From the NCBI RefSeq assembly GCF_019880245.1, contig NZ_CP082286.1, positions 186,001 through 250,000 on the forward strand: a stretch of 64,000 nt of DNA, read 5' to 3'. Under the pieces are notes generated by a model. It ran no database searches and was not told where the DNA came from. It was given only the letters and a program-made list of their open reading frames with translations. Made by a program: the position numbers and the translations under genes. Origin of the DNA: Halobaculum roseum (GTDB lineage: Archaea > Halobacteriota > Halobacteria > Halobacteriales > Haloferacaceae). Below, piece after piece: positions 1-64,000 of the stretch. Numbering within the stretch: the stretch's first letter is position 1; each line of letters begins with the position of its first letter.

Positions 1-41
1 CGGCCGACCGTTTTACACCCCGGCGCCGCATAGCGAGTTCC

Positions 42-680
42 ATGACGCAGTCGGGGCTTCGGACCGTCGTCGAGGACCGGCGGGCGAACGCGGTGATCGG
101 CTGGACGGTGCTCGCGTTCCTGGTCGCCAGCGGCGGGAGCGAGCTGTTGTTCGGGCAGCAGGTGTGGGGCGCGCTCGTGTTAGCACTGGTCGCCGTCGCG
201 CTCGTGCCGCCGGTCGCGTTCCGGAACGCCACCGCGATGCTCCCCTGGGAGGTGTTGGCGCTGTCGTCGCTGCCGGCGGTCGGCCGGACGCTGATCGTCG
301 GGGAGACGGTCGGCGGGATCACGTTCACCGGACGGGTGACGACGTATCTCGCGGTGGCGACGGTCGCGCTCATCCTCGCCGTCGAACTGGACGTGTTCAC
401 CCCCGTCCGCATGACGCACTCGTTCGCCGTCTTCTTCGTGACCATCGCGACGATGGCCGCGGCGGGGGTGTGGGCGGTCGTCAGGTACTTCTCGGACACG
501 CTCCTCGGCACCCGCCATCTGCTCGACGGGCGCCCCGAACACGCGATCGAGACGGCGATGATGTGGGACTTCGTCGCGGCCACCGTCGCCGGCGTCCTCG
601 CGGGCCTGTTGTTCGAGTACTACTTCCGTCGCCGCGCCGCCGGAACCGACCGGGTCGACGTGGAGGTGGCCGAGGCGTGA
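42..680 (+). CDS. Integral membrane protein, unknown function
   Basis: A 212-residue protein with about six hydrophobic segments (roughly residues 17-37, 43-58, 66-82, 98-118, 126-146, 174-194) and a charged, acidic C-terminal tail, so it is almost certainly a cytoplasmic-membrane protein. I recognise no catalytic motif or family. Its TGA stop overlaps the GTG start of the next membrane-protein gene in a GTGA overlap, so the two are probably co-translated and may form one complex. The ATG sits a short distance after a TTTTACA-like TATA element near position 10, consistent with a short leader. Function unassigned. Confidence 0.7.
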   Translation: MTQSGLRTVVEDRRANAVIGWTVLAFLVASGGSELLFGQQVWGALVLALVAVALVPPVAFRNATAMLPWEVLALSSLPAVGRTLIVGETVGGITFTGRVTTYLAVATVALILAVELDVFTPVRMTHSFAVFFVTIATMAAAGVWAVVRYFSDTLLGTRHLLDGRPEHAIETAMMWDFVAATVAGVLAGLLFEYYFRRRAAGTDRVDVEVAEA

Positions 681-1351
681 AACTCCGCGACGCGCTCGGG
701 ATCTCCCCCGAGCGACAGGAACAGGCGACCCGCGCGATGCAGGTACTGATGGTCATGTTCCTCGGGATCGGGATCGAGCGCGGCTCGACGGGGCTGATCG
801 TCAACGGCCTCGTCGCGCTCGGGGTGACGTTCCTCCCCGCGGCGCTGGAGCGCGAGTACGACCTCCCGATGGACGCCGGGCTGACGCTGTGGATCACCTC
901 GGCCGTCTTCCTGCACGCGCTCGGCGTGGCCGGGATACCGGGACTGACCGGGAACCTCTACGCCGAGGCGAGCCCGATCCCGTTCTGGGACCACATCACC
1001 CACGCGCTGTCAGCGTCGGTCGTCGCGGCGGTGGGCTACACCGTCGCGCGGGCTATCGACGAACACACCGAGGCGGTGTACCTCCCGTCGCGGTTCATGT
1101 TCGTGTTCATCCTGGTGTTCGTCGCCGCCTTCGGCGTGTTCTGGGAGGTGCTGGAGTTCGCTATCAGCGGGGCGGCCGCGGCCGTCGGCTCCGGGAGCGT
1201 GCTCACCCAGTACGGGCTGGAGGACACGATCTACGACCTCGTGTTCGACCTGGCGGGCGCCGTCATCGTCGCCGTCTGGGGGACCGCCCACCTCACCGAC
1301 GTGGCCGACGCGGTGACCGAGCGGATCGACCGTCGGCGCGGAACGCGCTAA
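677..1351 (+). CDS. Membrane protein, resembles the YjdF/DUF2238 family
   Basis: A 224-residue polytopic membrane protein. The GTG at 677 is chosen because it overlaps the upstream stop (GTGA) and gives an N-terminus without the arginine-rich out-of-frame sequence present if the frame is extended upstream. The pattern of a D-H-x-x-H-x-x-S segment in one helix (WDHITHALSAS), a helix with FWEVLEFAIS, and a later YDLVFDLAGA segment resembles the DUF2238/YjdF membrane family, which has no settled function. It is co-transcribed with the membrane protein immediately upstream. The family match is from pattern memory and is moderate. Confidence 0.65.
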   Translation: MKLRDALGISPERQEQATRAMQVLMVMFLGIGIERGSTGLIVNGLVALGVTFLPAALEREYDLPMDAGLTLWITSAVFLHALGVAGIPGLTGNLYAEASPIPFWDHITHALSASVVAAVGYTVARAIDEHTEAVYLPSRFMFVFILVFVAAFGVFWEVLEFAISGAAAAVGSGSVLTQYGLEDTIYDLVFDLAGAVIVAVWGTAHLTDVADAVTERIDRRRGTR

Positions 1352-1465
1352 CGGGGAGGAGCCGACCGGACGCCGTCGCCACGGTGGGTGGTGCGGTCCC
1401 GATGCCCGAGACGACCCGGGGCCGCGGATACCTTTTTGGATCCCGCCGGAGAGCGAACGTGTGAG

Positions 1466-1666
1466 ATGGTCTTCAAGAAGATCACGCTGATCGGCCGGAG
1501 TACCGAGAGTTTCGACGCCGCCACGGACGACGCGATCGACCGCGCCGAGGAGACGCTGGACGAGGTCCACTGGGTCGAAGTGGAGGAGTTCGGGGTCGAG
1601 GTCGCCTCCGTTGAGGGTCGGGAGTACCAGGCGGAAGTCGAGGTCGCGTTCGAGCTGCAGGAGTAA
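1466..1666 (+). CDS. Dodecin, flavin-storage protein
   Basis: A 66-residue protein matching the dodecin family in length and sequence (start [12 protein letters not shown], end [10 protein letters not shown]). Dodecins assemble into hollow dodecamers that bind riboflavin or lumichrome and act as flavin buffers in the cytoplasm. Trp36, in the segment VHWVEVEE, sits where the Halobacterium salinarum dodecin tryptophan stacks on the flavin pair. The ATG at 1466 is preferred over the longer in-frame extension because it gives the family length. A TATA-like CCTTTTT lies about 35 nt upstream. It stands alone, convergent with the MscS gene that follows. Confidence 0.93.
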
Positions 1667-1680
1667 ACGGCTCCGGACGC

Positions 1681-2736
1681 TCAGTTCTCCTCGGGTGTCG
1701 AGCCCGCGCCGTCGGCGACGCCGTCCTCCTCGGGCGCGGCGTGTGACTCGTGTGTCGCGCGCTCGTGCGAGACGGCCGCCTCCTCGCGCATCGTCACCTG
1801 CGCGACGCCGCTCGTGTCGTCGAACACGAGGTGGCTGTGCGGGTAGGCGAACTCCACGTCGATGGAGTCGTCGTCCTCGAGGATATCCCAGACGGCGGTC
1901 TGGACCTGCGATCGGACGGTCAGCGGCTTGAACGGGTTCTTCGCCCAGTAACGCAGGGTGATCTCGACGCCGTGGTCGCCGAAGCTGTCGATGTAGCACG
2001 TGGGCCTCGCGGGGTACCGGGCGACCCCGATCCGGATGTCGGGACCGCCCTCGATCACCGCCTCGCAGGAGGCTGCCGCCCGTTCGATGAGCGACCGCGC
2101 GCGGTCGATGTCCGACTCGTACGTGACGAGGATCGGCAGCGAGAGGCGCGTACGCTCGTCCTCCGCGGAGAGGTTCGTGACGCGGTGATCGCGGATGTAC
2201 GAGTTCGGGATCACCTCGAAGGTGTTGTCGACGGTGAACACCTTCGTGTACCGGAGGGTGATGTCGTCGACGAACCCCCGCGTGCCGTCCGGGAGTTCGA
2301 CCATGTCGCCGATCTCGAACGGCTGGTCGGCGAGGACGAACACGCCGCTGATGATCGACCCCACGATCGGCGCGAGGACGACCGCGACGACCGCCGAGAA
2401 CACCGTGACCGAGAGGACGATGTTACCTAGTTCCACGCCCGCCGCCGAGAGGCCCGCCGCGCCGAACAGCAGGATGACCACCAGACGGATCCCCCTGAGT
2501 ATGACGTGCGCGACCGACTCGCGGGCGAACCGACGGGCGACGGGCCGCCCGAGCAGGCGCAGGGCGTAGGTGGAGACGACCGCCCCGAGCGCGAGGAACA
2601 GGACGATCACGGCGATCGCGACGCCGGGAACGGCCAGCGCCGACTGGTACGCGTCGGCCAGCCCGTCCAACAGGCCCGCGACGGTCGTCGCGAGCGGCGT
2701 CGCGGTCGCGACCGCCGCCGCCGTCCCCGTGTACAT
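1681..2736 (-). CDS. Mechanosensitive ion channel, MscS family
   Basis: A 351-residue protein with hydrophobic segments near residues 38-60 and 80-105 and the amphipathic pore-lining helix near 108-130 (SVTVFSAVVAVVLAPIVGSI). The conserved MscS beta domain follows, with QPFEIGDMVELPDGTRGFV and an N-S-Y motif in EVIPNSYIRDH. MscS channels open on membrane tension and release solutes on hypo-osmotic shock. The C-terminal cytoplasmic domain is followed by an acidic low-complexity tail of about 40 residues. It is monocistronic and convergent with dodecin. A second MscS homologue lies at 55540-56805. Confidence 0.9.
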   Translation of the reverse strand: MYTGTAAAVATATPLATTVAGLLDGLADAYQSALAVPGVAIAVIVLFLALGAVVSTYALRLLGRPVARRFARESVAHVILRGIRLVVILLFGAAGLSAAGVELGNIVLSVTVFSAVVAVVLAPIVGSIISGVFVLADQPFEIGDMVELPDGTRGFVDDITLRYTKVFTVDNTFEVIPNSYIRDHRVTNLSAEDERTRLSLPILVTYESDIDRARSLIERAAASCEAVIEGGPDIRIGVARYPARPTCYIDSFGDHGVEITLRYWAKNPFKPLTVRSQVQTAVWDILEDDDSIDVEFAYPHSHLVFDDTSGVAQVTMREEAAVSHERATHESHAAPEEDGVADGAGSTPEEN

Positions 2737-2908
2737 ACAGCGGGCGTCGGCGTCGGCGTGAAAAAACGTTCCCCCTCACGCGGTCGGGGCGGGGACCCTC
2801 GGGCGTCCGACCGACGCGTGTTCGACTGACGCCGGGTCGGAACACACGGTACTGGCGCAGGGTCGTACGCCCGGTACTGCTAACACGGAACCGTTCGTAC
2901 CGGCTGAC

Positions 2909-3835
2909 ATGAGCCGTCACGCCGAACCGACGACGTTCCACGTCGCGACCGACCGGGAGCCCGCAAGCACGGTCATCGCGGGCTTCTCTCAGTTCGGGCT
3001 CGCGGGCCTGACCGCCGTCGACTACCTCGTCGACCACCTCGGACTCGAACAGACCGGCCACATCAGGGCGGAGGGGTTGCCGACGATCACGCCGTTCGAG
3101 AACGGGCGACCGCGATACCCTACCCGCCTCTTCTCGCGCGAGGGCCTCGACGTGACCATGCTCGTGGGGGAACTGTTCGTCCCGAACTCGTTGGCGGAGC
3201 CGTTCTCGCGGGCCGTCCTCGACTGGACCGAACGGGCGAGCGTCGACGAGATCGCCGTCCTGTCCGGGGCGCCGTTCCCGCACGGGCCGGCGGAGCACCG
3301 CGCGTTCTACGTCGCCAGCGACGACTACCGGGCCGCACACTTCCCCGACGACGACCCCGACGCCGGGCCGGCCGCCGGCGACCCCGCCGAAGGTGGTGTC
3401 GGAGGAGCGGGGGGGACGGTCGCGGCGTCGGGCGCGACCGACGCGGCCGGCACGGTCGACGTATCCGACGCGGCGGAACCGGCGGAGTCGGAAGGGACAA
3501 CCGAATCCGAGGAACCGACGGAGCCGACGGATCCGGGGACCGTGCAGCCGATGGCGAACGGCTTCCTCGACGGGACGAACGCGGCGTTGATGGCCCGATC
3601 GATGGAGTCCGACCTCCGCGGGTGCGTGTACGTCACGCCCGTCCACCCGCAGGTACCGGATGTCGACGCGGCGCTCCGGCTCGTCGAGGCGGTCGAGGCG
3701 GTGTACGGCCTGGACGTCGACACCGGACCGCTCGAGGCGTTCGCGGACCAGGTCGGCGAACACTACCGGAGCCTCGCGGAACGGCTGGAAGAACACTCGG
3801 AGGAGGAGCAGCCGTCCGACCGGATGTACATGTAG
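2909..3835 (+). CDS. PAC2-family proteasome assembly chaperone-like protein
   Basis: A 308-residue protein of the PAC2 superfamily. The N-terminal part (residues 1-148) has the typical [20 protein letters not shown] start and a GEPF-like GELFVPN region, and the C-terminal part (about 215-295) completes the fold. An Ala/Glu/Thr-rich low-complexity linker of about 60 residues (about 150-210) interrupts them, and it is longer than I would expect. The last three residues are Met-Tyr-Met, which fits the HbYX (hydrophobic-Tyr-any) signature used by archaeal PbaA and PAN to dock into the 20S proteasome alpha ring. Known of the family: archaeal PbaA/PbaB affect proteasome assembly. Role here is inferred. 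Confidence 0.8.
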
Positions 3836-3914
3836 CCGACGAGGGGCGGGCCGCGAGCCGCCCGACCGTGGTGAACTCCCTTTCGAAAACGGGTACAACT
3901 CGGTCTTCAGTAAA

Positions 3915-3930
3915 ACCCTTAGGGAAGGGT
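3915..3930. promoter_or_regulatory. Perfect inverted repeat in the trmB promoter
   Basis: A perfect 6-bp inverted repeat (ACCCTT, spacer AGGG, AAGGGT) lies 15 bp before the trmB start and just downstream of a TATA-like AGTAAAA at 3909-3915. A protein bound here would cover the transcription start, so this is a candidate autoregulatory or repressor site. It does not match the TACT-spacer-GAGTA motif I associate with Halobacterium TrmB. Confidence 0.45.
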
Positions 3931-3944
3931 GCAAACAGGGAGGT

Positions 3945-4982
3945 ATGACCGACGATCTCAGGACGACGATGGAGCGGGTCGGCGAGCGGTTCAACCTCGG
4001 GGAGTACGAGATCGACGCCTATCTCGCGGTGTTGGAACACGGCGAGCTCACGGCCTCGGAGATCGCCACCGAGACCGATATCCCGCAGCCGCGCGTGTAC
4101 GACACGGTTCGAAGCCTCTCGGACCGCGGGCTGGTGGAGCTTCGGGAGTCGCGTCCGATGAAGATCGTCGCGGTCGATCCCGACGAGGCGTTCGGCGACA
4201 TCCGCTCGTCGCTCTCGGAGATGGTCGACGAGCTGGAGGCGCGATACACCGCCCCGACACGGGACACCGAGGCGGTATCGCTGGTGAAGTCCCGCTCGAC
4301 GATCCTCCGGTATCTCGAGGAGGTCATCGAGTCGGCCGAGTACGAGCTGGCCGTCTCGCTGACGCCCGACCTGCTGCGGCGGTTCCGGGGGATCCTCCAG
4401 CAGCGCATCGAGGACGGCGTCGCCGTCGAACTGCTCGTGACCCCCGCGTCCCGGGCGCCCTCGCCCGGCGAGTTCGACTACGACGCCGTCGCGACAGAGG
4501 CGCGCGGTCGCCGCGGCATCACCACGCCCGTCATCGCCGTCGCCGACGGGGAGTATTCGGTGTATGCCACCCAGGACGCCCTCCGGGACGACCGCGACCG
4601 CTACGGCGTCATCTTCAACCGCTCGGCGCTCGGGTTCCTCGTGAGCGGGTTCTTCGGGACCGTCCTCTGGTCGACGGCCGAGACGCTCTCGGCCGACGGG
4701 GAGAGCCGGCCGTTCCCCCGCACCTACGCCTCCATCCGTCGGGCCGTGAAGGACATCCACGAGCTCGACGGCGACTTCGAGGCGGCCGTCACCGGCCGCG
4801 ACGTGGAGACCGGCAACGAGATCCGCGTCGAGGGGACCGTCGTCGACTACGAGTACGACGCCTCCGAGCAGGTCGCCTCCTTTACCGTCGACGACCCCGA
4901 CGGCGGCCGCGTGAGCGTCGGCGGCCTCGTCGCCGCCTTCGAGGACATCGAGGGACAGGAGATCGAACTGCGCCGGCGGTGA
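3945..4982 (+). CDS. TrmB-family sugar-responsive transcriptional regulator
   Basis: A 345-residue protein with an N-terminal winged helix of the TrmB type (residues about 12-80, with [20 protein letters not shown] and [20 protein letters not shown]), a short coiled linker (about 85-105), a central phospholipase-D-like effector domain (about 110-260) and the C-terminal beta domain of TrmB (about 275-345). In Halobacterium, TrmB binds sugar metabolites and coordinates gluconeogenesis, glycolysis and cofactor genes. The start is the ATG at 3945; the frame runs open far upstream but that part lacks TrmB sequence. A GGAGGT run abuts the ATG too closely for normal ribosome binding. It is not clustered with sugar genes here. 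Confidence 0.88.
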
Positions 4983-5062
4983 TCGGTCGGCCCGACCGTC
5001 CGAACGCATCGGCACGGGAACGGCGAAAACCGACAAGTACGTCGGCCGCGACGTGTTCCACG

Positions 5063-5227
5063 ATGGATCTCTCCTGGTCATCGCTGTCGGACGATATCGC
5101 CCCGACGACCGTCCTCGTCCTCGGCTTCCTGCTGTTCGTGTTCCCGGAGCCGGCGACCTCGGCGTTCGGCGCCGGGCTGCTGTTGCTGGGGGCCGCGTGG
5201 TGGTTCTACGAGTGGGACCGGTTCTGA
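5063..5227 (+). CDS. Small two-helix membrane protein
   Basis: A 54-residue protein, MDLSWSSLSDDIAP followed by two hydrophobic stretches (about residues 15-30 and 34-48) and a charged end (YEWDRF). It looks like a small conserved haloarchaeal membrane protein with no known function. It starts 80 nt after trmB and precedes another small membrane-anchored protein in the same direction. The ATG at 5063 is the only sensible start; the longer open frame upstream is antisense-like arginine-rich shadow sequence. A GACAAGT-type A/T-rich stretch at about 5030 may be the promoter. Confidence 0.65.
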   Translation: MDLSWSSLSDDIAPTTVLVLGFLLFVFPEPATSAFGAGLLLLGAAWWFYEWDRF

Positions 5228-5311
5228 TCCGGCGACGCGACGGCGGGCGCCAGCCGCCGGCGAGACGACACGATCCAAACCGATAACAGGTCGCCGAACG
5301 ATCCGTCGGAC

Positions 5312-5590
5312 ATGGCGGACATCACGCTGTTCGAGTTGCACTTTCACGACGGGATCGACGTCGGCCCCTCCTCGATCGGGGGCGGAACGGACGGGAGCGA
5401 CGCGGCCGAGGCCCTCGATGCGGGCGAGGCGGACGACGAGGACGACTCGTCCGGATCGGGTGCCGGGAAGGCGGTCGGTATCCTCGTGGCGGTGGCACTG
5501 CTCGTCGCCCTCGCGGTCGGCGCGAAGAAACTGTTGAGCGACGACCTCGAACCGATCGAGGAGCTCGAGGACCTGGACGAGGAAGCCTGA
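5312..5590 (+). CDS. Small acidic single-pass membrane protein
   Basis: A 92-residue protein. Residues 1-50 are acidic and soluble-looking (MADITLFELHFHDGIDVGP), residues about 51-70 form one hydrophobic helix (AVGILVAVALLVALAVGAKK), and the tail is again very acidic (DLEPIEELEDLDEEA). This is a tail-anchored or single-pass topology. I do not recognise the family. A possible TATA, CGATAAC, lies at 5280-5286, about 28 nt upstream, so the transcript may be leaderless. It converges on the aspartoacylase-family gene, with 79 nt between the two stops. Confidence 0.6.
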   Translation: MADITLFELHFHDGIDVGPSSIGGGTDGSDAAEALDAGEADDEDDSSGSGAGKAVGILVAVALLVALAVGAKKLLSDDLEPIEELEDLDEEA

Positions 5591-5669
5591 GTCGGCTCAT
5601 CCCGACGCAGGCGCGGATCAGTCGCAGCGGACACCGACGCGGGTCGATCGCAGCGGACGTCGACGAGAG

Positions 5670-6545
5670 TCAGTCGTCGAGCACGCCGACGCGGTCGGCG
5701 GCGTAGCCGAACAGGTCGGCGTAGCCGTACGGCGACATCAGCGCCGGATAGAAGGACGTGTCGGCGGTGAACACCTCGCCGTCGGCGGCGGCGAAGCGTT
5801 CGCCCACGGCCACCTCGGTGAAGTTCTCGACGAACACCTCGTACTCGTCGGCCGGCGGCTTCGGCACGGGGTCGACGAGTTCGAACACCTCCACGTGCGC
5901 CGCCGTGCCGCCGTCGGAGGCGGCGTCGGCCCCGATGTCGGACTCGCCATCGGACGCGGATTCGCGATCGGTGACGCCGCTCGGCGCCGCCGTCGCCGGG
6001 GTCGCGTCCGGAAGCGCCCCCGTCGCGGCGAGGAACCCGCGAACCAGTCGGTAGGCGTTCTCGGCGGCCTCGTCGGTTCCCTGGAGCCCGCACTCGACCT
6101 CGATGGTGTGCGGGTGCCGGATGAGCCGCCCCTCCGCGAGCCCCTCCGTCTGCAGCAGCTTCGTCACCGACAGATGCGGGACGATGGCGCGGGCGATCTC
6201 GTCGACGGTTTCGGCGACGGCGAACGGCTCGGCCGTCGACTGCGTCGAGTGGAGCGCGAGCGCCGTACAGCCCTCCAGTTCGGCCATGAGGTGGTGGGCC
6301 AACTGCGACTCGTGGGTGTCGCCGTTCGGGTCGCCGGGGAACGCGCGGTTCAGGTCCTCCTCGGTGTAGCGAACGCCCGCCTCGAGCGCCTCCTCGTTCG
6401 CGACGATCAGCTTCACCGGGCGCTCCACGTCGGGGTCGGCGGCGAGCAGTCTCTCGACGGCCCGCGGTCCGCAGGGCTCGTCGCCGTGGATCCCGGCGAC
6501 GACGGCCACCTCGGGGACGCCCGTCCCCAGTTGGCGAATTCGCAT
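5670..6545 (-). CDS. Succinylglutamate desuccinylase/aspartoacylase-family zinc hydrolase
   Basis: A 291-residue member of the AstE/aspartoacylase branch of zinc carboxypeptidase-like amidohydrolases. Zinc-site motifs are visible: VAGIHGDEPCG near residue 14 (His and Glu ligands), ALHSTQS near residue 96 (His), and VEVECGLQG near residue 145 (catalytic Glu). I start it at the ATG at 6545 (MRIRQLGTG), where homology begins. The frame continues upstream to an ATG at 6632 with unconvincing sequence. A Ser/Ala/Asp-rich low-complexity insert (about residues 185-225) separates the catalytic part from the C-terminal beta domain. The substrate, an N-acyl amino acid or similar, cannot be told from sequence. 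It is divergent from the membrane gene at 6675. Confidence 0.82.
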   Translation of the reverse strand: MRIRQLGTGVPEVAVVAGIHGDEPCGPRAVERLLAADPDVERPVKLIVANEEALEAGVRYTEEDLNRAFPGDPNGDTHESQLAHHLMAELEGCTALALHSTQSTAEPFAVAETVDEIARAIVPHLSVTKLLQTEGLAEGRLIRHPHTIEVECGLQGTDEAAENAYRLVRGFLAATGALPDATPATAAPSGVTDRESASDGESDIGADAASDGGTAAHVEVFELVDPVPKPPADEYEVFVENFTEVAVGERFAAADGEVFTADTSFYPALMSPYGYADLFGYAADRVGVLDD

Positions 6546-6674
6546 ATACCCGATCTCCGCCCGGTACGCATTTGAGGAACGCGGTTCCGGGCGCGTCGTG
6601 TCCGCGATCGGACCGGTCCGAAAAGTGTCCATTGATAACAGTTAACATGCACGGCGGCGAACATCTTCGCGACA

Positions 6675-7193
6675 ATGAGCGAGCCAACCGAGATCGCGGG
6701 CGGCGAGTCGACGGTGATCGAGTCCGGTTCGGAGCTGGCGATCCCGATCACCGTCAAGGTGCTCGGGGTCGGGATGCTCGGCGGGCTGCTCGGGATGCTG
6801 ACGATGATCCCGGTACTGGTGGGGATCCCGGCGGCGCTGGGGCTGTTCCGTCCCGACCCGATCGCGGAGTTCGTCCCCCTCACGGAGCTGCTCGGCATCG
6901 AGCCGACGCTCACGCTCGGCCTCGCGCTCTTCGCCGCCATGGGGACCGTGCTGCTGCCGATGGTGTTCCTCGTCGTCGGCGCGTACCTCCCGCCGGAGGG
7001 GCCGCGGTACCTCCGTGGCGTGACGTTCGCGACGATCTTCTGGACCGGGTTCGTCCCCGCGTTCATGCCGGAGGGGTCGGCCGTCATCGCCGGGACCTTC
7101 CTGGTCGTCTCGCTGGTCGCCCACTGGGTGTACGGAGCCGTCCTCGCCGGCGTGCTCGACCGGACGGTCGGGATCCCACAACACGAGGTCTGA
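6675..7193 (+). CDS. Polytopic membrane protein next to cytochrome oxidase genes
   Basis: A 172-residue protein with four to five hydrophobic segments (roughly 28-60, 70-95, 98-118, 122-140, 143-165). It has glycine-rich helix packing (VKVLGVGMLGGLLGML) and no obvious metal ligands. It lies 108 nt upstream of coxB in the same direction. Similar membrane proteins sit next to haloarchaeal oxidase genes, so a role in oxidase assembly or the same regulon is plausible but inferred. The divergent region (6546-6674) contains A/T-rich TTGATAACAGTTAAC at 6633-6647, a likely promoter. Function unknown. Confidence 0.65.
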   Translation: MSEPTEIAGGESTVIESGSELAIPITVKVLGVGMLGGLLGMLTMIPVLVGIPAALGLFRPDPIAEFVPLTELLGIEPTLTLGLALFAAMGTVLLPMVFLVVGAYLPPEGPRYLRGVTFATIFWTGFVPAFMPEGSAVIAGTFLVVSLVAHWVYGAVLAGVLDRTVGIPQHEV

Positions 7194-7262
7194 CTTCGCT
7201 GGCGGCGTTGCGAACGCGAGCGAACCCAAGGGAAACGGGGGGCAAACCGGGGTGCGATCGGC

Positions 7263-7276
7263 GATAGTTCTATCAA
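7263..7276. promoter_or_regulatory. Palindrome overlapping the coxB TATA region
   Basis: The sequence GATAGTTCTATC (7263-7274) is a 5-bp inverted repeat with a 2-bp spacer, running into TATCAA (7271-7276). That sits 26-31 nt before the coxB ATG, where a haloarchaeal TATA box for a short-leader transcript belongs. A factor binding the palindrome would compete with TBP. This is the only promoter-like element I see between the upstream membrane gene and the cox genes. Confidence 0.45.
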
Positions 7277-7301
7277 TACTTGCCGTAATTGGTAGTGTGG
7301 C

Positions 7302-8108
7302 ATGATACCGTGTGACGCTGCGGCAGTCCACGCCGTGCTCCTCCACACGGGCGGGAGCGGACTCGTCCCCCGAGGTACGAGGGCCCAGGTGTTCGATCGG
7401 ATCTTCGAGGTGTTCCTGATTCTCGGGGTGGCTGTGGGCGTCGTCGTGCTCGGCTACATGGGGCTGAAGGCGTACCAGTACCGGCGCGGCGCCGACCACG
7501 ACCACGACGACGTCGAGCGGCCGCAACTGGGCGAACTCCCGAAGGGAAGCGAGGGGGGCGGGAAGCTGTTCGTCTCCTTCGGCATGAGCGCGGTCATCGT
7601 CGTCTCGCTCATCTCCTGGACGTACCTCACGCTGCTGTACGTCGAGGACCCCGGGTCGACCGCGGCCGACCCCGAGGCGATCGAGGTCGAGGTCGTCGGC
7701 GGGCAGTTCTCCTGGACGTTCATCTATCCGAACGGCCACGAGAGCGACGTGTTGCGCGCGCCGACCGACACCGACGTTCACCTGGTGGTCAGCTCGCGGG
7801 ACGTGTTCCACAACTTCGGGATACCGGAGTTGCGGGTGAAATCCGACGCCATCCCGGGTCAGACCACCGAGACCTGGTTCGTCGCCGACGAGCCGGGCAG
7901 GTATCAGGCCCACTGCTACGAGCTGTGCGGGTCGGGACACTCCTACATGGACGCGCAGGTGGTGATCATGGAGGAGGACGCGTTCGAGGCGTGGTACGCG
8001 AACACGTCGGCGCCGAACGGATCCGCCGGTGACGGCGGGGCCGAGACGAACGCGAGCGTCTCGACGACGATCGACCGGATCGCAGCGCCGGCGGGGGTGG
8101 GCGCGTGA
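7302..8108 (+). CDS. coxB: Cytochrome c oxidase-type subunit II (CuA subunit)
   Basis: A 268-residue subunit II of a heme-copper terminal oxidase. Two hydrophobic segments (about residues 30-50 and 90-115) anchor a C-terminal cupredoxin domain. The CuA ligands are intact: His170 in FHNFGIPEL, then Cys205, Cys209, His213 and Met216 in CYELCGSGHSYM. It therefore accepts electrons from a soluble or membrane-tethered donor, probably halocyanin in this group, and passes them to subunit I. It overlaps the next gene (coxAC starts at 8105), so the two are co-translated. A short low-complexity Ala/Gly tail ends the protein. Confidence 0.95.
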   Translation: MIPCDAAAVHAVLLHTGGSGLVPRGTRAQVFDRIFEVFLILGVAVGVVVLGYMGLKAYQYRRGADHDHDDVERPQLGELPKGSEGGGKLFVSFGMSAVIVVSLISWTYLTLLYVEDPGSTAADPEAIEVEVVGGQFSWTFIYPNGHESDVLRAPTDTDVHLVVSSRDVFHNFGIPELRVKSDAIPGQTTETWFVADEPGRYQAHCYELCGSGHSYMDAQVVIMEEDAFEAWYANTSAPNGSAGDGGAETNASVSTTIDRIAAPAGVGA

Positions 8109-10675
8109 GCGCTCCCGACGACCGGAGGAGCGTCCTCGCGACGCCGGATCTCCCGGATTCGAAGACCCTGAAGCGGTGGTTCGTCACGACGAACCACAAG
8201 GACATCGGCCTGTTGTACCTCGGCACGTCGCTGTTCTTCCTCGTGTTCGGCGGGGTGCTCGCGCTGTTGATGCGGAGCCAGATGTGGGTGTCGCGTGCGG
8301 CGGGCGAAGGCCTGCTCGGCCCGGTCGCGTACAACCAGGCGGTGTCGGCCCACGGCCTGTTGATGGTGTTCTGGTTCCTCTCGCCGTTCGCGTTCGGCTT
8401 CGCGAACTACATCGTCCCCCTCCAGATCGGCGCGAAGGACCTGGCGTTCCCGCGCCTGAACGCCCTGAGCTACTGGCTGTATCTCTTCTCCGGGCTGCTG
8501 TTCGGCGTGTCGTTCTTCCAGGGGTCGTCGTTCTCGGGCGGGTGGACGATGTACGCCCCGCTGAGCGTGCCGACGTTCCTCCCGAGCGTCGGCGCGACGG
8601 CGACGATCCTCGCGTTGATACTGTTCACCGCCTCGGTGACGGTCGGGTCGGTGAACTTCATCACCACCATCCATCGGATGCGCGCGAAGGGGCTGTCGCT
8701 GTGGAACATGCCGCTGTTCTCGTGGACGATCCTCCTCACCGTCTGGATGATGCTGTTCGCGTTCGCCGCGCTGTTGGCGGCGCTGCTCATCCTCTCGTCG
8801 GATCGCATCCTCGGGACGACCTACTTCGCCCAGACCAGTCCCGGCGGGTCGCTTCTGTGGACCCACCTGTTCTGGTTCTTCGGCCACCCGGAGGTGTACA
8901 TCGTGTTCTTCCCGGCGCTGGGCATCATGGCCGAGACGTTCCAGACGTTCACGGGCCGGCGGATCGTCGGCCGCAAGTGGTTCATCGCCTCGATGGTGCT
9001 GGTGGCGCTGCAGAGCTTCTTCGTGTGGATGCACCACATGTTCCTCACGAGCATCTCGCTGAACGCCAAAACGGTGTTCATGGCGACGACCATCGGCATC
9101 TCGTTGCCGTTCGACCTGATGGTCTTCGCGCTCATCTACACGATGAAGAAGGGCGACATCCGCTTCTCGACGCCGTTCCTGTTCAACTTCGGCGCGCTCG
9201 TGTTGTTCATCCTCGGGGGGATCACCGGCGTGTTCCTCGGGGCGGTCGTCCTCGACTACGAGTTCCGCGGCACCTACTGGGTGGTCGCGCACTTCCACTA
9301 CGTGATGGTGGGCGGCGTCACCGCGCTCGTGGGCGGGCTCTATTACTGGTTCCCGAAGCTCACCGGCCGGATGTACGACGAGTTCCTCGGGAAGGTCCAC
9401 TTCGTGATGTACTTCGTGGGCTTCAACCTGCTCTACTTCCCGATGTTCGTCGCCTGGGAGACGCCCCGCCGGGTGTTCGCCTACCAGGCGGAGCTGGAGC
9501 CGTGGCACCAGATCGCGACGATCGGGGGCTTCCTGCTCGGCTCGTCGTTCCTCGTGATGTTCTACAACCTCTACCGGAGCGCGTGGGACGGCGATGAGGC
9601 GTCCGCCCGGCCGTGGGAGTACGCAAGCACCGCCGAGTGGACGGTGCCGTCGCCGCCGCCGCTGGAGAACTTCCCGGGGTACCCCGACTACACGTCCGGC
9701 GAACTCGAGTTCCGCGACGAGGAGGAGGTCCACGCGGAGACGGCCGGCGGCGACGCCCACGGCGCCACGGCCGCCGCCGACGGCGGAACCGCGGCGTCCG
9801 ACGGGGGGGCGGTCGTGACACGCGAGGGCGCGACGCCGGCGGCGACGCCCGTCGAGACGGAACACGACGGCCACGTGAGCCACGCGAGCGTCTGGCCGGT
9901 GATCGTTTCGCTGGGCGCGTTCCTCACCCTCGTGGGCGCCTCGGGGATCAGCGAGGGGTCGTTCGTCGACGGGATGGCCGGGGACGTGTACCTCGGCTTC
10001 CTCGTGGCTGGCGGCATCGTCACGGTGAGTTCGCTCGTGGCGATGACGATGGAGCCCTTCGACGGGCCCGTGGTCGAGTGGGCCGCCCAGTGGCCCTTCG
10101 GCGACGTGGAGAACACGAAGCTCGGGATGTGGGTGTTCCTCGCCTCGGACGTGGTGCTGTTCGGCGCGTTCATCGGCGCGTACGCGTTCGTCCGAGTCGC
10201 GTACGGCTGGGAGTCGTGGCACCACATGATCCCGGCCGCGCACGTCCCACTCCCGGGGCTGATCAACACCTACCTCCTGCTCACGAGCAGTTTCACCGTC
10301 GTGATCGCGATGGTCGCCGCGCAGCGGCGCAAGCAACTGTGGGTGGTCGGGAGCCTCTCGGCCACCTTCCTGCTGGGGGTCGGGTTCCTGATCAACAAGG
10401 CGATGGAGTGGAGCCACCTGTTCCACGTCCACGAGGCCGGCTTCCCCGACGGGTGGGGGCTGTCGACGAACATCGCATCGTCGACGTTCTACCTGACGAC
10501 TGGGCTCCACGGCGCGCACGTCGCCGTCGGGCTTCTGATCACACTGTACATGATCGTTCGCGCCGCCCGCGGCGCGTACCTCGGGGAGGAGGAGCCCATC
10601 GAGTACTTCGGGCTCTACTGGCACTTCGTGGACGTGGTGTGGCTGTTCCTGTTCCCGCTGTTCTACATCGTGTGA
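8105..10675 (+). CDS. coxA: Fused cytochrome c oxidase subunits I and III
   Basis: An 856-residue protein. Subunit I (about 20-500) carries the heme a histidine near residue 83 (SAHGLLMVFWF), the CuB site with His261 and the cross-linking Tyr in FGHPEVY, His310 and His311 (MHHMF), and heme ligands His396 and His398 in AHFHY. An acidic, His/Ala-rich linker (about 520-600) leads to subunit III (about 605-856, with WVFLASDVVLFGAFIGAYAF and the final GLYWHFVDVVWLFLFP). All oxygen-chemistry residues I can check are present, so this should be an active O2 reductase. The I-III fusion is known in some archaeal and bacterial oxidases. The GTG start at 8105 overlaps coxB. Confidence 0.96.
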   Translation: MSAPDDRRSVLATPDLPDSKTLKRWFVTTNHKDIGLLYLGTSLFFLVFGGVLALLMRSQMWVSRAAGEGLLGPVAYNQAVSAHGLLMVFWFLSPFAFGFANYIVPLQIGAKDLAFPRLNALSYWLYLFSGLLFGVSFFQGSSFSGGWTMYAPLSVPTFLPSVGATATILALILFTASVTVGSVNFITTIHRMRAKGLSLWNMPLFSWTILLTVWMMLFAFAALLAALLILSSDRILGTTYFAQTSPGGSLLWTHLFWFFGHPEVYIVFFPALGIMAETFQTFTGRRIVGRKWFIASMVLVALQSFFVWMHHMFLTSISLNAKTVFMATTIGISLPFDLMVFALIYTMKKGDIRFSTPFLFNFGALVLFILGGITGVFLGAVVLDYEFRGTYWVVAHFHYVMVGGVTALVGGLYYWFPKLTGRMYDEFLGKVHFVMYFVGFNLLYFPMFVAWETPRRVFAYQAELEPWHQIATIGGFLLGSSFLVMFYNLYRSAWDGDEASARPWEYASTAEWTVPSPPPLENFPGYPDYTSGELEFRDEEEVHAETAGGDAHGATAAADGGTAASDGGAVVTREGATPAATPVETEHDGHVSHASVWPVIVSLGAFLTLVGASGISEGSFVDGMAGDVYLGFLVAGGIVTVSSLVAMTMEPFDGPVVEWAAQWPFGDVENTKLGMWVFLASDVVLFGAFIGAYAFVRVAYGWESWHHMIPAAHVPLPGLINTYLLLTSSFTVVIAMVAAQRRKQLWVVGSLSATFLLGVGFLINKAMEWSHLFHVHEAGFPDGWGLSTNIASSTFYLTTGLHGAHVAVGLLITLYMIVRAARGAYLGEEEPIEYFGLYWHFVDVVWLFLFPLFYIV

Positions 10676-10687
10676 GGTGACCGAAAC

Positions 10688-10957
10688 ATGACATCACTCA
10701 AACTGTACACGGCGATATACGTGGTCCTGTTCGTCATCGCGACGGCGCAGGTGGCCGTCGAGCGCGCCGGCTTCCTGGACTCGATGTACTGGACCGCGTT
10801 CGTGGCGATACTGGTGCTGTCGGCGGTGAAGGCGCTGTTCGTCGTCGGCTACTACCAGCACCTCAAGTACGAGCCCCGCGCGGTGACGCTGGTTGTGCTG
10901 GCCGGGCTAGTCGGCGCGCTCGCGCTGACGTTCGCCGCGGCGTACTCTATCATCTGA
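10688..10957 (+). CDS. Cytochrome oxidase subunit IV-like membrane protein
   Basis: An 89-residue protein with three transmembrane helices (about 5-24, 35-57, 66-88) and the central segment KALFVVGYYQHLKYEPR, which matches the small prokaryotic subunit IV (CyoD/CoxD-like) family. It starts 12 nt after coxAC, which makes it the last gene of a coxB-coxAC-coxD operon. Subunit IV is not catalytic; it stabilises the subunit I-III assembly in known enzymes. The length fits the family. Confidence 0.88.
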   Translation: MTSLKLYTAIYVVLFVIATAQVAVERAGFLDSMYWTAFVAILVLSAVKALFVVGYYQHLKYEPRAVTLVVLAGLVGALALTFAAAYSII

Positions 10958-11015
10958 GGCTCCGAGCGCGGTCGTCGAGCCCCCGCCGCCGACCGCGCGA
11001 CACACCACCCACTCC

Positions 11016-11738
11016 TCAAGACCGGCCGAATCGACTCGGATCCACGACCAGCAGCGCGACCGCCAACAGAAACGCCGCCGTCGACACCTCGACGGAGGCG
11101 GCGTACACCGCGCCGAGGGCGGCGGACGACCCGCCGGTGACGCCAGCGACCAGCGAGAGGACGACCGAGAAGCCGCAGCTCACGCACGAGGCGAGCCCCA
11201 CGACGCCCGACAGCGCCGCCGCCGTCGCCGACAGCAACCGGGCGTACACGAGGTACGACAGCGCGAGGTACCCGATCAGTCGATACGGGACGAGCGTGAA
11301 CGAGAACAGCGTCCCCGCGAAGCGGACGACCGGCCCCCAGCCGGGGGAGGCCATCCCCACGTCGATCCACCCGAGCGGACCGCCCGTGCCGCCGCCGAGG
11401 AGCCCGGTCACGGTCAGGAGGACGAGGAAGTAGCCGACGGCGGCGACGCCCGCGGCGACGCGGCGGCGACGCGGCGCCGGCGGGGCGTCGACGCGGACGA
11501 GCGCCCAGAGGCCGGCGTTGATCCAGACGAAGGGCGCGAGGACGTAGCCGAGGCGGATCACCGTCGCGTCGGTGAGCCCGAAGTACGCGAGAAGCAGCGC
11601 GGCCTCGACGCAGAGGAGGACCGCCCACCGCAGGGCGGTCCCCCGGTCGCCGTGGTCGGACAGCGCGCTCCGGAGCCGCGACCCGCCCGCCGCCGCCAGT
11701 CCCCGTCCGTCGGCGGGGACGCCCTCGTCACCGGACAC
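11016..11738 (-). CDS. Polytopic membrane protein downstream of the oxidase operon
   Basis: A 240-residue protein with about seven hydrophobic segments between residues 30 and 230. One, around residues 150-200, contains GVVGLASCVSCGFSVVLSLV, with two cysteines four residues apart inside or beside a membrane helix. I do not recognise the family. A Cys pair in a membrane protein next to an oxidase suggests metal handling or a thiol-disulfide role in assembly, but this is inference. It is convergent with the cox operon and lies 6 nt downstream of the next membrane gene on the same strand. Confidence 0.65.
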   Translation of the reverse strand: MSGDEGVPADGRGLAAAGGSRLRSALSDHGDRGTALRWAVLLCVEAALLLAYFGLTDATVIRLGYVLAPFVWINAGLWALVRVDAPPAPRRRRVAAGVAAVGYFLVLLTVTGLLGGGTGGPLGWIDVGMASPGWGPVVRFAGTLFSFTLVPYRLIGYLALSYLVYARLLSATAAALSGVVGLASCVSCGFSVVLSLVAGVTGGSSAALGAVYAASVEVSTAAFLLAVALLVVDPSRFGRS

Positions 11739-11744
11739 CGTCGA

Positions 11745-12179
11745 TCACCCGACGAGGAGCTTCGCGACGATGCCCGCGAGGAACACCGTCGCGAGCAGCC
11801 AGATGCCCGCGCCGAACGCCTGCGCGTAGGTCATCCCCCGCGACCGGCAGATGTGGTAAACCCCCCAGGTGACGTACAGCGCGAGCAGGCCCGCGAACAG
11901 CCCGAAGAGGGCGCCCAACGCCGGGGTCTCGGCGACCACCGCCGCGCCGACGCCGGCGCCGGCCGCGACGACCAACACGCCGCCGACCGCCAGCGGGGCC
12001 ACCGAGGGGTCGGCGGTCTCGCCGGGAAGCTCCGGGGCCGACCCGTCGTCGCTCCCGACGCCCGCGCCGGTCGCCCGAACCCAACTCCGCCAGGCGAACG
12101 CCCGGGCGACGTACGCCCCGACCGCGACCAGCACCAGCCCCGTCACGAGCGTGCTGACCAGATACGCCGTCGAAGCCAT
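11745..12179 (-). CDS. Four-helix membrane protein, oxidase neighbourhood
   Basis: A 144-residue protein with four hydrophobic helices (about 6-26, 62-84, 88-106, 118-142) and a conserved-looking loop YHICRSRGMTYAQAFGAGIW before the last helix. The start is the ATG at 12179 (MASTAYLVSTLV); the frame is open upstream but carries an arginine-rich shadow. It is the upstream partner of the 240-residue membrane protein, separated by 6 nt, so these two form an operon. Function unknown; proximity to cox suggests respiration. The promoter probably lies in 12180-12210, where TATAAT appears at 12203 on the plus strand. Confidence 0.65.
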   Translation of the reverse strand: MASTAYLVSTLVTGLVLVAVGAYVARAFAWRSWVRATGAGVGSDDGSAPELPGETADPSVAPLAVGGVLVVAAGAGVGAAVVAETPALGALFGLFAGLLALYVTWGVYHICRSRGMTYAQAFGAGIWLLATVFLAGIVAKLLVG

Positions 12180-12265
12180 GTCGAACACGTTCGACCCCCT
12201 CCGATATAATCCTTGCCAGAAACTGACACGCACGACGGCCGAGCCTCGACAGTTCCGCCCCGCAC

Positions 12266-12670
12266 TCAGCCCTCGCCGCCGTCCGGAACGGTCCAGCGTA
12301 CGAGCACGACGCGATCGACCCGGTTGCGCTCCCACAGCAGCGCGACGTCCGAGCCGGCGTCGGCCCTGAAGACGCCCGAGTCGCCCTCGGAGAGGGTTTC
12401 GGACCTCCACGTCGGGTGCCGTTCGATGTCGTCGACCGACACCATCAGGCCGTCGGGGGAAACCGTCGGCCCGCCGTCGTGGACGATCCGCGCGTGGCTG
12501 TCGTTCACCCGGTCGAAGCGCCACTGCACGTCACGCATCGGCTCGGCGGTCGAGGCGTCCCCCGAGGCCGCGACGTACCCCAGCACCCCCAGCGCGACGA
12601 CGAACACGGCGGCGACGCCGACGACGGCGACCGTCAGCAGGCGGTCCGGATCCTCGGGCATGTCGGGCAT
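12266..12670 (-). CDS. Membrane-anchored protein with a pilin-like extracellular domain
   Basis: A 134-residue protein with one N-terminal transmembrane helix (about residues 11-33, AVVGVAAVFVVALGVLGYVA) and a soluble domain likely outside the cell. The domain pattern (HARIVHDGGPTV, LSEGDSGVF, LLWERN, VVLVRWTVPDG) recalls the beta-domain of haloarchaeal type IV pilin-like proteins. The N-terminus lacks the usual SPV-type pilin peptidase site, so I would not call it a pilin. It ends 86 nt upstream of the neighbouring membrane gene on the same strand. Function unknown. Confidence 0.6.
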   Translation of the reverse strand: MPDMPEDPDRLLTVAVVGVAAVFVVALGVLGYVAASGDASTAEPMRDVQWRFDRVNDSHARIVHDGGPTVSPDGLMVSVDDIERHPTWRSETLSEGDSGVFRADAGSDVALLWERNRVDRVVLVRWTVPDGGEG

Positions 12671-12768
12671 GTGCTGTCATCTCACACCACGCACTCCGAT
12701 CGCCATGAGCGTACCGGCGGACTCACCGGTGGAAGAGCGGTGCCCGGCTCGCCGAGCGCCGGCCCGCT

Positions 12769-13800
12769 CTATCGGAGGCCGTCGGGGGCCGCCTCGACGG
12801 CGGCCGTCAGGAGGTCCACCGTCGCGGCCAGGTCGTCGACGTGAGCCGTCTCGACCGTCGAGTGATGGTATCGGACCGGGATCGAGACGGCGCCGACCGG
12901 CGTCGACCCCGCGGCCGTCTGCAGCGCGCCCGTGTCGGTACCGATGTTCGCTGCCACCTCCCGCTGGTACAGGATGTCGCGCTCCTCCGCGAGCGCCTCC
13001 AACCGACGGACGACCGCGGGCGTCGGGACGACCGTGGCGTCCTTTCGCTTGACCGCGACGCCGTCGCCGAGCGTCGTCACGCGGTCCGCCTCGTCTACGC
13101 CGGGGACGCCCCGTTCGAGCGTGCCGTCGACCGCGATTGCGAGGTCGGGATCCACGTCGATGCCGACGGCCTCGGCGCCGCGGAGCCCGACCTCCTCCTG
13201 GGTGGTCGCGACGTAGTGGACCGTCGCGTCGGGATCGGCCCGCGCGGCCGCCCGCAGCATCGCCCAGACGCCAGCGCGGTCGTCGAGCGCTTTCCCGCCG
13301 ACGCACTCGCCGACCCGCTCGGTCGGCGCGCGCATCGTCACCACGTCGCCGACGGCGATCCGCTCGCGGGCCGCCTCGGCATCCAGTCCGACGTCGATCG
13401 CGACGTCCTCGACGTCCTGTTCGGACTCGGTGTCGCGGACGTGGGCCGGGATCGCGCCGATGACGCCGTCGACAGGGTCGGCCCCCTCGTCAGCATGAAC
13501 GCGAACGCGCGCCGAGCGGAGGATCTCGGGGTTCCAGCCGCCGAGGGAACTGACGCGGACGAAGCCGTCGTCGTCGACGTGGCGGACCATGAACCCGATC
13601 TCGTCCATGTGTGCGGCGATCAGGAGTTCCGGCGCGTCGTCGTCGCCCTCGACGGTGCCGACGACGTTGCCCATCGCGTCGGTCCGGACGCGGTCGACGG
13701 CGCGCTCGAACTCGCGGACGACGATCTCGCGCGGTTCCGTCTCGTAGCCGACGGGGCCGTGGGACTCGGTGAGGTCGCGGAGGAGGTCGAATCCGTCCAT
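12769..13800 (-). CDS. M42-family metallopeptidase (glutamyl or tetrahedral aminopeptidase)
   Basis: A 343-residue dinuclear-metal aminopeptidase. Family motifs appear in order: AAHMDEIGFMV near residue 64 (His ligand), LDDRAGVWAML near residue 173 (bridging Asp), TTQEEVGLRGAE near residue 205 (catalytic and metal Glu), AVDGT near residue 230, and YHHSTVETAHVDDL near residue 312 (His ligand). M42 enzymes form tetrahedral dodecamers that trim peptides released by the proteasome. All expected metal ligands are present and the length is normal. It is monocistronic. Confidence 0.92.
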   Translation of the reverse strand: MDGFDLLRDLTESHGPVGYETEPREIVVREFERAVDRVRTDAMGNVVGTVEGDDDAPELLIAAHMDEIGFMVRHVDDDGFVRVSSLGGWNPEILRSARVRVHADEGADPVDGVIGAIPAHVRDTESEQDVEDVAIDVGLDAEAARERIAVGDVVTMRAPTERVGECVGGKALDDRAGVWAMLRAAARADPDATVHYVATTQEEVGLRGAEAVGIDVDPDLAIAVDGTLERGVPGVDEADRVTTLGDGVAVKRKDATVVPTPAVVRRLEALAEERDILYQREVAANIGTDTGALQTAAGSTPVGAVSIPVRYHHSTVETAHVDDLAATVDLLTAAVEAAPDGLR

Positions 13801-13885
13801 GCTCGCCGGTTCGCTCGCGGGGCGAAAAGCGCGGGGGTCGCGGCCGATCCGGGGCGGTATCCGGGAACGACGAACCGACGACCGC

Positions 13886-14371
13886 TCAGTGATCCAGCGA
13901 CTCGACGTACTCGTAGTCGGCCTCGTAGGCGGTCACGCGCTGTCCGTCGAGTTCGATCCGCCAGCCGTCGAGCACGGCCGGGTCGTCGAGCGCCCGACGG
14001 AGCGTCCCGCGAACGTCGTCGACGTTCACCCCGTAGAAGTCGTCGGGAACCCCGTGGAGGTACTGCAGCGCCGTCTCGAAGAGGCTGCGCATGCCGTCGT
14101 CGTTCTCGAAGTCGACGTGTTTGTACCCTCCGGCGGCGACCTGCACCATCCCGTGGAGGAAGGCGCTCTCGACGGAGCCGCGTCCGTAGTTGTACCACTC
14201 GTCCTCGAAGCAGTCGTGGGACTCGTGGTAGTCGCCGGCGTTGAACAGGCGGACGCCGTGTTCGGTCGCCCGTCTGAGGGTGGCGTGCTCCCAGACGCGC
14301 TCGTCGGCGCGCCACCCGGTCGGGTCGCCGAGCGGCGGCGCGACGCTCAGGTCGCGCGTGTGGTCGTCCAT
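13886..14371 (-). CDS. DUF309 protein
   Basis: A 161-residue protein with the DUF309 core: [18 protein letters not shown] near residue 48 and [13 protein letters not shown] near residue 75. The invariant H-D-x-F/L-E-x-x-W pattern is intact. DUF309 proteins are small all-helical proteins with no established function. The C-terminal half adds a small beta domain ([12 protein letters not shown]). The gene starts at ATG 14371 and is divergent from the small membrane protein at 14501. The intergenic region holds a GTTTTACTG TATA candidate on the plus strand. Confidence 0.82.
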
Positions 14372-14500
14372 GCCGTCGAGTCCGCGCGCGAGGTTCCTAA
14401 CACCATCGTCCAGGACGGGTCGTCGTCGACAGCGGCGTCGCCGCGGGCGTGGAACCCGACGAACGGTTTTACTGTCGCGGTGTCGAAGAACGCGTATCCG

Positions 14501-14782
14501 ATGGGATTCCTCCGACGAGTTGCTGCGTGGGTTCGGTCGATCGGTAGACGGGCCCGAAACGACGCGATCCGGACGTGGCGCGTGGTGAGCGATCCGGGGT
14601 CGCGTCCGGCCGTGCTGTACGCGCTCGCGCTCGGCGCCGCGGCGGCGAGCTTCCTCCTGTTTCTCTCGGGCGACGGCGGCGACCCGGACGGGGTGGAGTT
14701 CGGACTGCTGTTGGGGTCGTTCGGGACCGTGTTGTACATGTCGCTGCGCCAGGCCGGGACCGCGCCGCGGCGAGGGCGCTGA
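14501..14782 (+). CDS. Small membrane protein
   Basis: A 93-residue protein: a basic amphipathic N-terminus ([19 protein letters not shown]), then two hydrophobic stretches (about residues 38-54 and 64-80) and a basic tail. Start at ATG 14501, about 35 nt after GTTTTACTG (14465-14473), a credible TATA. The upstream open frame belongs to the opposite strand gene. I do not recognise the family. Confidence 0.55.
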
Positions 14783-14817
14783 CGCGCCGGCGTCACGGCG
14801 GTCGTCGAAAATCGGAG

Positions 14818-14824
14818 CATTAAC
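14818..14824 (+). promoter_or_regulatory. TATA element of tRNA-Leu
   Basis: CGAAAATC (14806-14813, BRE-like) is followed by CATTAAC, about 30 nt upstream of the mature tRNA 5' end. This is the usual spacing for a haloarchaeal tRNA promoter with a short 5' leader. Confidence 0.5.
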
Positions 14825-14853
14825 CCTCGGGGGGACCCCTCCCGTAACTGCGT

Positions 14854-14937
14854 GCGAGGGTAGCCAAGCCTGGAAACGGCGGCGGACTCAAGATCCGCTC
14901 CTGTAGAGGTCCAAGGGTTCAAATCCCTTCCCTCGCA
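14854..14937 (+). tRNA. tRNA-Leu(CAA)
   Basis: A class II tRNA of 84 nt. The acceptor stem is GCGAGGG (14854-14860) pairing with CCCTCGC (14930-14936), discriminator A at 14937, no encoded CCA. The anticodon stem GCGGA/TCCGC encloses loop CTCAAGA, giving anticodon CAA, which reads UUG leucine codons. A long variable arm (TCCTGTAGAGGTC region) is as expected for leucine. The T stem AAGGG/CCCTT encloses TTCAAAT. I see no intron in the anticodon loop. Confidence 0.97.
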
Positions 14938-14941
14938 TCGC

Positions 14942-14956
14942 CGGGGTCACTCCCCG
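14942..14956 (+). terminator. Hairpin just after tRNA-Leu
   Basis: CGGGG, loop TCACT, CCCCG forms a 5-bp GC-rich hairpin starting 4 nt after the tRNA 3' end. It could serve 3' processing or termination, but there is no T-tract after it, so the call is weak. Confidence 0.3.
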
Positions 14957-14983
14957 TGATGCGGAAGACGCTCTCGGAGCGCT

Positions 14984-14994
14984 CTTCCCTCGCA
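14984..14994 (+). repeat. 11-bp duplicate of the tRNA-Leu 3' end
   Basis: CTTCCCTCGCA occurs at the tRNA 3' end (14927-14937) and again here, 57 bp downstream. Integrating elements leave such copies of a tRNA 3' end, but 11 bp is short for a haloarchaeal att site and nothing mobile lies between the copies. Confidence 0.35.
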
Positions 14995-15150
14995 AAACTC
15001 ACTCGGAACACCGACGAGCCGCAGGTTCACCGTGATCTCAGATTCGCTTCTCTATAGGCGCTGCGAGCACACCGAGGGGTGCAGCGAACGGCGATCGAAC
15101 CGACCGACGAACCGCCCGTTGGTTTCGGCCCGCCTAAACTTCGAAACCGA

Positions 15151-15173
15151 CTTATTCGATTAGGCTGGCCTAA
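15151..15173 (+). promoter_or_regulatory. TATA box plus DtxR-like iron-box operator
   Basis: A BRE-like CGAAACC (15142-15148) and TATA CTTATT (15151-15156) are followed by TTAGGCTGGCCTAA (15160-15173), a perfect 6-bp inverted repeat with a 2-bp spacer. The half site TTAGGC resembles the TTAGG halves recognised by DtxR/IdeR-family metal regulators, which in haloarchaea include SirR and Idr proteins. A further GCCTAA half site lies at 15132-15137. The operator sits between TATA and the start at 15179, so binding would repress. The regulator identity is inferred. Confidence 0.65.
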
Positions 15174-15178
15174 ATCAT

Positions 15179-15448
15179 ATGTCGAGAGAGGCGGGCCGGG
15201 ACGAACGCCCGGTATCGAGACGCGAGAACGGTCGCGACGATGTGACGGATCGACCGAGAGCGGAACGATCGACGATGCTCGCGCGAACGTGGGTGATCGC
15301 GGGCTGCTACGGCGACCCCGCCGATCACGGGGTTCCGGAGTTGCCGAAGTGGGAAGTCAGCCGGAACGGTGACCGGCTGTCGTTCGTCGCCGAGGACGGA
15401 GACGAGCCGTTCATCAGCGCCGGGAACCCGGTTCGGGCGCGACGCTGA
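15179..15448 (+). CDS. Small protein behind an iron-box promoter, unknown
   Basis: An 89-residue ORF whose ATG at 15179 is about 25 nt from the centre of the TATA box, as expected for a leaderless haloarchaeal transcript. Residues 1-32 are charged and look non-conserved. Residues 33-89 (from an internal ATG at 15275) look more like a folded domain: TWVIAGCYGDPADHG, then KWEVSRNGDRLSFVAEDGDE and a basic end. The true start could therefore be 15275. I do not recognise the family. The operator suggests metal-responsive expression, with a link to iron or manganese metabolism as inference. Confidence 0.5.
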   Translation: MSREAGRDERPVSRRENGRDDVTDRPRAERSTMLARTWVIAGCYGDPADHGVPELPKWEVSRNGDRLSFVAEDGDEPFISAGNPVRARR

Positions 15449-15562
15449 CGGGGAGCGAGATCGACGGCCCCACGGCTCGGGGTGTGAGCGAACGCGGTGG
15501 AGGGACGGCTGGATCGAGTTTCGTCTGTCGACCGATGGGCGTCGACGTAGAGTAGGGTGTCG

Positions 15563-15814
15563 TTACTCCCCGCCGTCGGTCGCGACGCCGAGCAGTTCGT
15601 CGGCGACGCGACCGGCCTCCGCGGGGTCGGGTCGCGCGCCGTCGCGGACCTCCTCGCCGAGGACGGCCGCGAGGTCGGCCACGTCGTCGCCGCTCCCGGC
15701 GGCGTGAACGCGTTCGAACGCCGGGCGGTAGCCGGCCGCACAGCGTCGGCCGCCGTCGGTCGTCGTCGCGTCGATGACGTACTCGATCTGTCTGACCGCC
15801 TCGCCTGGGCGCAT
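15563..15814 (-). CDS. Small helical protein, unknown
   Basis: An 83-residue acidic protein starting at ATG 15814 (MRPGEAVRQIEYVIDATT), predicted mostly helical, with one cysteine (GGRRCAAGYRPAFERVHAAG). No family recognised. The frame is open further upstream but the extra sequence is arginine- and threonine-rich shadow. It is flanked by gene-poor stretches (15449-15562 and 15815-15959) in which I see nothing clear. Confidence 0.5.
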   Translation of the reverse strand: MRPGEAVRQIEYVIDATTTDGGRRCAAGYRPAFERVHAAGSGDDVADLAAVLGEEVRDGARPDPAEAGRVADELLGVATDGGE

Positions 15815-15959
15815 GGATGAAGGGTGTACGTACTGTGACTTAACTCCGGTCTGAGTCGATTTCGAGTAAACAGTCGTCACGGCCGCTTCGGGCGGAAATC
15901 GGCGGATGCGGCGAAGAGGAGCAACTCGGTTTCGAGTAGTCGATCGCAGCACCGCGCGG

Positions 15960-16274
15960 TCACGGCAGCCGACGGCGCATCGCGTCGAGATATTCGGTGG
16001 CGACGGGGGGGTCGTCGGCCGCGAGGTCGGCGACGCGGTCACAGCCGTGGACGAGCCGCTCGGTGCGCTCGCCGTCCGGCAGCTTGTTTCGAGCGAGCGT
16101 CCGCGCCGTGTCGACGGCGGCGACCGCCTCGTCGGGGCGTCCCTCGCGGACGGCGACGCGCGCCGACTCGATCAGCTGCGTCAGGGCCGCCTCCACGTCC
16201 GCCGGGAGGTCGTCGGGCGTCGACGGCGCCGGGAGGCCCGAGGGGTCGCTCGCGTCGTCCTCGTCGTCGGGCAC
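15960..16274 (-). CDS. Small acidic haloarchaeal protein, unknown
   Basis: A protein of about 104 residues ending ATEYLDAMRRRLP. The core (DLPADVEAALTQLIESARV, DEAVAAVDTARTLARNKLP, HGCDRVADLAADDPP) is helical and looks conserved in haloarchaea, function unknown. The start is uncertain. No ATG is available near the domain, so I use the GTG at 16274 (MPDDEDDASDPSG). In-frame codons further upstream encode FPWEFTPPGENLVD, which looks protein-like but begins after a GTA, so a non-standard or misread start is possible. It is divergent from the inositol-phosphatase gene. Confidence 0.6.
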   Translation of the reverse strand: MPDDEDDASDPSGLPAPSTPDDLPADVEAALTQLIESARVAVREGRPDEAVAAVDTARTLARNKLPDGERTERLVHGCDRVADLAADDPPVATEYLDAMRRRLP

Positions 16275-16364
16275 GTCGACGAGGTTCTCGCCGGGGGGAG
16301 TAAACTCCCACGGGAACCGTACGGAACCGACGGCTATTCCGGGCTGGTGTCCCAGGGGGAGCGC

Positions 16365-17186
16365 ATGACAGCGAACGAACCCGACGGCGGATCCGGTCGG
16401 GCGGCAGTCGCCGAGGCGGCCGCGCGGGCGGGGGCGGCAGTCGCCGGCGCTCGGTTCCGCGACGGCATCGACGTGGAGCGGAAGACCGGCAAGACGGACG
16501 TGGTGACGGAGGCCGACCTGGCGAGCCAGCGGGCCGTCATCGAGCGGATCCGCGAGGACTTCCCCGAGGACGTGATCGTCGGGGAGGAGGAGGACGAGCT
16601 GAAGGCGGTCCCGGACTCGGGCGCCGCGTGGGTGATCGACCCCATCGACGGGACGAACAACTACGTCCGGGACATCCGGGCGTTCGCGACGGCCGTGGCG
16701 GCGGTCGTCGACGGCGAGCCGGTCGCGGCCGCGAACGTCCTGCCGGCGATGGACGACGTGTACGTCGCCGACGGGGAGGCGACGTACCGCAACGGCACGC
16801 GGGTGACCGTCAGCGACCGGACGGACCCGGAGACCGCGGCGGCGACGCCGACCGTCTGGTGGGACCTCGACGCGCGCGACGAGTACGCCCGGGCCTGCGC
16901 CGAGATCGTCGAGCGCTTCGGCGACATGCGACGGTTCGGCTCGGCGCAGGCGACGCTCGCGATGGTCGCCGAGGGGGCGCTCGACGCGACGATCACGAAC
17001 GTCGACTGCAACCCCTGGGACACCGTCGCCGGGGTCCACATGGTCCGGGTCGCCGGCGGCACAGTGACCGATCTCGACGGCGAGCCGTGGCGCCACGACT
17101 CGACGGGGCTGGTCGCCTCGAACGGCGGCGTCCACGAGGAGGCGCTGGCGGCCGCGCGGGCGGTGCGGTCGGTCGCCGAGGAGTAG
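16365..17186 (+). CDS. Inositol monophosphatase-family phosphatase
   Basis: A 273-residue member of the IMPase/FBPase superfamily. The Mg-binding motifs are complete: VTEADLASQ near residue 46, VGEEEDEL near residue 72 (Glu-Glu), IDPIDGTNNYVRDI near residue 91 (Asp-x-Ile-Asp-Gly-Thr), and CNPWDTVAGVHM near residue 210 (Trp-Asp). Such enzymes hydrolyse inositol-1-phosphate, fructose-1,6-bisphosphate or NADP in archaea; sequence alone does not choose between them. ATG at 16365 begins the gene (MTANEPDGG). A short acidic N-terminus is typical of haloarchaea. Confidence 0.88.
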   Translation: MTANEPDGGSGRAAVAEAAARAGAAVAGARFRDGIDVERKTGKTDVVTEADLASQRAVIERIREDFPEDVIVGEEEDELKAVPDSGAAWVIDPIDGTNNYVRDIRAFATAVAAVVDGEPVAAANVLPAMDDVYVADGEATYRNGTRVTVSDRTDPETAAATPTVWWDLDARDEYARACAEIVERFGDMRRFGSAQATLAMVAEGALDATITNVDCNPWDTVAGVHMVRVAGGTVTDLDGEPWRHDSTGLVASNGGVHEEALAAARAVRSVAEE

Positions 17187-17255
17187 CGCGTTGTCTCCGG
17201 CGGCGCACGTCACGGGAACCCAAACCGCAAAGGCCCCGAGGCGGCAGAAGCCGCT

Positions 17256-17705
17256 ATGGAACTCGACGACACCGACCGCGAGATCCTCCGGATCCTCCAG
17301 GAGGACGCGCGGACGCCGTTCAGCGAGGTCGCTCGACGGATAGACATGTCGAGCGCGACGGTCCACGACCGCGTCTCGCGCATGGAGGAGGCGGGCGTCC
17401 TCCGTGGGTACCGCGCGGAGGTCGACCCGAAGGCGCTCGGCTACGGCGTCTCGGCGTTCGTCGGTCTGCGGGTCCAGCAGGGCCACGAGGAGGACGCGCT
17501 CGAAACGCTTCGCGAGGTCGAGGGCGTCCGCGAGGTCCACCTCACGACCGGCGAGTACGACGTGATGTTGCGCGTGTACGCCGAGTCGACCGACGACCTG
17601 CGCGACCTCATGTTCGGCCAGATCGCGACGATGGACGGGTTCGACCGCTCGCAGACGATGGTGATCCTCGGAACCGACTACGAGGAGCCCGGCGTCCCGA
17701 TCTGA
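17256..17705 (+). CDS. Lrp/AsnC-family transcriptional regulator
   Basis: A 149-residue regulator with an N-terminal winged helix (residues about 4-60, DTDREILRILQEDARTPF and SSATVHDRVSRMEEAGVLRG) and a C-terminal RAM/AsnC ligand domain (about 65-140, with VGLRVQQGHEEDALE and LTTGEYDVMLRVYAES). Members form octamers or dimers and sense amino acids or other small molecules. A GCGGC-AGAA-GCCGC inverted repeat (17241-17254) lies directly before the ATG and could be an autoregulatory site. No metabolic gene is in the same operon, so the target is unknown. Confidence 0.9.
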   Translation: MELDDTDREILRILQEDARTPFSEVARRIDMSSATVHDRVSRMEEAGVLRGYRAEVDPKALGYGVSAFVGLRVQQGHEEDALETLREVEGVREVHLTTGEYDVMLRVYAESTDDLRDLMFGQIATMDGFDRSQTMVILGTDYEEPGVPI

Positions 17706-17799
17706 CGACCTCGGGACGTGGTACGAGTATCGCGTCCGTACGAAGCGGGGGGCGTCGTACTCCCCGGCTACCAATCCGTCCGGGGCGCCGCCCCCTTCC

Positions 17800-18444
17800 A
17801 TGGCGACTGTCGCCGAGTTCACTGTCCTCCCCGGTGACTTCCCCCTCGGAAGCCTCGTCGCGAACCGACCGGATGCGAGGATACGGCTGGAACAGGTCGT
17901 GCCGACGCGCTCCGATCCGATCCCGTACTTCTGGGTGCACGGCTCTGACTCCGAGGAGGTCGTCGAGGCGTTCAGGGACAGTCCCGAGGTGAAGCGAACC
18001 CGGGTGATCGACGAGGTCGACGGAGAACTCCTCGTCCGCGTCGAATGGACGCCCGGGGGTGACGGGATCCTGCGTGCCACCCGCGAGACGGATGTCACGC
18101 TCGTGTCCGCGGAGGGAACGAGCGAGGGATGGACGCTGGAAGTTCGGGGAGACGACGCCGACGCGATCAAGGCGTTTCAAGCGAACTGCAGCGAGTCGTC
18201 GATTCCCCTCGAGCTGCGGACCCTCCATGCGCTGATGCCGCTCGTGAATGCCGACGAGTACAGTCTCACCGACCGACAGCGCGATGCACTGATCGTTGCA
18301 TACGAGCGAGGGTACTTCGACTCGCCGCAACAGGTAACCCTGGAGGAGCTGGGCGCGGAATTCGGGATAACGGGGCAGTCGTTCGGATCCCGTCTTCGCC
18401 GTGGGACGAAACGGCTCATCAAGGCCGCCCTCGTCGATACGTGA
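17800..18444 (+). CDS. HTH_10 (bacterio-opsin-activator-type) regulator
   Basis: A 214-residue protein with the haloarchaeal HTH_10 DNA-binding domain at the C-terminus (about residues 150-205, LTDRQRDALIVAYERGYFDS then GITGQSFGSRLRRGTKRLI). The N-terminal 145 residues are a sensor-like domain of the Bat family (VAEFTVLPGDFPLGSL, DEVDGELLVRVEWTPGGDGI). Such proteins are very numerous in haloarchaea and mostly uncharacterised. It is followed after about 90 nt by a HalOD1 protein in the same direction, a common pairing. The codon pattern is slightly less GC-extreme than its neighbours. Confidence 0.88.
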   Translation: MATVAEFTVLPGDFPLGSLVANRPDARIRLEQVVPTRSDPIPYFWVHGSDSEEVVEAFRDSPEVKRTRVIDEVDGELLVRVEWTPGGDGILRATRETDVTLVSAEGTSEGWTLEVRGDDADAIKAFQANCSESSIPLELRTLHALMPLVNADEYSLTDRQRDALIVAYERGYFDSPQQVTLEELGAEFGITGQSFGSRLRRGTKRLIKAALVDT

Positions 18445-18514
18445 ACTGACGGATATCTATCAGCCGGCGGAACCGGTAAATACCTTCTTCATGTGAAGCA
18501 GTGCAGTACAACCC

Positions 18515-18524
18515 GAGACGTCTC
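18515..18524. promoter_or_regulatory. Perfect 10-bp palindrome before the HalOD1 gene
   Basis: GAGACGTCTC is fully self-complementary and lies 14 bp upstream of the ATG at 18538, downstream of a possible TATA (GGTAAATACC, 18474-18483). A second short inverted repeat, CTTC-ATGT-GAAG, occupies 18487-18498. Either could bind the HTH_10 protein encoded upstream; this is inference. Confidence 0.35.
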
Positions 18525-18537
18525 ATAGTACGTTTGT

Positions 18538-18873
18538 ATGGGAACGAATAACACGGGGGTGGCGGTCGGGTCCACTGTCGGAAGCGCCGTCGATGTCAAC
18601 AACGGGGTAGCGGTAGTCGATCCGGTGGCTATCGATGAGAACGAGGCGACCGTGATCCACGCGGTCGTCGCTAGCGTCGCCTCCGTCAGTGGGACGGACC
18701 CGATCGAACTCCCGCCTCTGTACGACGTGATCGATCCCGACGCGTTGGCCTCGTTGTGTTCCGGTCGACGGAGCGACGGGTCCGACTCCTCGGTGCGGGT
18801 CTCCTTCGAGTACGCGGATCACCTCGTGACCGTCTCGGGGTGTAGAACCGCGACGGCGACCCCGCTGGAGTAG
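18538..18873 (+). CDS. HalOD1 output-domain protein
   Basis: A 111-residue protein that is essentially one HalOD1 domain (about residues 35-108): VIHAVVASVASVSGTDPIELPP, LYDVIDPDALASL, then VSFEYADHLVTVSG. HalOD1 is a haloarchaea-specific domain found alone or attached to response regulators; its molecular role is unproven. It follows the HTH_10 gene by 93 nt, and the two may act in one regulatory circuit. The Ser/Val/Asn-rich N-terminus looks disordered. Confidence 0.85.
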   Translation: MGTNNTGVAVGSTVGSAVDVNNGVAVVDPVAIDENEATVIHAVVASVASVSGTDPIELPPLYDVIDPDALASLCSGRRSDGSDSSVRVSFEYADHLVTVSGCRTATATPLE

Positions 18874-19004
18874 CGATCGAGCGCGATACACGACAGCTCC
18901 CCGGACGCGGAGCGGTGCTGGGCCGACAGCGTCGCCCGGGAGGACGGGCCGGCTCGACACCGATACGACTACACGCCAGCCCCCGCCATCTTCGACAGAC
19001 CGAC

Positions 19005-20180
19005 ATGAAGGCGATCAAGGACAGCGTCCACGACTACATCACCCTCGACCCCGTCGCCAGGGACCTCCTCGACACGCGCACCCTCCAGCGCCTGCGCCAC
19101 ATCAAGCAACTGTCCACCGTCCGGCTGGTCTATCCGTCCGCCTCACACACCCGCTTCGAGCACTCGCTGGGCGTGTACCACCTCGCCGACCGCGCGCTGG
19201 AGTACCTCGGCGTCGACGGCGACCGCGCCGACCACCTCCGCGCGGCGGCGCTCCTCCACGACGTGGGCCACGGGCCGTACGGCCACCAGACGGAGGAGGT
19301 GATCCGCCGGCGCACCGGCGTCGACCACGACGAGATCGGCGACCTCCTCGGCGACACCGACGCGGGCGACGTGCTCCGCGAACACGGACTCTCGGTCGAC
19401 CGCGTCGCCGCGATCGTTCGGGGGGAAGGCGAGTTGGGACAGCTGGTCTCCGGGGAGCTGGACGTGGACCGGATGGACTACCTGGTGCGCGACGCCCACC
19501 ACACCGGCGTCCCCTACGGCACCATCGACCACGAGCGCCTCGTCCGCGAGCTCACCTATCAGGACGGCGCGCTCGTGCTCGCGGAAGGGAACGTTCAGAC
19601 CGCCGAGTCGCTGCTGCTCGCCAGGGCGCTCATGGACGCCACCGTCTACCGCCACCACGTCTCCCGGGTCGCCGGCGCGATGCTGGAGCGCGCGTCCGAG
19701 CGACTGCTCGAATCCGACGCCGGGGTCGACGTGGAGCGGTTCCGCCGGATGGCCGACCACGACCTGCTCGTCTCGCTGCGCGAGCACGTGCCCGCGCTGG
19801 GCGAGCGCATCGAGTACCGCGACCTGTACAAGCGGGCGATCTGGGCCGACCTGTCGGCGACGCCCGCGGACGTGGTCGAACTCGCTCACGGGGACGAGCG
19901 CGACGCCGAACGGGAGATCGCCGACCTCGCCGGCGTCGCCGACCGCGAGGTGATCGTCGACGTGCCCGGCCGGCCGACGTTCACGGAGGCCGGCAGCCGC
20001 GTCGTCGTCGACGGCGTCCCCCAGCGGCTCGAGGACGCCTCCGAACTCGTCTCCGGGCTGCGCGCCGCCCAGCGCGCCGGCTGGCGGATGGGCGTGTACG
20101 CGCCCGCGGAACACACCGACGCCGTCGCCGCCGCGGCGGAGGACGTGCTCGGCGTGCGGGCGAGTTCGATCCGGGACTGA
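19005..20180 (+). CDS. HD-domain phosphohydrolase, paralogue 1
   Basis: A 391-residue protein of the SAMHD1/dGTPase-like HD superfamily. Metal and active-site residues are visible: HTRFEHSLGVYHLADRAL (His53), LLHDVGHGPYGHQTEE (His85-Asp86), and GELDVDRMDYLVRDAHHTG from residue 150 (metal Asp and Arg-Asp). Relatives hydrolyse dNTPs to deoxynucleosides and triphosphate; substrate here is not proven. ATG 19005 (MKAIKDSVHDYI) is chosen because it aligns with paralogue 2 at its start. The two genes are collinear, with an identical 95-bp catalytic segment at the same residue numbers. Confidence 0.9.
   Translation: MKAIKDSVHDYITLDPVARDLLDTRTLQRLRHIKQLSTVRLVYPSASHTRFEHSLGVYHLADRALEYLGVDGDRADHLRAAALLHDVGHGPYGHQTEEVIRRRTGVDHDEIGDLLGDTDAGDVLREHGLSVDRVAAIVRGEGELGQLVSGELDVDRMDYLVRDAHHTGVPYGTIDHERLVRELTYQDGALVLAEGNVQTAESLLLARALMDATVYRHHVSRVAGAMLERASERLLESDAGVDVERFRRMADHDLLVSLREHVPALGERIEYRDLYKRAIWADLSATPADVVELAHGDERDAEREIADLAGVADREVIVDVPGRPTFTEAGSRVVVDGVPQRLEDASELVSGLRAAQRAGWRMGVYAPAEHTDAVAAAAEDVLGVRASSIRD
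19452..19546 (+). repeat. 95-bp segment identical to 21538-21632
   Basis: This stretch inside paralogue 1, covering the catalytic residues from 150 to about 181, is identical base for base to paralogue 2, while sequence on either side differs at many positions. This points to gene conversion or recent recombination between the two genes. Confidence 0.9.
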
Positions 20181-20221
20181 ACCCGGACGGCGTCCGCGGC
20201 CCCCGCTCCGGGCGGTTCAGA

Positions 20222-20962
20222 TCAGCTCGTCGCCGACTCGGCCTCCTCCAGCCACGACGGCTCCTCGACCGTCGTCGATCCCACGTTCTCGTAGGTGATC
20301 GTCACCGAGAGCCGGGTCGGCTCGCCGACCCCTTCGACGACTACCTGCCAGTCGACCCGCTTCACCAGCCCGTCGGAACGGACGTACACCTGGACGGTCG
20401 CGTCGGTCGCCTCCGCGTCCGCGAGCGCCTCGCCGACGGGGCCGACCGCCGACTCGTTCAGCGTCGAGACGTTCGCCTCGTACACGTACGTCCGCGTGCC
20501 GTCGACCTGCGCGGTGCCGTTGGCCGAGAAGTCGAACGCCCCCGCCAACTCGGCCATCGGCGGCGTCGTGAAGCCGCTGACGTTCGGCACCGACTCGTTC
20601 TCAGGGCGGTCGTAGCGGATCGTGTTCCCGGCCTGCGTCCGGACGTACGGCCGGTCGTCGGCCGGCGCGTAGACCGAGAGGCTCCCGTCTCCCGTTTCCT
20701 GTTCCCACACGTACGTCTCGGGGTCCAACTCGACGGCCGCGGTCGTGTTGCTCGTGACGTCGATGACGCTCCCGTTCACGGACACCGTCTGGTTGTAGGT
20801 GTAGCTGCCCGCGTCGCGGATCGCCTCCTCGTGGCCGTCCTCGACGTCCTCCGCGGAGGGCGGACCGTCGTAGGGCGCGCCGCCGCCAGTACAGCCGGCG
20901 AGGACGACGAGGAGGGCGACTCCGGCAGCTATCCAGAGGGACCGTCGCGTGCCTGCTCCCAT
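20222..20962 (-). CDS. Secreted lipoprotein, haloarchaeal type
   Basis: A 246-residue lipoprotein. The N-terminus is a signal peptide ending in the lipobox LVVLAGC with the lipidated cysteine at residue 24, followed by a glycine-rich spacer. The mature domain is a beta-rich fold (SYTYNQTVSVNGSVIDVTSN, YVWEQETGDG, VKRVDWQVVVEGVG) of the type seen in many haloarchaeal lipoproteins of unknown function; it resembles LolA/LppX-like lipoproteins only loosely. The start at 20962 places the signal peptide at the N-terminus; the frame runs further upstream without meaning. It lies between the two HD paralogues on the opposite strand. Confidence 0.8.
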   Translation of the reverse strand: MGAGTRRSLWIAAGVALLVVLAGCTGGGAPYDGPPSAEDVEDGHEEAIRDAGSYTYNQTVSVNGSVIDVTSNTTAAVELDPETYVWEQETGDGSLSVYAPADDRPYVRTQAGNTIRYDRPENESVPNVSGFTTPPMAELAGAFDFSANGTAQVDGTRTYVYEANVSTLNESAVGPVGEALADAEATDATVQVYVRSDGLVKRVDWQVVVEGVGEPTRLSVTITYENVGSTTVEEPSWLEEAESATS

Positions 20963-21059
20963 GGTCCGCCGCTCCGGCCCGACGGGTGATGTGCTTTCGG
21001 GCCACCCGTGACGGAACAAACAGGTCGGACGCCCTACGCGCCGACCGCGTCGCCCACAG

Positions 21060-21065
21060 TTTATA
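21060..21065 (+). promoter_or_regulatory. TATA box of HD paralogue 2
   Basis: TTTATA centred about 28 nt upstream of the ATG at 21091. The spacing indicates a leaderless or near-leaderless transcript and supports that start codon over the in-frame upstream ones. Confidence 0.65.
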
Positions 21066-21090
21066 CACGATGCCGGCGAAGCGCGGGCCA

Positions 21091-22338
21091 ATGACGACGA
21101 TCAAGGACTCCGTCCACGACCACATCTCCGTGGGCGGGGTCGCCGAGGACCTCCTCGACACGGGGCCGGTCCAGCGGTTGCGCCGGGTCGCGCAGCTCGG
21201 GACGGTGAAGCTGGTGTACCCGTCCGCGAACCACACGCGGTTCGAGCACTCGCTCGGCGTGTACCACCTCGCCGACCGCGCGCTCGACTCGCTGGGGATC
21301 GAGGGCACGGAGGCCGAGCGCGTCCGTGCGGCCGCCCTCCTCCACGACATCGGCCACGCGCCCTTCTCCCACAACGTCGAGGAACTGCTCCACCGTCACA
21401 CGGGCCTGTACCACGACGACGTGACGGACCTGCTCGTCGACACCGAGATCGGCGACGTGCTCCTCGAACACGACCTGGATCCCGAACGGATCGCGGGCCT
21501 CATCGCCGGCGAGGGACAGTACGGCCAGCTCGTGTCGGGGGAGCTGGACGTGGACCGGATGGACTACCTGGTGCGCGACGCCCACCACACCGGCGTCCCC
21601 TACGGCACCATCGACCACGAGCGCCTCGTCCGTGAGCTGACGTTCGCCGACGGCGACCTCGTGCTCGACGAGGGGAACGTCCAGACCGCCGAGTCGCTGT
21701 TGATGGCGCGCGCGCTGATGACGCCGACCGTGTACGCCCACCCCGTCGCGCGCATCTCGAAGGCGATGCTCCGCCGGGCGACCGAGCGATTGATCGCGAC
21801 GCCTGACATCGACGCCCGCTCGGTGCGCCGGATGGACGACTACGACCTGATCTCCGCGTTACGGATGACCCCTGAGACCGAGGCGTTCGCCGACCGCTAC
21901 GACCGGCGTGACCTGTTCAAGCGCGCCGTCTGGGCCGAGTACGACGACACCCCGGCCTCGCTGCGCGAGGCGGACCACGAGGCGATCCGGGAGCTGGAGG
22001 CGGACATCGCCGAGCGCGCGTCGGTGTCGCCGTCGGAGATCGTTCTCGACGTGCCGGCCGAACCGTCGATGGCCGAGTCGACCTCCGAAGTGCTCGGCGG
22101 CGGCGAGGTCCGCCGGCTGGGCGACCACTCGCCGCTCGTGACCGCCCTGCGGACCGCCCAGGCACGGCAGTGGCGCATGGGCGTGTACACCGTCGCCGAC
22201 GCGACCGACCGCGTCGGGAAGGCGGCCGTCGACGTGCTCGGGCTCGACATCGAGGGGACGCTCGTCTCGGACGTGCGCCAGCGCGTCCACGCGACGCTCG
22301 ACGAGTTCGAGGCCGACGCCGCGGGGGTGGACGAATGA
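21091..22338 (+). CDS. HD-domain phosphohydrolase, paralogue 2
   Basis: A 415-residue paralogue of the HD protein at 19005. The same motifs are present at matching positions: HTRFEHSLGVYHLADRAL, LLHDIGHAPFSHNVEE, and GELDVDRMDYLVRDAHHTG. The start (MTTIKDSVHDHISVGG) is fixed by the TATA box and by alignment with paralogue 1. It carries a slightly longer C-terminal helical region. Its stop overlaps the start of the amidohydrolase (ATGA), so the two are translated together. That coupling suggests nucleotide breakdown followed by base or nucleoside deamination, which is inference. Confidence 0.9.
   Translation: MTTIKDSVHDHISVGGVAEDLLDTGPVQRLRRVAQLGTVKLVYPSANHTRFEHSLGVYHLADRALDSLGIEGTEAERVRAAALLHDIGHAPFSHNVEELLHRHTGLYHDDVTDLLVDTEIGDVLLEHDLDPERIAGLIAGEGQYGQLVSGELDVDRMDYLVRDAHHTGVPYGTIDHERLVRELTFADGDLVLDEGNVQTAESLLMARALMTPTVYAHPVARISKAMLRRATERLIATPDIDARSVRRMDDYDLISALRMTPETEAFADRYDRRDLFKRAVWAEYDDTPASLREADHEAIRELEADIAERASVSPSEIVLDVPAEPSMAESTSEVLGGGEVRRLGDHSPLVTALRTAQARQWRMGVYTVADATDRVGKAAVDVLGLDIEGTLVSDVRQRVHATLDEFEADAAGVDE
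21538..21632 (+). repeat. 95-bp segment identical to 19452-19546
   Basis: Second copy of the identical catalytic segment, starting at residue 150 of paralogue 2. The first difference after it is a synonymous C/T in an Arg codon. Confidence 0.9.
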
Positions 22339-23381
22339 GCGACGACGACGCTCCGGGAGTCACCACCTACGAGGGGACGATCCTCGTCGGCGGCGACTTC
22401 GAAGCCGTCGAGGGTCGCCTCGTCGTCGAGGACGGGACGATCGCGGCGATCGAGGAGGCCGCCGTCGCCAGCGACGACATCGTCTGCCCGGCGTTCGTCA
22501 ACGCCCACACCCACATCGGCGACTCCGTCGCGAAGGAGGCCGGCCGGGGGCTCGACCTCGACGACCTCGTCGCGCCGCCGGACGGACTGAAACACCGGAT
22601 CCTCCGGGACACGAGCACCGAGGAGAAGGTGGCGGCGATGCGCCGCTCGCTGCGGTACATGCACGCGACGGGGACGACCGCGCACGTGGAGTTCCGGGAG
22701 GGCGGCGTCGCCGGCGTCGAGGGGATCGAGGCCGCCGTCGACGGCCTGCCGGTCGAGTCGGTCGTGCTCGGCCGCGAGACGGTCGAGGCGATGGAGCACC
22801 CCTTCGCCGCCGGCTTCGGCGCCAGCGGCGCCCGCGACGCCGACTTCGGCGCCGAGCGCAACGCGACCCGCCGAGCGGGGAAGCTGTTCGGCATCCACGC
22901 CGGCGAGCGCGACTCGCTGGACGTCGAGGCGGCGATGGACCTCGATCCGGACCACATCGTTCACATGGTCCACCCCGACGAGACACACCTCGACCGGCTC
23001 GCCGACGCACAATGGCCGGTCGTCGTCTGTCCGCGCTCGAACCTCGTCACCGGCGTCGGCGTGGCGCCGCTGCGCGAGCTGCTCGACCGGACGACGGTCG
23101 CGCTCGGGACGGACAACGTGATGCTCAACAGCCCCTCGATGTTCCGCGAGATGGAGTTCGCGGCGAAGCTCACCGACGCCACCGCCGTCGAGGTGCTGCG
23201 GATGGCGACCGTCAACGGTGCCGCGGTCGCGGGGCTCGACTGCGGCGTCATCGAGGAGGGGCGCCCCGCCAAGCTGCTCGTGCTCGACGGCGACACCGAC
23301 AACCTCGCGGGCGTCCGCGACCCCGTCCGCGCGGTCGTGCGCCGCGCCGGCGAGGGCGACGTGAAGACGGTTCGACCGTAG
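22335..23381 (+). CDS. Amidohydrolase, TrzA/SAH-deaminase-like
   Basis: A 348-residue metal-dependent amidohydrolase. The conserved metal ligands appear: VNAHTHIGDS near residue 55 (His-x-His), GIHAGERDS near residue 181 (His), HIVHMVHPDE near residue 202 (His), and ALGTDNVMLNSP near residue 256 (Asp). The TDN-ML pattern fits the cytosine/aminotriazine/S-adenosylhomocysteine deaminase branch rather than urease or dihydroorotase. It is shorter than the usual 420-440 residues. The ATG overlaps the upstream HD gene stop. Substrate unknown; a purine or pyrimidine nucleoside is plausible from context. Confidence 0.85.
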   Translation: MSDDDAPGVTTYEGTILVGGDFEAVEGRLVVEDGTIAAIEEAAVASDDIVCPAFVNAHTHIGDSVAKEAGRGLDLDDLVAPPDGLKHRILRDTSTEEKVAAMRRSLRYMHATGTTAHVEFREGGVAGVEGIEAAVDGLPVESVVLGRETVEAMEHPFAAGFGASGARDADFGAERNATRRAGKLFGIHAGERDSLDVEAAMDLDPDHIVHMVHPDETHLDRLADAQWPVVVCPRSNLVTGVGVAPLRELLDRTTVALGTDNVMLNSPSMFREMEFAAKLTDATAVEVLRMATVNGAAVAGLDCGVIEEGRPAKLLVLDGDTDNLAGVRDPVRAVVRRAGEGDVKTVRP

Positions 23382-23418
23382 CAACACGTTCACGGTTCGG
23401 GCCCCCGACGCGACGCGC

Positions 23419-23814
23419 ATGGATCTCGACGAGCTCCCGTCGCCGGGGACGACGCTGCGCCACGAGCGAACCTTCACCGTGGAGGAGGTCGAGGCGTTCG
23501 CCGACCTCTCGGGCGACAGCGGCGAGCACCACGAGGTGCCCGACGAGGACGGCCGGCTGCTTGTTCACGGCCTGTTGACGGCGACGATGCCGACGAAGAT
23601 CGGCGGCGACCTCGACGTGCTCGCGCGAACGATGGAGTTCGACTTCCACAGGCCCGTCTACACTGACCAGCGGATCGTCTGCGAGGTCACCGTCGAGGCC
23701 GTCGACCGCGGCGGCGACGGCGACCGCGCGGAGGTCGAAGCCGACGTCGTCTGTCACCGCGACGGCGACGAGGTCGTCCTCACCGGCGGGTTCGAGGGCG
23801 TCGTGTTGGGGTGA
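23419..23814 (+). CDS. MaoC-like hotdog-fold protein
   Basis: A 131-residue single-hotdog protein similar to MaoC-type enoyl-CoA hydratases: FTVEEVEAFADLSGDSGEHH near residue 21, then LLVHGLLTATMPTKIGGDL and a long beta region. In typical hydratases the active-site helix reads D-x-N-P-x-H; here the equivalent is SGDSGEHHEV, which keeps the Asp and His but loses Asn-Pro. It may therefore be a divergent hydratase or thioesterase. It follows the amidohydrolase by 37 nt in the same direction. Confidence 0.78.
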   Translation: MDLDELPSPGTTLRHERTFTVEEVEAFADLSGDSGEHHEVPDEDGRLLVHGLLTATMPTKIGGDLDVLARTMEFDFHRPVYTDQRIVCEVTVEAVDRGGDGDRAEVEADVVCHRDGDEVVLTGGFEGVVLG

Positions 23815-23914
23815 GCGCCCGGGCGGCCGGGTCCGTCGAGCCGTCGCGGACCGCCCGGTAACGTCGGCGTCACCGACGCACGCTTTGATGGCGTCGGACG
23901 CCGTTGCCGCTCAC

Positions 23915-24109
23915 ATGGCCTGTCCACACCTCGAATACCGGGAGTCGGACGGCGACCGGGCGTTCGACACCGCCCGCGCCTTCTGCACCGTCGCCGACGA
24001 GTTCGTCCAGCCGGTCCACGCCGACATCTGCACCGAGCGCTACGGGCTGGACCCGGAGTCCGACTGCGAGATCTTCCGCGACCACGCGGGGCTCGACTGG
24101 GACGAATGA
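23915..24109 (+). CDS. Small four-cysteine protein
   Basis: A 64-residue protein starting MACPHLEYRESDG at ATG 23915. Cysteines at 3, 24, 39 and 51 and His5 give a likely zinc or iron-sulfur site (HADICTERYG and SDCEIFRDHAG are the recognisable parts). The family looks conserved in haloarchaea but has no known function. In-frame starts exist upstream at 23888 and at the TTG 23885, but the conserved part begins at 23915. Its stop overlaps the start of the BKACE gene (ATGA), so it may be a partner or accessory of that enzyme. Confidence 0.72.
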   Translation: MACPHLEYRESDGDRAFDTARAFCTVADEFVQPVHADICTERYGLDPESDCEIFRDHAGLDWDE

Positions 24110-24951
24110 CCTACGACGAGTACCTCGACGGCAAGCCCGTCGTCATCACCGCGGCGCTCACGGGCGGGATCCAGGGGAAGGAGGCGCACCCCGAGCTCCC
24201 CGAGACGCCCGCGGAGATCGCCGAGGCGGCCGCGGCGGTCGAGGACGCCGGGGCCGCGGTCGTCCACCTGCACGCCCGCCGCGACAACGGCGAGCGGGCG
24301 TTCTCGACCGAGCGGTTTCAGGAAGTGACCGACGCCGTGCGCGAGGCGACCGACGACATCGTGATCCAGCACTCGACGGGCGGCACCGCCGCGCCCGACG
24401 CCCTCCGCGCGGAGCCGCTCCGGACGGATCCCGCTCCGGAGATGGCGAGCCTCGACATGGGGCCGATGAACCGCGGGCGCCGCCTCACCAGCGAGAACAC
24501 CCGCGACACGATCGACGGCCTGCACGCGGAGATGCGCGATCGGGGGATCAAGCCGGAGCTTGAGGTGTTCAACAACGGCCACCTCAACGAGGCGTTCCGG
24601 ATCCTCGACGACCTGGAGGAGCCGCCGTACCTGAACCTCATCTTCGGGCCGGGGACGCTCGCGCCGCCCTCGCCCGCGAACCTCCAGCGGACGGTCGACC
24701 AGCTCCCGGACCGCGCGGAGTTCAACGTCATCGGCTTCGGTCCCCACCAGCTTCCGCTGACGACCCAGTCGATGATCCTCGGGGGGCACGTCCGCGTCGG
24801 ACTGGAGGACAACAGCTACCTCCGGAAGGGGGAAATGGCGACGAACGAGGCGCTCGTCGCGCGGGCGGCCCGGATCGCCGAGGAACTCGGTCGACCGGTC
24901 GCGTCGCCCGCGGACGCACGCGACCTGCTCGGGGTCGAGTCGCGGCGCTGA
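24106..24951 (+). CDS. Beta-keto acid cleavage enzyme (BKACE, DUF849)
   Basis: A 281-residue TIM-barrel enzyme of the BKACE family, founded on Kce, the 3-keto-5-aminohexanoate cleavage enzyme of lysine fermentation. These zinc enzymes condense a beta-keto acid with acetyl-CoA, giving a CoA ester and acetoacetate. The zinc site VVHLHARRDNGER near residue 60 is visible, followed by IVIQHSTGGTAAPDALR and LNLIFGPGTLAPPSP, and a late GGHVRVGLEDN near residue 226. No other lysine-fermentation gene is nearby, so another beta-keto acid, for instance from carnitine or betaine-like compounds, is possible. Translationally coupled to the four-Cys protein. Confidence 0.87.
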   Translation: MTYDEYLDGKPVVITAALTGGIQGKEAHPELPETPAEIAEAAAAVEDAGAAVVHLHARRDNGERAFSTERFQEVTDAVREATDDIVIQHSTGGTAAPDALRAEPLRTDPAPEMASLDMGPMNRGRRLTSENTRDTIDGLHAEMRDRGIKPELEVFNNGHLNEAFRILDDLEEPPYLNLIFGPGTLAPPSPANLQRTVDQLPDRAEFNVIGFGPHQLPLTTQSMILGGHVRVGLEDNSYLRKGEMATNEALVARAARIAEELGRPVASPADARDLLGVESRR

Positions 24952-25026
24952 CGTTCGGGGGCGGGGGGTCGCGTCGCCGGCCACGCCGCGGATGCGGCTC
25001 GGCGAGGGCGGTGACCGATCGCGCGC

Positions 25027-25518
25027 TCAGAGCACGAAGACCGCCACGACGAACCCGGCGAGTATCGACAGCGTCAACGCGAGTTGCGCGACCGACGACG
25101 CGAGCATCCCGGCGACGGTGAAGGCGGCGGCCCGGACTGCCTCGTCGGACGCCTTCCCCGTGCGCAGTTCCGCCGCGAACACGACGCCGACGGTGCCGAC
25201 GAGGATGCCGAGCGGGCCGACGACGAACAACAGCACGAGCGACGCCAGTCCGGCCGCCACCATCGTCGCGGGCTCTGCGCCGCCGGCCTTCGAGGCGAGT
25301 GGACCGCCGAGGTGCTCGACGGCGAAGGCGGTCAAACCGACGAGCGTGAAGACGACGACCCAACCGAGCCCAAGCGTCGGCGCCGACGGCGGCGCGAGGA
25401 CGTAGTAGACGAGGACGCCCGCGACCGAGAGCGGGCCGGCCGGCACCAGCGGGACGACGCTCCCGACGACGCCGGCGACGAGGAGGGCGAGCGCGGCGAG
25501 GACGACGAGATCGACCAT
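25027..25518 (-). CDS. DUF456 membrane protein
   Basis: A 163-residue protein with about five hydrophobic segments. The glycine-proline-rich turn SVVPLVPAGPLSVAGVLVYY near residue 21, together with LGWVVVFTLVGL and a later VGPLGILVGTVG, matches DUF456, a small membrane family present in bacteria and archaea without known function. Starts at ATG 25518. It is monocistronic and lies upstream of nothing on its strand except intergenic sequence. Confidence 0.8.
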   Translation of the reverse strand: MVDLVVLAALALLVAGVVGSVVPLVPAGPLSVAGVLVYYVLAPPSAPTLGLGWVVVFTLVGLTAFAVEHLGGPLASKAGGAEPATMVAAGLASLVLLFVVGPLGILVGTVGVVFAAELRTGKASDEAVRAAAFTVAGMLASSVAQLALTLSILAGFVVAVFVL

Positions 25519-25620
25519 GGACCGGGGTTGGCGGGCGACGGGGATAAGTTCGGGCGCGGTTCCGACTGGTCCACCCTCGCTCCCCGCGGGGTCCCTCCCA
25601 GCTCCCTCCCGGCTCCCTCG

Positions 25621-28002
25621 CTACTCGTATCGATCGCGCTCGGCGAACGCCGCCTCGTCGCCGTAGCGGTCCACGAGGGGTTGGAGCGCGCGACCGAGGC
25701 TCCGCATGCACTCGGCCGTCGAGACGTAGTCGAGTTCCTGGGCGACGCGCTCCCACTCGCGCGCCTGCAACACTTTCCGAACGAGCAGGCGCTCCTCCCG
25801 GGCGGAGAGGTCCGCCTCGCGGTCGAGCAGGTGCGCGAGCGCGAGCCGCCGGAACGGTCGCGGCGCCGCGTCCGCGAGCCCGGGGCCGTACGCCGCAGCG
25901 ACGGTTAGCCGCCACTCGTACTCGGACACGTCGACGACGGCCTCGCCGTCGGCGTCGCAGGCGGCGAGCGCGGCGCGGACCACGTCCGGGTCGAGATCGC
26001 GCAGGGCGTCAGAGAGGACCCCGCCGATCCGCTCTCGGAACCACCGGGCGTGTCGGCGCGCGAGCGCCCGTCCGTCGTCGCTCGCCGGGGCCATCATGAG
26101 CGCCGAGTGCTCGCCGCTCGCGGCGTTGCGCGTGGTCGCGAGGTGGACCGTCCGGTAGCCGTTCTCGGCCCAGAAGTCGAGCAGGCCGGGCGTCGCGCCG
26201 AACCCCGTGCCGAGGTAGTCCACGTCGTCGCCGGTCTCCCGCTCGATCTCCCGGAGCAGCCGCGACCCGAGCCCGCGGCTCCGGACGGCGTGGTGGGTCG
26301 CGATGCGCATGACGCGCAGGCCGGTCGGCGCGGCCGCCTCGGGGTCGCGAAGCTGGCTGGTCAACACGTCCGGGAGCATGTTGCCGCGGACGCGCTCGCC
26401 GTCGTACATCGCCTCGCGGGTCCCGGCGTCCAGGCCGCCCTCCCGCGCCAGCAGCGCGACCGAGACGACGTGCCCCTCGTACGTCAGCGCGCGAACCGTG
26501 AGGTTCGGCGCGTCCAGCAGGCGCGCGAGGTCGTCGGGTTCGGTACGGTAGTGCGCGAGCACCAGCAGGCCGAACGCCTCCGAGAGCAGGTGCTCGTCGG
26601 CGAGGAGGTCGTCCCCGTCGAGCGCGCGGTAGTCGACGGTCTCGGGATCCGCGTCGGCGACCGCCTCGTCGACCGGGGGTCGGGCGTCGAGCATGAGCGC
26701 GCGGAACGCCCACCCCTCGACCGGGTCGCCGCGGGCGTAGCGGATGGGGTCGTCCATCCGTACGTCGGTGACGCGGCGGTCCGACCCGTCGAGCCGGTCG
26801 CGAAAGCGGACCGAGAACCCCCGGCCGGCGCCCTCGTAGCCGTGGACGGTCGTGACGAACGCCGCGGCGGGCGCCGCGAGCAGGTCCGCGAGCAGGCGCA
26901 CCGGGAGCGCGGCCGCCTCGTCGGCGATCGCCACGTCGGCGTCGCCGGCGGCCTCGGCCGCCTCCGCTGGCGGGAGGTAGCGGATCCGGCCGCGTCCGGT
27001 CGGATCTGCCGTCGGTTCGTCGGCGGACGCCCCGACCTCGATCCGGCGCTCCTCGTCGACCGCGAACGTCGCGTCGAGATCCGCGAGCAGGGCGCGGGCG
27101 CGCTCGAACAGCGCCGCGGCGCCGCCGAACGAGGGCGCGGTGACGAGCACGTCGCGGCCGTCGAGCGCGAGGCTCGCGGCGGCGAGGCCCGCGGCGCTGG
27201 ATTTCCCGCGGCCGCGGTCGGCCTCGACCACGACCGCCTCGGCTTGCTCGGGGGTTCCGGTTCGAAGCCGCTCCAGCGACGACAGCACGCGCGACTGGTC
27301 CCGAGTGAGACACGACTCGTACGCGACGGCCGGGAACGCCGCGGCGTCGGGGACGGTCGGTCCCGGTTCGGCCGGGGGCGCGTCGTCGCCGGTGAGCCCG
27401 TCCCGTTCGATATCCGCGGCGGTGTCATCGGCGACGGTGCCATCCGCCGCGTCGCCGGCGTTGCCGCCGGCGTCGAGAGCGTCGTCGTCAGCGCCGTCAG
27501 CGGCGTCGTCGCCGACCCCGACGATCGCGACGCCGGGGTGCGTCCGGAGCGTCTCGACCAGCCGCGTGCGGAAGCGACCGGACACGTCGTCGAGGCCGAA
27601 CGGCGGGACGGCGAGCGACTCGTCGAAGTCGTCGCGGCGGTCGGGCCAGTCGTCGAGCGGCGGCGCGAGGAGAACGTAGAGGCCGCCGCCGTCGACGGCG
27701 CCGACCGACTGGCCGACGACGTCGGGCGAGAACTCCGCGAACGCGTCGAGGATCACCGCCTCTCGGGTGGTCCCGAGCAGTCGCTTGGCGTGTTTCGGCC
27801 GGTGGCGCTCGAAGCGGAACCCCTCGCGGGTCGACAACAGCGTCGTCTCCTCGTCCGCGATGTCGGCGGACTCGACGGCGGTGAAGGCGGCGTCGAAGCA
27901 GGCGTCCCGGTCGCCGTGGAGGACGAGCAGGCGCCGCTGGTTCGTCCGACGCGCCTCCGCCCCGAGGTCGGCGGCGAGGGAGGCGAGGGCGGCGATGTCC
28001 AT
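25621..28002 (-). CDS. tmcA: tRNA(Met) cytidine acetyltransferase TmcA
   Basis: A 793-residue enzyme that acetylates the wobble cytidine of tRNAs (ac4C), using acetyl-CoA and ATP. Domains in order: N-terminal DUF1726-like region (1-200), an acidic low-complexity insert (about 160-235), an RNA-helicase-type ATPase (about 235-440, Walker A GRGKSSAAG, Walker B ADEAAALP), a GNAT acetyltransferase domain (about 470-640, RIATHHAVRSRGLGSRLLRE) and a C-terminal tRNA-binding domain. Start at ATG 28002 (MDIAALASLAADLG); a longer frame goes to 28059. In haloarchaea ac4C helps heat and salt tolerance of RNA. It is divergent from the ferredoxin gene. Confidence 0.93.
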   Translation of the reverse strand: MDIAALASLAADLGAEARRTNQRRLLVLHGDRDACFDAAFTAVESADIADEETTLLSTREGFRFERHRPKHAKRLLGTTREAVILDAFAEFSPDVVGQSVGAVDGGGLYVLLAPPLDDWPDRRDDFDESLAVPPFGLDDVSGRFRTRLVETLRTHPGVAIVGVGDDAADGADDDALDAGGNAGDAADGTVADDTAADIERDGLTGDDAPPAEPGPTVPDAAAFPAVAYESCLTRDQSRVLSSLERLRTGTPEQAEAVVVEADRGRGKSSAAGLAAASLALDGRDVLVTAPSFGGAAALFERARALLADLDATFAVDEERRIEVGASADEPTADPTGRGRIRYLPPAEAAEAAGDADVAIADEAAALPVRLLADLLAAPAAAFVTTVHGYEGAGRGFSVRFRDRLDGSDRRVTDVRMDDPIRYARGDPVEGWAFRALMLDARPPVDEAVADADPETVDYRALDGDDLLADEHLLSEAFGLLVLAHYRTEPDDLARLLDAPNLTVRALTYEGHVVSVALLAREGGLDAGTREAMYDGERVRGNMLPDVLTSQLRDPEAAAPTGLRVMRIATHHAVRSRGLGSRLLREIERETGDDVDYLGTGFGATPGLLDFWAENGYRTVHLATTRNAASGEHSALMMAPASDDGRALARRHARWFRERIGGVLSDALRDLDPDVVRAALAACDADGEAVVDVSEYEWRLTVAAAYGPGLADAAPRPFRRLALAHLLDREADLSAREERLLVRKVLQAREWERVAQELDYVSTAECMRSLGRALQPLVDRYGDEAAFAERDRYE

Positions 28003-28089
28003 ACCTCCGGTTTCCCGCGTCCCGAGTTGGGTCTTTCCGTCGCCGGGACCGACACCCATGTTTAACTACTCGTGTGAGAGTGTGCATAG

Positions 28090-28425
<336 letters not shown>

Positions 28426-28520
28426 CTCGCGACCGGGGCGGACGCCGAGCGTGAGGTCGGAGCCGCGATCGACGCGGACCGAGAGCGGCGCCGCTGGGGG
28501 CCGGCGGGGGCGACGGCGGA

Positions 28521-28532
28521 GAAACGTTTACT
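28521..28532 (+). promoter_or_regulatory. Promoter of the etf operon
   Basis: GAAACG (BRE-like, 28521-28526) followed by TTTACT (28527-28532), about 38 nt before the etfB ATG at 28568, giving a leader of about 15 nt. The repeated half sequence ATTAGATAGATTAG (28546-28559) lies between TATA and start and could bind a regulator. Confidence 0.5.
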
Positions 28533-28567
28533 TTCGACTCGTGACATTAGATAGATTAGTGGTACCA

Positions 28568-29419
28568 ATGCACACAGTCGTGATGACGAAGGGGGTCCCC
28601 GACTTCCGCGAGGGGAAGGTCGCCTTCGACGAGGACGGACACTTAGAGCGGGGGAACACCCCGACGGTGATGAACCCGAACGACGAGCACGCGTTGCGCG
28701 CGGCGCTCCAGACCCGCGTTCGACACGGCGGACGCGTGAGCGTGATGAGTATGGGCCCCCCGGGGTACGAGGACGTGCTCCGGGAGGCGATGGAGTCGGT
28801 GTACGCCGACGACTGCTATCTCGTCTCGGACAAGCAGTTCGCCGCCGCCGACACGTGGGCGACGGCGATCACGCTCGCGACGGCCATCGAGCACCTCGGC
28901 GAGCCGGACCTGGTGTTCGCGGGGTTCAAGACGGCCGACGGGGAGACGGGCCACACCGGCCCGCAGACGTGCTGGGGCCTCGATATGCCGATCGTCACCC
29001 ACGTCGTCGCGCTCGACATCGACCCCGAGGACCGGACGCTGCGCGCGAAGCGACTCGTCGAGGGGGACATCGAGGAGATCGAGACGGTGGAGACGTCGCT
29101 GCCGGCGTTCGTCGTCGCCGACCCCGAGTTCGAGCCGTCGTATCGGACCGCCCGACACCGCCTCGAACGGAAGCGACTCCGCGAGGAGGCGCGCGAGCGG
29201 GCGGCCGACATCGACGAGCACGTCACCTACTGGGACCACGAGGAACTGAACCTCGACCCCGACTACGTCGGCCTGGACGGGTCGCCGACGATCGTCTCCT
29301 CGGTCGACCCGATCCCGCGGGCGCCGGCCGAGCGGGAGGCCACCGAGGTCGACCCTGCGGACCCGGAGGCGCTGGGCGAGGTCGTCGAGGAACTGACGCC
29401 GCACGCGGGGGGTGACTGA
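28568..29419 (+). CDS. etfB: Electron transfer flavoprotein, beta subunit
   Basis: A 283-residue EtfB/FixA subunit. The family start MHTVVMTKGVPDF is followed by a nucleotide-binding Rossmann-like domain (NPNDEHALRAALQ near residue 37, VMSMGPPGYEDVLREAM near 61) and the typical GPQTCWGLDMPIVTHV near residue 137. The helical C-terminus (residues 195-283) is acidic and longer than in bacterial proteins. It pairs with EtfA, encoded 2 nt downstream, to carry FAD and AMP or a second FAD and to pass electrons between dehydrogenases and the FixC-type quinone oxidoreductase. Confidence 0.93.
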   Translation: MHTVVMTKGVPDFREGKVAFDEDGHLERGNTPTVMNPNDEHALRAALQTRVRHGGRVSVMSMGPPGYEDVLREAMESVYADDCYLVSDKQFAAADTWATAITLATAIEHLGEPDLVFAGFKTADGETGHTGPQTCWGLDMPIVTHVVALDIDPEDRTLRAKRLVEGDIEEIETVETSLPAFVVADPEFEPSYRTARHRLERKRLREEARERAADIDEHVTYWDHEELNLDPDYVGLDGSPTIVSSVDPIPRAPAEREATEVDPADPEALGEVVEELTPHAGGD

Positions 29420-29421
29420 GC

Positions 29422-31173
29422 GTGCCAGAGTTCGACCCCGCCGAGTTCGACGTCTCCGAGCTCGGCCCGAAGGTCCAGTCGATCGACGACCCGGCGGAAC
29501 TCCGCGCGATCCTTGAGGCCGAGCGCGACGGCGACAACCGCGACGCCGTGATCACCGTCATCGAGAGCAGGCTGGAGCAGGTGTCCGAGGACGACGGCGG
29601 CGACGATGGCGAGATCGACCTCGACGCGATGTCGGTGGCGGACATCGGCAACGCGCTGCAGAACGTCGACGACCCCGAGCGCCTGCGCGACCTCCGCGAG
29701 CGCGAGGTCGACGGCGAGGACAGAGACACCGTCCTCCGACTGATCGACCGTCGCCTCGACTCCGTCGAAGGGGGAGAGGAGGGCGAGACCGGGGGCGCGG
29801 AGACAGACCGCGAGCCGCCGGAGGAGCGCCACCCCGAGTTGGACCACCCGACGGCGGACAAACGCCACGTCCGGGCGCTGGAGGACGGCACGTACCGCGA
29901 CATGTGGGTGTACTGCGAGACGCAGGCGGGCGACCTGCTCGACGTGTCCCGCGAGATGCTCGGGAAGGCGCGGGAGCTGATGGACGGCTACAACGACGAC
30001 TACGTCGGCGACGACGAGGACGACGAGCGCGTCGTCGCGGTCCTGATCGGCGACGACGTGGCCGGCCACGCCGACGAGTGCATCGCGCTCGGCGCCGACG
30101 TGGTCGTCTACCACGAGGACGACCGCCTCGCGCGGTTCCAGCACAAGCCGTACAGCGAAGTGTTCGCGGACATGGCCCGGTGGGGCGCGGACCCGCCGGC
30201 CCGCGACGAGGACCGCGAGGCTTCGCCCCCCGAGGACGCCGACTGGCGCGACTACGACGAGCCGAGATACGTGCTGTTCCCGGCGACGCACAACGGCCGC
30301 GACCTCTCCGCACAGGTGCAGGCGGAACTCGACTCCGGGCTCGCCTCCGACTGCTCGGGGTTGTTCATCGACGACGTGGGTATCTCCAACCCGGTGAAGA
30401 CCGGGGCGCCGGGGACCACCCGGACGTTCGAGCGCGTCCTGCACATGAAGCGGCCGGACTTCTCCGGGTTCGAGTACTCGACCATCCTCTGTCTCGACAA
30501 CCCCGACCGGGAGTTCCACCCGCAGGGCGGTTCGGTCATCCCCGGCAGCTTCGAGGTTCCCGACCCGGACCCCGAGCGCGAGGGCGAGGTGATCGAACAC
30601 GAGGGCGACCTGGACGACGGCTGGTTCCGCGTCGAGGTGACGGAGTTCGACCGCCTCGACGGCGGCGTCGACCTCTCGGGTCACGACGTGGTCGTCGCCG
30701 TCGGCAGGGGCATCGGCGACGACCCGACGCGCGGGATGGAACTCGCGCTCGAACTGGCCGACGCGTTCGACGACGCCGCCGTGGGCGTCTCCCGCGGCAT
30801 CGTCACCGGCTCGTACAGCTTCGACGGCCACGTCGAGGAGTACACGGCCGAGGAGCGCCAGATCGGCGAGACCGGACAGGTCGTCGAGCCGTCCGTCTAC
30901 ATCGCCGCGGGCATCTCCGGGGCCGTCCAGCACAAGGTCGGATGTGACGAGTCCGACACCATCGTCGCGGTGAACACCGACCCGGACGCCCGGATCCACG
31001 ACTGGTGCGACTACTTCGTCGAGGGCGACCTCTTCGAGGTGCTCCCGCGGCTGACGGAGGCGGTGAAGACGGGGAGCGTCGACGCCGAGGCGCTCGCCGA
31101 CGGCGGGGCCGGGGAGCCCGCGACCGACGGCGGGACCGTCGCCGGCGACACCGGAGGTGAGGTCGATGAGTAA
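29422..31173 (+). CDS. etfA: Electron transfer flavoprotein, alpha subunit, with extended N-terminus
   Basis: A 583-residue EtfA/FixB, about 250 residues longer than bacterial homologues. Residues 1-140 are an extra module made of two copies of a helical unit (13-54 and 73-114), each with the pattern DDPxxLRxxxExExDGxxRDxV, separated by acidic loops. The ETF domain follows: VYCETQAGDLLDVSREML near 164, GDDVAGHADECIALGADVVV, and the FAD domain with VVVAVGRGIGD and YIAAGISGAVQHKVG. Several acidic inserts lie within. GTG start at 29422. The role of the repeats is unknown; they may mediate complex assembly or salt adaptation. Confidence 0.9.
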   Translation: MPEFDPAEFDVSELGPKVQSIDDPAELRAILEAERDGDNRDAVITVIESRLEQVSEDDGGDDGEIDLDAMSVADIGNALQNVDDPERLRDLREREVDGEDRDTVLRLIDRRLDSVEGGEEGETGGAETDREPPEERHPELDHPTADKRHVRALEDGTYRDMWVYCETQAGDLLDVSREMLGKARELMDGYNDDYVGDDEDDERVVAVLIGDDVAGHADECIALGADVVVYHEDDRLARFQHKPYSEVFADMARWGADPPARDEDREASPPEDADWRDYDEPRYVLFPATHNGRDLSAQVQAELDSGLASDCSGLFIDDVGISNPVKTGAPGTTRTFERVLHMKRPDFSGFEYSTILCLDNPDREFHPQGGSVIPGSFEVPDPDPEREGEVIEHEGDLDDGWFRVEVTEFDRLDGGVDLSGHDVVVAVGRGIGDDPTRGMELALELADAFDDAAVGVSRGIVTGSYSFDGHVEEYTAEERQIGETGQVVEPSVYIAAGISGAVQHKVGCDESDTIVAVNTDPDARIHDWCDYFVEGDLFEVLPRLTEAVKTGSVDAEALADGGAGEPATDGGTVAGDTGGEVDE

Positions 31174-32872
31174 CATGGACGAGATCGGGTTCGACTCCGC
31201 GGCCGCCGTCGACGGCGGGGAGTCGTTCGAGGCGGTCGTCGTCGGGGGCGGTCCGGGCGGCGCGGCCGCCGCGGCGGTCCTCGCCGAGAACGGCGTCGAG
31301 ACGCTCGTCCTTGAGCGGGGCGTCGAGTCCGGCTCGAAGAACGTCTCGGGCGGCCTGCTGTACGCCGAGGAGTCCGCCCCCTACACCCTCGACGGGCTGT
31401 TCCCGGGCTTTCGCGACGAGGCGACCGAACGGCCCGTCACCCGCAACTACATGGACAACCTCGCCGACGGGAAGGTCCACACCGTCGACCTCGGCGGCGT
31501 TCACCACCACGACACCGCGTGGTGCGACTCGGTGCTCCGGCGACCCATGGACTCGTGGGTCGCAGAGCGCGTCCACGAGCGAACCGTCGAGGCCGGCGGC
31601 GGCCTCCTGACGGGTGTCCGCGTGAACGGCCTCCTGCGCGAGGGCGGCGAGATCGTCGGCGTCACCTGCGACGAGCTCGACCCGATCCGCGCGGACCTGA
31701 TCGTCGCGGCCGACGGCGTGAACAGCGAACTCGCCCGCGACGCGGGGCTGATGGACTGGGACGAGCCCGAGGAGTGGTTCCAGGGCGTGAAAGCCGTCGT
31801 CGACGTTCCCCCCGAGGAGGTGAACGACCGGTTCGGCATCGACGACGACGAGGGCGTCGCCCGCCTGTTCGCCGGCGACCTGTTCGAGGGCGTCCGCGGC
31901 GGCGGCTTCCTCTACACGAACCGCGACTCGCTGTCGATCGGGACGGTGTTCCACCTCGACAGCCTCGCGGCCGAGCGCGCCGAGCCCCAGGAGCTCCTCG
32001 ACGCGCTGCTGACCCACCCCCACCTCGGACAGTGGCTGCCCGACGAGTACGACGAGCGCGAGTACTCGGCGAAGCTCGTCCCCGACTCGAAGAAGGTCGC
32101 CCATCCCTCGCCCCACGAGGGGGGCCTGCTGCTCGTCGGCGACGCCGCCGGCCAGATGCAGGCGCAGGGGCCGATCATCAAGGGGATGAACCACGCCGTC
32201 TCCGCGGGCGGGCTCGCCGCCGAGGCGTACATCGAGGCCCGCAACCGCCGACAGCCCGAGAGCGCGGGCGAGCGATACGAGCGACGGCTCCACGACTCCG
32301 GCCTGTACGGGAAGCTCAGACCCCGGCGGTACGAGGCGCTTGGGCGGTTCGGCGAGCGCGAGGCCGTCGCCGACGCGGTCGACGACCTCGCGGGTTCGCG
32401 ACTGGGTCGCCTCGGCGTCCGGGTCGCCGGCGGCGTCGTCGAGCGCGCGTTCAACTCCCCGTTCCTGCTGGGGGCGCTGCCCGACACGCGGACCGCCTAC
32501 GCGACCGTCCCGCGGGTGCTCGCGGAGGAACTCGGCGAGCCGGTTCGGGGCGACAACGACGCCGACCCGCCGTCGCTGGAGGAGCGCATCGGCGACCTCA
32601 CCTACGACACGGACGTGGGCAACCCGCACATCGAGCTGATCGACAACTCATTCGAGGCCAGCGGCACGGCAGTGACCGCGTGCCCCGTGAGCGCCGAGGG
32701 CTTCGGCGGCGGCTGCTACCGCGAGGAGACCGTCCGCGCGAACGGCGACGAGGAGCGCGTCGTGAGCCTCGACACCCAGCCGTGCGTCGAGTGCGGCACC
32801 TGCGCCGTCGTCGCCGACACGGAGTGGACGCACCCCCGCGGCGGCAAGGGCGTGGACTTCCGCCAGGGGTGA
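31166..32872 (+). CDS. fixC: FixC-type ETF-quinone oxidoreductase with ferredoxin tail
   Basis: A 568-residue FAD-dependent oxidoreductase. Residues about 18-55 hold the dinucleotide-binding motif AVVVGGGPGGAAAAAVLAE, followed by SKNVSGGLLYAEE, GDLFEGVRGGGFLYTNR and the FAD motif LLVGDAAGQMQAQGPIIKG near residue 323. The last 80 residues contain CPVSAEGFGGGCY and CVECGTCAVVADTEW, a fused FixX-like iron-sulfur domain, so this one protein combines FixC and FixX. It accepts electrons from EtfBA and passes them to the quinone pool or another carrier. ATG 31166 overlaps etfA by 8 nt. Confidence 0.92.
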   Translation: MSNMDEIGFDSAAAVDGGESFEAVVVGGGPGGAAAAAVLAENGVETLVLERGVESGSKNVSGGLLYAEESAPYTLDGLFPGFRDEATERPVTRNYMDNLADGKVHTVDLGGVHHHDTAWCDSVLRRPMDSWVAERVHERTVEAGGGLLTGVRVNGLLREGGEIVGVTCDELDPIRADLIVAADGVNSELARDAGLMDWDEPEEWFQGVKAVVDVPPEEVNDRFGIDDDEGVARLFAGDLFEGVRGGGFLYTNRDSLSIGTVFHLDSLAAERAEPQELLDALLTHPHLGQWLPDEYDEREYSAKLVPDSKKVAHPSPHEGGLLLVGDAAGQMQAQGPIIKGMNHAVSAGGLAAEAYIEARNRRQPESAGERYERRLHDSGLYGKLRPRRYEALGRFGEREAVADAVDDLAGSRLGRLGVRVAGGVVERAFNSPFLLGALPDTRTAYATVPRVLAEELGEPVRGDNDADPPSLEERIGDLTYDTDVGNPHIELIDNSFEASGTAVTACPVSAEGFGGGCYREETVRANGDEERVVSLDTQPCVECGTCAVVADTEWTHPRGGKGVDFRQG

Positions 32873-32879
32873 CGGACGG

Positions 32880-33293
32880 ATGAACGACGGCGAGGTGGAC
32901 GGCGAGACGGGCGGCGAGTGGGACGGCGAGACTGGCGGCGACGCGGGCCGCGAGTCGGACATCGCCGCGCTCGCCGCCCGTGCGGCGGCGGCCCGGGAGC
33001 GAGCCGAGCCGGACGAGGCCGCGGCCGCGGACGCCGCCCGCGACGGGCTCGGTCCCGTGGTCGCGCGGTACATCGAGGCGCGAACCGGGAGCGTCGAGCG
33101 CCTCTCGTCGGAGGGACTCGGCGATCTCGACCGCGCCTGCAACGACTGGCTCGTCGTGTACGCGCGGCGCTACGGCGTCGAGTGCGACCCCGGCGTTCCG
33201 GTTCGTACCGCCGCGGAGGCGCTGCTCGACACCCACGACATCGTCGCGACGGCGCGGGTGCTCACGGGCGTTCCCGCCCCCGGCGACGGGTGA
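32880..33293 (+). CDS. Helical protein at the end of the etf cluster, unknown
   Basis: A 137-residue protein. Residues 1-30 are an acidic Gly/Glu/Asp-rich repeat (DGEVDGETGG-like), then a helical domain from about 30 to 130 with LGDLDRACNDWLVVYARRYG near residue 80 and TARVLTGVPAPGDG at the end. It starts 7 nt after fixC, so it is the fourth gene of the operon (etfB, etfA, fixC, this). No family recognised. It may be a stabiliser or assembly factor specific to haloarchaeal ETF. Confidence 0.7.
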   Translation: MNDGEVDGETGGEWDGETGGDAGRESDIAALAARAAAARERAEPDEAAAADAARDGLGPVVARYIEARTGSVERLSSEGLGDLDRACNDWLVVYARRYGVECDPGVPVRTAAEALLDTHDIVATARVLTGVPAPGDG

Positions 33294-33402
33294 GCGCGAC
33301 GAGTGACGACGCCCGGGGAGAACGCCGGCTGCCGGGTGGGCCTTCGGTCACGACGGACCGGCCCGTCGCCGGGTGGACGTGTCTGTCCCCCGACCCCGAC
33401 GG

Positions 33403-33420
33403 ACTATCATTAAGTATAGT
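33403..33420. promoter_or_regulatory. Inverted repeat spanning the TATA box of the HTH-GNAT gene
   Basis: ACTAT, spacer CATTAAGT, ATAGT is a 5-bp inverted repeat with an 8-bp spacer. It overlaps the ATTAAGTA TATA element (33409-33416), 23-30 nt before the ATG at 33439. The HTH-containing product could be the binding protein; this is inference. Confidence 0.4.
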
Positions 33421-33438
33421 GGTGTGTTAACAGGAGCC

Positions 33439-34173
33439 ATGGAACTGACCGAGCAGTTGTCGTTCAGCCACGACGACCGGCGGGACCTGTACGAGTACGT
33501 CGAGGAGCACGGGACGGTCCACGAGCGCGAGGCGCGGCGGGCGCTCAACATGGACCCGACGGCGTTCGGCCACCACGCGACCGTGCTGGTCCGCGACGGC
33601 TACCTCACCTGGGAGGACGACCGCCTGAGCGTCGCCTACGAGGAGGAGGACACGAGCGACCACGAGACGAACGGGTTCACGTACACGGTCCGGATGGCCG
33701 CACAGCGCGACCTCGGCGGGCTCGTCGGCGCCATCCGCGAGGTCGCCGAGGAGGGGACCTACATCGAGGCGGAGACGGTGGCGGACATCATCGAGCACGA
33801 CGAGGTCGTCCTGCGACACAACGAGCTCGGGTCGCGGCTGTTCTTCGTCGCCGCCGTCGACGACGACGTCATCGGGTGGGTCCACCTCGAGTTGCCCGAG
33901 GCGGAGAAGCTGAGCCACACCGCGGTGTTGACCGTCGGGCTCCTTCCGGAGTACAGGGGCAAGGGGATCGGGTCGACGCTCCTGGCGCGCGGCGAGTCGT
34001 GGGCCGCCGACAACGGCTTCGAGAAGCTGTACAACAGCGTGCCCGCGACGAACGCGGACGCCGTCGAGTTCCTCGTGGCCCACGGGTGGGAGCGGGAGGC
34101 CGTCCGGGAGCGGCACTACAAGATCGACGGCGAGTACGTGGACGAGCTCATGCTCGCCAAGCGGATCGACTGA
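33439..34173 (+). CDS. Winged-helix plus GNAT acetyltransferase fusion
   Basis: A 244-residue protein. Residues 1-65 form a winged-helix domain (DDRRDLYEYVEEHGTVHERE, then FGHHATVLVRDGYLTWEDD). Residues about 78-244 are a GNAT acetyltransferase with the acetyl-CoA motif LLPEYRGKGIGSTLLARGES near residue 171 and the final GEYVDELMLAKRID. The architecture suggests a DNA-binding regulator with an acetylating output, or an acetyltransferase whose HTH dimerises it. Start ATG 33439 lies after the TATA element. No partner in the operon. Confidence 0.85.
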   Translation: MELTEQLSFSHDDRRDLYEYVEEHGTVHEREARRALNMDPTAFGHHATVLVRDGYLTWEDDRLSVAYEEEDTSDHETNGFTYTVRMAAQRDLGGLVGAIREVAEEGTYIEAETVADIIEHDEVVLRHNELGSRLFFVAAVDDDVIGWVHLELPEAEKLSHTAVLTVGLLPEYRGKGIGSTLLARGESWAADNGFEKLYNSVPATNADAVEFLVAHGWEREAVRERHYKIDGEYVDELMLAKRID

Positions 34174-34368
34174 TCAGCCCCACCCGTTCCCGCCGTCGGG
34201 AAGCGGTTCCGCGACGACGCCGTCGCGCTGGACGAGCACCCGCCCGTGGGCGGCGCACACGTCGCGGTCGGCCTCCCACGGGACGTACAGCCGTACGGCG
34301 GCCTCCCGCGTGCAGCCGTCCTCGGCGCACTGTTTCTCGTCGCCCCCGTCGCCCGCGGACTCGGCCAT
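34174..34368 (-). CDS. Small zinc-ribbon-like protein
   Basis: A 64-residue protein, MAESAGDGGDEKQCAEDGC at the start. The Cys pair C-x4-C (KQCAEDGCT) and the later C-x2-H (DVCAAHGRVL) form a probable zinc site. It converges on the preceding HTH-GNAT gene, its stop directly abutting that gene's TGA. Haloarchaeal proteins of this type are widespread and uncharacterised. Confidence 0.65.
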   Translation of the reverse strand: MAESAGDGGDEKQCAEDGCTREAAVRLYVPWEADRDVCAAHGRVLVQRDGVVAEPLPDGGNGWG

Positions 34369-34508
34369 CTCGGTCCAGGGTTAGCGGTCAGTCGGGTTTA
34401 CTCCATCGCCGGATCGAGGTGTTCCGCGGATCCACGCCATCGGCGGTCCCGACTCCGTCCGGGAGTCGCTGTCGCCACGTTCAGGGTACCGGGCCGCGGC
34501 GTTCGGGT

Positions 34509-35204
34509 ATGGAACCCGTGGACCTCACGCGACCGATCGAGCCGGGGATGCCCGTCTACCCTGGCGACCCCGGCGTCTCGGCCGACGCGAGCGCGACGAT
34601 GGGCTCGGACGGCTTCCGCGTCACGCACCTCTCGTTCACCACCCACGTCGGGACGCACATCGACGCGCCGGCGCACATGGAGCCCGAGGGGGCGACGCTC
34701 GACGAGTACGGGATCGCGGACTTCCGGTTCGACGCGCGGTTGGTCGACCTCGCGGGCGGGGACCGCGACTCCGGCGGCGACTCAGCTGACGACCCTGGGC
34801 TCGGCGCGCGCGACCCCGTCACGCCCGCGATGCTCCCGGACGGGGAGGACCTCGACGCCGAGGTCGACATGCTCGTCCTCCGAACCGGCTGGGGCGCGTA
34901 CTGGGGCGACGAGCGCTACTTCGACCACCCGTACCTGCGCCCGGAGGCCGCGCGCCACATCGCGGATCTCGACTGCGCCGTCGGGCTCGACACGATCAAC
35001 CCGGACCCGACGCCGACCGAGCGTGCCGGGGAGGCGAACGCGGAGCCCGAGGGCGTGCCGGCGCACCACGAACTCCTCGGCGCGGGGACGTTCATCGTCG
35101 AGAACCTGAATCTCTCGGCGGACCTGCCCGAGCGGTTCACGCTGCGCGCGTACCCCCTCCGCGTCGACGCCGACGGCGCACCGGTTCGGACGGTCGCCGA
35201 GTGA
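34509..35204 (+). CDS. Cyclase-family metal-dependent hydrolase
   Basis: A 231-residue member of the cyclase/kynurenine-formamidase family. The signature HVGTHIDAPAHMEPEG near residue 50 provides the metal ligands His-x-x-x-His-x-Asp and the downstream His. Further matches are DLTRPIEPGMPVYPGDPG at the start, LRTGWGAYWGDERYF near residue 126 and HHELLGAGTFIVENL near the end. Such enzymes hydrolyse cyclic or linear amides; here the substrate is not known. No kynurenine pathway gene is nearby. A small acidic insert (about 84-105) is haloarchaeal. Confidence 0.85.
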   Translation: MEPVDLTRPIEPGMPVYPGDPGVSADASATMGSDGFRVTHLSFTTHVGTHIDAPAHMEPEGATLDEYGIADFRFDARLVDLAGGDRDSGGDSADDPGLGARDPVTPAMLPDGEDLDAEVDMLVLRTGWGAYWGDERYFDHPYLRPEAARHIADLDCAVGLDTINPDPTPTERAGEANAEPEGVPAHHELLGAGTFIVENLNLSADLPERFTLRAYPLRVDADGAPVRTVAE

Positions 35205-35311
35205 CCATCGCGAGCCCACTGAGCCGGCGCGGAAGCCGTCCCGTCCGCCGATCGGACGCTGCCGGGAAGTGTCGTGGTGGGGGCTCACACGGGCGCGAAG
35301 CATTGAACACG

Positions 35312-35432
35312 TTTATACCGCCATCCCGACTACCGATGGAGTACGACCTGCTCGGGGTCGTGACCCGCTCCGTCGTCAGGGAACTTACGACCGGCGGAGG
35401 TGTCGAGCCACCGAGCGGGAAGCCACACAACA
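35312..35432 (+). promoter_or_regulatory. L7Ae promoter and long structured leader
   Basis: TTTATA at 35312-35317 should start transcription near 35338-35342, giving an unusually long leader of about 90 nt before the L7Ae ATG. The leader can fold: ACGACC (35343-35348) pairs with GGTCGT (35356-35361), and GTCGT (35372-35376) pairs with ACGAC (35387-35391); the two alternatives also cross-pair. L7Ae binds kink-turns and is known to autoregulate through its own mRNA in Sulfolobus, so this is a candidate autoregulatory site. I could not define a canonical kink-turn. Confidence 0.4.
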
Positions 35433-35795
35433 ATGTCAGTCTACGTCGACTACGAGACCCCTGCGGACCTCGCGGAACGAAGCCTCGACGCGCTCGAGGT
35501 CGCCCGCGACACCGGCATCGTGAAGAAAGGAACCAACGAGACGACCAAGGCGGTCGAGCGCGGCAACGCCAAGCTCGTGTACATCGCCGAGGACGTCGAG
35601 CCCGAAGAGATCGTCATGCACCTCCCCGAGCTGTGCGAGGAGAAGGGCATCGCCTACGTCTTCATCGAGACGCAGGACGATGTCGGCCACGCCGCCGGCC
35701 TCGAGGTCGGCTCCGCGGCCGCCGCCGTCACCGAGACGGGCGACGCCGAGGAGGACATCGACGACATCGCCGGGAAGGTCGAGGAACTGCGGTAA
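35433..35795 (+). CDS. rpl7ae: Ribosomal protein L7Ae
   Basis: A 120-residue RNA-binding protein of the L7Ae/L30e family, component of the 50S subunit and of C/D and H/ACA RNPs and RNase P. Signature: [17 protein letters not shown] near residue 29 and [19 protein letters not shown] near residue 48. Start ATG 35433. It opens a tight operon with S28e, L24e and Ndk (gaps of 6, 4 and overlap), a common archaeal arrangement. Confidence 0.97.
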
Positions 35796-35801
35796 GCCAC
35801 C

Positions 35802-36026
35802 ATGTCCGCTGAAGAGCAAGAGAGCGGCTCCACGCCCGCCGAGGTCGTCGAGATCGTCGGCAAGACCGGGATGCACGGCGAGGCCATGCAGGTCAAGTGC
35901 CGCATCCAGGAGGGCGAAAACCAGGGCCGCATCATCACGCGGAACGTCCTGGGTCCCGTCCGGATGGGGGACATCCTCCAGCTGCGCGAGACCCAGCGCG
36001 ACGCCGACTCCATCGGAGGTCAGTAA
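35802..36026 (+). CDS. rps28e: Ribosomal protein S28e
   Basis: A 74-residue 30S protein with [20 protein letters not shown], then [18 protein letters not shown] and the conserved end [19 protein letters not shown]. It lies 6 nt after L7Ae and 4 nt before L24e. The N-terminal extension ([10 protein letters not shown]) is acidic, as usual for haloarchaea. Confidence 0.97.
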
Positions 36027-36030
36027 GCCA

Positions 36031-36207
36031 ATGCCCCAGCAACGAGACTGCGACTACTGCGGCGCCGACATCGAGCCCGGCACGGGCACGATGTTCGTCG
36101 CCGTCGACGGCAGCGTCACGCACTTCTGTTCGGCCAAGTGCGAGAAGAACGCGGACCTGGGTCGCGAGGCGCGCGACCTCGACTGGACGGCGGAGGGCCG
36201 CGAATGA
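36031..36207 (+). CDS. rpl24e: Ribosomal protein L24e
   Basis: A 58-residue 50S protein with a zinc ribbon: CDYCGADI (C-x2-C) near residue 7 and FCSAKCEKN (C-x3-C) near residue 32. The ATG at 36031 is preceded by S28e; its stop overlaps the Ndk start (ATGA). Length and motifs are normal. Confidence 0.95.
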
Positions 36208-36674
36208 GCAACGACGAGCGGACGTTCGTGATGGTCAAGCCCGACGGCGTCCAGCGAGGGCTCATCGGGGACGTCGTCTCCCGGTTCGAGCAGCGCGGCC
36301 TGAAGCTCGTCGGCGCGAAGTTCATGCAGATCGACGAGGACCTGGCCCACGAGCACTACGGCGAGCACGAGGGCAAGCCGTTCTTCGAGGGGCTCGTCGA
36401 GTTCATCACCTCCGGCCCCGTCTTCGCGATGGTCTGGGAGGGCGCCGACGCCACGCGGCAGGTGCGCAAGATGATGGGCGAGACCGACCCCGCCGACTCC
36501 GCCCCGGGCACGATCCGCGGCGACTTCGGCCTCGATCTCGGCCACAACGTCATCCACGGCTCCGACCACGAGGACGAGGGCGCCAACGAGCGCGAGATCG
36601 CCCTCTTCTTCGACGAGGACGAGCTCGTCGACTGGGACCTCGACGCCGCGTCGTGGGTCTACGAGGACGAGTAA
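36204..36674 (+). CDS. ndk: Nucleoside diphosphate kinase
   Basis: A 156-residue kinase that transfers the gamma phosphate between nucleoside triphosphates and diphosphates. Motifs: [20 protein letters not shown] at the start, [19 protein letters not shown] near residue 72, and the phospho-histidine in [13 protein letters not shown] near residue 118. Translationally coupled to L24e. This L7Ae/S28e/L24e/Ndk order is a known archaeal cluster. Confidence 0.97.
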
Positions 36675-36872
36675 CGCCGCTCGCGACGGCCGCGTCGATC
36701 GACTGCGGTTTGCGGTTCCCGATTTCTCGACGCGAATCGCGTCCATAGCGGCCGGTCCGTCCCCGTCCTTTCGCGTCCCCGACACGCCCCGTCGTCAGGG
36801 AGGCGAGGAGTATGGACCGCGATCCCCGTCCCCAACGACAGCATACAAGCCGGCCGCCGTGTAACTCCGGCC

Positions 36873-37865
36873 ATGGTCACGTTCCTCGCCGGCGGCACCG
36901 GCACGCCGAAGCTCCTCGACGGCGCCGCGGGCGTGTTCGATCCCGCCGAGACGACCGTCGTCGGGAACACCGGCGACGACGTGGAGATCGGCGGGCACCT
37001 CGTGTGCCCGGACGTTGACACGGTGCTGTTCCACGGCGGCGGCGTCCTCGACACGGAGCGGTGGTGGGGGATCGCCGACGACACGACCGAGACCCACGAG
37101 GAACTCGCGCGTCTCGCCGACGCCGGCGGACTCGACGGCGGCCCGCGCTACCTCCCAGACGAGGCGCAGATCACGGGACGAGAGATCGCGCGCTGGCGCC
37201 GCTTCTCGGGCGTCGCGGAGTTCATGGAGATCGGGGACCGCGACCGCGCGGTCCACCTCACGCGTACCTCGCTGCTCGACGAGGGGCGATCGCTCACCGC
37301 GGTCACGCGAACGCTCGCCGAGGCGTTCGACCTCGACATCGACCTGATCCCGATGAGCGACGACCCCGTCGCCACCATCGTCCACACCGAGGACGGGTCG
37401 ATGCACTTCCAGGAGTACTGGGTCGCACAGCGCGGCGAACCCGCCGTCGAGGACGTGGAGTTCCGCGGGAGCGACGCGGCGACCCCGACCGACGCGGTCC
37501 GCGCGGCGCTGCGCGACGAGGTGGTGATCGGTCCGTCGAACCCGATCACGAGCATCGGGCCGATGCTCGCGCTCGACGGCGTCCGCGAGGCGCTCGCGGA
37601 GACGACCGTCGTCGCCGTCTCGCCGTTCGTCGAGGACCGCGTGTTCTCCGGTCCCGCGGCCGACCTCATGCGCGGGGTCGGCCGCGAGCCGAGCACCGCC
37701 GGCGTCGCCGACGCGTACCAGTTCGCCGACGCGTTCGTGCTCGACGACGCGGACGGAACCGACCTCGACCGGCCGGTCGTCCGCACCGATACGCGGATCG
37801 ACGACGCCGAGGACGCCGAGCGAGTCGCGCGCGCCTGCCGTGAGGCGCTGGAGGTGCCCGGGTGA
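36873..37865 (+). CDS. cofD: 2-phospho-L-lactate transferase CofD
   Basis: A 330-residue enzyme of coenzyme F420 synthesis. It joins the lactyl- or enolpyruvyl-phosphoguanosine donor to Fo, giving (dehydro-)F420-0. The family start [19 protein letters not shown], the [17 protein letters not shown] segment, the SDDPVATIV segment near residue 167 and [16 protein letters not shown] near residue 221 are all present. The stop overlaps the next start (ATGA or GTGA type). This gene leads a four-gene coupled operon. A CATACAAG TATA candidate lies at about 36842. Confidence 0.94.
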
Positions 37866-38722
37866 CCGACGGCGACGCGGAACCGCCGGCGACCGTGGGG
37901 ACCGCGGCGACGGCGGCCGACCTCGACATCGATCCGCCCCTCGCGCTCGCGAGCCTCTCCGGGGACTCGGACGCCGAGTGGGCGCGCGCCGGCGACGACT
38001 ACGCCGGGGCGGCGTTCCTCGGAGGGATCGCGGTGGACGCGGAGAGCCGCGCGGCCGTCCGCGAGATGGTCGCCGACCGCGACCGCGACGAGTTCCTCCC
38101 CGAGGACCCGCTCGCGTGGATCGACGACCAGCTCGACGCGCTCGCCGATTCCGAGGCCGACCTCCGAGCCGGCGTGAACGTCCGCGCGACGACCCCGACC
38201 GCGGTCCGCGACGCGGCCGCCGTCTGCGCCGACCACGGCGCGATCGTGGAGGTGAACGCACATTGCCGACAGGCGGAGCTGTGTGCCGTCGGCTGCGGCG
38301 AGACGCTGCTTTCCGACACCGACCGCCTGTCGGAGTACGTCGCCGCGGCCGCCGGGACCGGCGCCGACGTGAGCGTGAAGGTCCGCGCTGAGGTCCAGAG
38401 CGTGGATCTCGCCGAGGTCGCCGGCGCGGTCGCCGACGCCGGCGCCGACGCGATCCACGTCGACGCGATGGACTCCGAGGGCGTCGTCGGGGTCGTGAAG
38501 GACGCGGCGCCCGGACTGGTCGTGATCGCGAACAACGGCGTCCGCGGCCGGCGGACGGTCCGCGAGTACCTCGCGGCCGGCGCCGACGCGGTGAGCGTCG
38601 GCCGCCCGAGCGACGACGAGCGCGTCCTCCGCCGGGTTCGGACGGCGGTCGACGAGTGGGCCGACGAGGCCGGACAGCCGGGGGTCGCCGCAGGAGCGGG
38701 GCCGCCGGAGGTGGGACGGTGA
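37862..38722 (+). CDS. TIM-barrel protein related to dihydrouridine synthase (nifR3-related)
   Basis: A 286-residue TIM-barrel protein similar to archaeal nifR3/dihydrouridine-synthase relatives. Visible features: [20 protein letters not shown] near residue 41, [15 protein letters not shown] near residue 103, [18 protein letters not shown] near residue 127 (three cysteines), [18 protein letters not shown] near residue 174 and [20 protein letters not shown] near residue 223. The FMN-binding pattern of Dus enzymes is partly present. It is coupled to cofD by a 4-nt overlap. The cofD context suggests cofactor rather than tRNA chemistry, but that is inference. Starts at GTG 37862. Confidence 0.75.
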
Positions 38723-39612
38723 CCGACCCTGGCCCCGTCACGGACGCAGCACGGCGCGGCCCGGGGGCCAACGCCGAACTCGCGCTGCTGCTGGAGGTCG
38801 CCGGGACGCCCAAACCGGGCAACGTCGACCGGGCACGCGACCTCGCGGCCCTGCGGTTCGAGCACTTCCTCGCGGGCGCCGTCGGCGCCCGGCCGGGGTT
38901 GGAGCGCGCGGCCGCCGGCGACCCGGTCGGCGATGCGTTCGAGACGGCCGTCGCCGGCATGAGCGAGCAGTCCGGCGGCAACACGCAGTTCGGCTGTCTC
39001 CTCCTGTTGACGCCGCTCGTGCGCGCGGCCGCGGCCGAGGACCGCGCGCTCTCGCCCGACGGCGTCGCCGCGGTCTGCGAGGGCACGACCGTCGACGACG
39101 CCGCCGGCTTCTACCGCGCCTTCGAGCATGTCGAGGTGGCCGTCGCCGACCCGCCCGAGGGGATGGATGCCCTCGACGTGCGCCGCGGCGCCGACGCGGT
39201 GCCGGCGCTGCGCGATCGCGGGACGACGCTGTTCGACGTGATGCGCGAGTCGGCCGCGCCGGTCGACGACCGGGGACCCCCCGGCGACGCGAACGCCCGG
39301 GAGTGGGTCGCAGGGTTCCCGCGGACGTTCCGCGGTGCCGAAGCGATCGCCGCCGACAACGGTCCGATCGTCGACCGTGCGGCCCGCGCGTTCCTCGACC
39401 TGCTCGCGGAGGCGGAGGACACCCTCGTGCGGACACAGCACGGGTCCGGAGTCGCTCGCGAGGTGCGCGATCGGGCTGGAGAGATCGACTCGCTCGACGG
39501 GGCGGCGGAGTGGGCCGACGAGTTGGTCGAGCGCGGGATCAACCCCGGGACGACCGCCGACATCACGGCCGCCGCACTGTTCGTCGCGCTCGAACGCGGG
39601 GTGTCGGTGTGA
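38719..39612 (+). CDS. Triphosphoribosyl-dephospho-CoA synthase-like (CitG family)
   Basis: A 297-residue CitG-family protein. In citrate lyase systems CitG makes the 2'-(5''-triphosphoribosyl)-3'-dephospho-CoA prosthetic group from ATP and dephospho-CoA. The core LLLEVAGTPKPGNVDRARDL near residue 24, then RFEHFLAGAVGARP and SEQSGGNTQFGCLLLLTPL near residue 80, match. No citrate lyase gene is in view, so this archaeal branch probably makes another triphosphoribosyl compound. GTG start at 38719 overlaps the previous stop; its own stop overlaps the DUF447 start. Confidence 0.83.
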   Translation: MTDPGPVTDAARRGPGANAELALLLEVAGTPKPGNVDRARDLAALRFEHFLAGAVGARPGLERAAAGDPVGDAFETAVAGMSEQSGGNTQFGCLLLLTPLVRAAAAEDRALSPDGVAAVCEGTTVDDAAGFYRAFEHVEVAVADPPEGMDALDVRRGADAVPALRDRGTTLFDVMRESAAPVDDRGPPGDANAREWVAGFPRTFRGAEAIAADNGPIVDRAARAFLDLLAEAEDTLVRTQHGSGVAREVRDRAGEIDSLDGAAEWADELVERGINPGTTADITAAALFVALERGVSV

Positions 39613-40361
39613 GCGACCACGACCCCGACTCGGACGACGACCGAGGCGAGAGCGGCGACGGCGACGAAAACGACAACGGGGCTCCCGGCTGGCCCGTCGA
39701 CCTCGCGGGCGTCACCGAGTCGGTGGTCGCGACCCTCGGCCCGAACGGGCTGTGGAACCTCGCCGCGCTCGGCCTCCACGCGCCCGAACACGACGACCGT
39801 CCCGCGGACGCGCCGGTCCGCGCGCGGACCTGGGGGCGGACGCGGACGCGACGCAACTTCACGGAACGCGGCGGCGGCGTCGTCCAGTTCGTCGCCGACC
39901 CGCGCGACTTCGTCGACGCCGCGGCGACGGTTCGGGAGGAGCGGGAACCGGTGCTCGACTCGGCGGACGCCTGGGTCGAGGTCGAGGTCGAGCGCGTCGA
40001 CGCCGGCGAGCGCGGCGGCACCGAGTGGGTCGACTGGCACCTGCGCGTGACCGACGCCGCGGTCGAACGGACGGCCGTGCGGACGATCAACCGGGGGTTC
40101 GGCGCGGTGATCGACGCGACGGTCGCCGCCTCCCGGCTGGACGTGCCGGCGTACGACACCGGGGAACTGCTGGCGCGGCTCCGATACTTCGCGGACGTTG
40201 TCGACCGCTGCGGCGGTCCCGCCGAGCGCGAGGCGTTCGAGCGACTGCGCGAGGCGAGCGGGTGGGAGAGTCGAGACCACGGCGACGACGCCGACGGCGA
40301 GTACCGCGATGGCGGCCGGGGCGACGGGCACCGCGACGGCGACGACGCGAACGGACGGTAG
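39609..40361 (+). CDS. DUF447 flavin-reductase-like split-barrel protein
   Basis: A 250-residue DUF447 protein. The fold is a split barrel of the FMN-binding type: VVATLGPNGLWNLAALGLHA near residue 38, TWGRTRTRRNFTERGGGVVQ near residue 75 and TAVRTINRGFGAVIDATVAA near residue 155. DUF447 has no proven reaction. It is the fourth member of the cofD operon. Asp/Gly-rich tails at both ends are low-complexity. It is followed after 64 nt by the S17e gene, which has its own TATA (CTTTTAG). Confidence 0.82.
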   Translation: MSDHDPDSDDDRGESGDGDENDNGAPGWPVDLAGVTESVVATLGPNGLWNLAALGLHAPEHDDRPADAPVRARTWGRTRTRRNFTERGGGVVQFVADPRDFVDAAATVREEREPVLDSADAWVEVEVERVDAGERGGTEWVDWHLRVTDAAVERTAVRTINRGFGAVIDATVAASRLDVPAYDTGELLARLRYFADVVDRCGGPAEREAFERLREASGWESRDHGDDADGEYRDGGRGDGHRDGDDANGR

Positions 40362-40425
40362 CGACGGGGCGACGGAGCCGGCCCGGAACGAACGCTTTTA
40401 GTTCGCGTTGCCTGTACGATCGTGT

Positions 40426-40620
40426 ATGGCGATCAAACCGAAGTACGTCAAGCAGCTCGCGACGCTGCTGCTGGAGAAGTACCCGCAGTCGTTCAACACC
40501 GACTTCGAGACGAACAAGGAGAACGTCGAGAAGCTGACCAACGTGGAGTCGAAGGGCGTCCGCAACCGCATCGCGGGCTACATCACGCGAAAGAAGGCCG
40601 GCAGCGCGGCCTCGGCGTAA
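40426..40620 (+). CDS. rps17e: Ribosomal protein S17e
   Basis: A 64-residue 30S protein matching archaeal S17e: AIKPKYVKQLATLLLEKYPQ then TNVESKGVRNRIAGYITRKK. Start ATG 40426; a TTG six codons upstream is in frame but adds non-family sequence. A TATA-like CTTTTAG at 40393-40399 lies about 30 nt upstream. Confidence 0.96.
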   Translation: MAIKPKYVKQLATLLLEKYPQSFNTDFETNKENVEKLTNVESKGVRNRIAGYITRKKAGSAASA

Positions 40621-40716
40621 TCGGGTCATCGAGTTCTCACGGAAACCGCACCGCGGAGCGGCGGCGCCGGCGCACGCAACCGACAGCTTGAACGACGAGG
40701 GCCGCCCGTCCCCGAT

Positions 40717-41820
40717 ATGTCGAGTTCATCGTTCGCGGACCGCCTGGGAACGTCCCCGGAGGCGGCGTATCTCGGGGGCGTCTCCGCGGCCGTCGTCGCG
40801 ATCGTCGCGGCCGCGCTCGCGTTCCCGGAGGCGGTGTACGACGGCTTCATCTGGCACTACTTCTGGGGCCCCGTACAGGCCGACGCCAACTCCGCGGTGT
40901 GTGCGATCCGTCCGGGCAGCACCGTCGAGTACCTCTACTCCAGCGCGGAGTGTTCGGCCGCGGCCGAGCCGGTCGCGTATCCGGGGTACACCCTGGTGTC
41001 GGAGGCGGGGTACGTCCTCATCCTGTTGGTCGCGCTCGCGGGCGTCGTACTGCTGCTTCGCCGGCTGGACATCGCGCGGACGACCGACTTCTTCCTCGCG
41101 CTCGTCCCCTTCTTCCTCTTCGGGGGTGCCCTGCGCGTCGTCGAGGACGCCGACAACGCGATGGCGGACACCCTGTTCCCGTACCCCTGGGACACCCTGA
41201 TCATCAGCCCGTTCATCTACTTCACCGTCTTCGGGATCACGCTGGCGGTCGTCGTCGCGGCCGTCTGGCTGGACCGCCGGGGAACGATCGACGGAATCGA
41301 GCGGCCGATCCTCCTCGCCGGGATCGCGCTCAGCGCCGTCACCGTCGGCTTCCTCGTCGCGCTCGCGGCGACGCCGGGGAACCCGGCGACGTTCTACCCG
41401 CAGGTGATAACCGTCATCCTCGTCGGCACCGCGGTCTCGACGGCGGCGACGTGGTACGCGACGAAGGCGTGGATCCCGTGGGTCCACTCGGGAACCGGCA
41501 CCGCCGGGGTCGTCGTCCTCGCGGCCCACGCCCTCGACGGCGTCGCGAACGTCGTCGGCCTCGATTACATGGTCGCGCTGGGCGCCGGCCCGAACCTCGT
41601 CCCCAAGCACCCGGTGAACGCGTTCATCGTCGACGTGGCCGGCGCGGCGTGGCCGTTCCTCGTCGTGAAGATCGTCGCCGCCGTGTTCGTGCTCGCCATC
41701 TTCGAGGAGGAACTGTTCGAGGAGTCGCCGCGCTATGCGGTGCTGCTGCTCATCGCGGTGACGGCCGTCGGGATGGGCCCCGGATCGCGGGACATGCTGC
41801 GCGCGACGTTCGGGATCTGA
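40717..41820 (+). CDS. DUF63 polytopic membrane protein
   Basis: A 367-residue protein with about eight to nine transmembrane segments and the DUF63 features: [17 protein letters not shown] near residue 44, [17 protein letters not shown] near residue 130, and [17 protein letters not shown] near residue 268. DUF63 is archaeal-specific, function unknown. The conserved His and Asp in the membrane (AHALDG) hint at an enzyme or transporter. The ATG at 40717 is family-consistent. Monocistronic. Confidence 0.88.
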
Positions 41821-41873
41821 GTCGGGGGTCGCGTATCGGGGGCGCGAACGCCGCGGGCGGGGCGGGGACGCCG

Positions 41874-42245
41874 TCAGTTCTTCGGGTTCACCACCGCGCC
41901 GAGCGTCTGCGTCGAGATCACCCCGTCGTGGACGTGGAACGTGTCGGTCGCGAACTCGTAGCTGTTGTCCGGCGTCTCGGCGTGCCACACGATGTAGGCG
42001 ATGTCGTCCTCGACGACCTTCCGGTCCAGTTGGAAGTCGACGCCCTCCTGTTCGAACTCCGCGAACAGCCCCTCGAACAGCGTGCGGATCTCGTCGAGGC
42101 CGTGGAACGTCCCGGCCGTGTTCGTGATGACGACGGAGTCGTCGGTGTAGTCCGCCAGCATCTCCTCCATGTCCTGGGTCGCGAACGCGTCGAGATGGTG
42201 GTCGAGCACTGACTCGGTCGTGGCCGATGAACCGGTGGATGCCAT
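41874..42245 (-). CDS. SnoaL/NTF2-like small protein
   Basis: A 123-residue NTF2-like fold protein: VLDHHLDAFATQDMEEMLAD near residue 14, YTDDSVVITNTAGTFHGLDE, and YEFATDTFHVHDGVIS near the end. Such proteins are polyketide cyclases, ketosteroid isomerase relatives or ligand-binding proteins; no activity can be assigned. The start is ATG 42245 (MASTGSSATTESV). Confidence 0.8.
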   Translation of the reverse strand: MASTGSSATTESVLDHHLDAFATQDMEEMLADYTDDSVVITNTAGTFHGLDEIRTLFEGLFAEFEQEGVDFQLDRKVVEDDIAYIVWHAETPDNSYEFATDTFHVHDGVISTQTLGAVVNPKN

Positions 42246-42372
42246 GCGGGATCGGATCGACGGTTCGACGGCGACGGGGAACTTCGTATCGTCAGATAAG
42301 CGTCGATTGCGTGTCAGAAATACAACCGAGCGCCGCACCGGTCGGCGGGTCGGCGCGTGACGCAGCGCCGGG

Positions 42373-44241
42373 TTACTCCAGCACGACGAGCACGTCGCCC
42401 ATGTCGACGGAGTCGCCCTCGCCGACCAGCACCCGGCTCACGACGCCGCCCTTGTCGGCGACCACGTCGTTCTCCATCTTCATCGCCTCCAGCACGCACA
42501 CCACGTCGCCGGCGGCGACCTCGTCGCCCTCGCTCACGTCGACCGAGAGGATGGTGCCCTGCATCTCGGCGGCGATGGCCTCGCCGTCGCCCTCGACGAC
42601 GACCTCGTCGCCGCCGTCGTCCTCCTCGGCCACGTCGGGGCGCTCCATCCGGCCGGAGCCCGCACTGCCGCCGTTGGGCGTCGGGATCGCGGGTGCGCCG
42701 CGCTCCTCGAGACTTACCTCGAAGCGCTTGCCGTTCACCTCGACGGTGAACTCGCGTTCGGTCGACTCCTCCTCGTCGGCATCAGATCCGCCCAGGTCCG
42801 CGTCGCCGGTGCCCCACCGCTCCTGGGCCTCGGCGAACTTCGAGCGGTCGGCCTCCTCGTCGAGGTACTTCGTCGTGTGCTTGCCGGCGACGAACGCCTC
42901 GTCGGTGAGCATCAGCCGGTGGAACGGGACGATCGTGACGACGCCCTCGATGTCGTACTCGGCGAGCGCGCGCCGCGACCGGGCGATGCACTCCTCGCGG
43001 TCGCTCCCGTGGACGATCAGCTTCGCGATCATCGAGTCGTAGTCGGTCACCAGGTCGTCGCCCTGCCGGAGCGCGTCGTCGAGGCGGACGCCGATGCCGC
43101 CCGGCGGGTCGTACGTCTCCAGGCTGCCCTGGTTGGCCGGCGCGAAGTCGTTGGCGGCGTTCTCCGCGTTGATGCGGAACTCGATCGCATGGCCCTCCAG
43201 TTCAACGTCGTCCTGCGCGAACCCGATCTCCTCGCCCATCGCGACCCGGAGCTGCTCTTTCACGATGTCGATGCCCGTCAGCTCCTCGGTGACGGTGTGC
43301 TCGACCTGGATCCGGGTGTTCACCTCGAGGAAGTAGAAGTTCGTGTCGGGGCCGAGCAGCTCGCCGTCCTCGCGGTCGATGTCCTCCTCGACGAGGAACT
43401 CGACGGTACCGGCGTTCGTGTAGTCGGCCGCGCGGACGCCGCGGCGGGCGGCCTCGCCGATCTGCTCGCGCAGCTCGTCCGACAGCGCCGGCGACGGTCC
43501 CTCCTCGATGACCTTCTGGTGGCGCCGCTGGAGCGAGCAGTCGCGCTCGCCGAGGTGGCGGACGTTGCCGTGGTGGTCGGCGACGATCTGCACCTCGATG
43601 TGGCGGGGGTTCTCCAGGTAGCGCTCCAGATAGACGGAGTCGTTGGAGAAGTACGCCTCGCCCTCGCGCTTGGCGGATTCGAGCTGGTCGGCGGCCTCGT
43701 CCTCGCCCTCGACGACCTTCATCCCGCGTCCGCCGCCCCCGCCCTCCGCCTTGATCGCGACGGGGTAGCCGTGCTCGTCGCCGAAGTCGGTGACCTCCTG
43801 CGGGTCGTCGACGGGGTCGGTCGTCCCGGGGACGATCGGCACGTCGGCCTCGTTCATGATCGTCCGGGCCTTCGTCTTCTCGCCGAGCGATTCCATCGCC
43901 TCGGCGTCCGGGCCGACCCACGTGATGCCCTCGGCATCGCCGACCTTCGCGGCGAAGTCGGCGTTCTCCGCGAGGAAGCCGTAGCCGGGGTGGATCGCGT
44001 CCGCGCCTGCCTTGCGCGCGGCCTCGACGATCGCGTCCTGGTCGAGGTAGGAGTCGGCCGCGCGGGCGGGACCGACGTTGTACGCCTCGTCGGCGTAGCG
44101 GACGTGACCGCCGTGTTTGTCCGCCTCGGAGTACACCGCGACCGTGTCGATGCCGAGCTCCTCGCAGGCGCGCATCACGCGAACCGCGATCTCCCCGCGG
44201 TTGGCGACGAGCACCTTGTCGAACGCCTGGGTTTCGGTCAT
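42373..44241 (-). CDS. pccA: Propionyl/acetyl-CoA carboxylase, biotin carboxylase plus biotin carrier
   Basis: A 622-residue subunit fusing biotin carboxylase (residues 1-450) and BCCP (about 540-622). The ATP-grasp loop [16 protein letters not shown] near residue 163 is intact, and biotin is carried by Lys in [17 protein letters not shown] near residue 583. In haloarchaea this enzyme carboxylates propionyl-CoA (and acetyl-CoA) for the methylmalonyl-CoA and related routes. Its partners PccB and PccX lie 2.6-6.2 kb away on the same strand, separated by a P450 and a regulator, so the usual B-X-A operon is broken. An acidic linker precedes BCCP. Confidence 0.93.
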
Positions 44242-44371
44242 TCTTGCGAGGTGCTTCCGCAGGCCGTCTACTCAAACCGTCGGTTCGGGATCGTCCACCG
44301 TGGCCGCCGGACCGGTTGACCGGAGGAACGAGTTTTGCGGACCCGAGTAAACCCTCCGAGCTCCGGGGCAT

Positions 44372-45034
44372 TCACTCCGCCCCGAGCGCGTCGGCGACGA
44401 GGGCGCGTTCGGCCTTCCGGAGGTGTGCGGACGCGGTCGCGCGGGCGCAGTCGAGTTCGTCCGCGACCGCATCGAGGTCCGTCTCGCGCGGGACCTCGTA
44501 GTAGCCGGCGTCGAAGGCGACCGCGAGCGCCTCGCGCTGGCGGGCGGTGAGACGGGCCGCGGGTGAGCCGAGTCGATGGTCGAGGTCGCCGACGTGGTGG
44601 ACCGTCGCCGAAAGCCCCTCGGGAAGGTCACGAAACGCCGACCGAAGCGCCCCCGCCTCGCCGACGACCCGTAGACGCATCCTCCCCTCGGCGTCGTACA
44701 GGACGGGGAACGTCACCACGAGGCCGCGCTCGGCGAAGGCGGCGCGCCACGCGGCGTCCTCGGGGCGCGTCTCCTGCACCACGAACGAGTGAAACCGGTC
44801 CTCGTCCACCGGCGAGAGCTGGAACTCGGGGACCGAGTCGACGCCGGCGATAGCCTCGCGGTAGCGGTCGAGGTCGCCCTCGACGAGGAACAGCGCGTAC
44901 TCGATGTCCCGTCTCGGGACGGCCTGCCACGCGAGCAGTTCCTCCCGGCGGACGGCGTCCGTTTCGGCGATGAACGCCTGCATCGGGTGGCGGGTCGACG
45001 CCGGCTGGTCGATCGTCGCGTCGAGGTAGCGCAT
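44372..45034 (-). CDS. HTH_10 regulator divergent from the P450
   Basis: A 220-residue protein with a C-terminal HTH_10 domain (about 165-215, LTARQREALAVAFDAGYYEV then DCARATASAHLRKAERALV) and an N-terminal sensor region of the Bat type (HPMQAFIAETDAVRREELLA, FVVQETRPEDAAWR). It is divergent from the P450 gene and shares a palindromic TATA with it, which suggests it regulates the P450 or itself. ATG 45034. Confidence 0.85.
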   Translation of the reverse strand: MRYLDATIDQPASTRHPMQAFIAETDAVRREELLAWQAVPRRDIEYALFLVEGDLDRYREAIAGVDSVPEFQLSPVDEDRFHSFVVQETRPEDAAWRAAFAERGLVVTFPVLYDAEGRMRLRVVGEAGALRSAFRDLPEGLSATVHHVGDLDHRLGSPAARLTARQREALAVAFDAGYYEVPRETDLDAVADELDCARATASAHLRKAERALVADALGAE

Positions 45035-45066
45035 CCGTCCGATCGTCGGGATCCGTCCGCAATGAA

Positions 45067-45072
45067 TTATAA
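45067..45072. promoter_or_regulatory. Palindromic TATA shared by divergent genes
   Basis: TTATAA is self-complementary and can act as a TATA box in both directions. It is about 33 nt from the HTH_10 start (45034, minus) and about 58 nt from the P450 start (45128, plus), so it may serve both. Confidence 0.45.
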
Positions 45073-45127
45073 CTACACGACGTGCTTCGCGCGAACGTCA
45101 AACTCGCCACGTCGGCAACACACGGGT

Positions 45128-46588
45128 ATGAACGGTTCGACCGCCCCCGAGGGCGCCGCGTCGGACGAGCAGTCGCACGGCCACGCGCGACGGGGCCACG
45201 ATCCGGACGCGGCGATCGCGGACCGTCGCACCGAGGGTCCCGCAGCGGCGGGGTCGGACCCCGAGCGTGCGCCGCTGCCGCCCGGCCCCGACGGCGTCCC
45301 GGTGCTCGGGACGCTGCCGCGGTTCGTGCGGGACCCGTTCGCGTTCTACGACCGCCTGTTCGCGTACGGCGACGTGGTGTCGTACGACTTCGGCCTGTGG
45401 AACAACGTCACGCTGTTTCACCCGGACGATGTGCAGCGGGTTCTCGTCGACGACGCCGACCGCTTCCGGAAGTCGCACGTCCAGCGACGCTCCGGGGTCG
45501 ACTTCCTGGAGAACGGCCTGCTGTTGACCGAGGGCGAGGAGTGGCGCGAGCAGCGGACGCAGCTCCAACCCCTGTTCTACCGGGAGAGGATCGAGACGTT
45601 CGCGGGTGCGATGGTGGAGGAGGCCCGGGAACTGGTCGACTCGTGGGACGACGGCGAGGTGGTCGACCTGGTCGACGCCTACTCGACGCTGGCGATGCGC
45701 GTGCTCGGCCGGACGCTGTTCGGCGTCGACGTCCACGACGGCGACGGGTACGAGGTGATCCGGAGGGCCGCGACGAGCGTACAGGAGCGCGCGGACGCGG
45801 GGTCGGTCACGGCGTTCCTCCCCGACTGGGTTCCGACGCCGGCGAACCGCCGGTTCGCGCGCGACACCGACGCCTTCCGCGAGTACGTCGACGGGCTGGT
45901 CCGCGAGCGTCGCGGGAGCGATCCCGCCGACGCCGACGACCTGTTGACCCTGCTGGTCGGCCTCGGCGAGGGCGACGCCCTCTCGGACGAGGCGGTGCGC
46001 GACCAACTGATGACGTTCCTGTTCGCGGGCCACGAGACCACGTCGCTCGCGCTCTCGTACGCCACCCACGCGCTCGCTCGCCGTCCGGATATCGTCGACG
46101 ACCTCCGCGCCGAGGCGGCCGCCGCGGGCGACCTCGACGCTGCGGCGGTACGGTCGCTCGACCTGACCGACCGCGTCGTCTCGGAGACGCTCCGGATGTA
46201 CCCGCCCGCGTACGTCCTGTTCCGCGAGCCGACCGAGGACGTGGTCGTCGGCGGCTACCGGATACCGGCGGGAACGAACATTTCGCTCCCGATCTGGCGG
46301 CTCCACACTGACCCGCGCTGGTGGGACGACCCCGAGTCGTTCGACCCCTCGCGCTGGCTCGACGAGGACCCCGACCGGCCGGAGCACGCGTACCTCCCGT
46401 TCGGCGCCGGGCCGCGCCACTGTATCGGGATGCGGTTCGCGTCGCTGGAACTTCGAGCGACGCTCGCGACCGTGTTCCGGGAGGTCGCGTTCGACCCCGT
46501 GCCGGCCGACGCCGCCGAGCCGTCCTTCGAGGCGGCGGCGACGCTCCAGCCGAGAGAGCCGCTCCGCGTTCGCGTCTCGAAGCGGTAG
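45128..46588 (+). CDS. Cytochrome P450
   Basis: A 486-residue heme-thiolate monooxygenase. The I-helix LMTFLFAGHETTSLALSYA near residue 297 keeps the Thr for O2 activation, the ExxR motif is ETLRM near residue 354, and the heme-binding loop is FGAGPRHCIGMRFASLEL near residue 425 with the ligand Cys. The first 50 residues are an acidic, disordered extension. The pattern of the heme loop and GTNISLPIWRLHTDPRWW is CYP102/CYP4-like. The substrate is unknown; nothing identifies a redox partner here. It sits inside the propionyl-CoA carboxylase locus. Confidence 0.92.
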   Translation: MNGSTAPEGAASDEQSHGHARRGHDPDAAIADRRTEGPAAAGSDPERAPLPPGPDGVPVLGTLPRFVRDPFAFYDRLFAYGDVVSYDFGLWNNVTLFHPDDVQRVLVDDADRFRKSHVQRRSGVDFLENGLLLTEGEEWREQRTQLQPLFYRERIETFAGAMVEEARELVDSWDDGEVVDLVDAYSTLAMRVLGRTLFGVDVHDGDGYEVIRRAATSVQERADAGSVTAFLPDWVPTPANRRFARDTDAFREYVDGLVRERRGSDPADADDLLTLLVGLGEGDALSDEAVRDQLMTFLFAGHETTSLALSYATHALARRPDIVDDLRAEAAAAGDLDAAAVRSLDLTDRVVSETLRMYPPAYVLFREPTEDVVVGGYRIPAGTNISLPIWRLHTDPRWWDDPESFDPSRWLDEDPDRPEHAYLPFGAGPRHCIGMRFASLELRATLATVFREVAFDPVPADAAEPSFEAAATLQPREPLRVRVSKR

Positions 46589-46617
46589 GGGGCGCCTCCG
46601 CGGCGGGCCCCGTCCGT

Positions 46618-46896
46618 TCAGAACCGATCCGTCCGGCCGCTCGCGGTCCACGCGTCCGTGGGGGCGCCGCGAGGGACGCGCGCGCCTCGACCGCCCAGGG
46701 ATTCGAGGCGTCCCGCGAACGCCCAGCGCTTGCCGTCCCACGTCTCCTCGCCGCCGTCCTCGGCGGCCGCGGCGGCGGCCGCCTCCGAGTCGCGGACGTG
46801 CGCGCCGACGGCCGCGAGGATCGCGGCGGCCTCCTCGTCGTCGGCGTCGTCCGGGAGCGTCAGCCGCTCGGCGACCGGGGGGTCGTCGTCGGCCAT
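46618..46896 (-). CDS. pccX: Small third subunit of propionyl-CoA carboxylase (PccX-like)
   Basis: A 92-residue acidic protein starting [20 protein letters not shown], with a conserved-looking C-terminal part [19 protein letters not shown]. Its start lies 1 nt after the pccB stop, so it is co-expressed. Haloferax mediterranei has a small PccX encoded between pccB and pccA that is required for activity; size and position fit, and the W-K-R-W segment resembles the actinobacterial carboxylase epsilon subunit. Assignment from context and size rather than strong sequence identity. Confidence 0.78.
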
Positions 46897-46897
46897 C

Positions 46898-48448
46898 TCA
46901 GATCGGGATGTTGCCGTGCTTCTTGTCGGGGAGCGACTCGCGCTTCGACAGCAGCATCTCCAGGTCGTCGATCAGGCGCGGACGCGTCTCCGTCGGTTCG
47001 AGCACGTCGTCGAGGAAGCCCTTGTCCGCGGCGGTGTAGGGGTTGGCGAACTCCTCGCGGTACTCGTCGATCAGCTCCTGGCGCTTCTGTTCGGGGTCGT
47101 CGGCGTCCGCGAGTTCGTCGTCGTAGAGGATGTTCACCGCACCCTGCGGGCCCATCACCGCGATCTCCGCGGTCGGCCACGCGTAGTTCACGTCGCCGCC
47201 GATGTGCTTGGAGGCCATCACGTCGTAGGCGCCGCCGTAGGCCTTGCGCGTGATCACCGTCAGGAGCGGGACCGTCGCCTCGGAGTAGGCGTACAGCAGC
47301 TTCGCGCCGTGCCGGATGATCCCGTTGTGTTCCTGGTCGGTGCCGGGCATGAACCCGGGAACGTCGACGAACGTCAGGATCGGGACGTTGAACGCGTCAC
47401 AGAAGCGGACGAACCGCGCGCCCTTCTCGCTGGCCTCGATGTCGAGGGTGCCGGCGTTGACCCGCGGCTGGTTCGCGACGACGCCGATCGAGTGGCCGTC
47501 GAGCCGGGCGAAGCCGGTGAGGATGTTCTTCGCGAAGTCGGCGTGCGTCTCGAAGAACGAGCCCTCGTCGACGACGCGGTCGACGACGTTCGTGATGTCG
47601 TAGGGCTTGCGCGGCTGGTCGGGGACGATCTCGGTCAGCTCCTCGTCGCGCCGGTCGGGGTCGTCCCACGGCTCGACGCGCGGGGGGTCCTCGACGTTGT
47701 TCTGCGGGAGGTACGACAGCAGCCGGCGCATGTCGTCGAGCGCCTCCTCCTCGGAGTCCTCGGCGAAGTGCGCGACTCCGGAGGTGCTGGCGTGGGTCTG
47801 TGCGCCGCCGAGCTCCTCGAAGCTCACCTCCTCGCCCGTGACGGTCTTGATGACCTCCGGGCCGGTGATGAACATGTGGCTGGACTCCTTCACCATGAAG
47901 GTGAAGTCCGTGATCGCGGGGGAGTACACCGCGCCGCCGGCGCACGGGCCCATGATGCCCGAGAGCTGCGGGATGACGCCCGAGGCCTCGGTGTTGCGCC
48001 GGAAGATCTCAGCGTAGCCCGCGAGCGAGCCGACGCCCTCCTGGATCCGCGCGCCCGCGGAGTCGTTGAGGCCGATGACTGGCGCGCCCACGTCCATCGC
48101 CTTGTCCATGACCTTACACACCTTCTCGGCGAACACCTCGCCAAGCGAGCCGCCGAAGACGGTGAAGTCGTGCGCGAACACGAACGTCTTGCGTCCGTTC
48201 ACCTCGCCGTAGCCGGTGACGACGCCGTCGCCCGGGATCTGCTTTTCCTCCATCCCGAACGAGTGCGTGTCGTGGGTGCGGAACTGGTCGAACTCGTGGA
48301 AGGTGTCGTCGTCGAGGAAGTAGTCGATGCGCTCGCGCGCGGTCATCTTCCCCTTCTCGTGTTGGCGCTCGATGCGGTCCTCGCCGCCGCCCTTCTCGGC
48401 TGCCGCGCGCTTCTCGCGAAGCTCGTCGATGCGGTCCTCCATCGTCAC
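46898..48448 (-). CDS. pccB: Propionyl/acetyl-CoA carboxylase, carboxyltransferase beta subunit
   Basis: A 516-residue carboxyltransferase. N-terminal [19 protein letters not shown], the acyl-CoA domain with [36 protein letters not shown] near residue 170 and the C-terminal [20 protein letters not shown] match. The start is the GTG at 48448 because a good Shine-Dalgarno, GAGGTGA (48455-48461), lies 6 nt upstream; an ATG two codons later would be too far. It is followed by pccX. A CCCTTAGGGG sequence upstream (48506-48515) may be promoter or operator. Confidence 0.95.
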
Positions 48449-48454
48449 GGTCGG

Positions 48455-48461
48455 TCACCTC
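48455..48461 (-). promoter_or_regulatory. Shine-Dalgarno sequence deciding the pccB GTG start
   Basis: GAGGTGA on the minus strand complements the 3' end of 16S rRNA over seven bases, with a 6-nt spacer to GTG 48448. The alternative ATG at 48442 would have a 12-nt spacer. Confidence 0.6.
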
Positions 48462-48527
48462 GGGTCGCAGCGGTCATTCGTTGCGTGGTGGGTGCGGCGA
48501 GGCGGCCCTTAGGGGTTCCGTAACAGG

Positions 48528-49526
48528 CTACGTTCCCCCGGGGTCGCCAGCGCCGGCGGCCCCGTCGAGCACCGCCGCGATCCGCTCCCACGTGATCTCG
48601 ACGCGTGCGCCGACCTCGCCGGCGGCGACCGCGCCGCAGGCGTTCGCGACAGCCAGCGCCCGCTCGAAGCCCCCCCCGCCGAGCCGCGCCGCGAGAAAGC
48701 CCGCGGCGAAGGCGTCGCCGGCGCCGGTCGTGTCGACCACGTCCGCGTCGAAGCCGTCGTGCGTGTAGGTTCGCTCGGCCGCGCGGTCGTGAACCTCCGA
48801 TCCGTCGCCGCCGTGGGTGACGACAAGCGTCGCGTCCGCCCTGAGCGCGCCGTAGCCGGTCGCGCCGTCCCCGTCCTCGTCGAGCAGGGCCGCGGCCTCC
48901 CGGCGGTTGCAGAACACCAGATCCGCCAGCGAGAGGGCCTCCGTGAAGTCGCGCTCGGCGAACTGGCGGCCGGGAGCGACGCTCACGGTCGCGCCGACCT
49001 CGCGCGCGCGCTCGGCCAACGCGGCCGCGACCGCCGGCGGCTGGTTCGTCAGGTGCAGGTGGTCGGTGTCCGCGGTCAGCGCGGCGGGCGGGAGGTCCTC
49101 GGCGGCGAACGCCTCGTTGGCCCCCTCGTTCGACAGCACCATCACCTCGCCGTCGGCGTCGACGATCAGGTACTTCACCGCCGTCTCGCCGTCGGCCTCG
49201 ACGAGGTGCGTTCGCACGCCCGCCCGCGACAGCTCCCGTCCGGCGAACGACCCCGACTCGTCGTCGCCGACGGAGCCGAACAGCGCGGCCTCGCAGTCGA
49301 GCCCCGCGAGCACGGCCGCGACGTTGGCCGCGCTGCCGCCGCCGGCCTGGTGGCGCCGCCGGATCTTCACCTCGCCGTCCGGCGCGGGGAGCCGGTCGAC
49401 GATCAGCGTCACGTCCCAGTTGACGTGGCCGACGCACAGCACGCTCGGGCCCCCGGAAGACGGCGCGTCGCCGCCGGTTCGGTCGCCCCCGCCGCGACCG
49501 CTTCGTCGGCCGTCCTCGCCGCTCAT
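48528..49526 (-). CDS. PfkB-family sugar kinase, likely ribose-1-phosphate kinase
   Basis: A 332-residue ribokinase/PfkB-fold kinase. Signature 1 region GGGSAANVAAVLAGLDCEAA near residue 60 and signature 2 DTTGAGDAFAAGFLAARLGG near residue 266 (with the catalytic Asp) are complete. Its start overlaps the stop of ribose-1,5-bisphosphate isomerase (ATGA), so they form an operon. Known: in halophilic archaea a PfkB ribose-1-phosphate kinase and R15P isomerase act in a non-carboxylating pentose bisphosphate pathway for nucleosides. The kinase assignment to R1P is from this context, not from sequence. Confidence 0.85.
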   Translation of the reverse strand: MSGEDGRRSGRGGGDRTGGDAPSSGGPSVLCVGHVNWDVTLIVDRLPAPDGEVKIRRRHQAGGGSAANVAAVLAGLDCEAALFGSVGDDESGSFAGRELSRAGVRTHLVEADGETAVKYLIVDADGEVMVLSNEGANEAFAAEDLPPAALTADTDHLHLTNQPPAVAAALAERAREVGATVSVAPGRQFAERDFTEALSLADLVFCNRREAAALLDEDGDGATGYGALRADATLVVTHGGDGSEVHDRAAERTYTHDGFDADVVDTTGAGDAFAAGFLAARLGGGGFERALAVANACGAVAAGEVGARVEITWERIAAVLDGAAGAGDPGGT

Positions 49527-50524
49527 GCGGTCGGCCCCGTCGCGTCCGCCGTCGTCGCGTCGGGCTCCTCCCAGGGCCGGTCGGCGCTCTCGCCGAACAG
49601 CTCCCGCATCAGCGTGACGATGCTCTCGGGCGGGAACTGCCCCGACTCGGTGACGATGGCGTCGACGTACCGCGGCGGCGTCACGTCGAACGCCGGGTTG
49701 TCGACGGTGATGTCGCCGATCGCCTCGCGCGCGTCCGCCTCGATGACCTCCGCCTCGTCGCGCATCTCGATCTCGACGGTGTGGCCGGTGAGGGTGTCGG
49801 GGTGGAGCTTGATCGTCTGGGCCGCGACCATGATCGGGACGCCCCGCTCGCGGGCGTTGACGGCGAGCCCGGAGGTGCCGATCTTGTTGACGACGCCGCC
49901 GTCGGCGGCGATGGAGTCGGCGCCCACGAGCACGTGATCGGCCTCGTCGAGGTACCGGCGGGCCGCCGAGTCGACGATCAGCGTCACGTCGACGCCCAGA
50001 TCGCGAAGCTGGGTCGCGGTGATGTGGCCCTGGTTGCGCGGGCGCGTCTCCTTGACGATCGCGGAGATGTCCTTGCCCTGCTCGACGGCGTGTTCGACAC
50101 ACGAGAGCGCGTCCGTCGAGTGGCAGTGGGTCATCACCGTGTCGCCGTCGCGGAGGCGGTTGGCGCCCACGCGACCGAGGTCGTTCTGGGCGCGGTCGAG
50201 CCGGTCGGTGAACGCGGTCGTGGCCGCGAGCACCGAATCGTGGAGGGTCTCCACGTCGTCGCCCTCCATCCGGCCGAGCGTGTAGCGCAGCGCGTTCGGC
50301 AGCGACACCGCGGTCGGTCGGGTGTCGTACAGCCGGCGACCGGCGCGGCGCATCGCGCGCTCGAACGCGGCCGGGTCGTCGGTCTCGCTCGCCGTCTCGC
50401 GCGCCTGGGCGGCGACGGCGTCGGCGGCGGCCGCGGCGATCGTCGCGGCGCCGCGGATCTCCATCGTCGCGATGTCGGCTGCGGTGTCGTCGACCGCGTC
50501 CGAGAGCGGGGGGTCGCTGGTCAT
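49523..50524 (-). CDS. Ribose-1,5-bisphosphate isomerase (e2b2/eIF2B-like)
   Basis: A 333-residue protein of the eIF2B/MtnA/R15P-isomerase family. It converts ribose-1,5-bisphosphate to ribulose-1,5-bisphosphate. Active-site candidates: Cys in VMTHCHSTDALSCVEHAVE near residue 134, ETRPRNQGHITATQLRDLG near residue 160, and Asp in VGADSIAADGGVVNKIGTSG near residue 200. ATG 50524 is chosen over the in-frame GTG 2 codons earlier. Upstream genes for the nucleoside phosphorylase step and any RuBisCO or RuBP phosphatase are not in the window. Confidence 0.88.
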   Translation of the reverse strand: MTSDPPLSDAVDDTAADIATMEIRGAATIAAAAADAVAAQARETASETDDPAAFERAMRRAGRRLYDTRPTAVSLPNALRYTLGRMEGDDVETLHDSVLAATTAFTDRLDRAQNDLGRVGANRLRDGDTVMTHCHSTDALSCVEHAVEQGKDISAIVKETRPRNQGHITATQLRDLGVDVTLIVDSAARRYLDEADHVLVGADSIAADGGVVNKIGTSGLAVNARERGVPIMVAAQTIKLHPDTLTGHTVEIEMRDEAEVIEADAREAIGDITVDNPAFDVTPPRYVDAIVTESGQFPPESIVTLMRELFGESADRPWEEPDATTADATGPTA

Positions 50525-50600
50525 GCCCACACCGTTGGCGGCGGTGGGTTATCAGTTGTCGGGTGTCGGTCTTCCCGCTCGCGCTCCACCCCGGGCCGGC

Positions 50601-51338
50601 TCACTCGCCGCCGGAGAGGAACCGTTCGGCCGCTGCGAGGCAGTCGGGCTCGTCCGCGACCGCGGAGAACCCCTCGACCAGCCGCGCGCGCTCGTCGGGG
50701 TCTGCTGAGGCGGCCCGCACGTACCGCTTCACCAGCGCCACCGAGGGCCCGGGCACCGAACACACCGCCTCGGTCAGCTCCGCGACGGCGTCGTCGAGCT
50801 CGGAGTCCTCGACGAGGCGGTTACACAGCCCCCACTCTCGGGCCGTCTCGGCGTCGATGGGCTCGCCGGTGAGCGCGAGTTCGAGCAGTCGCTTGCGGCC
50901 GCACGCCTCGCCGACGCGCGCGACGGCGTAGGGCGGGTACGCGCCGATCGTGGCCTCCGGGAGCGCGAACGCCGCGTCGGCGGTCGCGACCGCCAGATCC
51001 GCCGCGGCGACGACCTCGAAGCCGCCCCCGTACGCCGGCCCGTCGACGGCGGCGATGACGGGCACCTCGACCTGCTCGGGGCCGAACAGCGCGTCGTACA
51101 GCCGCGTCGCCAGCGTCGCCGGGGCGACCTCCTCGCCGAGTCCCGCGACCGAGGCGATGTCGTCGCCGGCGCAGAAGGCGTCGCCGGCGCCGCGGAGCAC
51201 GACGACGCGCGCCTCCTCGGCGCCGCGGTCGAGCGCCTCCCGGAACTCCGCGAGCCCGTCGAGGGTCAGGGCGTTGCGCTTCTCCGGGCGGTCGAACGTC
51301 ACCGTCGCCACCTCGTCGGTCAGGTCGTAGCGGATCAC
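50601..51338 (-). CDS. Enoyl-CoA hydratase/isomerase family protein
   Basis: A 245-residue crotonase-fold enzyme: EVATVTFDRPEKRNALTLDG near residue 8, the oxyanion-hole segments GAGDAFCAGDDIASVAGL near residue 52 and DGPAYGGGFEVVAAADLAVA near residue 97. The catalytic Glu that follows the second hole in hydratases is present in ALPEATIGAYPP. The GTG at 51338 (MIRYDLTDEVA) is the start that aligns with the family; the frame extends to 51410 with arginine-rich sequence. Substrate could be a short- or medium-chain enoyl-CoA. Confidence 0.88.
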   Translation of the reverse strand: MIRYDLTDEVATVTFDRPEKRNALTLDGLAEFREALDRGAEEARVVVLRGAGDAFCAGDDIASVAGLGEEVAPATLATRLYDALFGPEQVEVPVIAAVDGPAYGGGFEVVAAADLAVATADAAFALPEATIGAYPPYAVARVGEACGRKRLLELALTGEPIDAETAREWGLCNRLVEDSELDDAVAELTEAVCSVPGPSVALVKRYVRAASADPDERARLVEGFSAVADEPDCLAAAERFLSGGE

Positions 51339-51456
51339 GCGCCCCTGTTCCGGGCGGGACACGAAAAGCGAGGGGGCGCGTCGCGGGCGTCGAACGGCCG
51401 TGGGGAACAACGGACGGCCGTCGCACGAGGCGGCGACGGACGCGAAGGGCGGTCGC

Positions 51457-51927
51457 TCACTCCGGCAGGAGCGTCGAGACGCGGGCGTTCTCCTTCAGTC
51501 GGAGTCCGACGGTCTCACGGGTCCCTCCGGCGTTATCGAAATCGACGTCGCCGGCGCCGGAGGCCGTCCGACTCACGGTCAGGGGAACCGGCGGGAGCGA
51601 CGCGGTCCGGAGGGTCGGGTGGGTCGCGCCGCGCGCGACGAGTTCCGTCCGAGGCTGGAGCGTGACCGTGTCATCGCCGGACAGCGACTCGTTCAGGGTG
51701 ACGAGGTACGTCCCCGGTTCGAGGTCCCACCAGCCGTAGTCGTCGTCGGGGTCGCGCTTCTCGGGCTCGATCGTCGCGAACGACGCGTCGGCGAGTTCGC
51801 CGCCGCCGAAGTCGACGGCGCCCGGGTCCGCTATCTCGTGGACGCCGGCGAGCGTCAGGTCGATGCCGGGTCCCTCGGTCTGGGTTTCCTCGTGGACGAT
51901 GTCGTCGAGGCGGTCGATCAGTGACAT
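51457..51927 (-). CDS. dUTPase/dCTP-deaminase-fold protein
   Basis: A 156-residue protein of the dUTPase/Dcd superfamily: GPGIDLTLAGVHEIADPGAV near residue 20, WWDLEPGTYLVTLNESLSG near residue 66, and LQPRTELVARGATHPTLRTA near residue 89. The usual Dcd catalytic motif (G-R-S-S-x-x-R-x-G) is not visible, and the C-terminal region is replaced by FDNAGGTRETVGLRLKENAR. It may be inactive or have another substrate. Monocistronic, divergent from nothing. Confidence 0.7.
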   Translation of the reverse strand: MSLIDRLDDIVHEETQTEGPGIDLTLAGVHEIADPGAVDFGGGELADASFATIEPEKRDPDDDYGWWDLEPGTYLVTLNESLSGDDTVTLQPRTELVARGATHPTLRTASLPPVPLTVSRTASGAGDVDFDNAGGTRETVGLRLKENARVSTLLPE

Positions 51928-52002
51928 GGCTGGCGGGGTTGTTGTCGCGGGCGAAGGAAGAACGCGGCGGCGGCCCCGCCCGAGGTGCCGCGCGGGCGAC
52001 GG

Positions 52003-52512
52003 TCAGCCGCGACGCCGGGCCATGAACGCCGCACCGAGACACACCGCGGCGGCCGCGGCTCCGATTCCGAAGCCCGGACCGGTGGTCTCGGTGGTCGTTT
52101 CGGGAGTACCAGTCCGGGTGACGGCAACGTCGTCGGCGACGACCTCCCCCTCCGCCTCGGCGATCGTCGACCCGTCGTGGACGACGGTCACGGAGAACGT
52201 GTCGCCGGGGGCGTGCTCTGAGAAGTCGAACGTGGCGGCGACGGTCCCGTTCTCGCCGGTGCTGACCTGCCGGCTCCTGAAGAACCTCGGCGCCGTGTCC
52301 CCGGTCGACTGCACCCGGACCGAGGCGTTCTCGCCGGCGTCGAGGTCGGTCGTCCCGGTGACGGTCGCGTCCTCGACCGCGTGAACGCGAACGGTCTCGT
52401 TCACCGTCGAGAGGGAGGCGTCGGACGCGCCGGCGGCGGCGCCGGTCAGCCCGGCGACCGCGATCAACAGTACGGCGATAGCTGCGACTCGTCTGTGTGT
52501 GGAGGGCCTCAT
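52003..52512 (-). CDS. PGF-CTERM surface protein
   Basis: A 169-residue exported protein. Signal peptide about residues 1-28 (IAVLLIAVAGLTGAAAGA), a beta domain with TVNETVRVHAVEDATVTGTT and FDFSEHAPGDTFSVTVVHDG, a Thr-rich linker (TPETTTETT) for possible O-glycosylation, then the PGF motif (Pro146-Gly-Phe), a hydrophobic helix and the basic end ARRRG. PGF-CTERM proteins are processed by archaeosortase A and lipid-anchored to the membrane. Single domain; function unknown. Confidence 0.8.
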   Translation of the reverse strand: MRPSTHRRVAAIAVLLIAVAGLTGAAAGASDASLSTVNETVRVHAVEDATVTGTTDLDAGENASVRVQSTGDTAPRFFRSRQVSTGENGTVAATFDFSEHAPGDTFSVTVVHDGSTIAEAEGEVVADDVAVTRTGTPETTTETTGPGFGIGAAAAAVCLGAAFMARRRG

Positions 52513-52604
52513 CCGTGTCCGTCGCTGGCGGCGGCGACGTACTAATCGTATCGGAGACGAAGAAACTCGTTTTCGTTATCAGGTCACACGGGGTCGGTGG
52601 GTCA

Positions 52605-52648
52605 CGCCGCCGTCCTGTCGAGGCGGTCGCTCGCGTCGCTCGCTCCCG
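52605..52648. repeat. 44-nt direct repeat, copy 1
   Basis: This GC-rich segment recurs at 52679-52722 with one mismatch, 74 bp apart. It contains the motif CGCTCGCGTCGCTCGCTCCCG. Both copies lie between metE2 and the PGF-CTERM gene, downstream of metE2. Confidence 0.75.
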
Positions 52649-52678
52649 TCGTTCCTGGGCGGCTCGGCATAGAGACCT

Positions 52679-52722
52679 CGCCGCCGCCCTGTCGAGGCGG
52701 TCGCTCGCGTCGCTCGCTCCCG
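52679..52722. repeat. 44-nt direct repeat, copy 2
   Basis: Second copy of the 44-nt unit (one T/C difference from copy 1). It ends 8 nt before the metE2 stop codon, so it could influence the 3' end of the metE transcript. Confidence 0.75.
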
Positions 52723-52729
52723 CCTCGCT

Positions 52730-53812
52730 CTAATCGTCGGCGGGGGCGGCGTCCTCGATCGCGGGCACGTCGATCTCGCCGGCGTCGAGTTCGGCCTCGA
52801 TCTCGCGGGCGGCCTGCACCAGGTTCTCCATCTTGCCGTAGGCGGCCTCCCGGGGGAGCAGTTTCAGCCCGCAGTCGGGGCTGACGGTGAGCTTCTCCGG
52901 GGGCACGACCTTCAGGCCCTGCCGGATGTTCTCCTTGATCTCCTCGACCGACTCCACCTCGGCGACGTGGGCGTCGACGACGCCGAGGGCCAGATCGGGC
53001 GCGAACTCTCCGTCCGCGAACGTCTCGATCTGCTCGTAGTCGTCGTTGCACAGCTCCACGTCGAACTCGTCGATCGGGTAGTCGTTGATCTCGGGGTAGA
53101 CGCGCGAGTAGTCGCCGTAACAGACGTGGAGGCCGATTCGGACCTCGTCGTCGATGTCGCTGACGATGCGCTCCAGGCACTCGCCGACGATGGCGTGGTC
53201 GTCCGGCGTCGTCGCCAGCGCGGGCTCGTCGATCTGGATGTAGCGAGCGCCCGCCTCGACGAGTTTCTCGATCTCCTCGTTCACCAGGTCCGCCAGGTCG
53301 TACGCCAGCGCCTCGTCGTCGTCGTACGCCTCGTTGAACGCCCAGTTGGCGAGGGTGTACGGGCCGGTGATCGGCACCTTCACCGGGCGCGAGGCCACGT
53401 CGTCGACGAACTCGAACTCGTCGACGAGCCACGGCTCGTCGTACTCGACACCCTCGACGACCGACGGCTTGTCGAAGTAGTTGTGGCCCCACACCTTCAC
53501 GGGGCCGTTGAACTCGTAGCCGTCGATGCGCTCGGCGAAGAACTCGACCATCTCCTCGCGGCGCATCTCGCCGTCGACGACCGTGTCGAGGCCGGCGCGC
53601 TCGTGCTCGTGGGTGATGACGCGACAGGCGTCGTCGGTCGCCTCCGCCCACTCCGCCTCGCCGAAGGAGTGCTCGTCGTCCTCGAAGTGGTCGCGCGCGC
53701 GGTTCAGCCACTTGGGTTTCGGGTACGAGCCGACGACGGTCGTCAGCAGGAAGTGGTCGCTGTCGTGCCCATCGGGACGGAACTGCTCGCGGTTCTCGGG
53801 GTTCCGGCTCAT
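52730..53812 (-). CDS. metE: Methionine synthase, zinc (catalytic) half
   Basis: A 360-residue protein equivalent to the C-terminal, catalytic half of bacterial cobalamin-independent MetE. The zinc ligands are present: His and Cys in IGLHVCYGDYSRV near residue 228, Cys in VSPDCGLKLLPREAA near residue 311, plus a Glu. It transfers a methyl group from a methyl-folate or related corrinoid donor to homocysteine. It is coupled by a 4-nt overlap to the second half-gene at 53809, which runs first. It follows its partner downstream in the operon. Confidence 0.9.
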   Translation of the reverse strand: MSRNPENREQFRPDGHDSDHFLLTTVVGSYPKPKWLNRARDHFEDDEHSFGEAEWAEATDDACRVITHEHERAGLDTVVDGEMRREEMVEFFAERIDGYEFNGPVKVWGHNYFDKPSVVEGVEYDEPWLVDEFEFVDDVASRPVKVPITGPYTLANWAFNEAYDDDEALAYDLADLVNEEIEKLVEAGARYIQIDEPALATTPDDHAIVGECLERIVSDIDDEVRIGLHVCYGDYSRVYPEINDYPIDEFDVELCNDDYEQIETFADGEFAPDLALGVVDAHVAEVESVEEIKENIRQGLKVVPPEKLTVSPDCGLKLLPREAAYGKMENLVQAAREIEAELDAGEIDVPAIEDAAPADD

Positions 53813-54843
53813 GCTTCCACCTCCGTCTCCGGGGCGTCGGCGTCGCCGGCGGCGATCTCTGCGGCCTCCGCGAGCACCGACAGCTTCGCCCGATGCTTGT
53901 TCACCGGCAGGTAGAACGTCTCGGTGTTGGGCGTAACGTAGGTGGTCTCGAACGTCTGTGCGGGGATCTGGTCGTGGACCCAGTCGACGCGCTCGGCGAC
54001 CGTCTCCGGGTCCTCGACGAGGGTGTTCTGCCCGTCGACGAGCCCGAGCGCGATGTCGTCAGCCGTGCCGAGTTCGTTGATGCACTCCAGGTTCACGTCG
54101 CGGTCGGCGGCGACGAAGTCGAAGCCGACGGCGTCGACATCGGCGTCCATGAGGTGGGCGTACGCCTTCTCCTCGAAGGCCTCCCAGTACGTCTGGACGA
54201 CCACGTCGGCGTCGGTCGCGCCGGCGACGCGGTCGATCGTCTCGCTCGCGAGCTCGTTCAGGTCGTCGCCCGGCGCGTTCGTCACGTAGGAGGGTTCGAG
54301 CAGGAACAGCGTCTCGTGGGCGGGGAACGCCGCGACCTCGCCCGCGAGGAACTCGCCGACGGCGTCGAGGAACTCGGCCTCGTCCCCGTAGTGTTCGTCG
54401 CTCGCGAGGTCGGCGAGGGTGTACGGTCCCGGGAGGACGGCCTGGAGCGCGTCGCCGTCGCCCAGGAGGTCGGCGGCCGCCGAGAGTTCGTCGGCCACGT
54501 CGCCGGAGGCGGTCAGGTCGCCGACGACGCGCGGATCGCGGTAGAAGTTGTTGTTGTCGTAGTACCGCACGATCCCGCCCGTTTCCACGCTGTCGTGGAC
54601 CGTGAGCGGGTGCGCGAGCATGTCGTCCCAGCGACCCTGGCCCTCGACGATCCGGTCGAGGCCGGCGTCGCGCTGGTCGGCGACGAACTCCGCGCGAACG
54701 TCGCCGTACGCGTCGGCGACGGCGGCGTCCTCGTCGCCGTCGATGAGGTCGTGTTTCTGGTGGCCCTTCAGGTCGGAGAGGTCGTCCTTCGCCCAGTCCG
54801 GGAGCGGATACAGCCCCGGGGTGGTGGCGACTACGTCGGTCAT
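53809..54843 (-). CDS. MetE paralogue without zinc ligands
   Basis: A 344-residue barrel protein of the MetE/UROD superfamily, equivalent to the N-terminal half of bacterial MetE. Family features: TPGLYPLPDWAKDDLSDLK at the start, LPGPYTLADLASDEHYGDEA near residue 136 and GLVDGQNTLVEDPETVAERV near residue 273. The zinc-site His-Cys and Cys positions are replaced (VQTYWEAFE; TPNTETFYL). It probably pairs with the 360-residue zinc protein to make a two-chain methionine synthase and may bind the folate. A GATAAA/TTTATC TATA (54887-54892) lies upstream. Confidence 0.85.
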   Translation of the reverse strand: MTDVVATTPGLYPLPDWAKDDLSDLKGHQKHDLIDGDEDAAVADAYGDVRAEFVADQRDAGLDRIVEGQGRWDDMLAHPLTVHDSVETGGIVRYYDNNNFYRDPRVVGDLTASGDVADELSAAADLLGDGDALQAVLPGPYTLADLASDEHYGDEAEFLDAVGEFLAGEVAAFPAHETLFLLEPSYVTNAPGDDLNELASETIDRVAGATDADVVVQTYWEAFEEKAYAHLMDADVDAVGFDFVAADRDVNLECINELGTADDIALGLVDGQNTLVEDPETVAERVDWVHDQIPAQTFETTYVTPNTETFYLPVNKHRAKLSVLAEAAEIAAGDADAPETEVEA

Positions 54844-54902
54844 CGACAGTGGCTACGAAATGCCGACGCATAATACTTCTTGTTCGGATAAATGCTCAGT
54901 AG

Positions 54903-55547
54903 TTATCTCGCGTGCTCCCGGTGTCGCAACGCGAGGATCGAGAGCGTCTCGAAGGGGTACGACTCCTCCGCGACGGTCTCGGCGTCGAACCCGCGGTCGA
55001 CGGCGTACTCGACCACGTCCGCGAAGCCCGTCAGCGACGAGACCAACAGCAGCGCGACGCCGTCGGGAGCCAGCGCGCGCGGCAGGTCGTCGAGGAACGG
55101 CTCGATGAGGTCGCGGCCGGACTCGCCGCCCGACAGCGCCACCTCCTGCCAGTCCTCCCACTCGTTGTCCGGGTCCGTCGGGAGGTACGGCGGATTGAAC
55201 AGGACGGTGTCGAGCGCGCCGTCTCGAAACGCCGCGAGCAGATCAGCGCGGACCGCTTCGACGCCGCGGTCGCGGGCTCGCCGGCACGCGTGGGGGTTCA
55301 CGTCGCTGCCGAGCACTCGGGTCGCGTCGCCCTCGCGTCGCACCCGATCGGCCACCCATCCCGACCCGGTTCCGACCTCCAGCGTCACGCCGCGGGCGTG
55401 CTCGACGGCCGCCTCCGCGAGCAACCCGGAGTCCTCCGCGGGCTCGTAGACGGGCGCGTCGAGCCCCCTTCGCTCGGCGAGCGCATCGCGGGTGTCCCCG
55501 GGATCGGCCGCCCCGGTGGTATCGGGCGAGTCGTCGTCCTCAGGCAT
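54903..55547 (-). CDS. HemK2/MTQ2-like protein methyltransferase
   Basis: A 214-residue S-adenosylmethionine-dependent methyltransferase. The SAM loop LEVGTGSGWVADRV near residue 55 and the catalytic NPPY motif in LFNPPYLPTDPDNEWED near residue 115 are present. Archaeal HemK2 with its Trm112 partner methylates the GGQ glutamine of release factor aRF1. ATG 55547 overlaps the MscS stop by 8 nt. Last gene of the L21e/RpoF/DUF655/KsgA/MscS/HemK series. Confidence 0.9.
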   Translation of the reverse strand: MPEDDDSPDTTGAADPGDTRDALAERRGLDAPVYEPAEDSGLLAEAAVEHARGVTLEVGTGSGWVADRVRREGDATRVLGSDVNPHACRRARDRGVEAVRADLLAAFRDGALDTVLFNPPYLPTDPDNEWEDWQEVALSGGESGRDLIEPFLDDLPRALAPDGVALLLVSSLTGFADVVEYAVDRGFDAETVAEESYPFETLSILALRHREHAR

Positions 55548-56805
55548 CGTCGCCCCCGGACGACGCCTCGTCCGCTGCGGCGCCGTCGGTCTCGACGTCA
55601 CCCGACGACGCCTCGTCCGCGGCATCGGGGGAAACGGCGCTGGTGGTGACCCCACGCCTGTCGGAGTCGGGGCGCCCGGACAGCTCGCGCTGCGGGAAGG
55701 GGATCTTGATGCCGGCGTCGTCGAACGCTCGCTTCACCGCGACCGTCACCCGCGTGCGGGCCTTCCACATCTTCCGGGCGCTGGGATTGCTGATGTAGAA
55801 GCGCAGGCGCATGCCGATCGCGGAGTCGTCGAACCCCGTGAGCACGGCGTGGGGCTCCGGCGGCGACAACACGAGGTTGTGGTCCCGCATCGCCTCCTCG
55901 GCGACCTCGATGGCCTCCTCGAGGTCCGTGTCGTAATCGAGGGCGACATCGACGTTCAGGCGGAGGCGACCCTTCCTGGAGCGGTTGACCACGTCGGTGT
56001 CGGTGACGAGGTCGTTGGGGATCATCACGTACTCGTCGTCGAACGTCCGGATCTGGGTGTTGACGATCGTGATGTCGGTGACGACGCCCTCCTGGTCGCC
56101 GATCACGACCCAGTCGCCCAGCTCGAACGGCCGGGAGAACAGGACGACGAACCCGGCGAGCACCGCCCCGAGGGTCTGGCGGGCGGCGAGCCCGAGGACG
56201 ATGCCCGCGAACCCGGCGCCGACGAGGAGGCTCCCCGGATTGACCCCCCACACCGCGAACACGACGATAAGCGAGATCACGTACACCGAGACCTGCACCA
56301 CGTGGTGGGCGATCTCGCTTTGGTGGTCCGACAGCGCGCTCTGCTCGCGTCCGATGTTTCGGATGGCCCGCTTGGTGACGCGGGTGATCAGGGTCGCGCC
56401 GGCGAGGATCCCGACGGTCAACACCGTCCGGGCGACGTTGCGGCCGGCGAACACCTCGCCCGGGAGCGCGGCGCCGACGAGCGACACCCCGCGCCACACG
56501 ACGATGACGAACAGCCCCAACGACGCCACCGTCGTCGTGACCACCGCCGCCTGCGCCGACTCGACCAGCAGATCGCGGTCGTCGAGGCGCTCCTTGAGAG
56601 CGGGGCCCGCCCGGCGGACGGCCGTTATCACGGCCACCAGCAGCAGGATCGCGAACACCGTGGCCGCGATCTGCGCGCCGGTCGTCGGGACCGCCGACTG
56701 GATCCACGAGACGAGGTCGGTCGCGGTCGACGCCGCGGCGTCGCCGCCGGGGACGCTCGGCGTCGCCGTGCCGCCCACCGGCTGTGTCGTTCCGTTCTGT
56801 GTCAC
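55540..56805 (-). CDS. Mechanosensitive ion channel, MscS family (second)
   Basis: A 421-residue MscS homologue. Four or five N-terminal hydrophobic segments (about 45-65, 82-108, 120-140, 165-190) lead into the pore helix GSLLVGAGFAGIVLGLAARQ and the beta domain FSRPFELGDWVVIGDQEGVV near residue 230. An acidic tail (about 380-421) is low-complexity. Starts at GTG 56805, overlapping the KsgA stop, and ends overlapping HemK2. It is embedded among translation genes, which is unusual. Confidence 0.88.
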   Translation of the reverse strand: MTQNGTTQPVGGTATPSVPGGDAAASTATDLVSWIQSAVPTTGAQIAATVFAILLLVAVITAVRRAGPALKERLDDRDLLVESAQAAVVTTTVASLGLFVIVVWRGVSLVGAALPGEVFAGRNVARTVLTVGILAGATLITRVTKRAIRNIGREQSALSDHQSEIAHHVVQVSVYVISLIVVFAVWGVNPGSLLVGAGFAGIVLGLAARQTLGAVLAGFVVLFSRPFELGDWVVIGDQEGVVTDITIVNTQIRTFDDEYVMIPNDLVTDTDVVNRSRKGRLRLNVDVALDYDTDLEEAIEVAEEAMRDHNLVLSPPEPHAVLTGFDDSAIGMRLRFYISNPSARKMWKARTRVTVAVKRAFDDAGIKIPFPQRELSGRPDSDRRGVTTSAVSPDAADEASSGDVETDGAAADEASSGGDDA

Positions 56806-57662
56806 TGTCCCGGACCGATCTCGCTCGTCTCGTGTGCCGATTCGGCCAGCTCGGCGAACGCCGTCGGCGGGAGCTCGCCCGGCCGCTTCGAGAGGGTGTC
56901 CTCGTCGACGGCGTCGACGACCGCGTCGGCGTCCGCCAGCCCCGAGATGTGCGCCGTGTTCCGGATCGCGTTGCGGACAGTCTTGCGCCGCTGAGTGAAC
57001 AGGGCCTTCACGAACCGCAGGAAGAACGCCTCGTCGTCGACCTCGTAGTCGGGCGCGCGCGGGACACAGCGGACGACCGCGCTCTCGACGCGCGGCTGCG
57101 GGTCGAACGCCTCCGGCGGGATCCGCTCGACGATCTCAACGTCCGCGTAGTGCTGTGCGGACACCGAGAGGCGGCCGTACTCGGACGTCCCCGGCTCGGC
57201 GACCATGCGGTCGGCGAACTCCGCCTGAAACATCAACACGAGCGGCCGCCCGAGCGGGAGCAGGCGGAACACGATCTCCGAGGAGACGCCGTACGGGAGA
57301 TTCGAGACGGACGCGGTGAACTCGGGGAGCTCGACGTCGAGTGCGTCACCCTCGAGCACGTCGAGCCGGCCGGCGTCGACGGCCTCCGTGAACTCTTCGC
57401 GGAGGAACGCCGCGAGTTCGGGGTCGCGTTCGACGACCGTCACCCGGTCGGCGGCCGCGAGCAGGCGGTCCGTGAGCGCGCCCGTTCCGCCGCCGATCTC
57501 CAGGACGTGCGATCGGTCGGCGTCCCCGGGGAGGTACCCGGGAAGCCGGTCGAGCACGCGGTCGTCCACGAGGAAGTGCTGGTCGCGGTCGGGGTCCCCC
57601 CGGACCCCGGCGCGCCGCCGGAGGTCGTCCGGATCGCGGAACTCCGGGGTAGCGTCGGTCAT
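56802..57662 (-). CDS. ksgA: rRNA small subunit dimethyladenosine transferase KsgA/Dim1
   Basis: A 286-residue enzyme that dimethylates two adjacent adenosines at the 3' end of 16S rRNA. SAM motif LEIGGGTGALTDRLLAAADR near residue 54, and SNLPYGVSSEIVFRLLPLGR near residue 121 (NLPY catalytic motif). ATG 57662 (MTDATPEFRDPDDLRRR) gives the family N-terminus. It overlaps the MscS gene by 4 nt. Confidence 0.94.
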   Translation of the reverse strand: MTDATPEFRDPDDLRRRAGVRGDPDRDQHFLVDDRVLDRLPGYLPGDADRSHVLEIGGGTGALTDRLLAAADRVTVVERDPELAAFLREEFTEAVDAGRLDVLEGDALDVELPEFTASVSNLPYGVSSEIVFRLLPLGRPLVLMFQAEFADRMVAEPGTSEYGRLSVSAQHYADVEIVERIPPEAFDPQPRVESAVVRCVPRAPDYEVDDEAFFLRFVKALFTQRRKTVRNAIRNTAHISGLADADAVVDAVDEDTLSKRPGELPPTAFAELAESAHETSEIGPGQ

Positions 57663-57740
57663 TACCCCCCGTTGACCGTCGGCGGCGGTAAATCCGTCCA
57701 TTCGGTTCGAGCGGCGGACCCGGCCCGCGGGAGGGAGTCG

Positions 57741-57808
57741 GCGGTCGGACGGGAACGGCGGTCGGACGAGAACGGCGGTCGGACGAGAACGGCGGTCGGA
57801 AGCGAACG
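57741..57808. repeat. Four tandem 17-bp repeats
   Basis: Units at 57741-57757, 57758-57774, 57775-57791 and 57792-57808, consensus GCGGTCGGACGAGAACG; units 2 and 3 are identical, unit 1 has one change, unit 4 three. It lies between DUF655 and KsgA, 78 nt before the KsgA start. A 17-bp period excludes a coding tandem, so it is a non-coding array. Confidence 0.85.
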
Positions 57809-57817
57809 CCGGTCAGA

Positions 57818-58501
57818 TCACTTGTTCGCCGTCGGCGCGTCGACGCCGACGAAGATGCGGTACTTCAGGTCGTCGTCGCGCAGCTCCTCCATCACACGCT
57901 CGACGAGCTTCTCCTTCGGGCTGTGGAGCCCCGACACCCGCTCGCTCAGGTCCTCGAACGACTCGAAGGGGCCGCGCTTGCGCGCGTCGAGGACGTTGTT
58001 GCGCAGTTTCTTCCCGATCCCGGGGAGGAGGTTGAGCTGGTGGAGCCGCAACGAGATCGGCTCGGCGTCGTTGTAGAAGTCGACGAAGCGCCGTTCGTCG
58101 GCCTCGATGATATCCTCGACCACGTACTCCAGCTCCTGGCTCGCGCCGCGGTTGAGGTCGTCGTAGCCGACACGGCGCGCACGCTTGATGCCTGCTGCGG
58201 TTTCCGGCTCGATCTGCACTCGGTCGTCGATGCCGAACTCGGCGTCGTCGGTCAGCTCGAACTCGAACAGCCGGAAGTCGCGCTCGTCGAGCCCGTACGC
58301 CACCGCCGGGCGCCGGTGCTGGGGCCGGTCGTCGTCCGCGCGCCCGTGCGGGAGGTACTCGAGGACGTACGCGTAGACGGCGTCGTCCTCGATGCCCTCG
58401 GCGTCGTCCGCGCGGCCCTCGGGCTCGGCGGCACTCTCGTCGACAGCGTCCGTCGCGTCGGGTGGGTCGCTCGCCGTCTCGGGATCGCGCTCGTCGGTCA
58501 T
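57818..58501 (-). CDS. DUF655 RNA-binding protein
   Basis: A 227-residue archaeal protein of the DUF655 family: EDDAVYAYVLEYLPHGRADD near residue 38, the DDRVQIEPETAAGIKRARRV region near 92, and a helix-hairpin-helix LLPGIGKKLRNNVLDARKRG near residue 158. It sits in the conserved archaeal L21e-RpoF-DUF655-KsgA cluster, and a role in ribosome biogenesis or transcription-translation coupling is inferred. The acidic N-terminus of about 40 residues is haloarchaeal. Confidence 0.9.
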   Translation of the reverse strand: MTDERDPETASDPPDATDAVDESAAEPEGRADDAEGIEDDAVYAYVLEYLPHGRADDDRPQHRRPAVAYGLDERDFRLFEFELTDDAEFGIDDRVQIEPETAAGIKRARRVGYDDLNRGASQELEYVVEDIIEADERRFVDFYNDAEPISLRLHQLNLLPGIGKKLRNNVLDARKRGPFESFEDLSERVSGLHSPKEKLVERVMEELRDDDLKYRIFVGVDAPTANK

Positions 58502-58602
58502 GCCCCGTGATAGGTTGCCGGAGGTGATAAAAGGTCGTCGCCGTCGTCGCGTTCCGACGACCAGAAGGGCCGCGAGGCGGCGTCGCCGAGTCGAGGGTCG
58601 CG

Positions 58603-58959
58603 TTACGCGTACTTCGCGACGACGTCGAGGATCGCGTCGAGCTCGTCGCCGTCGAGGGCGTACCGTTCCTGGGCGTACACCGCACGGACCTCCGTCCGGT
58701 CGCGCGGGAGCAGGTCGGCGATCTTGTACGCCTGCGGCTCGTCGACCTTCTCCAGTTCCAGCAGCTCCTCGACGAGTTCGAGCGACTCGTCGGCCTCGAG
58801 GAACGCGAACCGGTTGACGTGGTCGACCGCGCGCGCCAACTCGTAGCGCATCTCCCGGTCCTCGTCGGTCGCGCGGTCGGCCTCGACCGAGCTGAGCAGC
58901 TCCTTCGCCTCGGAGACGGTGAGGTACTCCTCGCTCAGCTTCTCCTTGAAGATCGTCAT
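58603..58959 (-). CDS. rpoF: RNA polymerase subunit Rpb4 (RpoF)
   Basis: A 118-residue subunit of archaeal RNA polymerase forming the stalk with Rpo7. Features: ELARAVDHVNRFAFLEADES near residue 45, VDEPQAYKIADLLPRDRTEV near residue 73 and a helical C-terminus (LDGDELDAILDVVAKYA). It lies 5 nt after L21e. Confidence 0.94.
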   Translation of the reverse strand: MTIFKEKLSEEYLTVSEAKELLSSVEADRATDEDREMRYELARAVDHVNRFAFLEADESLELVEELLELEKVDEPQAYKIADLLPRDRTEVRAVYAQERYALDGDELDAILDVVAKYA

Positions 58960-58964
58960 CGGGT

Positions 58965-59258
58965 CTACTCGGTCTGGGCCTTCAGGTGCGCGGGCTTGGC
59001 GAGGATCGTCTTCGTTTTGCCGCCGTCGACGATCTCGACCTTGAAGGCGGCGCCCTGCTTGCCGACGACGGTGCCGGTGTGGCCGTTGAAGCGGGCGTGG
59101 AAGCGCCCGTCGTTGACCGAGGGGTCCAGCTTCAGGTGGACCTTCTGTCCCTCGTCGAACTCGGCGATGGCGCGCTGGGGCGGCGAGGTGCCGCGGTCAC
59201 GGGGGTCGTTCGAGAGCTTTCCGCGCGTGCTGTGAAGGGGTCCGTTCGAACTCGGCAT
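58965..59258 (-). CDS. rpl21e: Ribosomal protein L21e
   Basis: A 97-residue 50S protein: [20 protein letters not shown] at the start, [20 protein letters not shown] near residue 34 and [20 protein letters not shown] near residue 56. ATG 59258 is the family start. It opens the operon L21e, RpoF, DUF655, KsgA, MscS, HemK2. Confidence 0.96.
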
Positions 59259-59288
59259 AGTCGTGCGCACGTCTTCTCCTGTCGCGGG

Positions 59289-59294
59289 TATAAA
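59289..59294 (-). promoter_or_regulatory. TATA box of the L21e operon
   Basis: TTTATA on the minus strand (TATAAA on plus), 31-36 nt upstream of the L21e ATG, implying a leader of under 10 nt. Confidence 0.65.
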
Positions 59295-59384
59295 TGGTGC
59301 GTTCCGCGGGCCGGTTGAGTCGAGTTCACACGCGGTCGTCGCGGCCGCGCGGACCACACTGGGAGGCCGACGCGCGCGGATCGT

Positions 59385-60395
59385 TCACGCCCCGATGTAC
59401 TCCTCGTTGATCTCCCACTCGCCCCGGTCGTTCTCGACGAGGTACTCGCCGTAGTAGGGGACACGGTCGGCGACCACCTCGCGGAACGCCTCGCGGACCT
59501 CGGGTTTCGTCATCTCGCCCATCGACTTGAGGTCGTCATTGCGGTTGAGACAGCCTTTGAGATACCCCTCGTGGGTGACGCGGACGCGGCCGCAGTTGGC
59601 GCAGAAGTCGTCGTTCTCGACGGGGTCGACGATCTCCACCATCCCGAGCCCCGCGGCGTCCGGCGATTCCGCGGACGCCGCGTCGGCGTCGCCCACGTAG
59701 TAGCGCTTGCGGTCGTGCATCTCGCGGTGCTCGACGCGGACGGCGATGTCCGACAGCCAGTCGTGCACGCGCTGGATGTCGATGTTCCACTCGGGCTTCC
59801 CGGTCAACTCGGGCATGTACTCGATGAGCTGGAGCTGGAGGCCGTCGTTCTCGGCGACGTGCTCGACCATCCCCTCGACGTAGCCGGCGGTGTGCTCGAA
59901 CACGACCATGTTCAGCTTCACCGGGTCGAGGCCGGCGTCCACTGCACAGCGGACGCCCTCCAGCACCTGCTCGTAGGCCCCCGATTTGGTGATCTCCGCG
60001 AACGCCTCGGGGTCGAGCGCGTCCTGTGAGACGTTGACGCGGTCGAGGCCGGCGTCGACGAGGTCCTCCGCGCGGCCGGGCAGGAACGTCCCGTTGGTCG
60101 TCATCGAGGTCTCCATCGAGTCGGGCGTGCGCCGGATGATCTCCTCCAGGTCGTCCCGGAGCATCGGCTCCCCGCCGGTGAACTTCACCGCGTCGACGCC
60201 GAACTCGGCGGCGACCTCCAGGAAGCGGACCACGTCGTCGGTGGACATCTCGTCGTCCTGCGGGTCCATCGGCCCGCGCGTGTCCCCCAGCCCCTCGTTG
60301 TGACAGTAGACGCAGTCGAAGTTGCACCGGTCGGTCAGCGAGACGCGCACCCCGGTCACCTCCCGCCCGAAGTCGTCGACCAGCGGTGTCGGCAT
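59385..60395 (-). CDS. moaA: GTP 3',8-cyclase MoaA
   Basis: A 336-residue radical SAM enzyme of molybdenum cofactor synthesis. The N-terminal cluster motif is Cys24-x3-Cys28-x2-Cys31 in [15 protein letters not shown], and the C-terminal cluster cysteines are in [12 protein letters not shown] and [10 protein letters not shown]. The conserved MoaA ending Gly-Gly is not present; the protein ends EEYIGA. ATG 60395 starts the gene. It is divergent from the Mrp ATPase gene, and two palindromes lie between. The expected partner MoaC is not in the window. Confidence 0.93.
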
Positions 60396-60447
60396 TATGT
60401 ACCAACCTTCGTTCGAGCGTACTTGAACGTGTGGGACGATCGGGGGT

Positions 60448-60473
60448 GAATGTAACCTCGAAACGTTACATTC
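60448..60473. promoter_or_regulatory. Perfect 9-bp inverted repeat upstream of moaA
   Basis: GAATGTAAC, spacer CTCGAAAC, GTTACATTC is a perfect 9-bp inverted repeat with an 8-bp spacer, about 53-78 nt upstream of the moaA start and 93-118 nt upstream of the Mrp gene. The size and symmetry suggest a dimeric regulator, perhaps a molybdate or metal sensor. It is not oriented like the bacterial ModE box I know. Confidence 0.6.
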
Positions 60474-60476
60474 GAC

Positions 60477-60492
60477 GTATCTAGGTAGATAC
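60477..60492. promoter_or_regulatory. Second inverted repeat, adjacent
   Basis: GTATCT, spacer AGGT, AGATAC is a perfect 6-bp inverted repeat, 4 bp after the first. It is A/T rich and could be a second operator site or a TATA-containing element. Confidence 0.5.
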
Positions 60493-60535
60493 AACGATCG
60501 CGCTGGGCCGGCGAGAGAGTGCCACGTGGGAAACC

Positions 60536-60541
60536 CTTATT
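60536..60541 (+). promoter_or_regulatory. TATA box of the Mrp gene
   Basis: CTTATT preceded by GGAAACC (60529-60535, BRE-like), about 27 nt from the ATG at 60566. The same CTTATT hexamer heads the iron-box promoter at 15151. Confidence 0.55.
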
Positions 60542-60565
60542 CGGAGCGCTCGCCGACGGCAAGCC

Positions 60566-61639
60566 ATGGACGAAGCCGCCGTACGCGAGCGACTCTCGGG
60601 CGTCGAGGACCCCGACCTCGGGGAGGACATCGTCTCGCTCGGCCTGGTGAACGCGGTACAGGTCGACGACGAGGACGGCGTGATCCGGGTGTCGCTGGCG
60701 CTGGGGGCGCCGTACGCGCCGAACGAGACGGCCATCGCCGAGGGCGTCCGCGACGCGCTCGCGGACGCCGACTACGCGCTGGACATCTCCGCGAACGTGG
60801 AGTCGGACCTCTCGGAGGGCGAGGAGGTGCTCCCGAACGTGAAGAACGTCATCGCCGTCGCCTCCGGCAAGGGCGGCGTCGGGAAGTCGACGGTCGCGGT
60901 GAACCTCGCGGCGGGGCTCTCACAACTGGGCGCGCGCGTCGGCTTGTTCGACGCGGACATCTACGGGCCGAACGTGCCGCGGATGGTCGACGCCGACGAG
61001 GCGCCACACGCGACCGACCAGGACACGATCATCCCGCCCCAGAAGTACGGGATGAAGCTGATGAGCATGGCGTTCCTCGTCGGGGAGGACGACCCGGTCA
61101 TCTGGCGCGGCCCGATGGTCCACAAGCTGCTCACGCAGCTCGTCGAGGACGTGGAGTGGGGCGCGCTCGATTACCTCGTGCTCGACCTGCCGCCGGGGAC
61201 CGGCGACACGCAGCTCACGATCCTCCAGACGCTGCCGCTCACGGGCGCGGTCATCGTCACGACGCCGGAGGACGTGGCCCTCGACGACGCGAACAAGGGG
61301 CTGCGGATGTTCGGCAAACACGACACGAACGTGCTCGGCATCGTCGAGAACATGTCCGGGTTCGTCTGCCCGGACTGCGGCTCCGAACACGAGGTGTTCG
61401 GGAAGGGCGGCGGCAAGCAGTTCGCCGCCGACAACGACCTCCCGTTCCTCGGGGGGATCCCGCTGGACCCGGAGGTCCGCGCGGGCGGCGACGGCGGCAA
61501 GCCGGTCGTGCTCGACGACCAGCCCGGCGAGGTCGGCGACGCGTTCAAGATCGTCACGGAGAACGTCGCGAACAACGTCGGCGTCGTCCAGCGCCGGACG
61601 GTGAGCCGACGCGCACAGGGCAACTCGCCGACGCAGTAA
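60566..61639 (+). CDS. Mrp/NBP35-family iron-sulfur carrier ATPase
   Basis: A 357-residue P-loop ATPase. N-terminal DUF59 domain (residues about 3-80, LSGVEDPDLGEDIVSLGLVN), Walker A VASGKGGVGKSTVAVNLAAG near residue 99, Walker B in DLPPGTGDTQL near residue 210, and the C-x2-C cluster motif FVCPDCGSEHEVFGKGGGKQ near residue 268. It assembles or carries [4Fe-4S] clusters to apoproteins. Divergent from MoaA, itself a [4Fe-4S] enzyme, so a shared regulator is plausible. Confidence 0.92.
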   Translation: MDEAAVRERLSGVEDPDLGEDIVSLGLVNAVQVDDEDGVIRVSLALGAPYAPNETAIAEGVRDALADADYALDISANVESDLSEGEEVLPNVKNVIAVASGKGGVGKSTVAVNLAAGLSQLGARVGLFDADIYGPNVPRMVDADEAPHATDQDTIIPPQKYGMKLMSMAFLVGEDDPVIWRGPMVHKLLTQLVEDVEWGALDYLVLDLPPGTGDTQLTILQTLPLTGAVIVTTPEDVALDDANKGLRMFGKHDTNVLGIVENMSGFVCPDCGSEHEVFGKGGGKQFAADNDLPFLGGIPLDPEVRAGGDGGKPVVLDDQPGEVGDAFKIVTENVANNVGVVQRRTVSRRAQGNSPTQ

Positions 61640-61745
61640 CGGCTCGGGCGGTCGCTATCGGCCGTACCGGCGCGTGACACACCAGTTTTCATGAGTGTCT
61701 GACGGAGTCGGAAGGTCATTAGCGTCGGGACCACAGAGGCCGAAC

Positions 61746-62042
61746 ATGGCCGACGACGACGATCGCCTCCCCGAGGACCTCCGGGAGGACGACGACCCCG
61801 ACTGGCAGCTCGCGCCGGACTCCGACGAGGAGTTCGTCGCCGACGCGGAGACGCGGGAGTTCCTTCGAACGGTCGCCGAGGACGTCCGGGGCGACTCCGG
61901 CGAGTCGAAACAGCTCTCGGCGATCCTCTATCGCGTCTCGGACCTGTACGACCCCGACGAGGACACCTCCCCGGAGGAGATCTATCTGAACGTCAGACGG
62001 ATCATGCAGATCAAGGAGCGGGGCGGACTGAGACGGGAGTAG
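61746..62042 (+). CDS. Small acidic protein, unknown
   Basis: A 98-residue acidic protein starting MADDDDRLPEDLREDDDPDW at ATG 61746, with a helical C-terminal part (YLNVRRIMQIKERGGLRRE). The middle segment ESKQLSAILYRVSDLYDPDE looks conserved. Haloarchaeal, no known function. It precedes the GNAT gene by 15 nt and may be in one operon with it. Confidence 0.65.
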   Translation: MADDDDRLPEDLREDDDPDWQLAPDSDEEFVADAETREFLRTVAEDVRGDSGESKQLSAILYRVSDLYDPDEDTSPEEIYLNVRRIMQIKERGGLRRE

Positions 62043-62057
62043 TCGCAGGGTGGACGT

Positions 62058-62558
62058 ATGACGGGTCTCACCGTACGACCGGCGGAAGGGTCGGACGCGG
62101 CCGCGCTCGTTCGGGTGTATCACAGCGCGTACCGAGAGAACCGGGAACTCGGGTTCCCCATGAAAGCGGAGTCGGTGGCCGAGGCGGAAGTGCGCGAGTG
62201 GATCCGCGACCACACGGTCCTCGTCGCCGAGGACGGAGACACGGTCGGGTGCGAGGCCGACCATGTCGACGAAGTGATCGCCGGGGTCAGGCTCGAAGCG
62301 ACCGGGGAGGACCGCGTGAAGCTCAGTCGCCTCGGCGTCCACGAGGGGTGGAAGGGCCAGGGAGTCGGCGGACAACTGCTCGATCGTGCCGAGGACCGGA
62401 TCCGAGAGCACGGCTACGGGACGGTCTGGTTGACGACGCCCCCCGAGCATCCGTTCCTCCCGGACTTCTACCGGGATCGCGGCTACGAGAAGACCGGAGA
62501 TCACCCGCTGGATTTCAGGGAGTACGACGAGATCGTCCTCGAAAAACGGCTCGACTAG
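62058..62558 (+). CDS. GNAT-family N-acetyltransferase
   Basis: A 166-residue acetyltransferase with the acetyl-CoA motif GVHEGWKGQGVGGQLLDRAE near residue 93 and a C-terminal FYRDRGYEKTGDHPLDF pattern. It starts at ATG 62058, 15 nt after the acidic small protein. The substrate is not identified. It converges on the Cdc48 gene. Confidence 0.85.
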   Translation: MTGLTVRPAEGSDAAALVRVYHSAYRENRELGFPMKAESVAEAEVREWIRDHTVLVAEDGDTVGCEADHVDEVIAGVRLEATGEDRVKLSRLGVHEGWKGQGVGGQLLDRAEDRIREHGYGTVWLTTPPEHPFLPDFYRDRGYEKTGDHPLDFREYDEIVLEKRLD

Positions 62559-62678
62559 CGTCGCGGAGGCGGTGCCGCCGGGAGCGCGGAAACGGTACGG
62601 AGTCACCGGCGCACCCGCCGCGATCGAGGGACGTCAGGCACGAACGGACCGAGCGAGGAGGATCCCCCTAAAAGAGGT

Positions 62679-64000
62679 TCATTGGAACGTCCGACCCATC
62701 TCCGCCTCCTGCTTGTCGCGGGCCTCGCGGTTCCGGAACCGCTGTTCGATCTCCTCGTAGCGTTCCTTCGTCTCCTCGGTGACGGAGGGGTGGACCTCCT
62801 CCAGCGCCTGCTCGAAGTGCTCCATCGTGACGCGGACGTTGCCGACGGAGTCGTCCACCTCCTCGGGCGACACGGAGTTGATGAACTCCCGCGAGGCGTT
62901 CATCGACGCCTCGCGACAGACGGCTTCGATGTCGGCGCCGACGTATCCGTCGGTCTTGCGCGCGAGCGTGTCGAGGTCGACGTCGTCGGCCAGCGGCTTG
63001 TGTTCGGTGTGGACCCCGAAGATCTTCCGGCGCCCCTCCTCGTCGGGGACGGGCACGTGGACGTGGCGGTCCAGGCGACCCGGACGCAGCAGGGCGTTGT
63101 CGATGAGGTCCGGCCGGTTCGTCGTCGCGATGACGACCACGTCCTCGAGCGTTTCGAGGCCGTCGAGCTCGGTCAGCAGCTGGGAGACGACGCGCTCGGA
63201 GACGCCGGAGTCGCCGGTGTTGCGGCCGCGCTCGGTCGCGATCGCGTCGATCTCGTCGAAGAAGATGACGGTCGGCGCGTTCTCGCGGGCCTTGCTGAAG
63301 ATCTCGCGGACGCCCTTCTCGGACTCGCCGACGAACTTGTTGAGCAGTTCGGGCCCCTTCACGGAGATGAAGTTGGACTCGGATTCGTTGGCGACGGCCT
63401 TCGCGAGCAGCGTCTTCCCGGTGCCCGGCGGGCCGTACATGAGCACGCCCTTCGCGGACTCCATGTCCATGGCCTCGAACACCTCCGGGTAATCGAGGGG
63501 CCACTGGATCGTCTCGCGGAGGCGTTCTTTCGTGTCCTCCAGGCCGCCCACGTCGTTCCACGTCACGTCGGGGACCTCGACGAACACCTCCCGCAGCGCG
63601 GAGGGCTCGATCCCCTTGAGCGCCTCCTTCATGTCGGCGCCGGTGACCTGGATCGACTCCAACACCTCGGCGTCTATCTCGTCCTCCTCCAGATCGAGCT
63701 GCGGGCGGATCCGCCGCAGCGCGTTCATCCCGGCCTCCTTCGCCAGGCTCTCGAGATCGGCGCCGACGAAGCCGTGGGTCGTCTCGGCGTACTCCTCGAT
63801 GTCGACGTCGTCCGACAACGGCATGTTCCGCGTGTGGACCTGCAGGATCTCGCGGCGTCCGTCGCGGTCCGGGACACCGACCTCGATCTCGCGGTCGAAG
63901 CGGCCGCCGCGCCGGAGCGCGGGGTCGATGGCGTCGACGCGGTTGGTGGCGCCGATGACCACGACCTCGCCGCGCTCCTCGAGCCCGTCCATCAGCGACA
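62679..64000 (-). CDS. Cdc48/VAT AAA ATPase, C-terminal part (truncated by window)
   Basis: The 3' part of a Cdc48-type ATPase, about 440 residues, running out of the window at 64000; the start is outside. It contains the end of the D1 ATPase ([20 protein letters not shown]), then the whole D2: Walker [21 protein letters not shown], Walker [16 protein letters not shown], and sensor [20 protein letters not shown]. Cdc48 unfolds substrates for the archaeal proteasome. The tail ends E-M-G-R-T-F-Q, a Phe instead of the Tyr of a canonical HbYX. The N-domain and D1 Walker A are not in view. Confidence 0.93.

Follow-up and report, generated by a model that had tools for sequence, protein, structure and literature searches.

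The small open reading frame at 15179..15448 (+) of the window, by which we mean the whole 64-kb stretch of DNA that was analysed, is probably an iron-starvation gene of a DtxR-type regulon that is predicted to be repressed through a twin operator box, to encode a core accessory protein and to lie at a locus from which a binding-protein gene has been lost. The reading of the locus as controlled by iron through a DtxR-type regulator is well supported by comparative genomics. Membership of a metal regulon, which an earlier note on this DNA had put forward, is borne out by boxes before iron-acquisition genes of the same genome, by conservation of the site at orthologous loci and by box-bearing siderophore operons elsewhere. 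As such, the window gene would provide archaeal iron acquisition with a definite small-protein component that can be tested.

The twin operator and its distribution

Positions 15124–15181 read in order TTCGGCCCGCCTAA–acttcgaaaccgacttattcga–TTAGGCTGGCCTAA–atcat–ATG. The perfect 6+2+6 palindrome TTAGGC-TG-GCCTAA at 15160..15173 (+) forms the proximal operator box and is followed after 5 bp by the leaderless ATG at 15179, while the distal box TTCGGCCCGCCTAA at 15124..15137 (+) lies at a distance of exactly 36 bp and is degenerate both in the window and in its orthologues. The 22-bp spacer between the two (15138..15159, +) carries a BRE/TATA-like promoter (cgaaaccg and acttattc; stretch cgaaaccgacttattcga) which matches the spacer consensus of 61 twin promoters. 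The position of the palindrome between BRE/TATA and a leaderless ATG, as first described in the earlier note, is seen at these places and is kept in three congeneric genomes (G009, G002 and G005), with the geometry of box, promoter and ATG maintained at 3/3 orthologous loci. At these loci the start and length of the 89-codon frame are identical to those in the window and the degenerate box is likewise found at a spacing of 35–36 bp. The additional half site remarked upstream is real but does not stand alone, since it is the right half of the degenerate second box at 15124–15137. Perfect TTAGGCNNGCCTAA occurs once in the 64-kb window, as the proximal box; allowing up to two mismatches gives two matches against 0.25 expected, a number reached in 0/100 shuffles. 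The spacing TTAGGC-N4-GCCTAA was also tried and gave no match. A tRNA-Leu(CAA) gene is located at 14853–14939 of the window, just 5′ of the locus.

Comparison across genomes indicates a haloarchaeal pattern in which twin boxes flank the BRE/TATA element and end 4–5 bp short of the start codon. Within 956,217 bp of DNA from 102 loci of the small-protein family described below, perfect TTAGGN4CCTAA occurs 159 times compared with 0–2 occurrences of any one of 29 further palindromes with the same half-site composition, a count that reflects conservation as well as abundance because the family loci share ancestry. Box pairs lying within 120 bp of each other in these loci are spaced by 36 bp (n = 56), 35 bp (n = 6), 34 bp (n = 5), 37 bp (n = 4) or other distances (n = 4). 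In 50 of the 61 twin promoters, some of which represent the same pair in reverse as both strands were scanned, a start codon follows the end of the proximal box after 4 or 5 bp, and alignment of their 22-bp spacers yields the BRE/TATA-like consensus. Of 382 haloarchaeal genomes, 180 contain the exact twin pattern, and no control match appears among the matches listed; the window genome lacks an exact twin owing to its degenerate distal box. Among 30 exact-twin loci that were fetched, a crude gene caller placed a gene within 250 bp at 16, these genes encoding mostly binding-protein homologues together with aminotransferase-like proteins (one of which was checked and is an Aminotran_3 protein), a DtxR protein and a FecCD homologue; at the other 14 it found no gene within that distance. 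The operator rule that emerges, two 14-bp palindromes 36 bp apart with the proximal one 4–5 bp from a leaderless start, is usable for haloarchaeal iron regulons. No mention of the twin box or of the small-protein family was found in the literature listings searched.

As a check, the earlier note had proposed to look for this operator 5′ of siderophore and iron-transport genes elsewhere in the genome; the search located it before Peripla_BP_2, FecCD and FAD-reductase-like genes. There are nine copies of TTAGGNNNNCCTAA in the 3.72-Mb genome, compared with one for the reversed control, and four perfect TTAGGCNNGCCTAA sites. With up to two mismatches TTAGGCNNGCCTAA shows no enrichment genome-wide (35 sites compared with 104 for the reversed control) and weight is thus placed only on perfect or near-perfect boxes. 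Three of the nine TTAGGNNNNCCTAA sites lie just 5′ of Peripla_BP_2 binding-protein genes (C1:122108, C1:126597 and C3:14052), and single sites precede genes for a FecCD permease (C1:120800), a FAD-dependent reductase-like protein (C1:127839) and a protein with an RGP (glycosyltransferase-type) domain (C3:233560). Another lies before a small gene that has a GMC oxidoreductase gene behind it (C3:228639), and one is the window gene's own box. The remaining site, a perfect TTAGGN4CCTAA at C3:316526-316539 (L043:8527), lies approximately 160 bp 5′ of a gene with a molybdopterin-binding (Oxidored_molyb) domain and is a possible second link of iron control to molybdenum enzymes. A one-mismatch TTAGGCNNGCCTAA site at C1:1866889 precedes a further Peripla_BP_2 gene.

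A sister box, TTAGAC-N2-GTCTAA, is found 5′ of the gene for a DtxR+FeoA regulator (G000 C1:2535377-2535390; L045:5378) and 5′ of a ZnuA-type transporter gene (G000 C1:2343229-2343242; L046:5230), and these sites appear to form a distinct, autoregulated Zn/Mn circuit. DtxR-type regulators sense several metals, and this, together with the occurrence of the sister box before such genes in the same genome, could be taken to mean that the box at the window locus is read mainly as an operator for manganese, or for another metal, and not for iron. This appears unlikely, since the sister box, which differs at one position in each half site, is associated with the Zn/Mn-type transporter, whereas TTAGGC goes with Peripla_BP_2 and FecCD. 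The iron and Zn/Mn circuits look separate because it is the sister box that precedes the FeoA-domain regulator and ZnuA-type genes, and they seem to be kept apart by a single base per half site.

The small-protein family and its gene neighbourhoods

The 89-residue product, which gave no Pfam match at E 1, had been regarded as unrecognised and alone. This did not hold: its residues 33–89 belong to a family of 57–58 residues which an HMM search detects in 96 of 391 genomes of the haloarchaeal class. The family is thus present in about a quarter of the sampled haloarchaeal genomes and is without an entry in the family libraries searched, with no NCBIfam match for five members, no Pfam match above cut-off for four others and, for one relative, a sub-threshold match to DUF7382 (E 0.01); PDB sequences likewise contained no homologue. 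The 102 loci are those of 103 sources that matched the model, L063 having been dropped for want of a match, and eight partial matches (two in G252, one each in G029, G169 and G209, two in G289 and the second place in G103) were not fetched. Named members occur in Halobaculum, Halorubrum, Natrinema, Natronomonas, Halorientalis, Haloplanus and other genera, the nearest of these to the window protein being from Halobaculum, and a contig scan with one peptide pattern returned 42 loci with haloarchaeal names. Occurrence outside the Halobacteria was considered and rejected: a sample across the phylum gave matches in 15 of 392 genomes, none more distant than the same order.

The alignment shows invariant or nearly invariant residues at M1, A3, R4, W6, A9, P15, Y18, P21, P24, A49, P52, R56 and R57, and the C-terminus is exactly Arg-Arg in 96 of 102 members. 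The window core fits these features at W6, P15, P21, P24 and the C-terminal Arg-Arg, and presents a histidine at family position 18, where tyrosine is usual. Metal binding by the small protein was rejected as a function: no Cys or His column is conserved, and for this reason the protein probably holds no metal itself. The core is predicted to fold as an N-terminal helix with a three-stranded sheet (mean pLDDT 87, pTM 0.53), and structure searches with this model gave nothing above noise (Foldseek best E 1.4, VIA best Z 2.7). Four rows whose core was incomplete or which carried additional C-terminal residues were left out of the tree, which was built from the other 98 of the 102 rows on 58 columns and leaves many forks open; in it the window protein and its three orthologues form a clade (100/96), and 12 XdhC-linked members together with five others lie on one side of a supported branch.

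At 61 of the 102 loci the small gene stands directly behind a gene for a siderophore-binding protein (Peripla_BP_2), in 41 cases with a gap of exactly 0 bp, and at 54 of these 61 loci a perfect box lies inside the operon or in the 400 bp upstream. The other seven comprise five operons near the edge of the fetched DNA, L129 at a contig end and L143, which was missed at the threshold. FAD-reductase-like neighbours are frequent companions in the 61 binding-protein loci (28 with the FAD1 type and 24 with the FAD3 type, possibly overlapping). A further 13 loci place the small gene behind XdhC, usually with CoxE, and have no box in any case (0/13), so that the link of the family to iron control is not universal. 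The remaining 28 loci are of other kinds, and a box is present at 18; at the window locus itself no binding-protein gene directly precedes the small gene. In one locus, L059:176-10642, the small gene is preceded by molybdenum-hydroxylase-like and MoxR-like genes, CoxE and XdhC and followed by genes for a binding protein, FecCD and an ABC ATPase, all in a row, the names molybdenum hydroxylase, MoxR and CoxE being given here by sequence inspection only.

Leader, core and the solitary state of the window gene

The window frame falls into two parts which evolve differently. Codons 1–32 (15179..15274, +) form a neutrally evolving leader in which dN is close to, or slightly below, dS (dN/dS 0.49/0.60 and 0.60/0.55 for two of the six ortholog pairs), and codons 33–89 (15275..15448, +) encode the core MxARxW…PVxxRR*, for which the HMM match (E 1.7e-30), the 96-row alignment and the predicted fold provide evidence and in which dN is well below dS for the same two pairs (0.14/0.41 and 0.15/0.55). 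These values, approximate with only 32 and 57 codons, indicate that the leader is nearly unconstrained and the core constrained. By this comparison residues 1–32 are probably not functional, and the functional product is most likely the last 57 residues (33–89). The identical length and frame of the extension in four species might instead be thought to favour a functional protein of all 89 residues with the arginine-rich residues 1–32 serving as a nucleic-acid or membrane binding tail. We regard this as improbable given that amino acid changes accumulate at about the silent rate in codons 1–32 and far more slowly in codons 33–89, and that many members outside the window clade start at the core or have unrelated leaders.

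Other solitary members suggest how such a leader could arise. At these loci a short ORF begins at the leaderless ATG and in several stops directly before the core ATG. The L116 leader is a siderophore-binding-protein tail (66.7% over 30 residues, E 1.3e-11), and the one in L160 begins with the end of a binding protein's Tat signal (E 6e-4) and contains in another frame a C-terminal end typical of siderophore-binding proteins. Weak leader matches such as that of L120 are left uncounted because 8 of 300 shuffled leaders reached E 0.01. On these comparisons, survival of operator and small gene beyond the transporter gene is indicated in at least two lineages (L116 and L160). No similarity to binding proteins was found for the 32-residue leader of the window, and loss of the binding-protein gene is consequently proposed here by analogy: the window gene is probably a retained part of a siderophore-binding-protein operon, and codons 1–32 probably a relic of the lost upstream coding region. 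In the solitary member L056, some 286 bp ahead of the core, a short tandem repeat (AVRTERA…) fills the leader ORF, whose stop overlaps the region where the small gene begins.

That some solitary loci stem from broken operons, and that a family match is absent from 6 of the 11 genomes of the genus (the window's own genome being among the 11), could also indicate that leader and operator are a decaying relic and that the small gene is being lost without a function of its own. This account has little to commend it in view of the purifying selection on the core, the intact frame in four species and the other solitary loci that keep operator and small gene together. A spurious ORF, with the box serving another transcript, is most improbable: a low coding score in a simple codon model speaks for it, set against an HMM score above 100 bits, a family found across the class, exact C-terminal conservation and flanking genes which in the same model point away or start far off.

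For this gene, probably retained from a siderophore operon, we propose that under iron sufficiency a DtxR-family repressor, probably as two dimers, would occupy both boxes; these flank the BRE/TATA element and would cover the leaderless transcript start, so that TBP/TFB and RNA polymerase would be kept off. When iron is short the repressor would be released and the small protein made. Loss of the binding-protein gene at the window would have left the operator, the start codon, the neutral 32-codon leader and the small gene. The small protein probably works in trans, since the solitary gene is still under purifying selection, and our best guess is a cytoplasmic accessory protein of iron acquisition. 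The position behind binding-protein genes, the FAD-reductase-like neighbours and the branch linked to XdhC point to an accessory role in metal-related machinery and not to a part of the transporter. A bolder version, which we offer tentatively as possible though doubtful, is a general accessory for both siderophore uptake and molybdenum-hydroxylase maturation that serves other uptake systems in trans, with the twin operator clamping the BRE/TATA element. Were it true, the small gene with its iron switch would have been kept after loss of the transporter gene because the small protein serves other uptake systems in trans.

Candidate regulators and known systems

The genome encodes three strong PF01325 proteins, at C1:2706322, C1:2535185 (with a FeoA domain) and C3:13513, and three more barely above the cut-off. 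The gene at C3:13513 adjoins a box and a binding-protein gene. The protein at C1:2706322, encoded near apparent suf genes, is one which we take to resemble TroR (HVO_0863) by its neighbourhood. The DtxR-family protein at L047:5323-5760, near apparent suf genes, has a cysteine-containing tail (CPDC…C); both it and the short C3 type seem to be without most of the classical DtxR metal ligands. Short C3-type proteins are encoded within the fetched stretch at 15 of the 102 loci, the other two types at none. A hand tally at 100 bits places the short type in 17 of 30 exact-twin genomes compared with 4 of 39 others (Fisher p 5e-5, uncorrected for kinship). The short DtxR protein (L040:9514-9954, contig C3) was considered as sole reader of the box and rejected, as 13 twin-bearing genomes lack it; the short type is thus associated with twin boxes and not required for them.

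The bacterial DtxR/IdeR box is a 19-bp element of the type TTAGG-N9-CCTAA with half sites 9 bp apart. The window box shares with it the TTAGG/CCTAA half sites and, as predicted here, the metal-dependent repression of iron uptake. It does not have the classical 9-bp spacing of the 19-bp element: the half sites of the window box and of the aligned boxes are 4 bp apart, and the box is doubled at 36 bp. Closer relatives are found in the haloarchaea, where PMC11349517 names Idr1/Idr2 of Halobacterium as DtxR-family iron regulators and TroR, Idr and SirR as iron regulators of Haloferax. With the Idr1/Idr2 regulon the present system has in common DtxR proteins in the genome, a promoter palindrome of TTAGG type and siderophore-uptake targets; the 36-bp twin box around BRE/TATA and the unnamed small-protein target would distinguish the present system from it. 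The family is a member of ferric-siderophore ABC uptake operons (Peripla_BP_2/FecCD/ABC ATPase) at 61 of 102 loci, whereas the window gene stands without transporter genes. In the CoxE–XdhC maturation operons of molybdenum hydroxylases, XdhC is directly followed by members of one branch of the family, which differ from the window gene in having no iron box and in their position on a separate branch of the tree.
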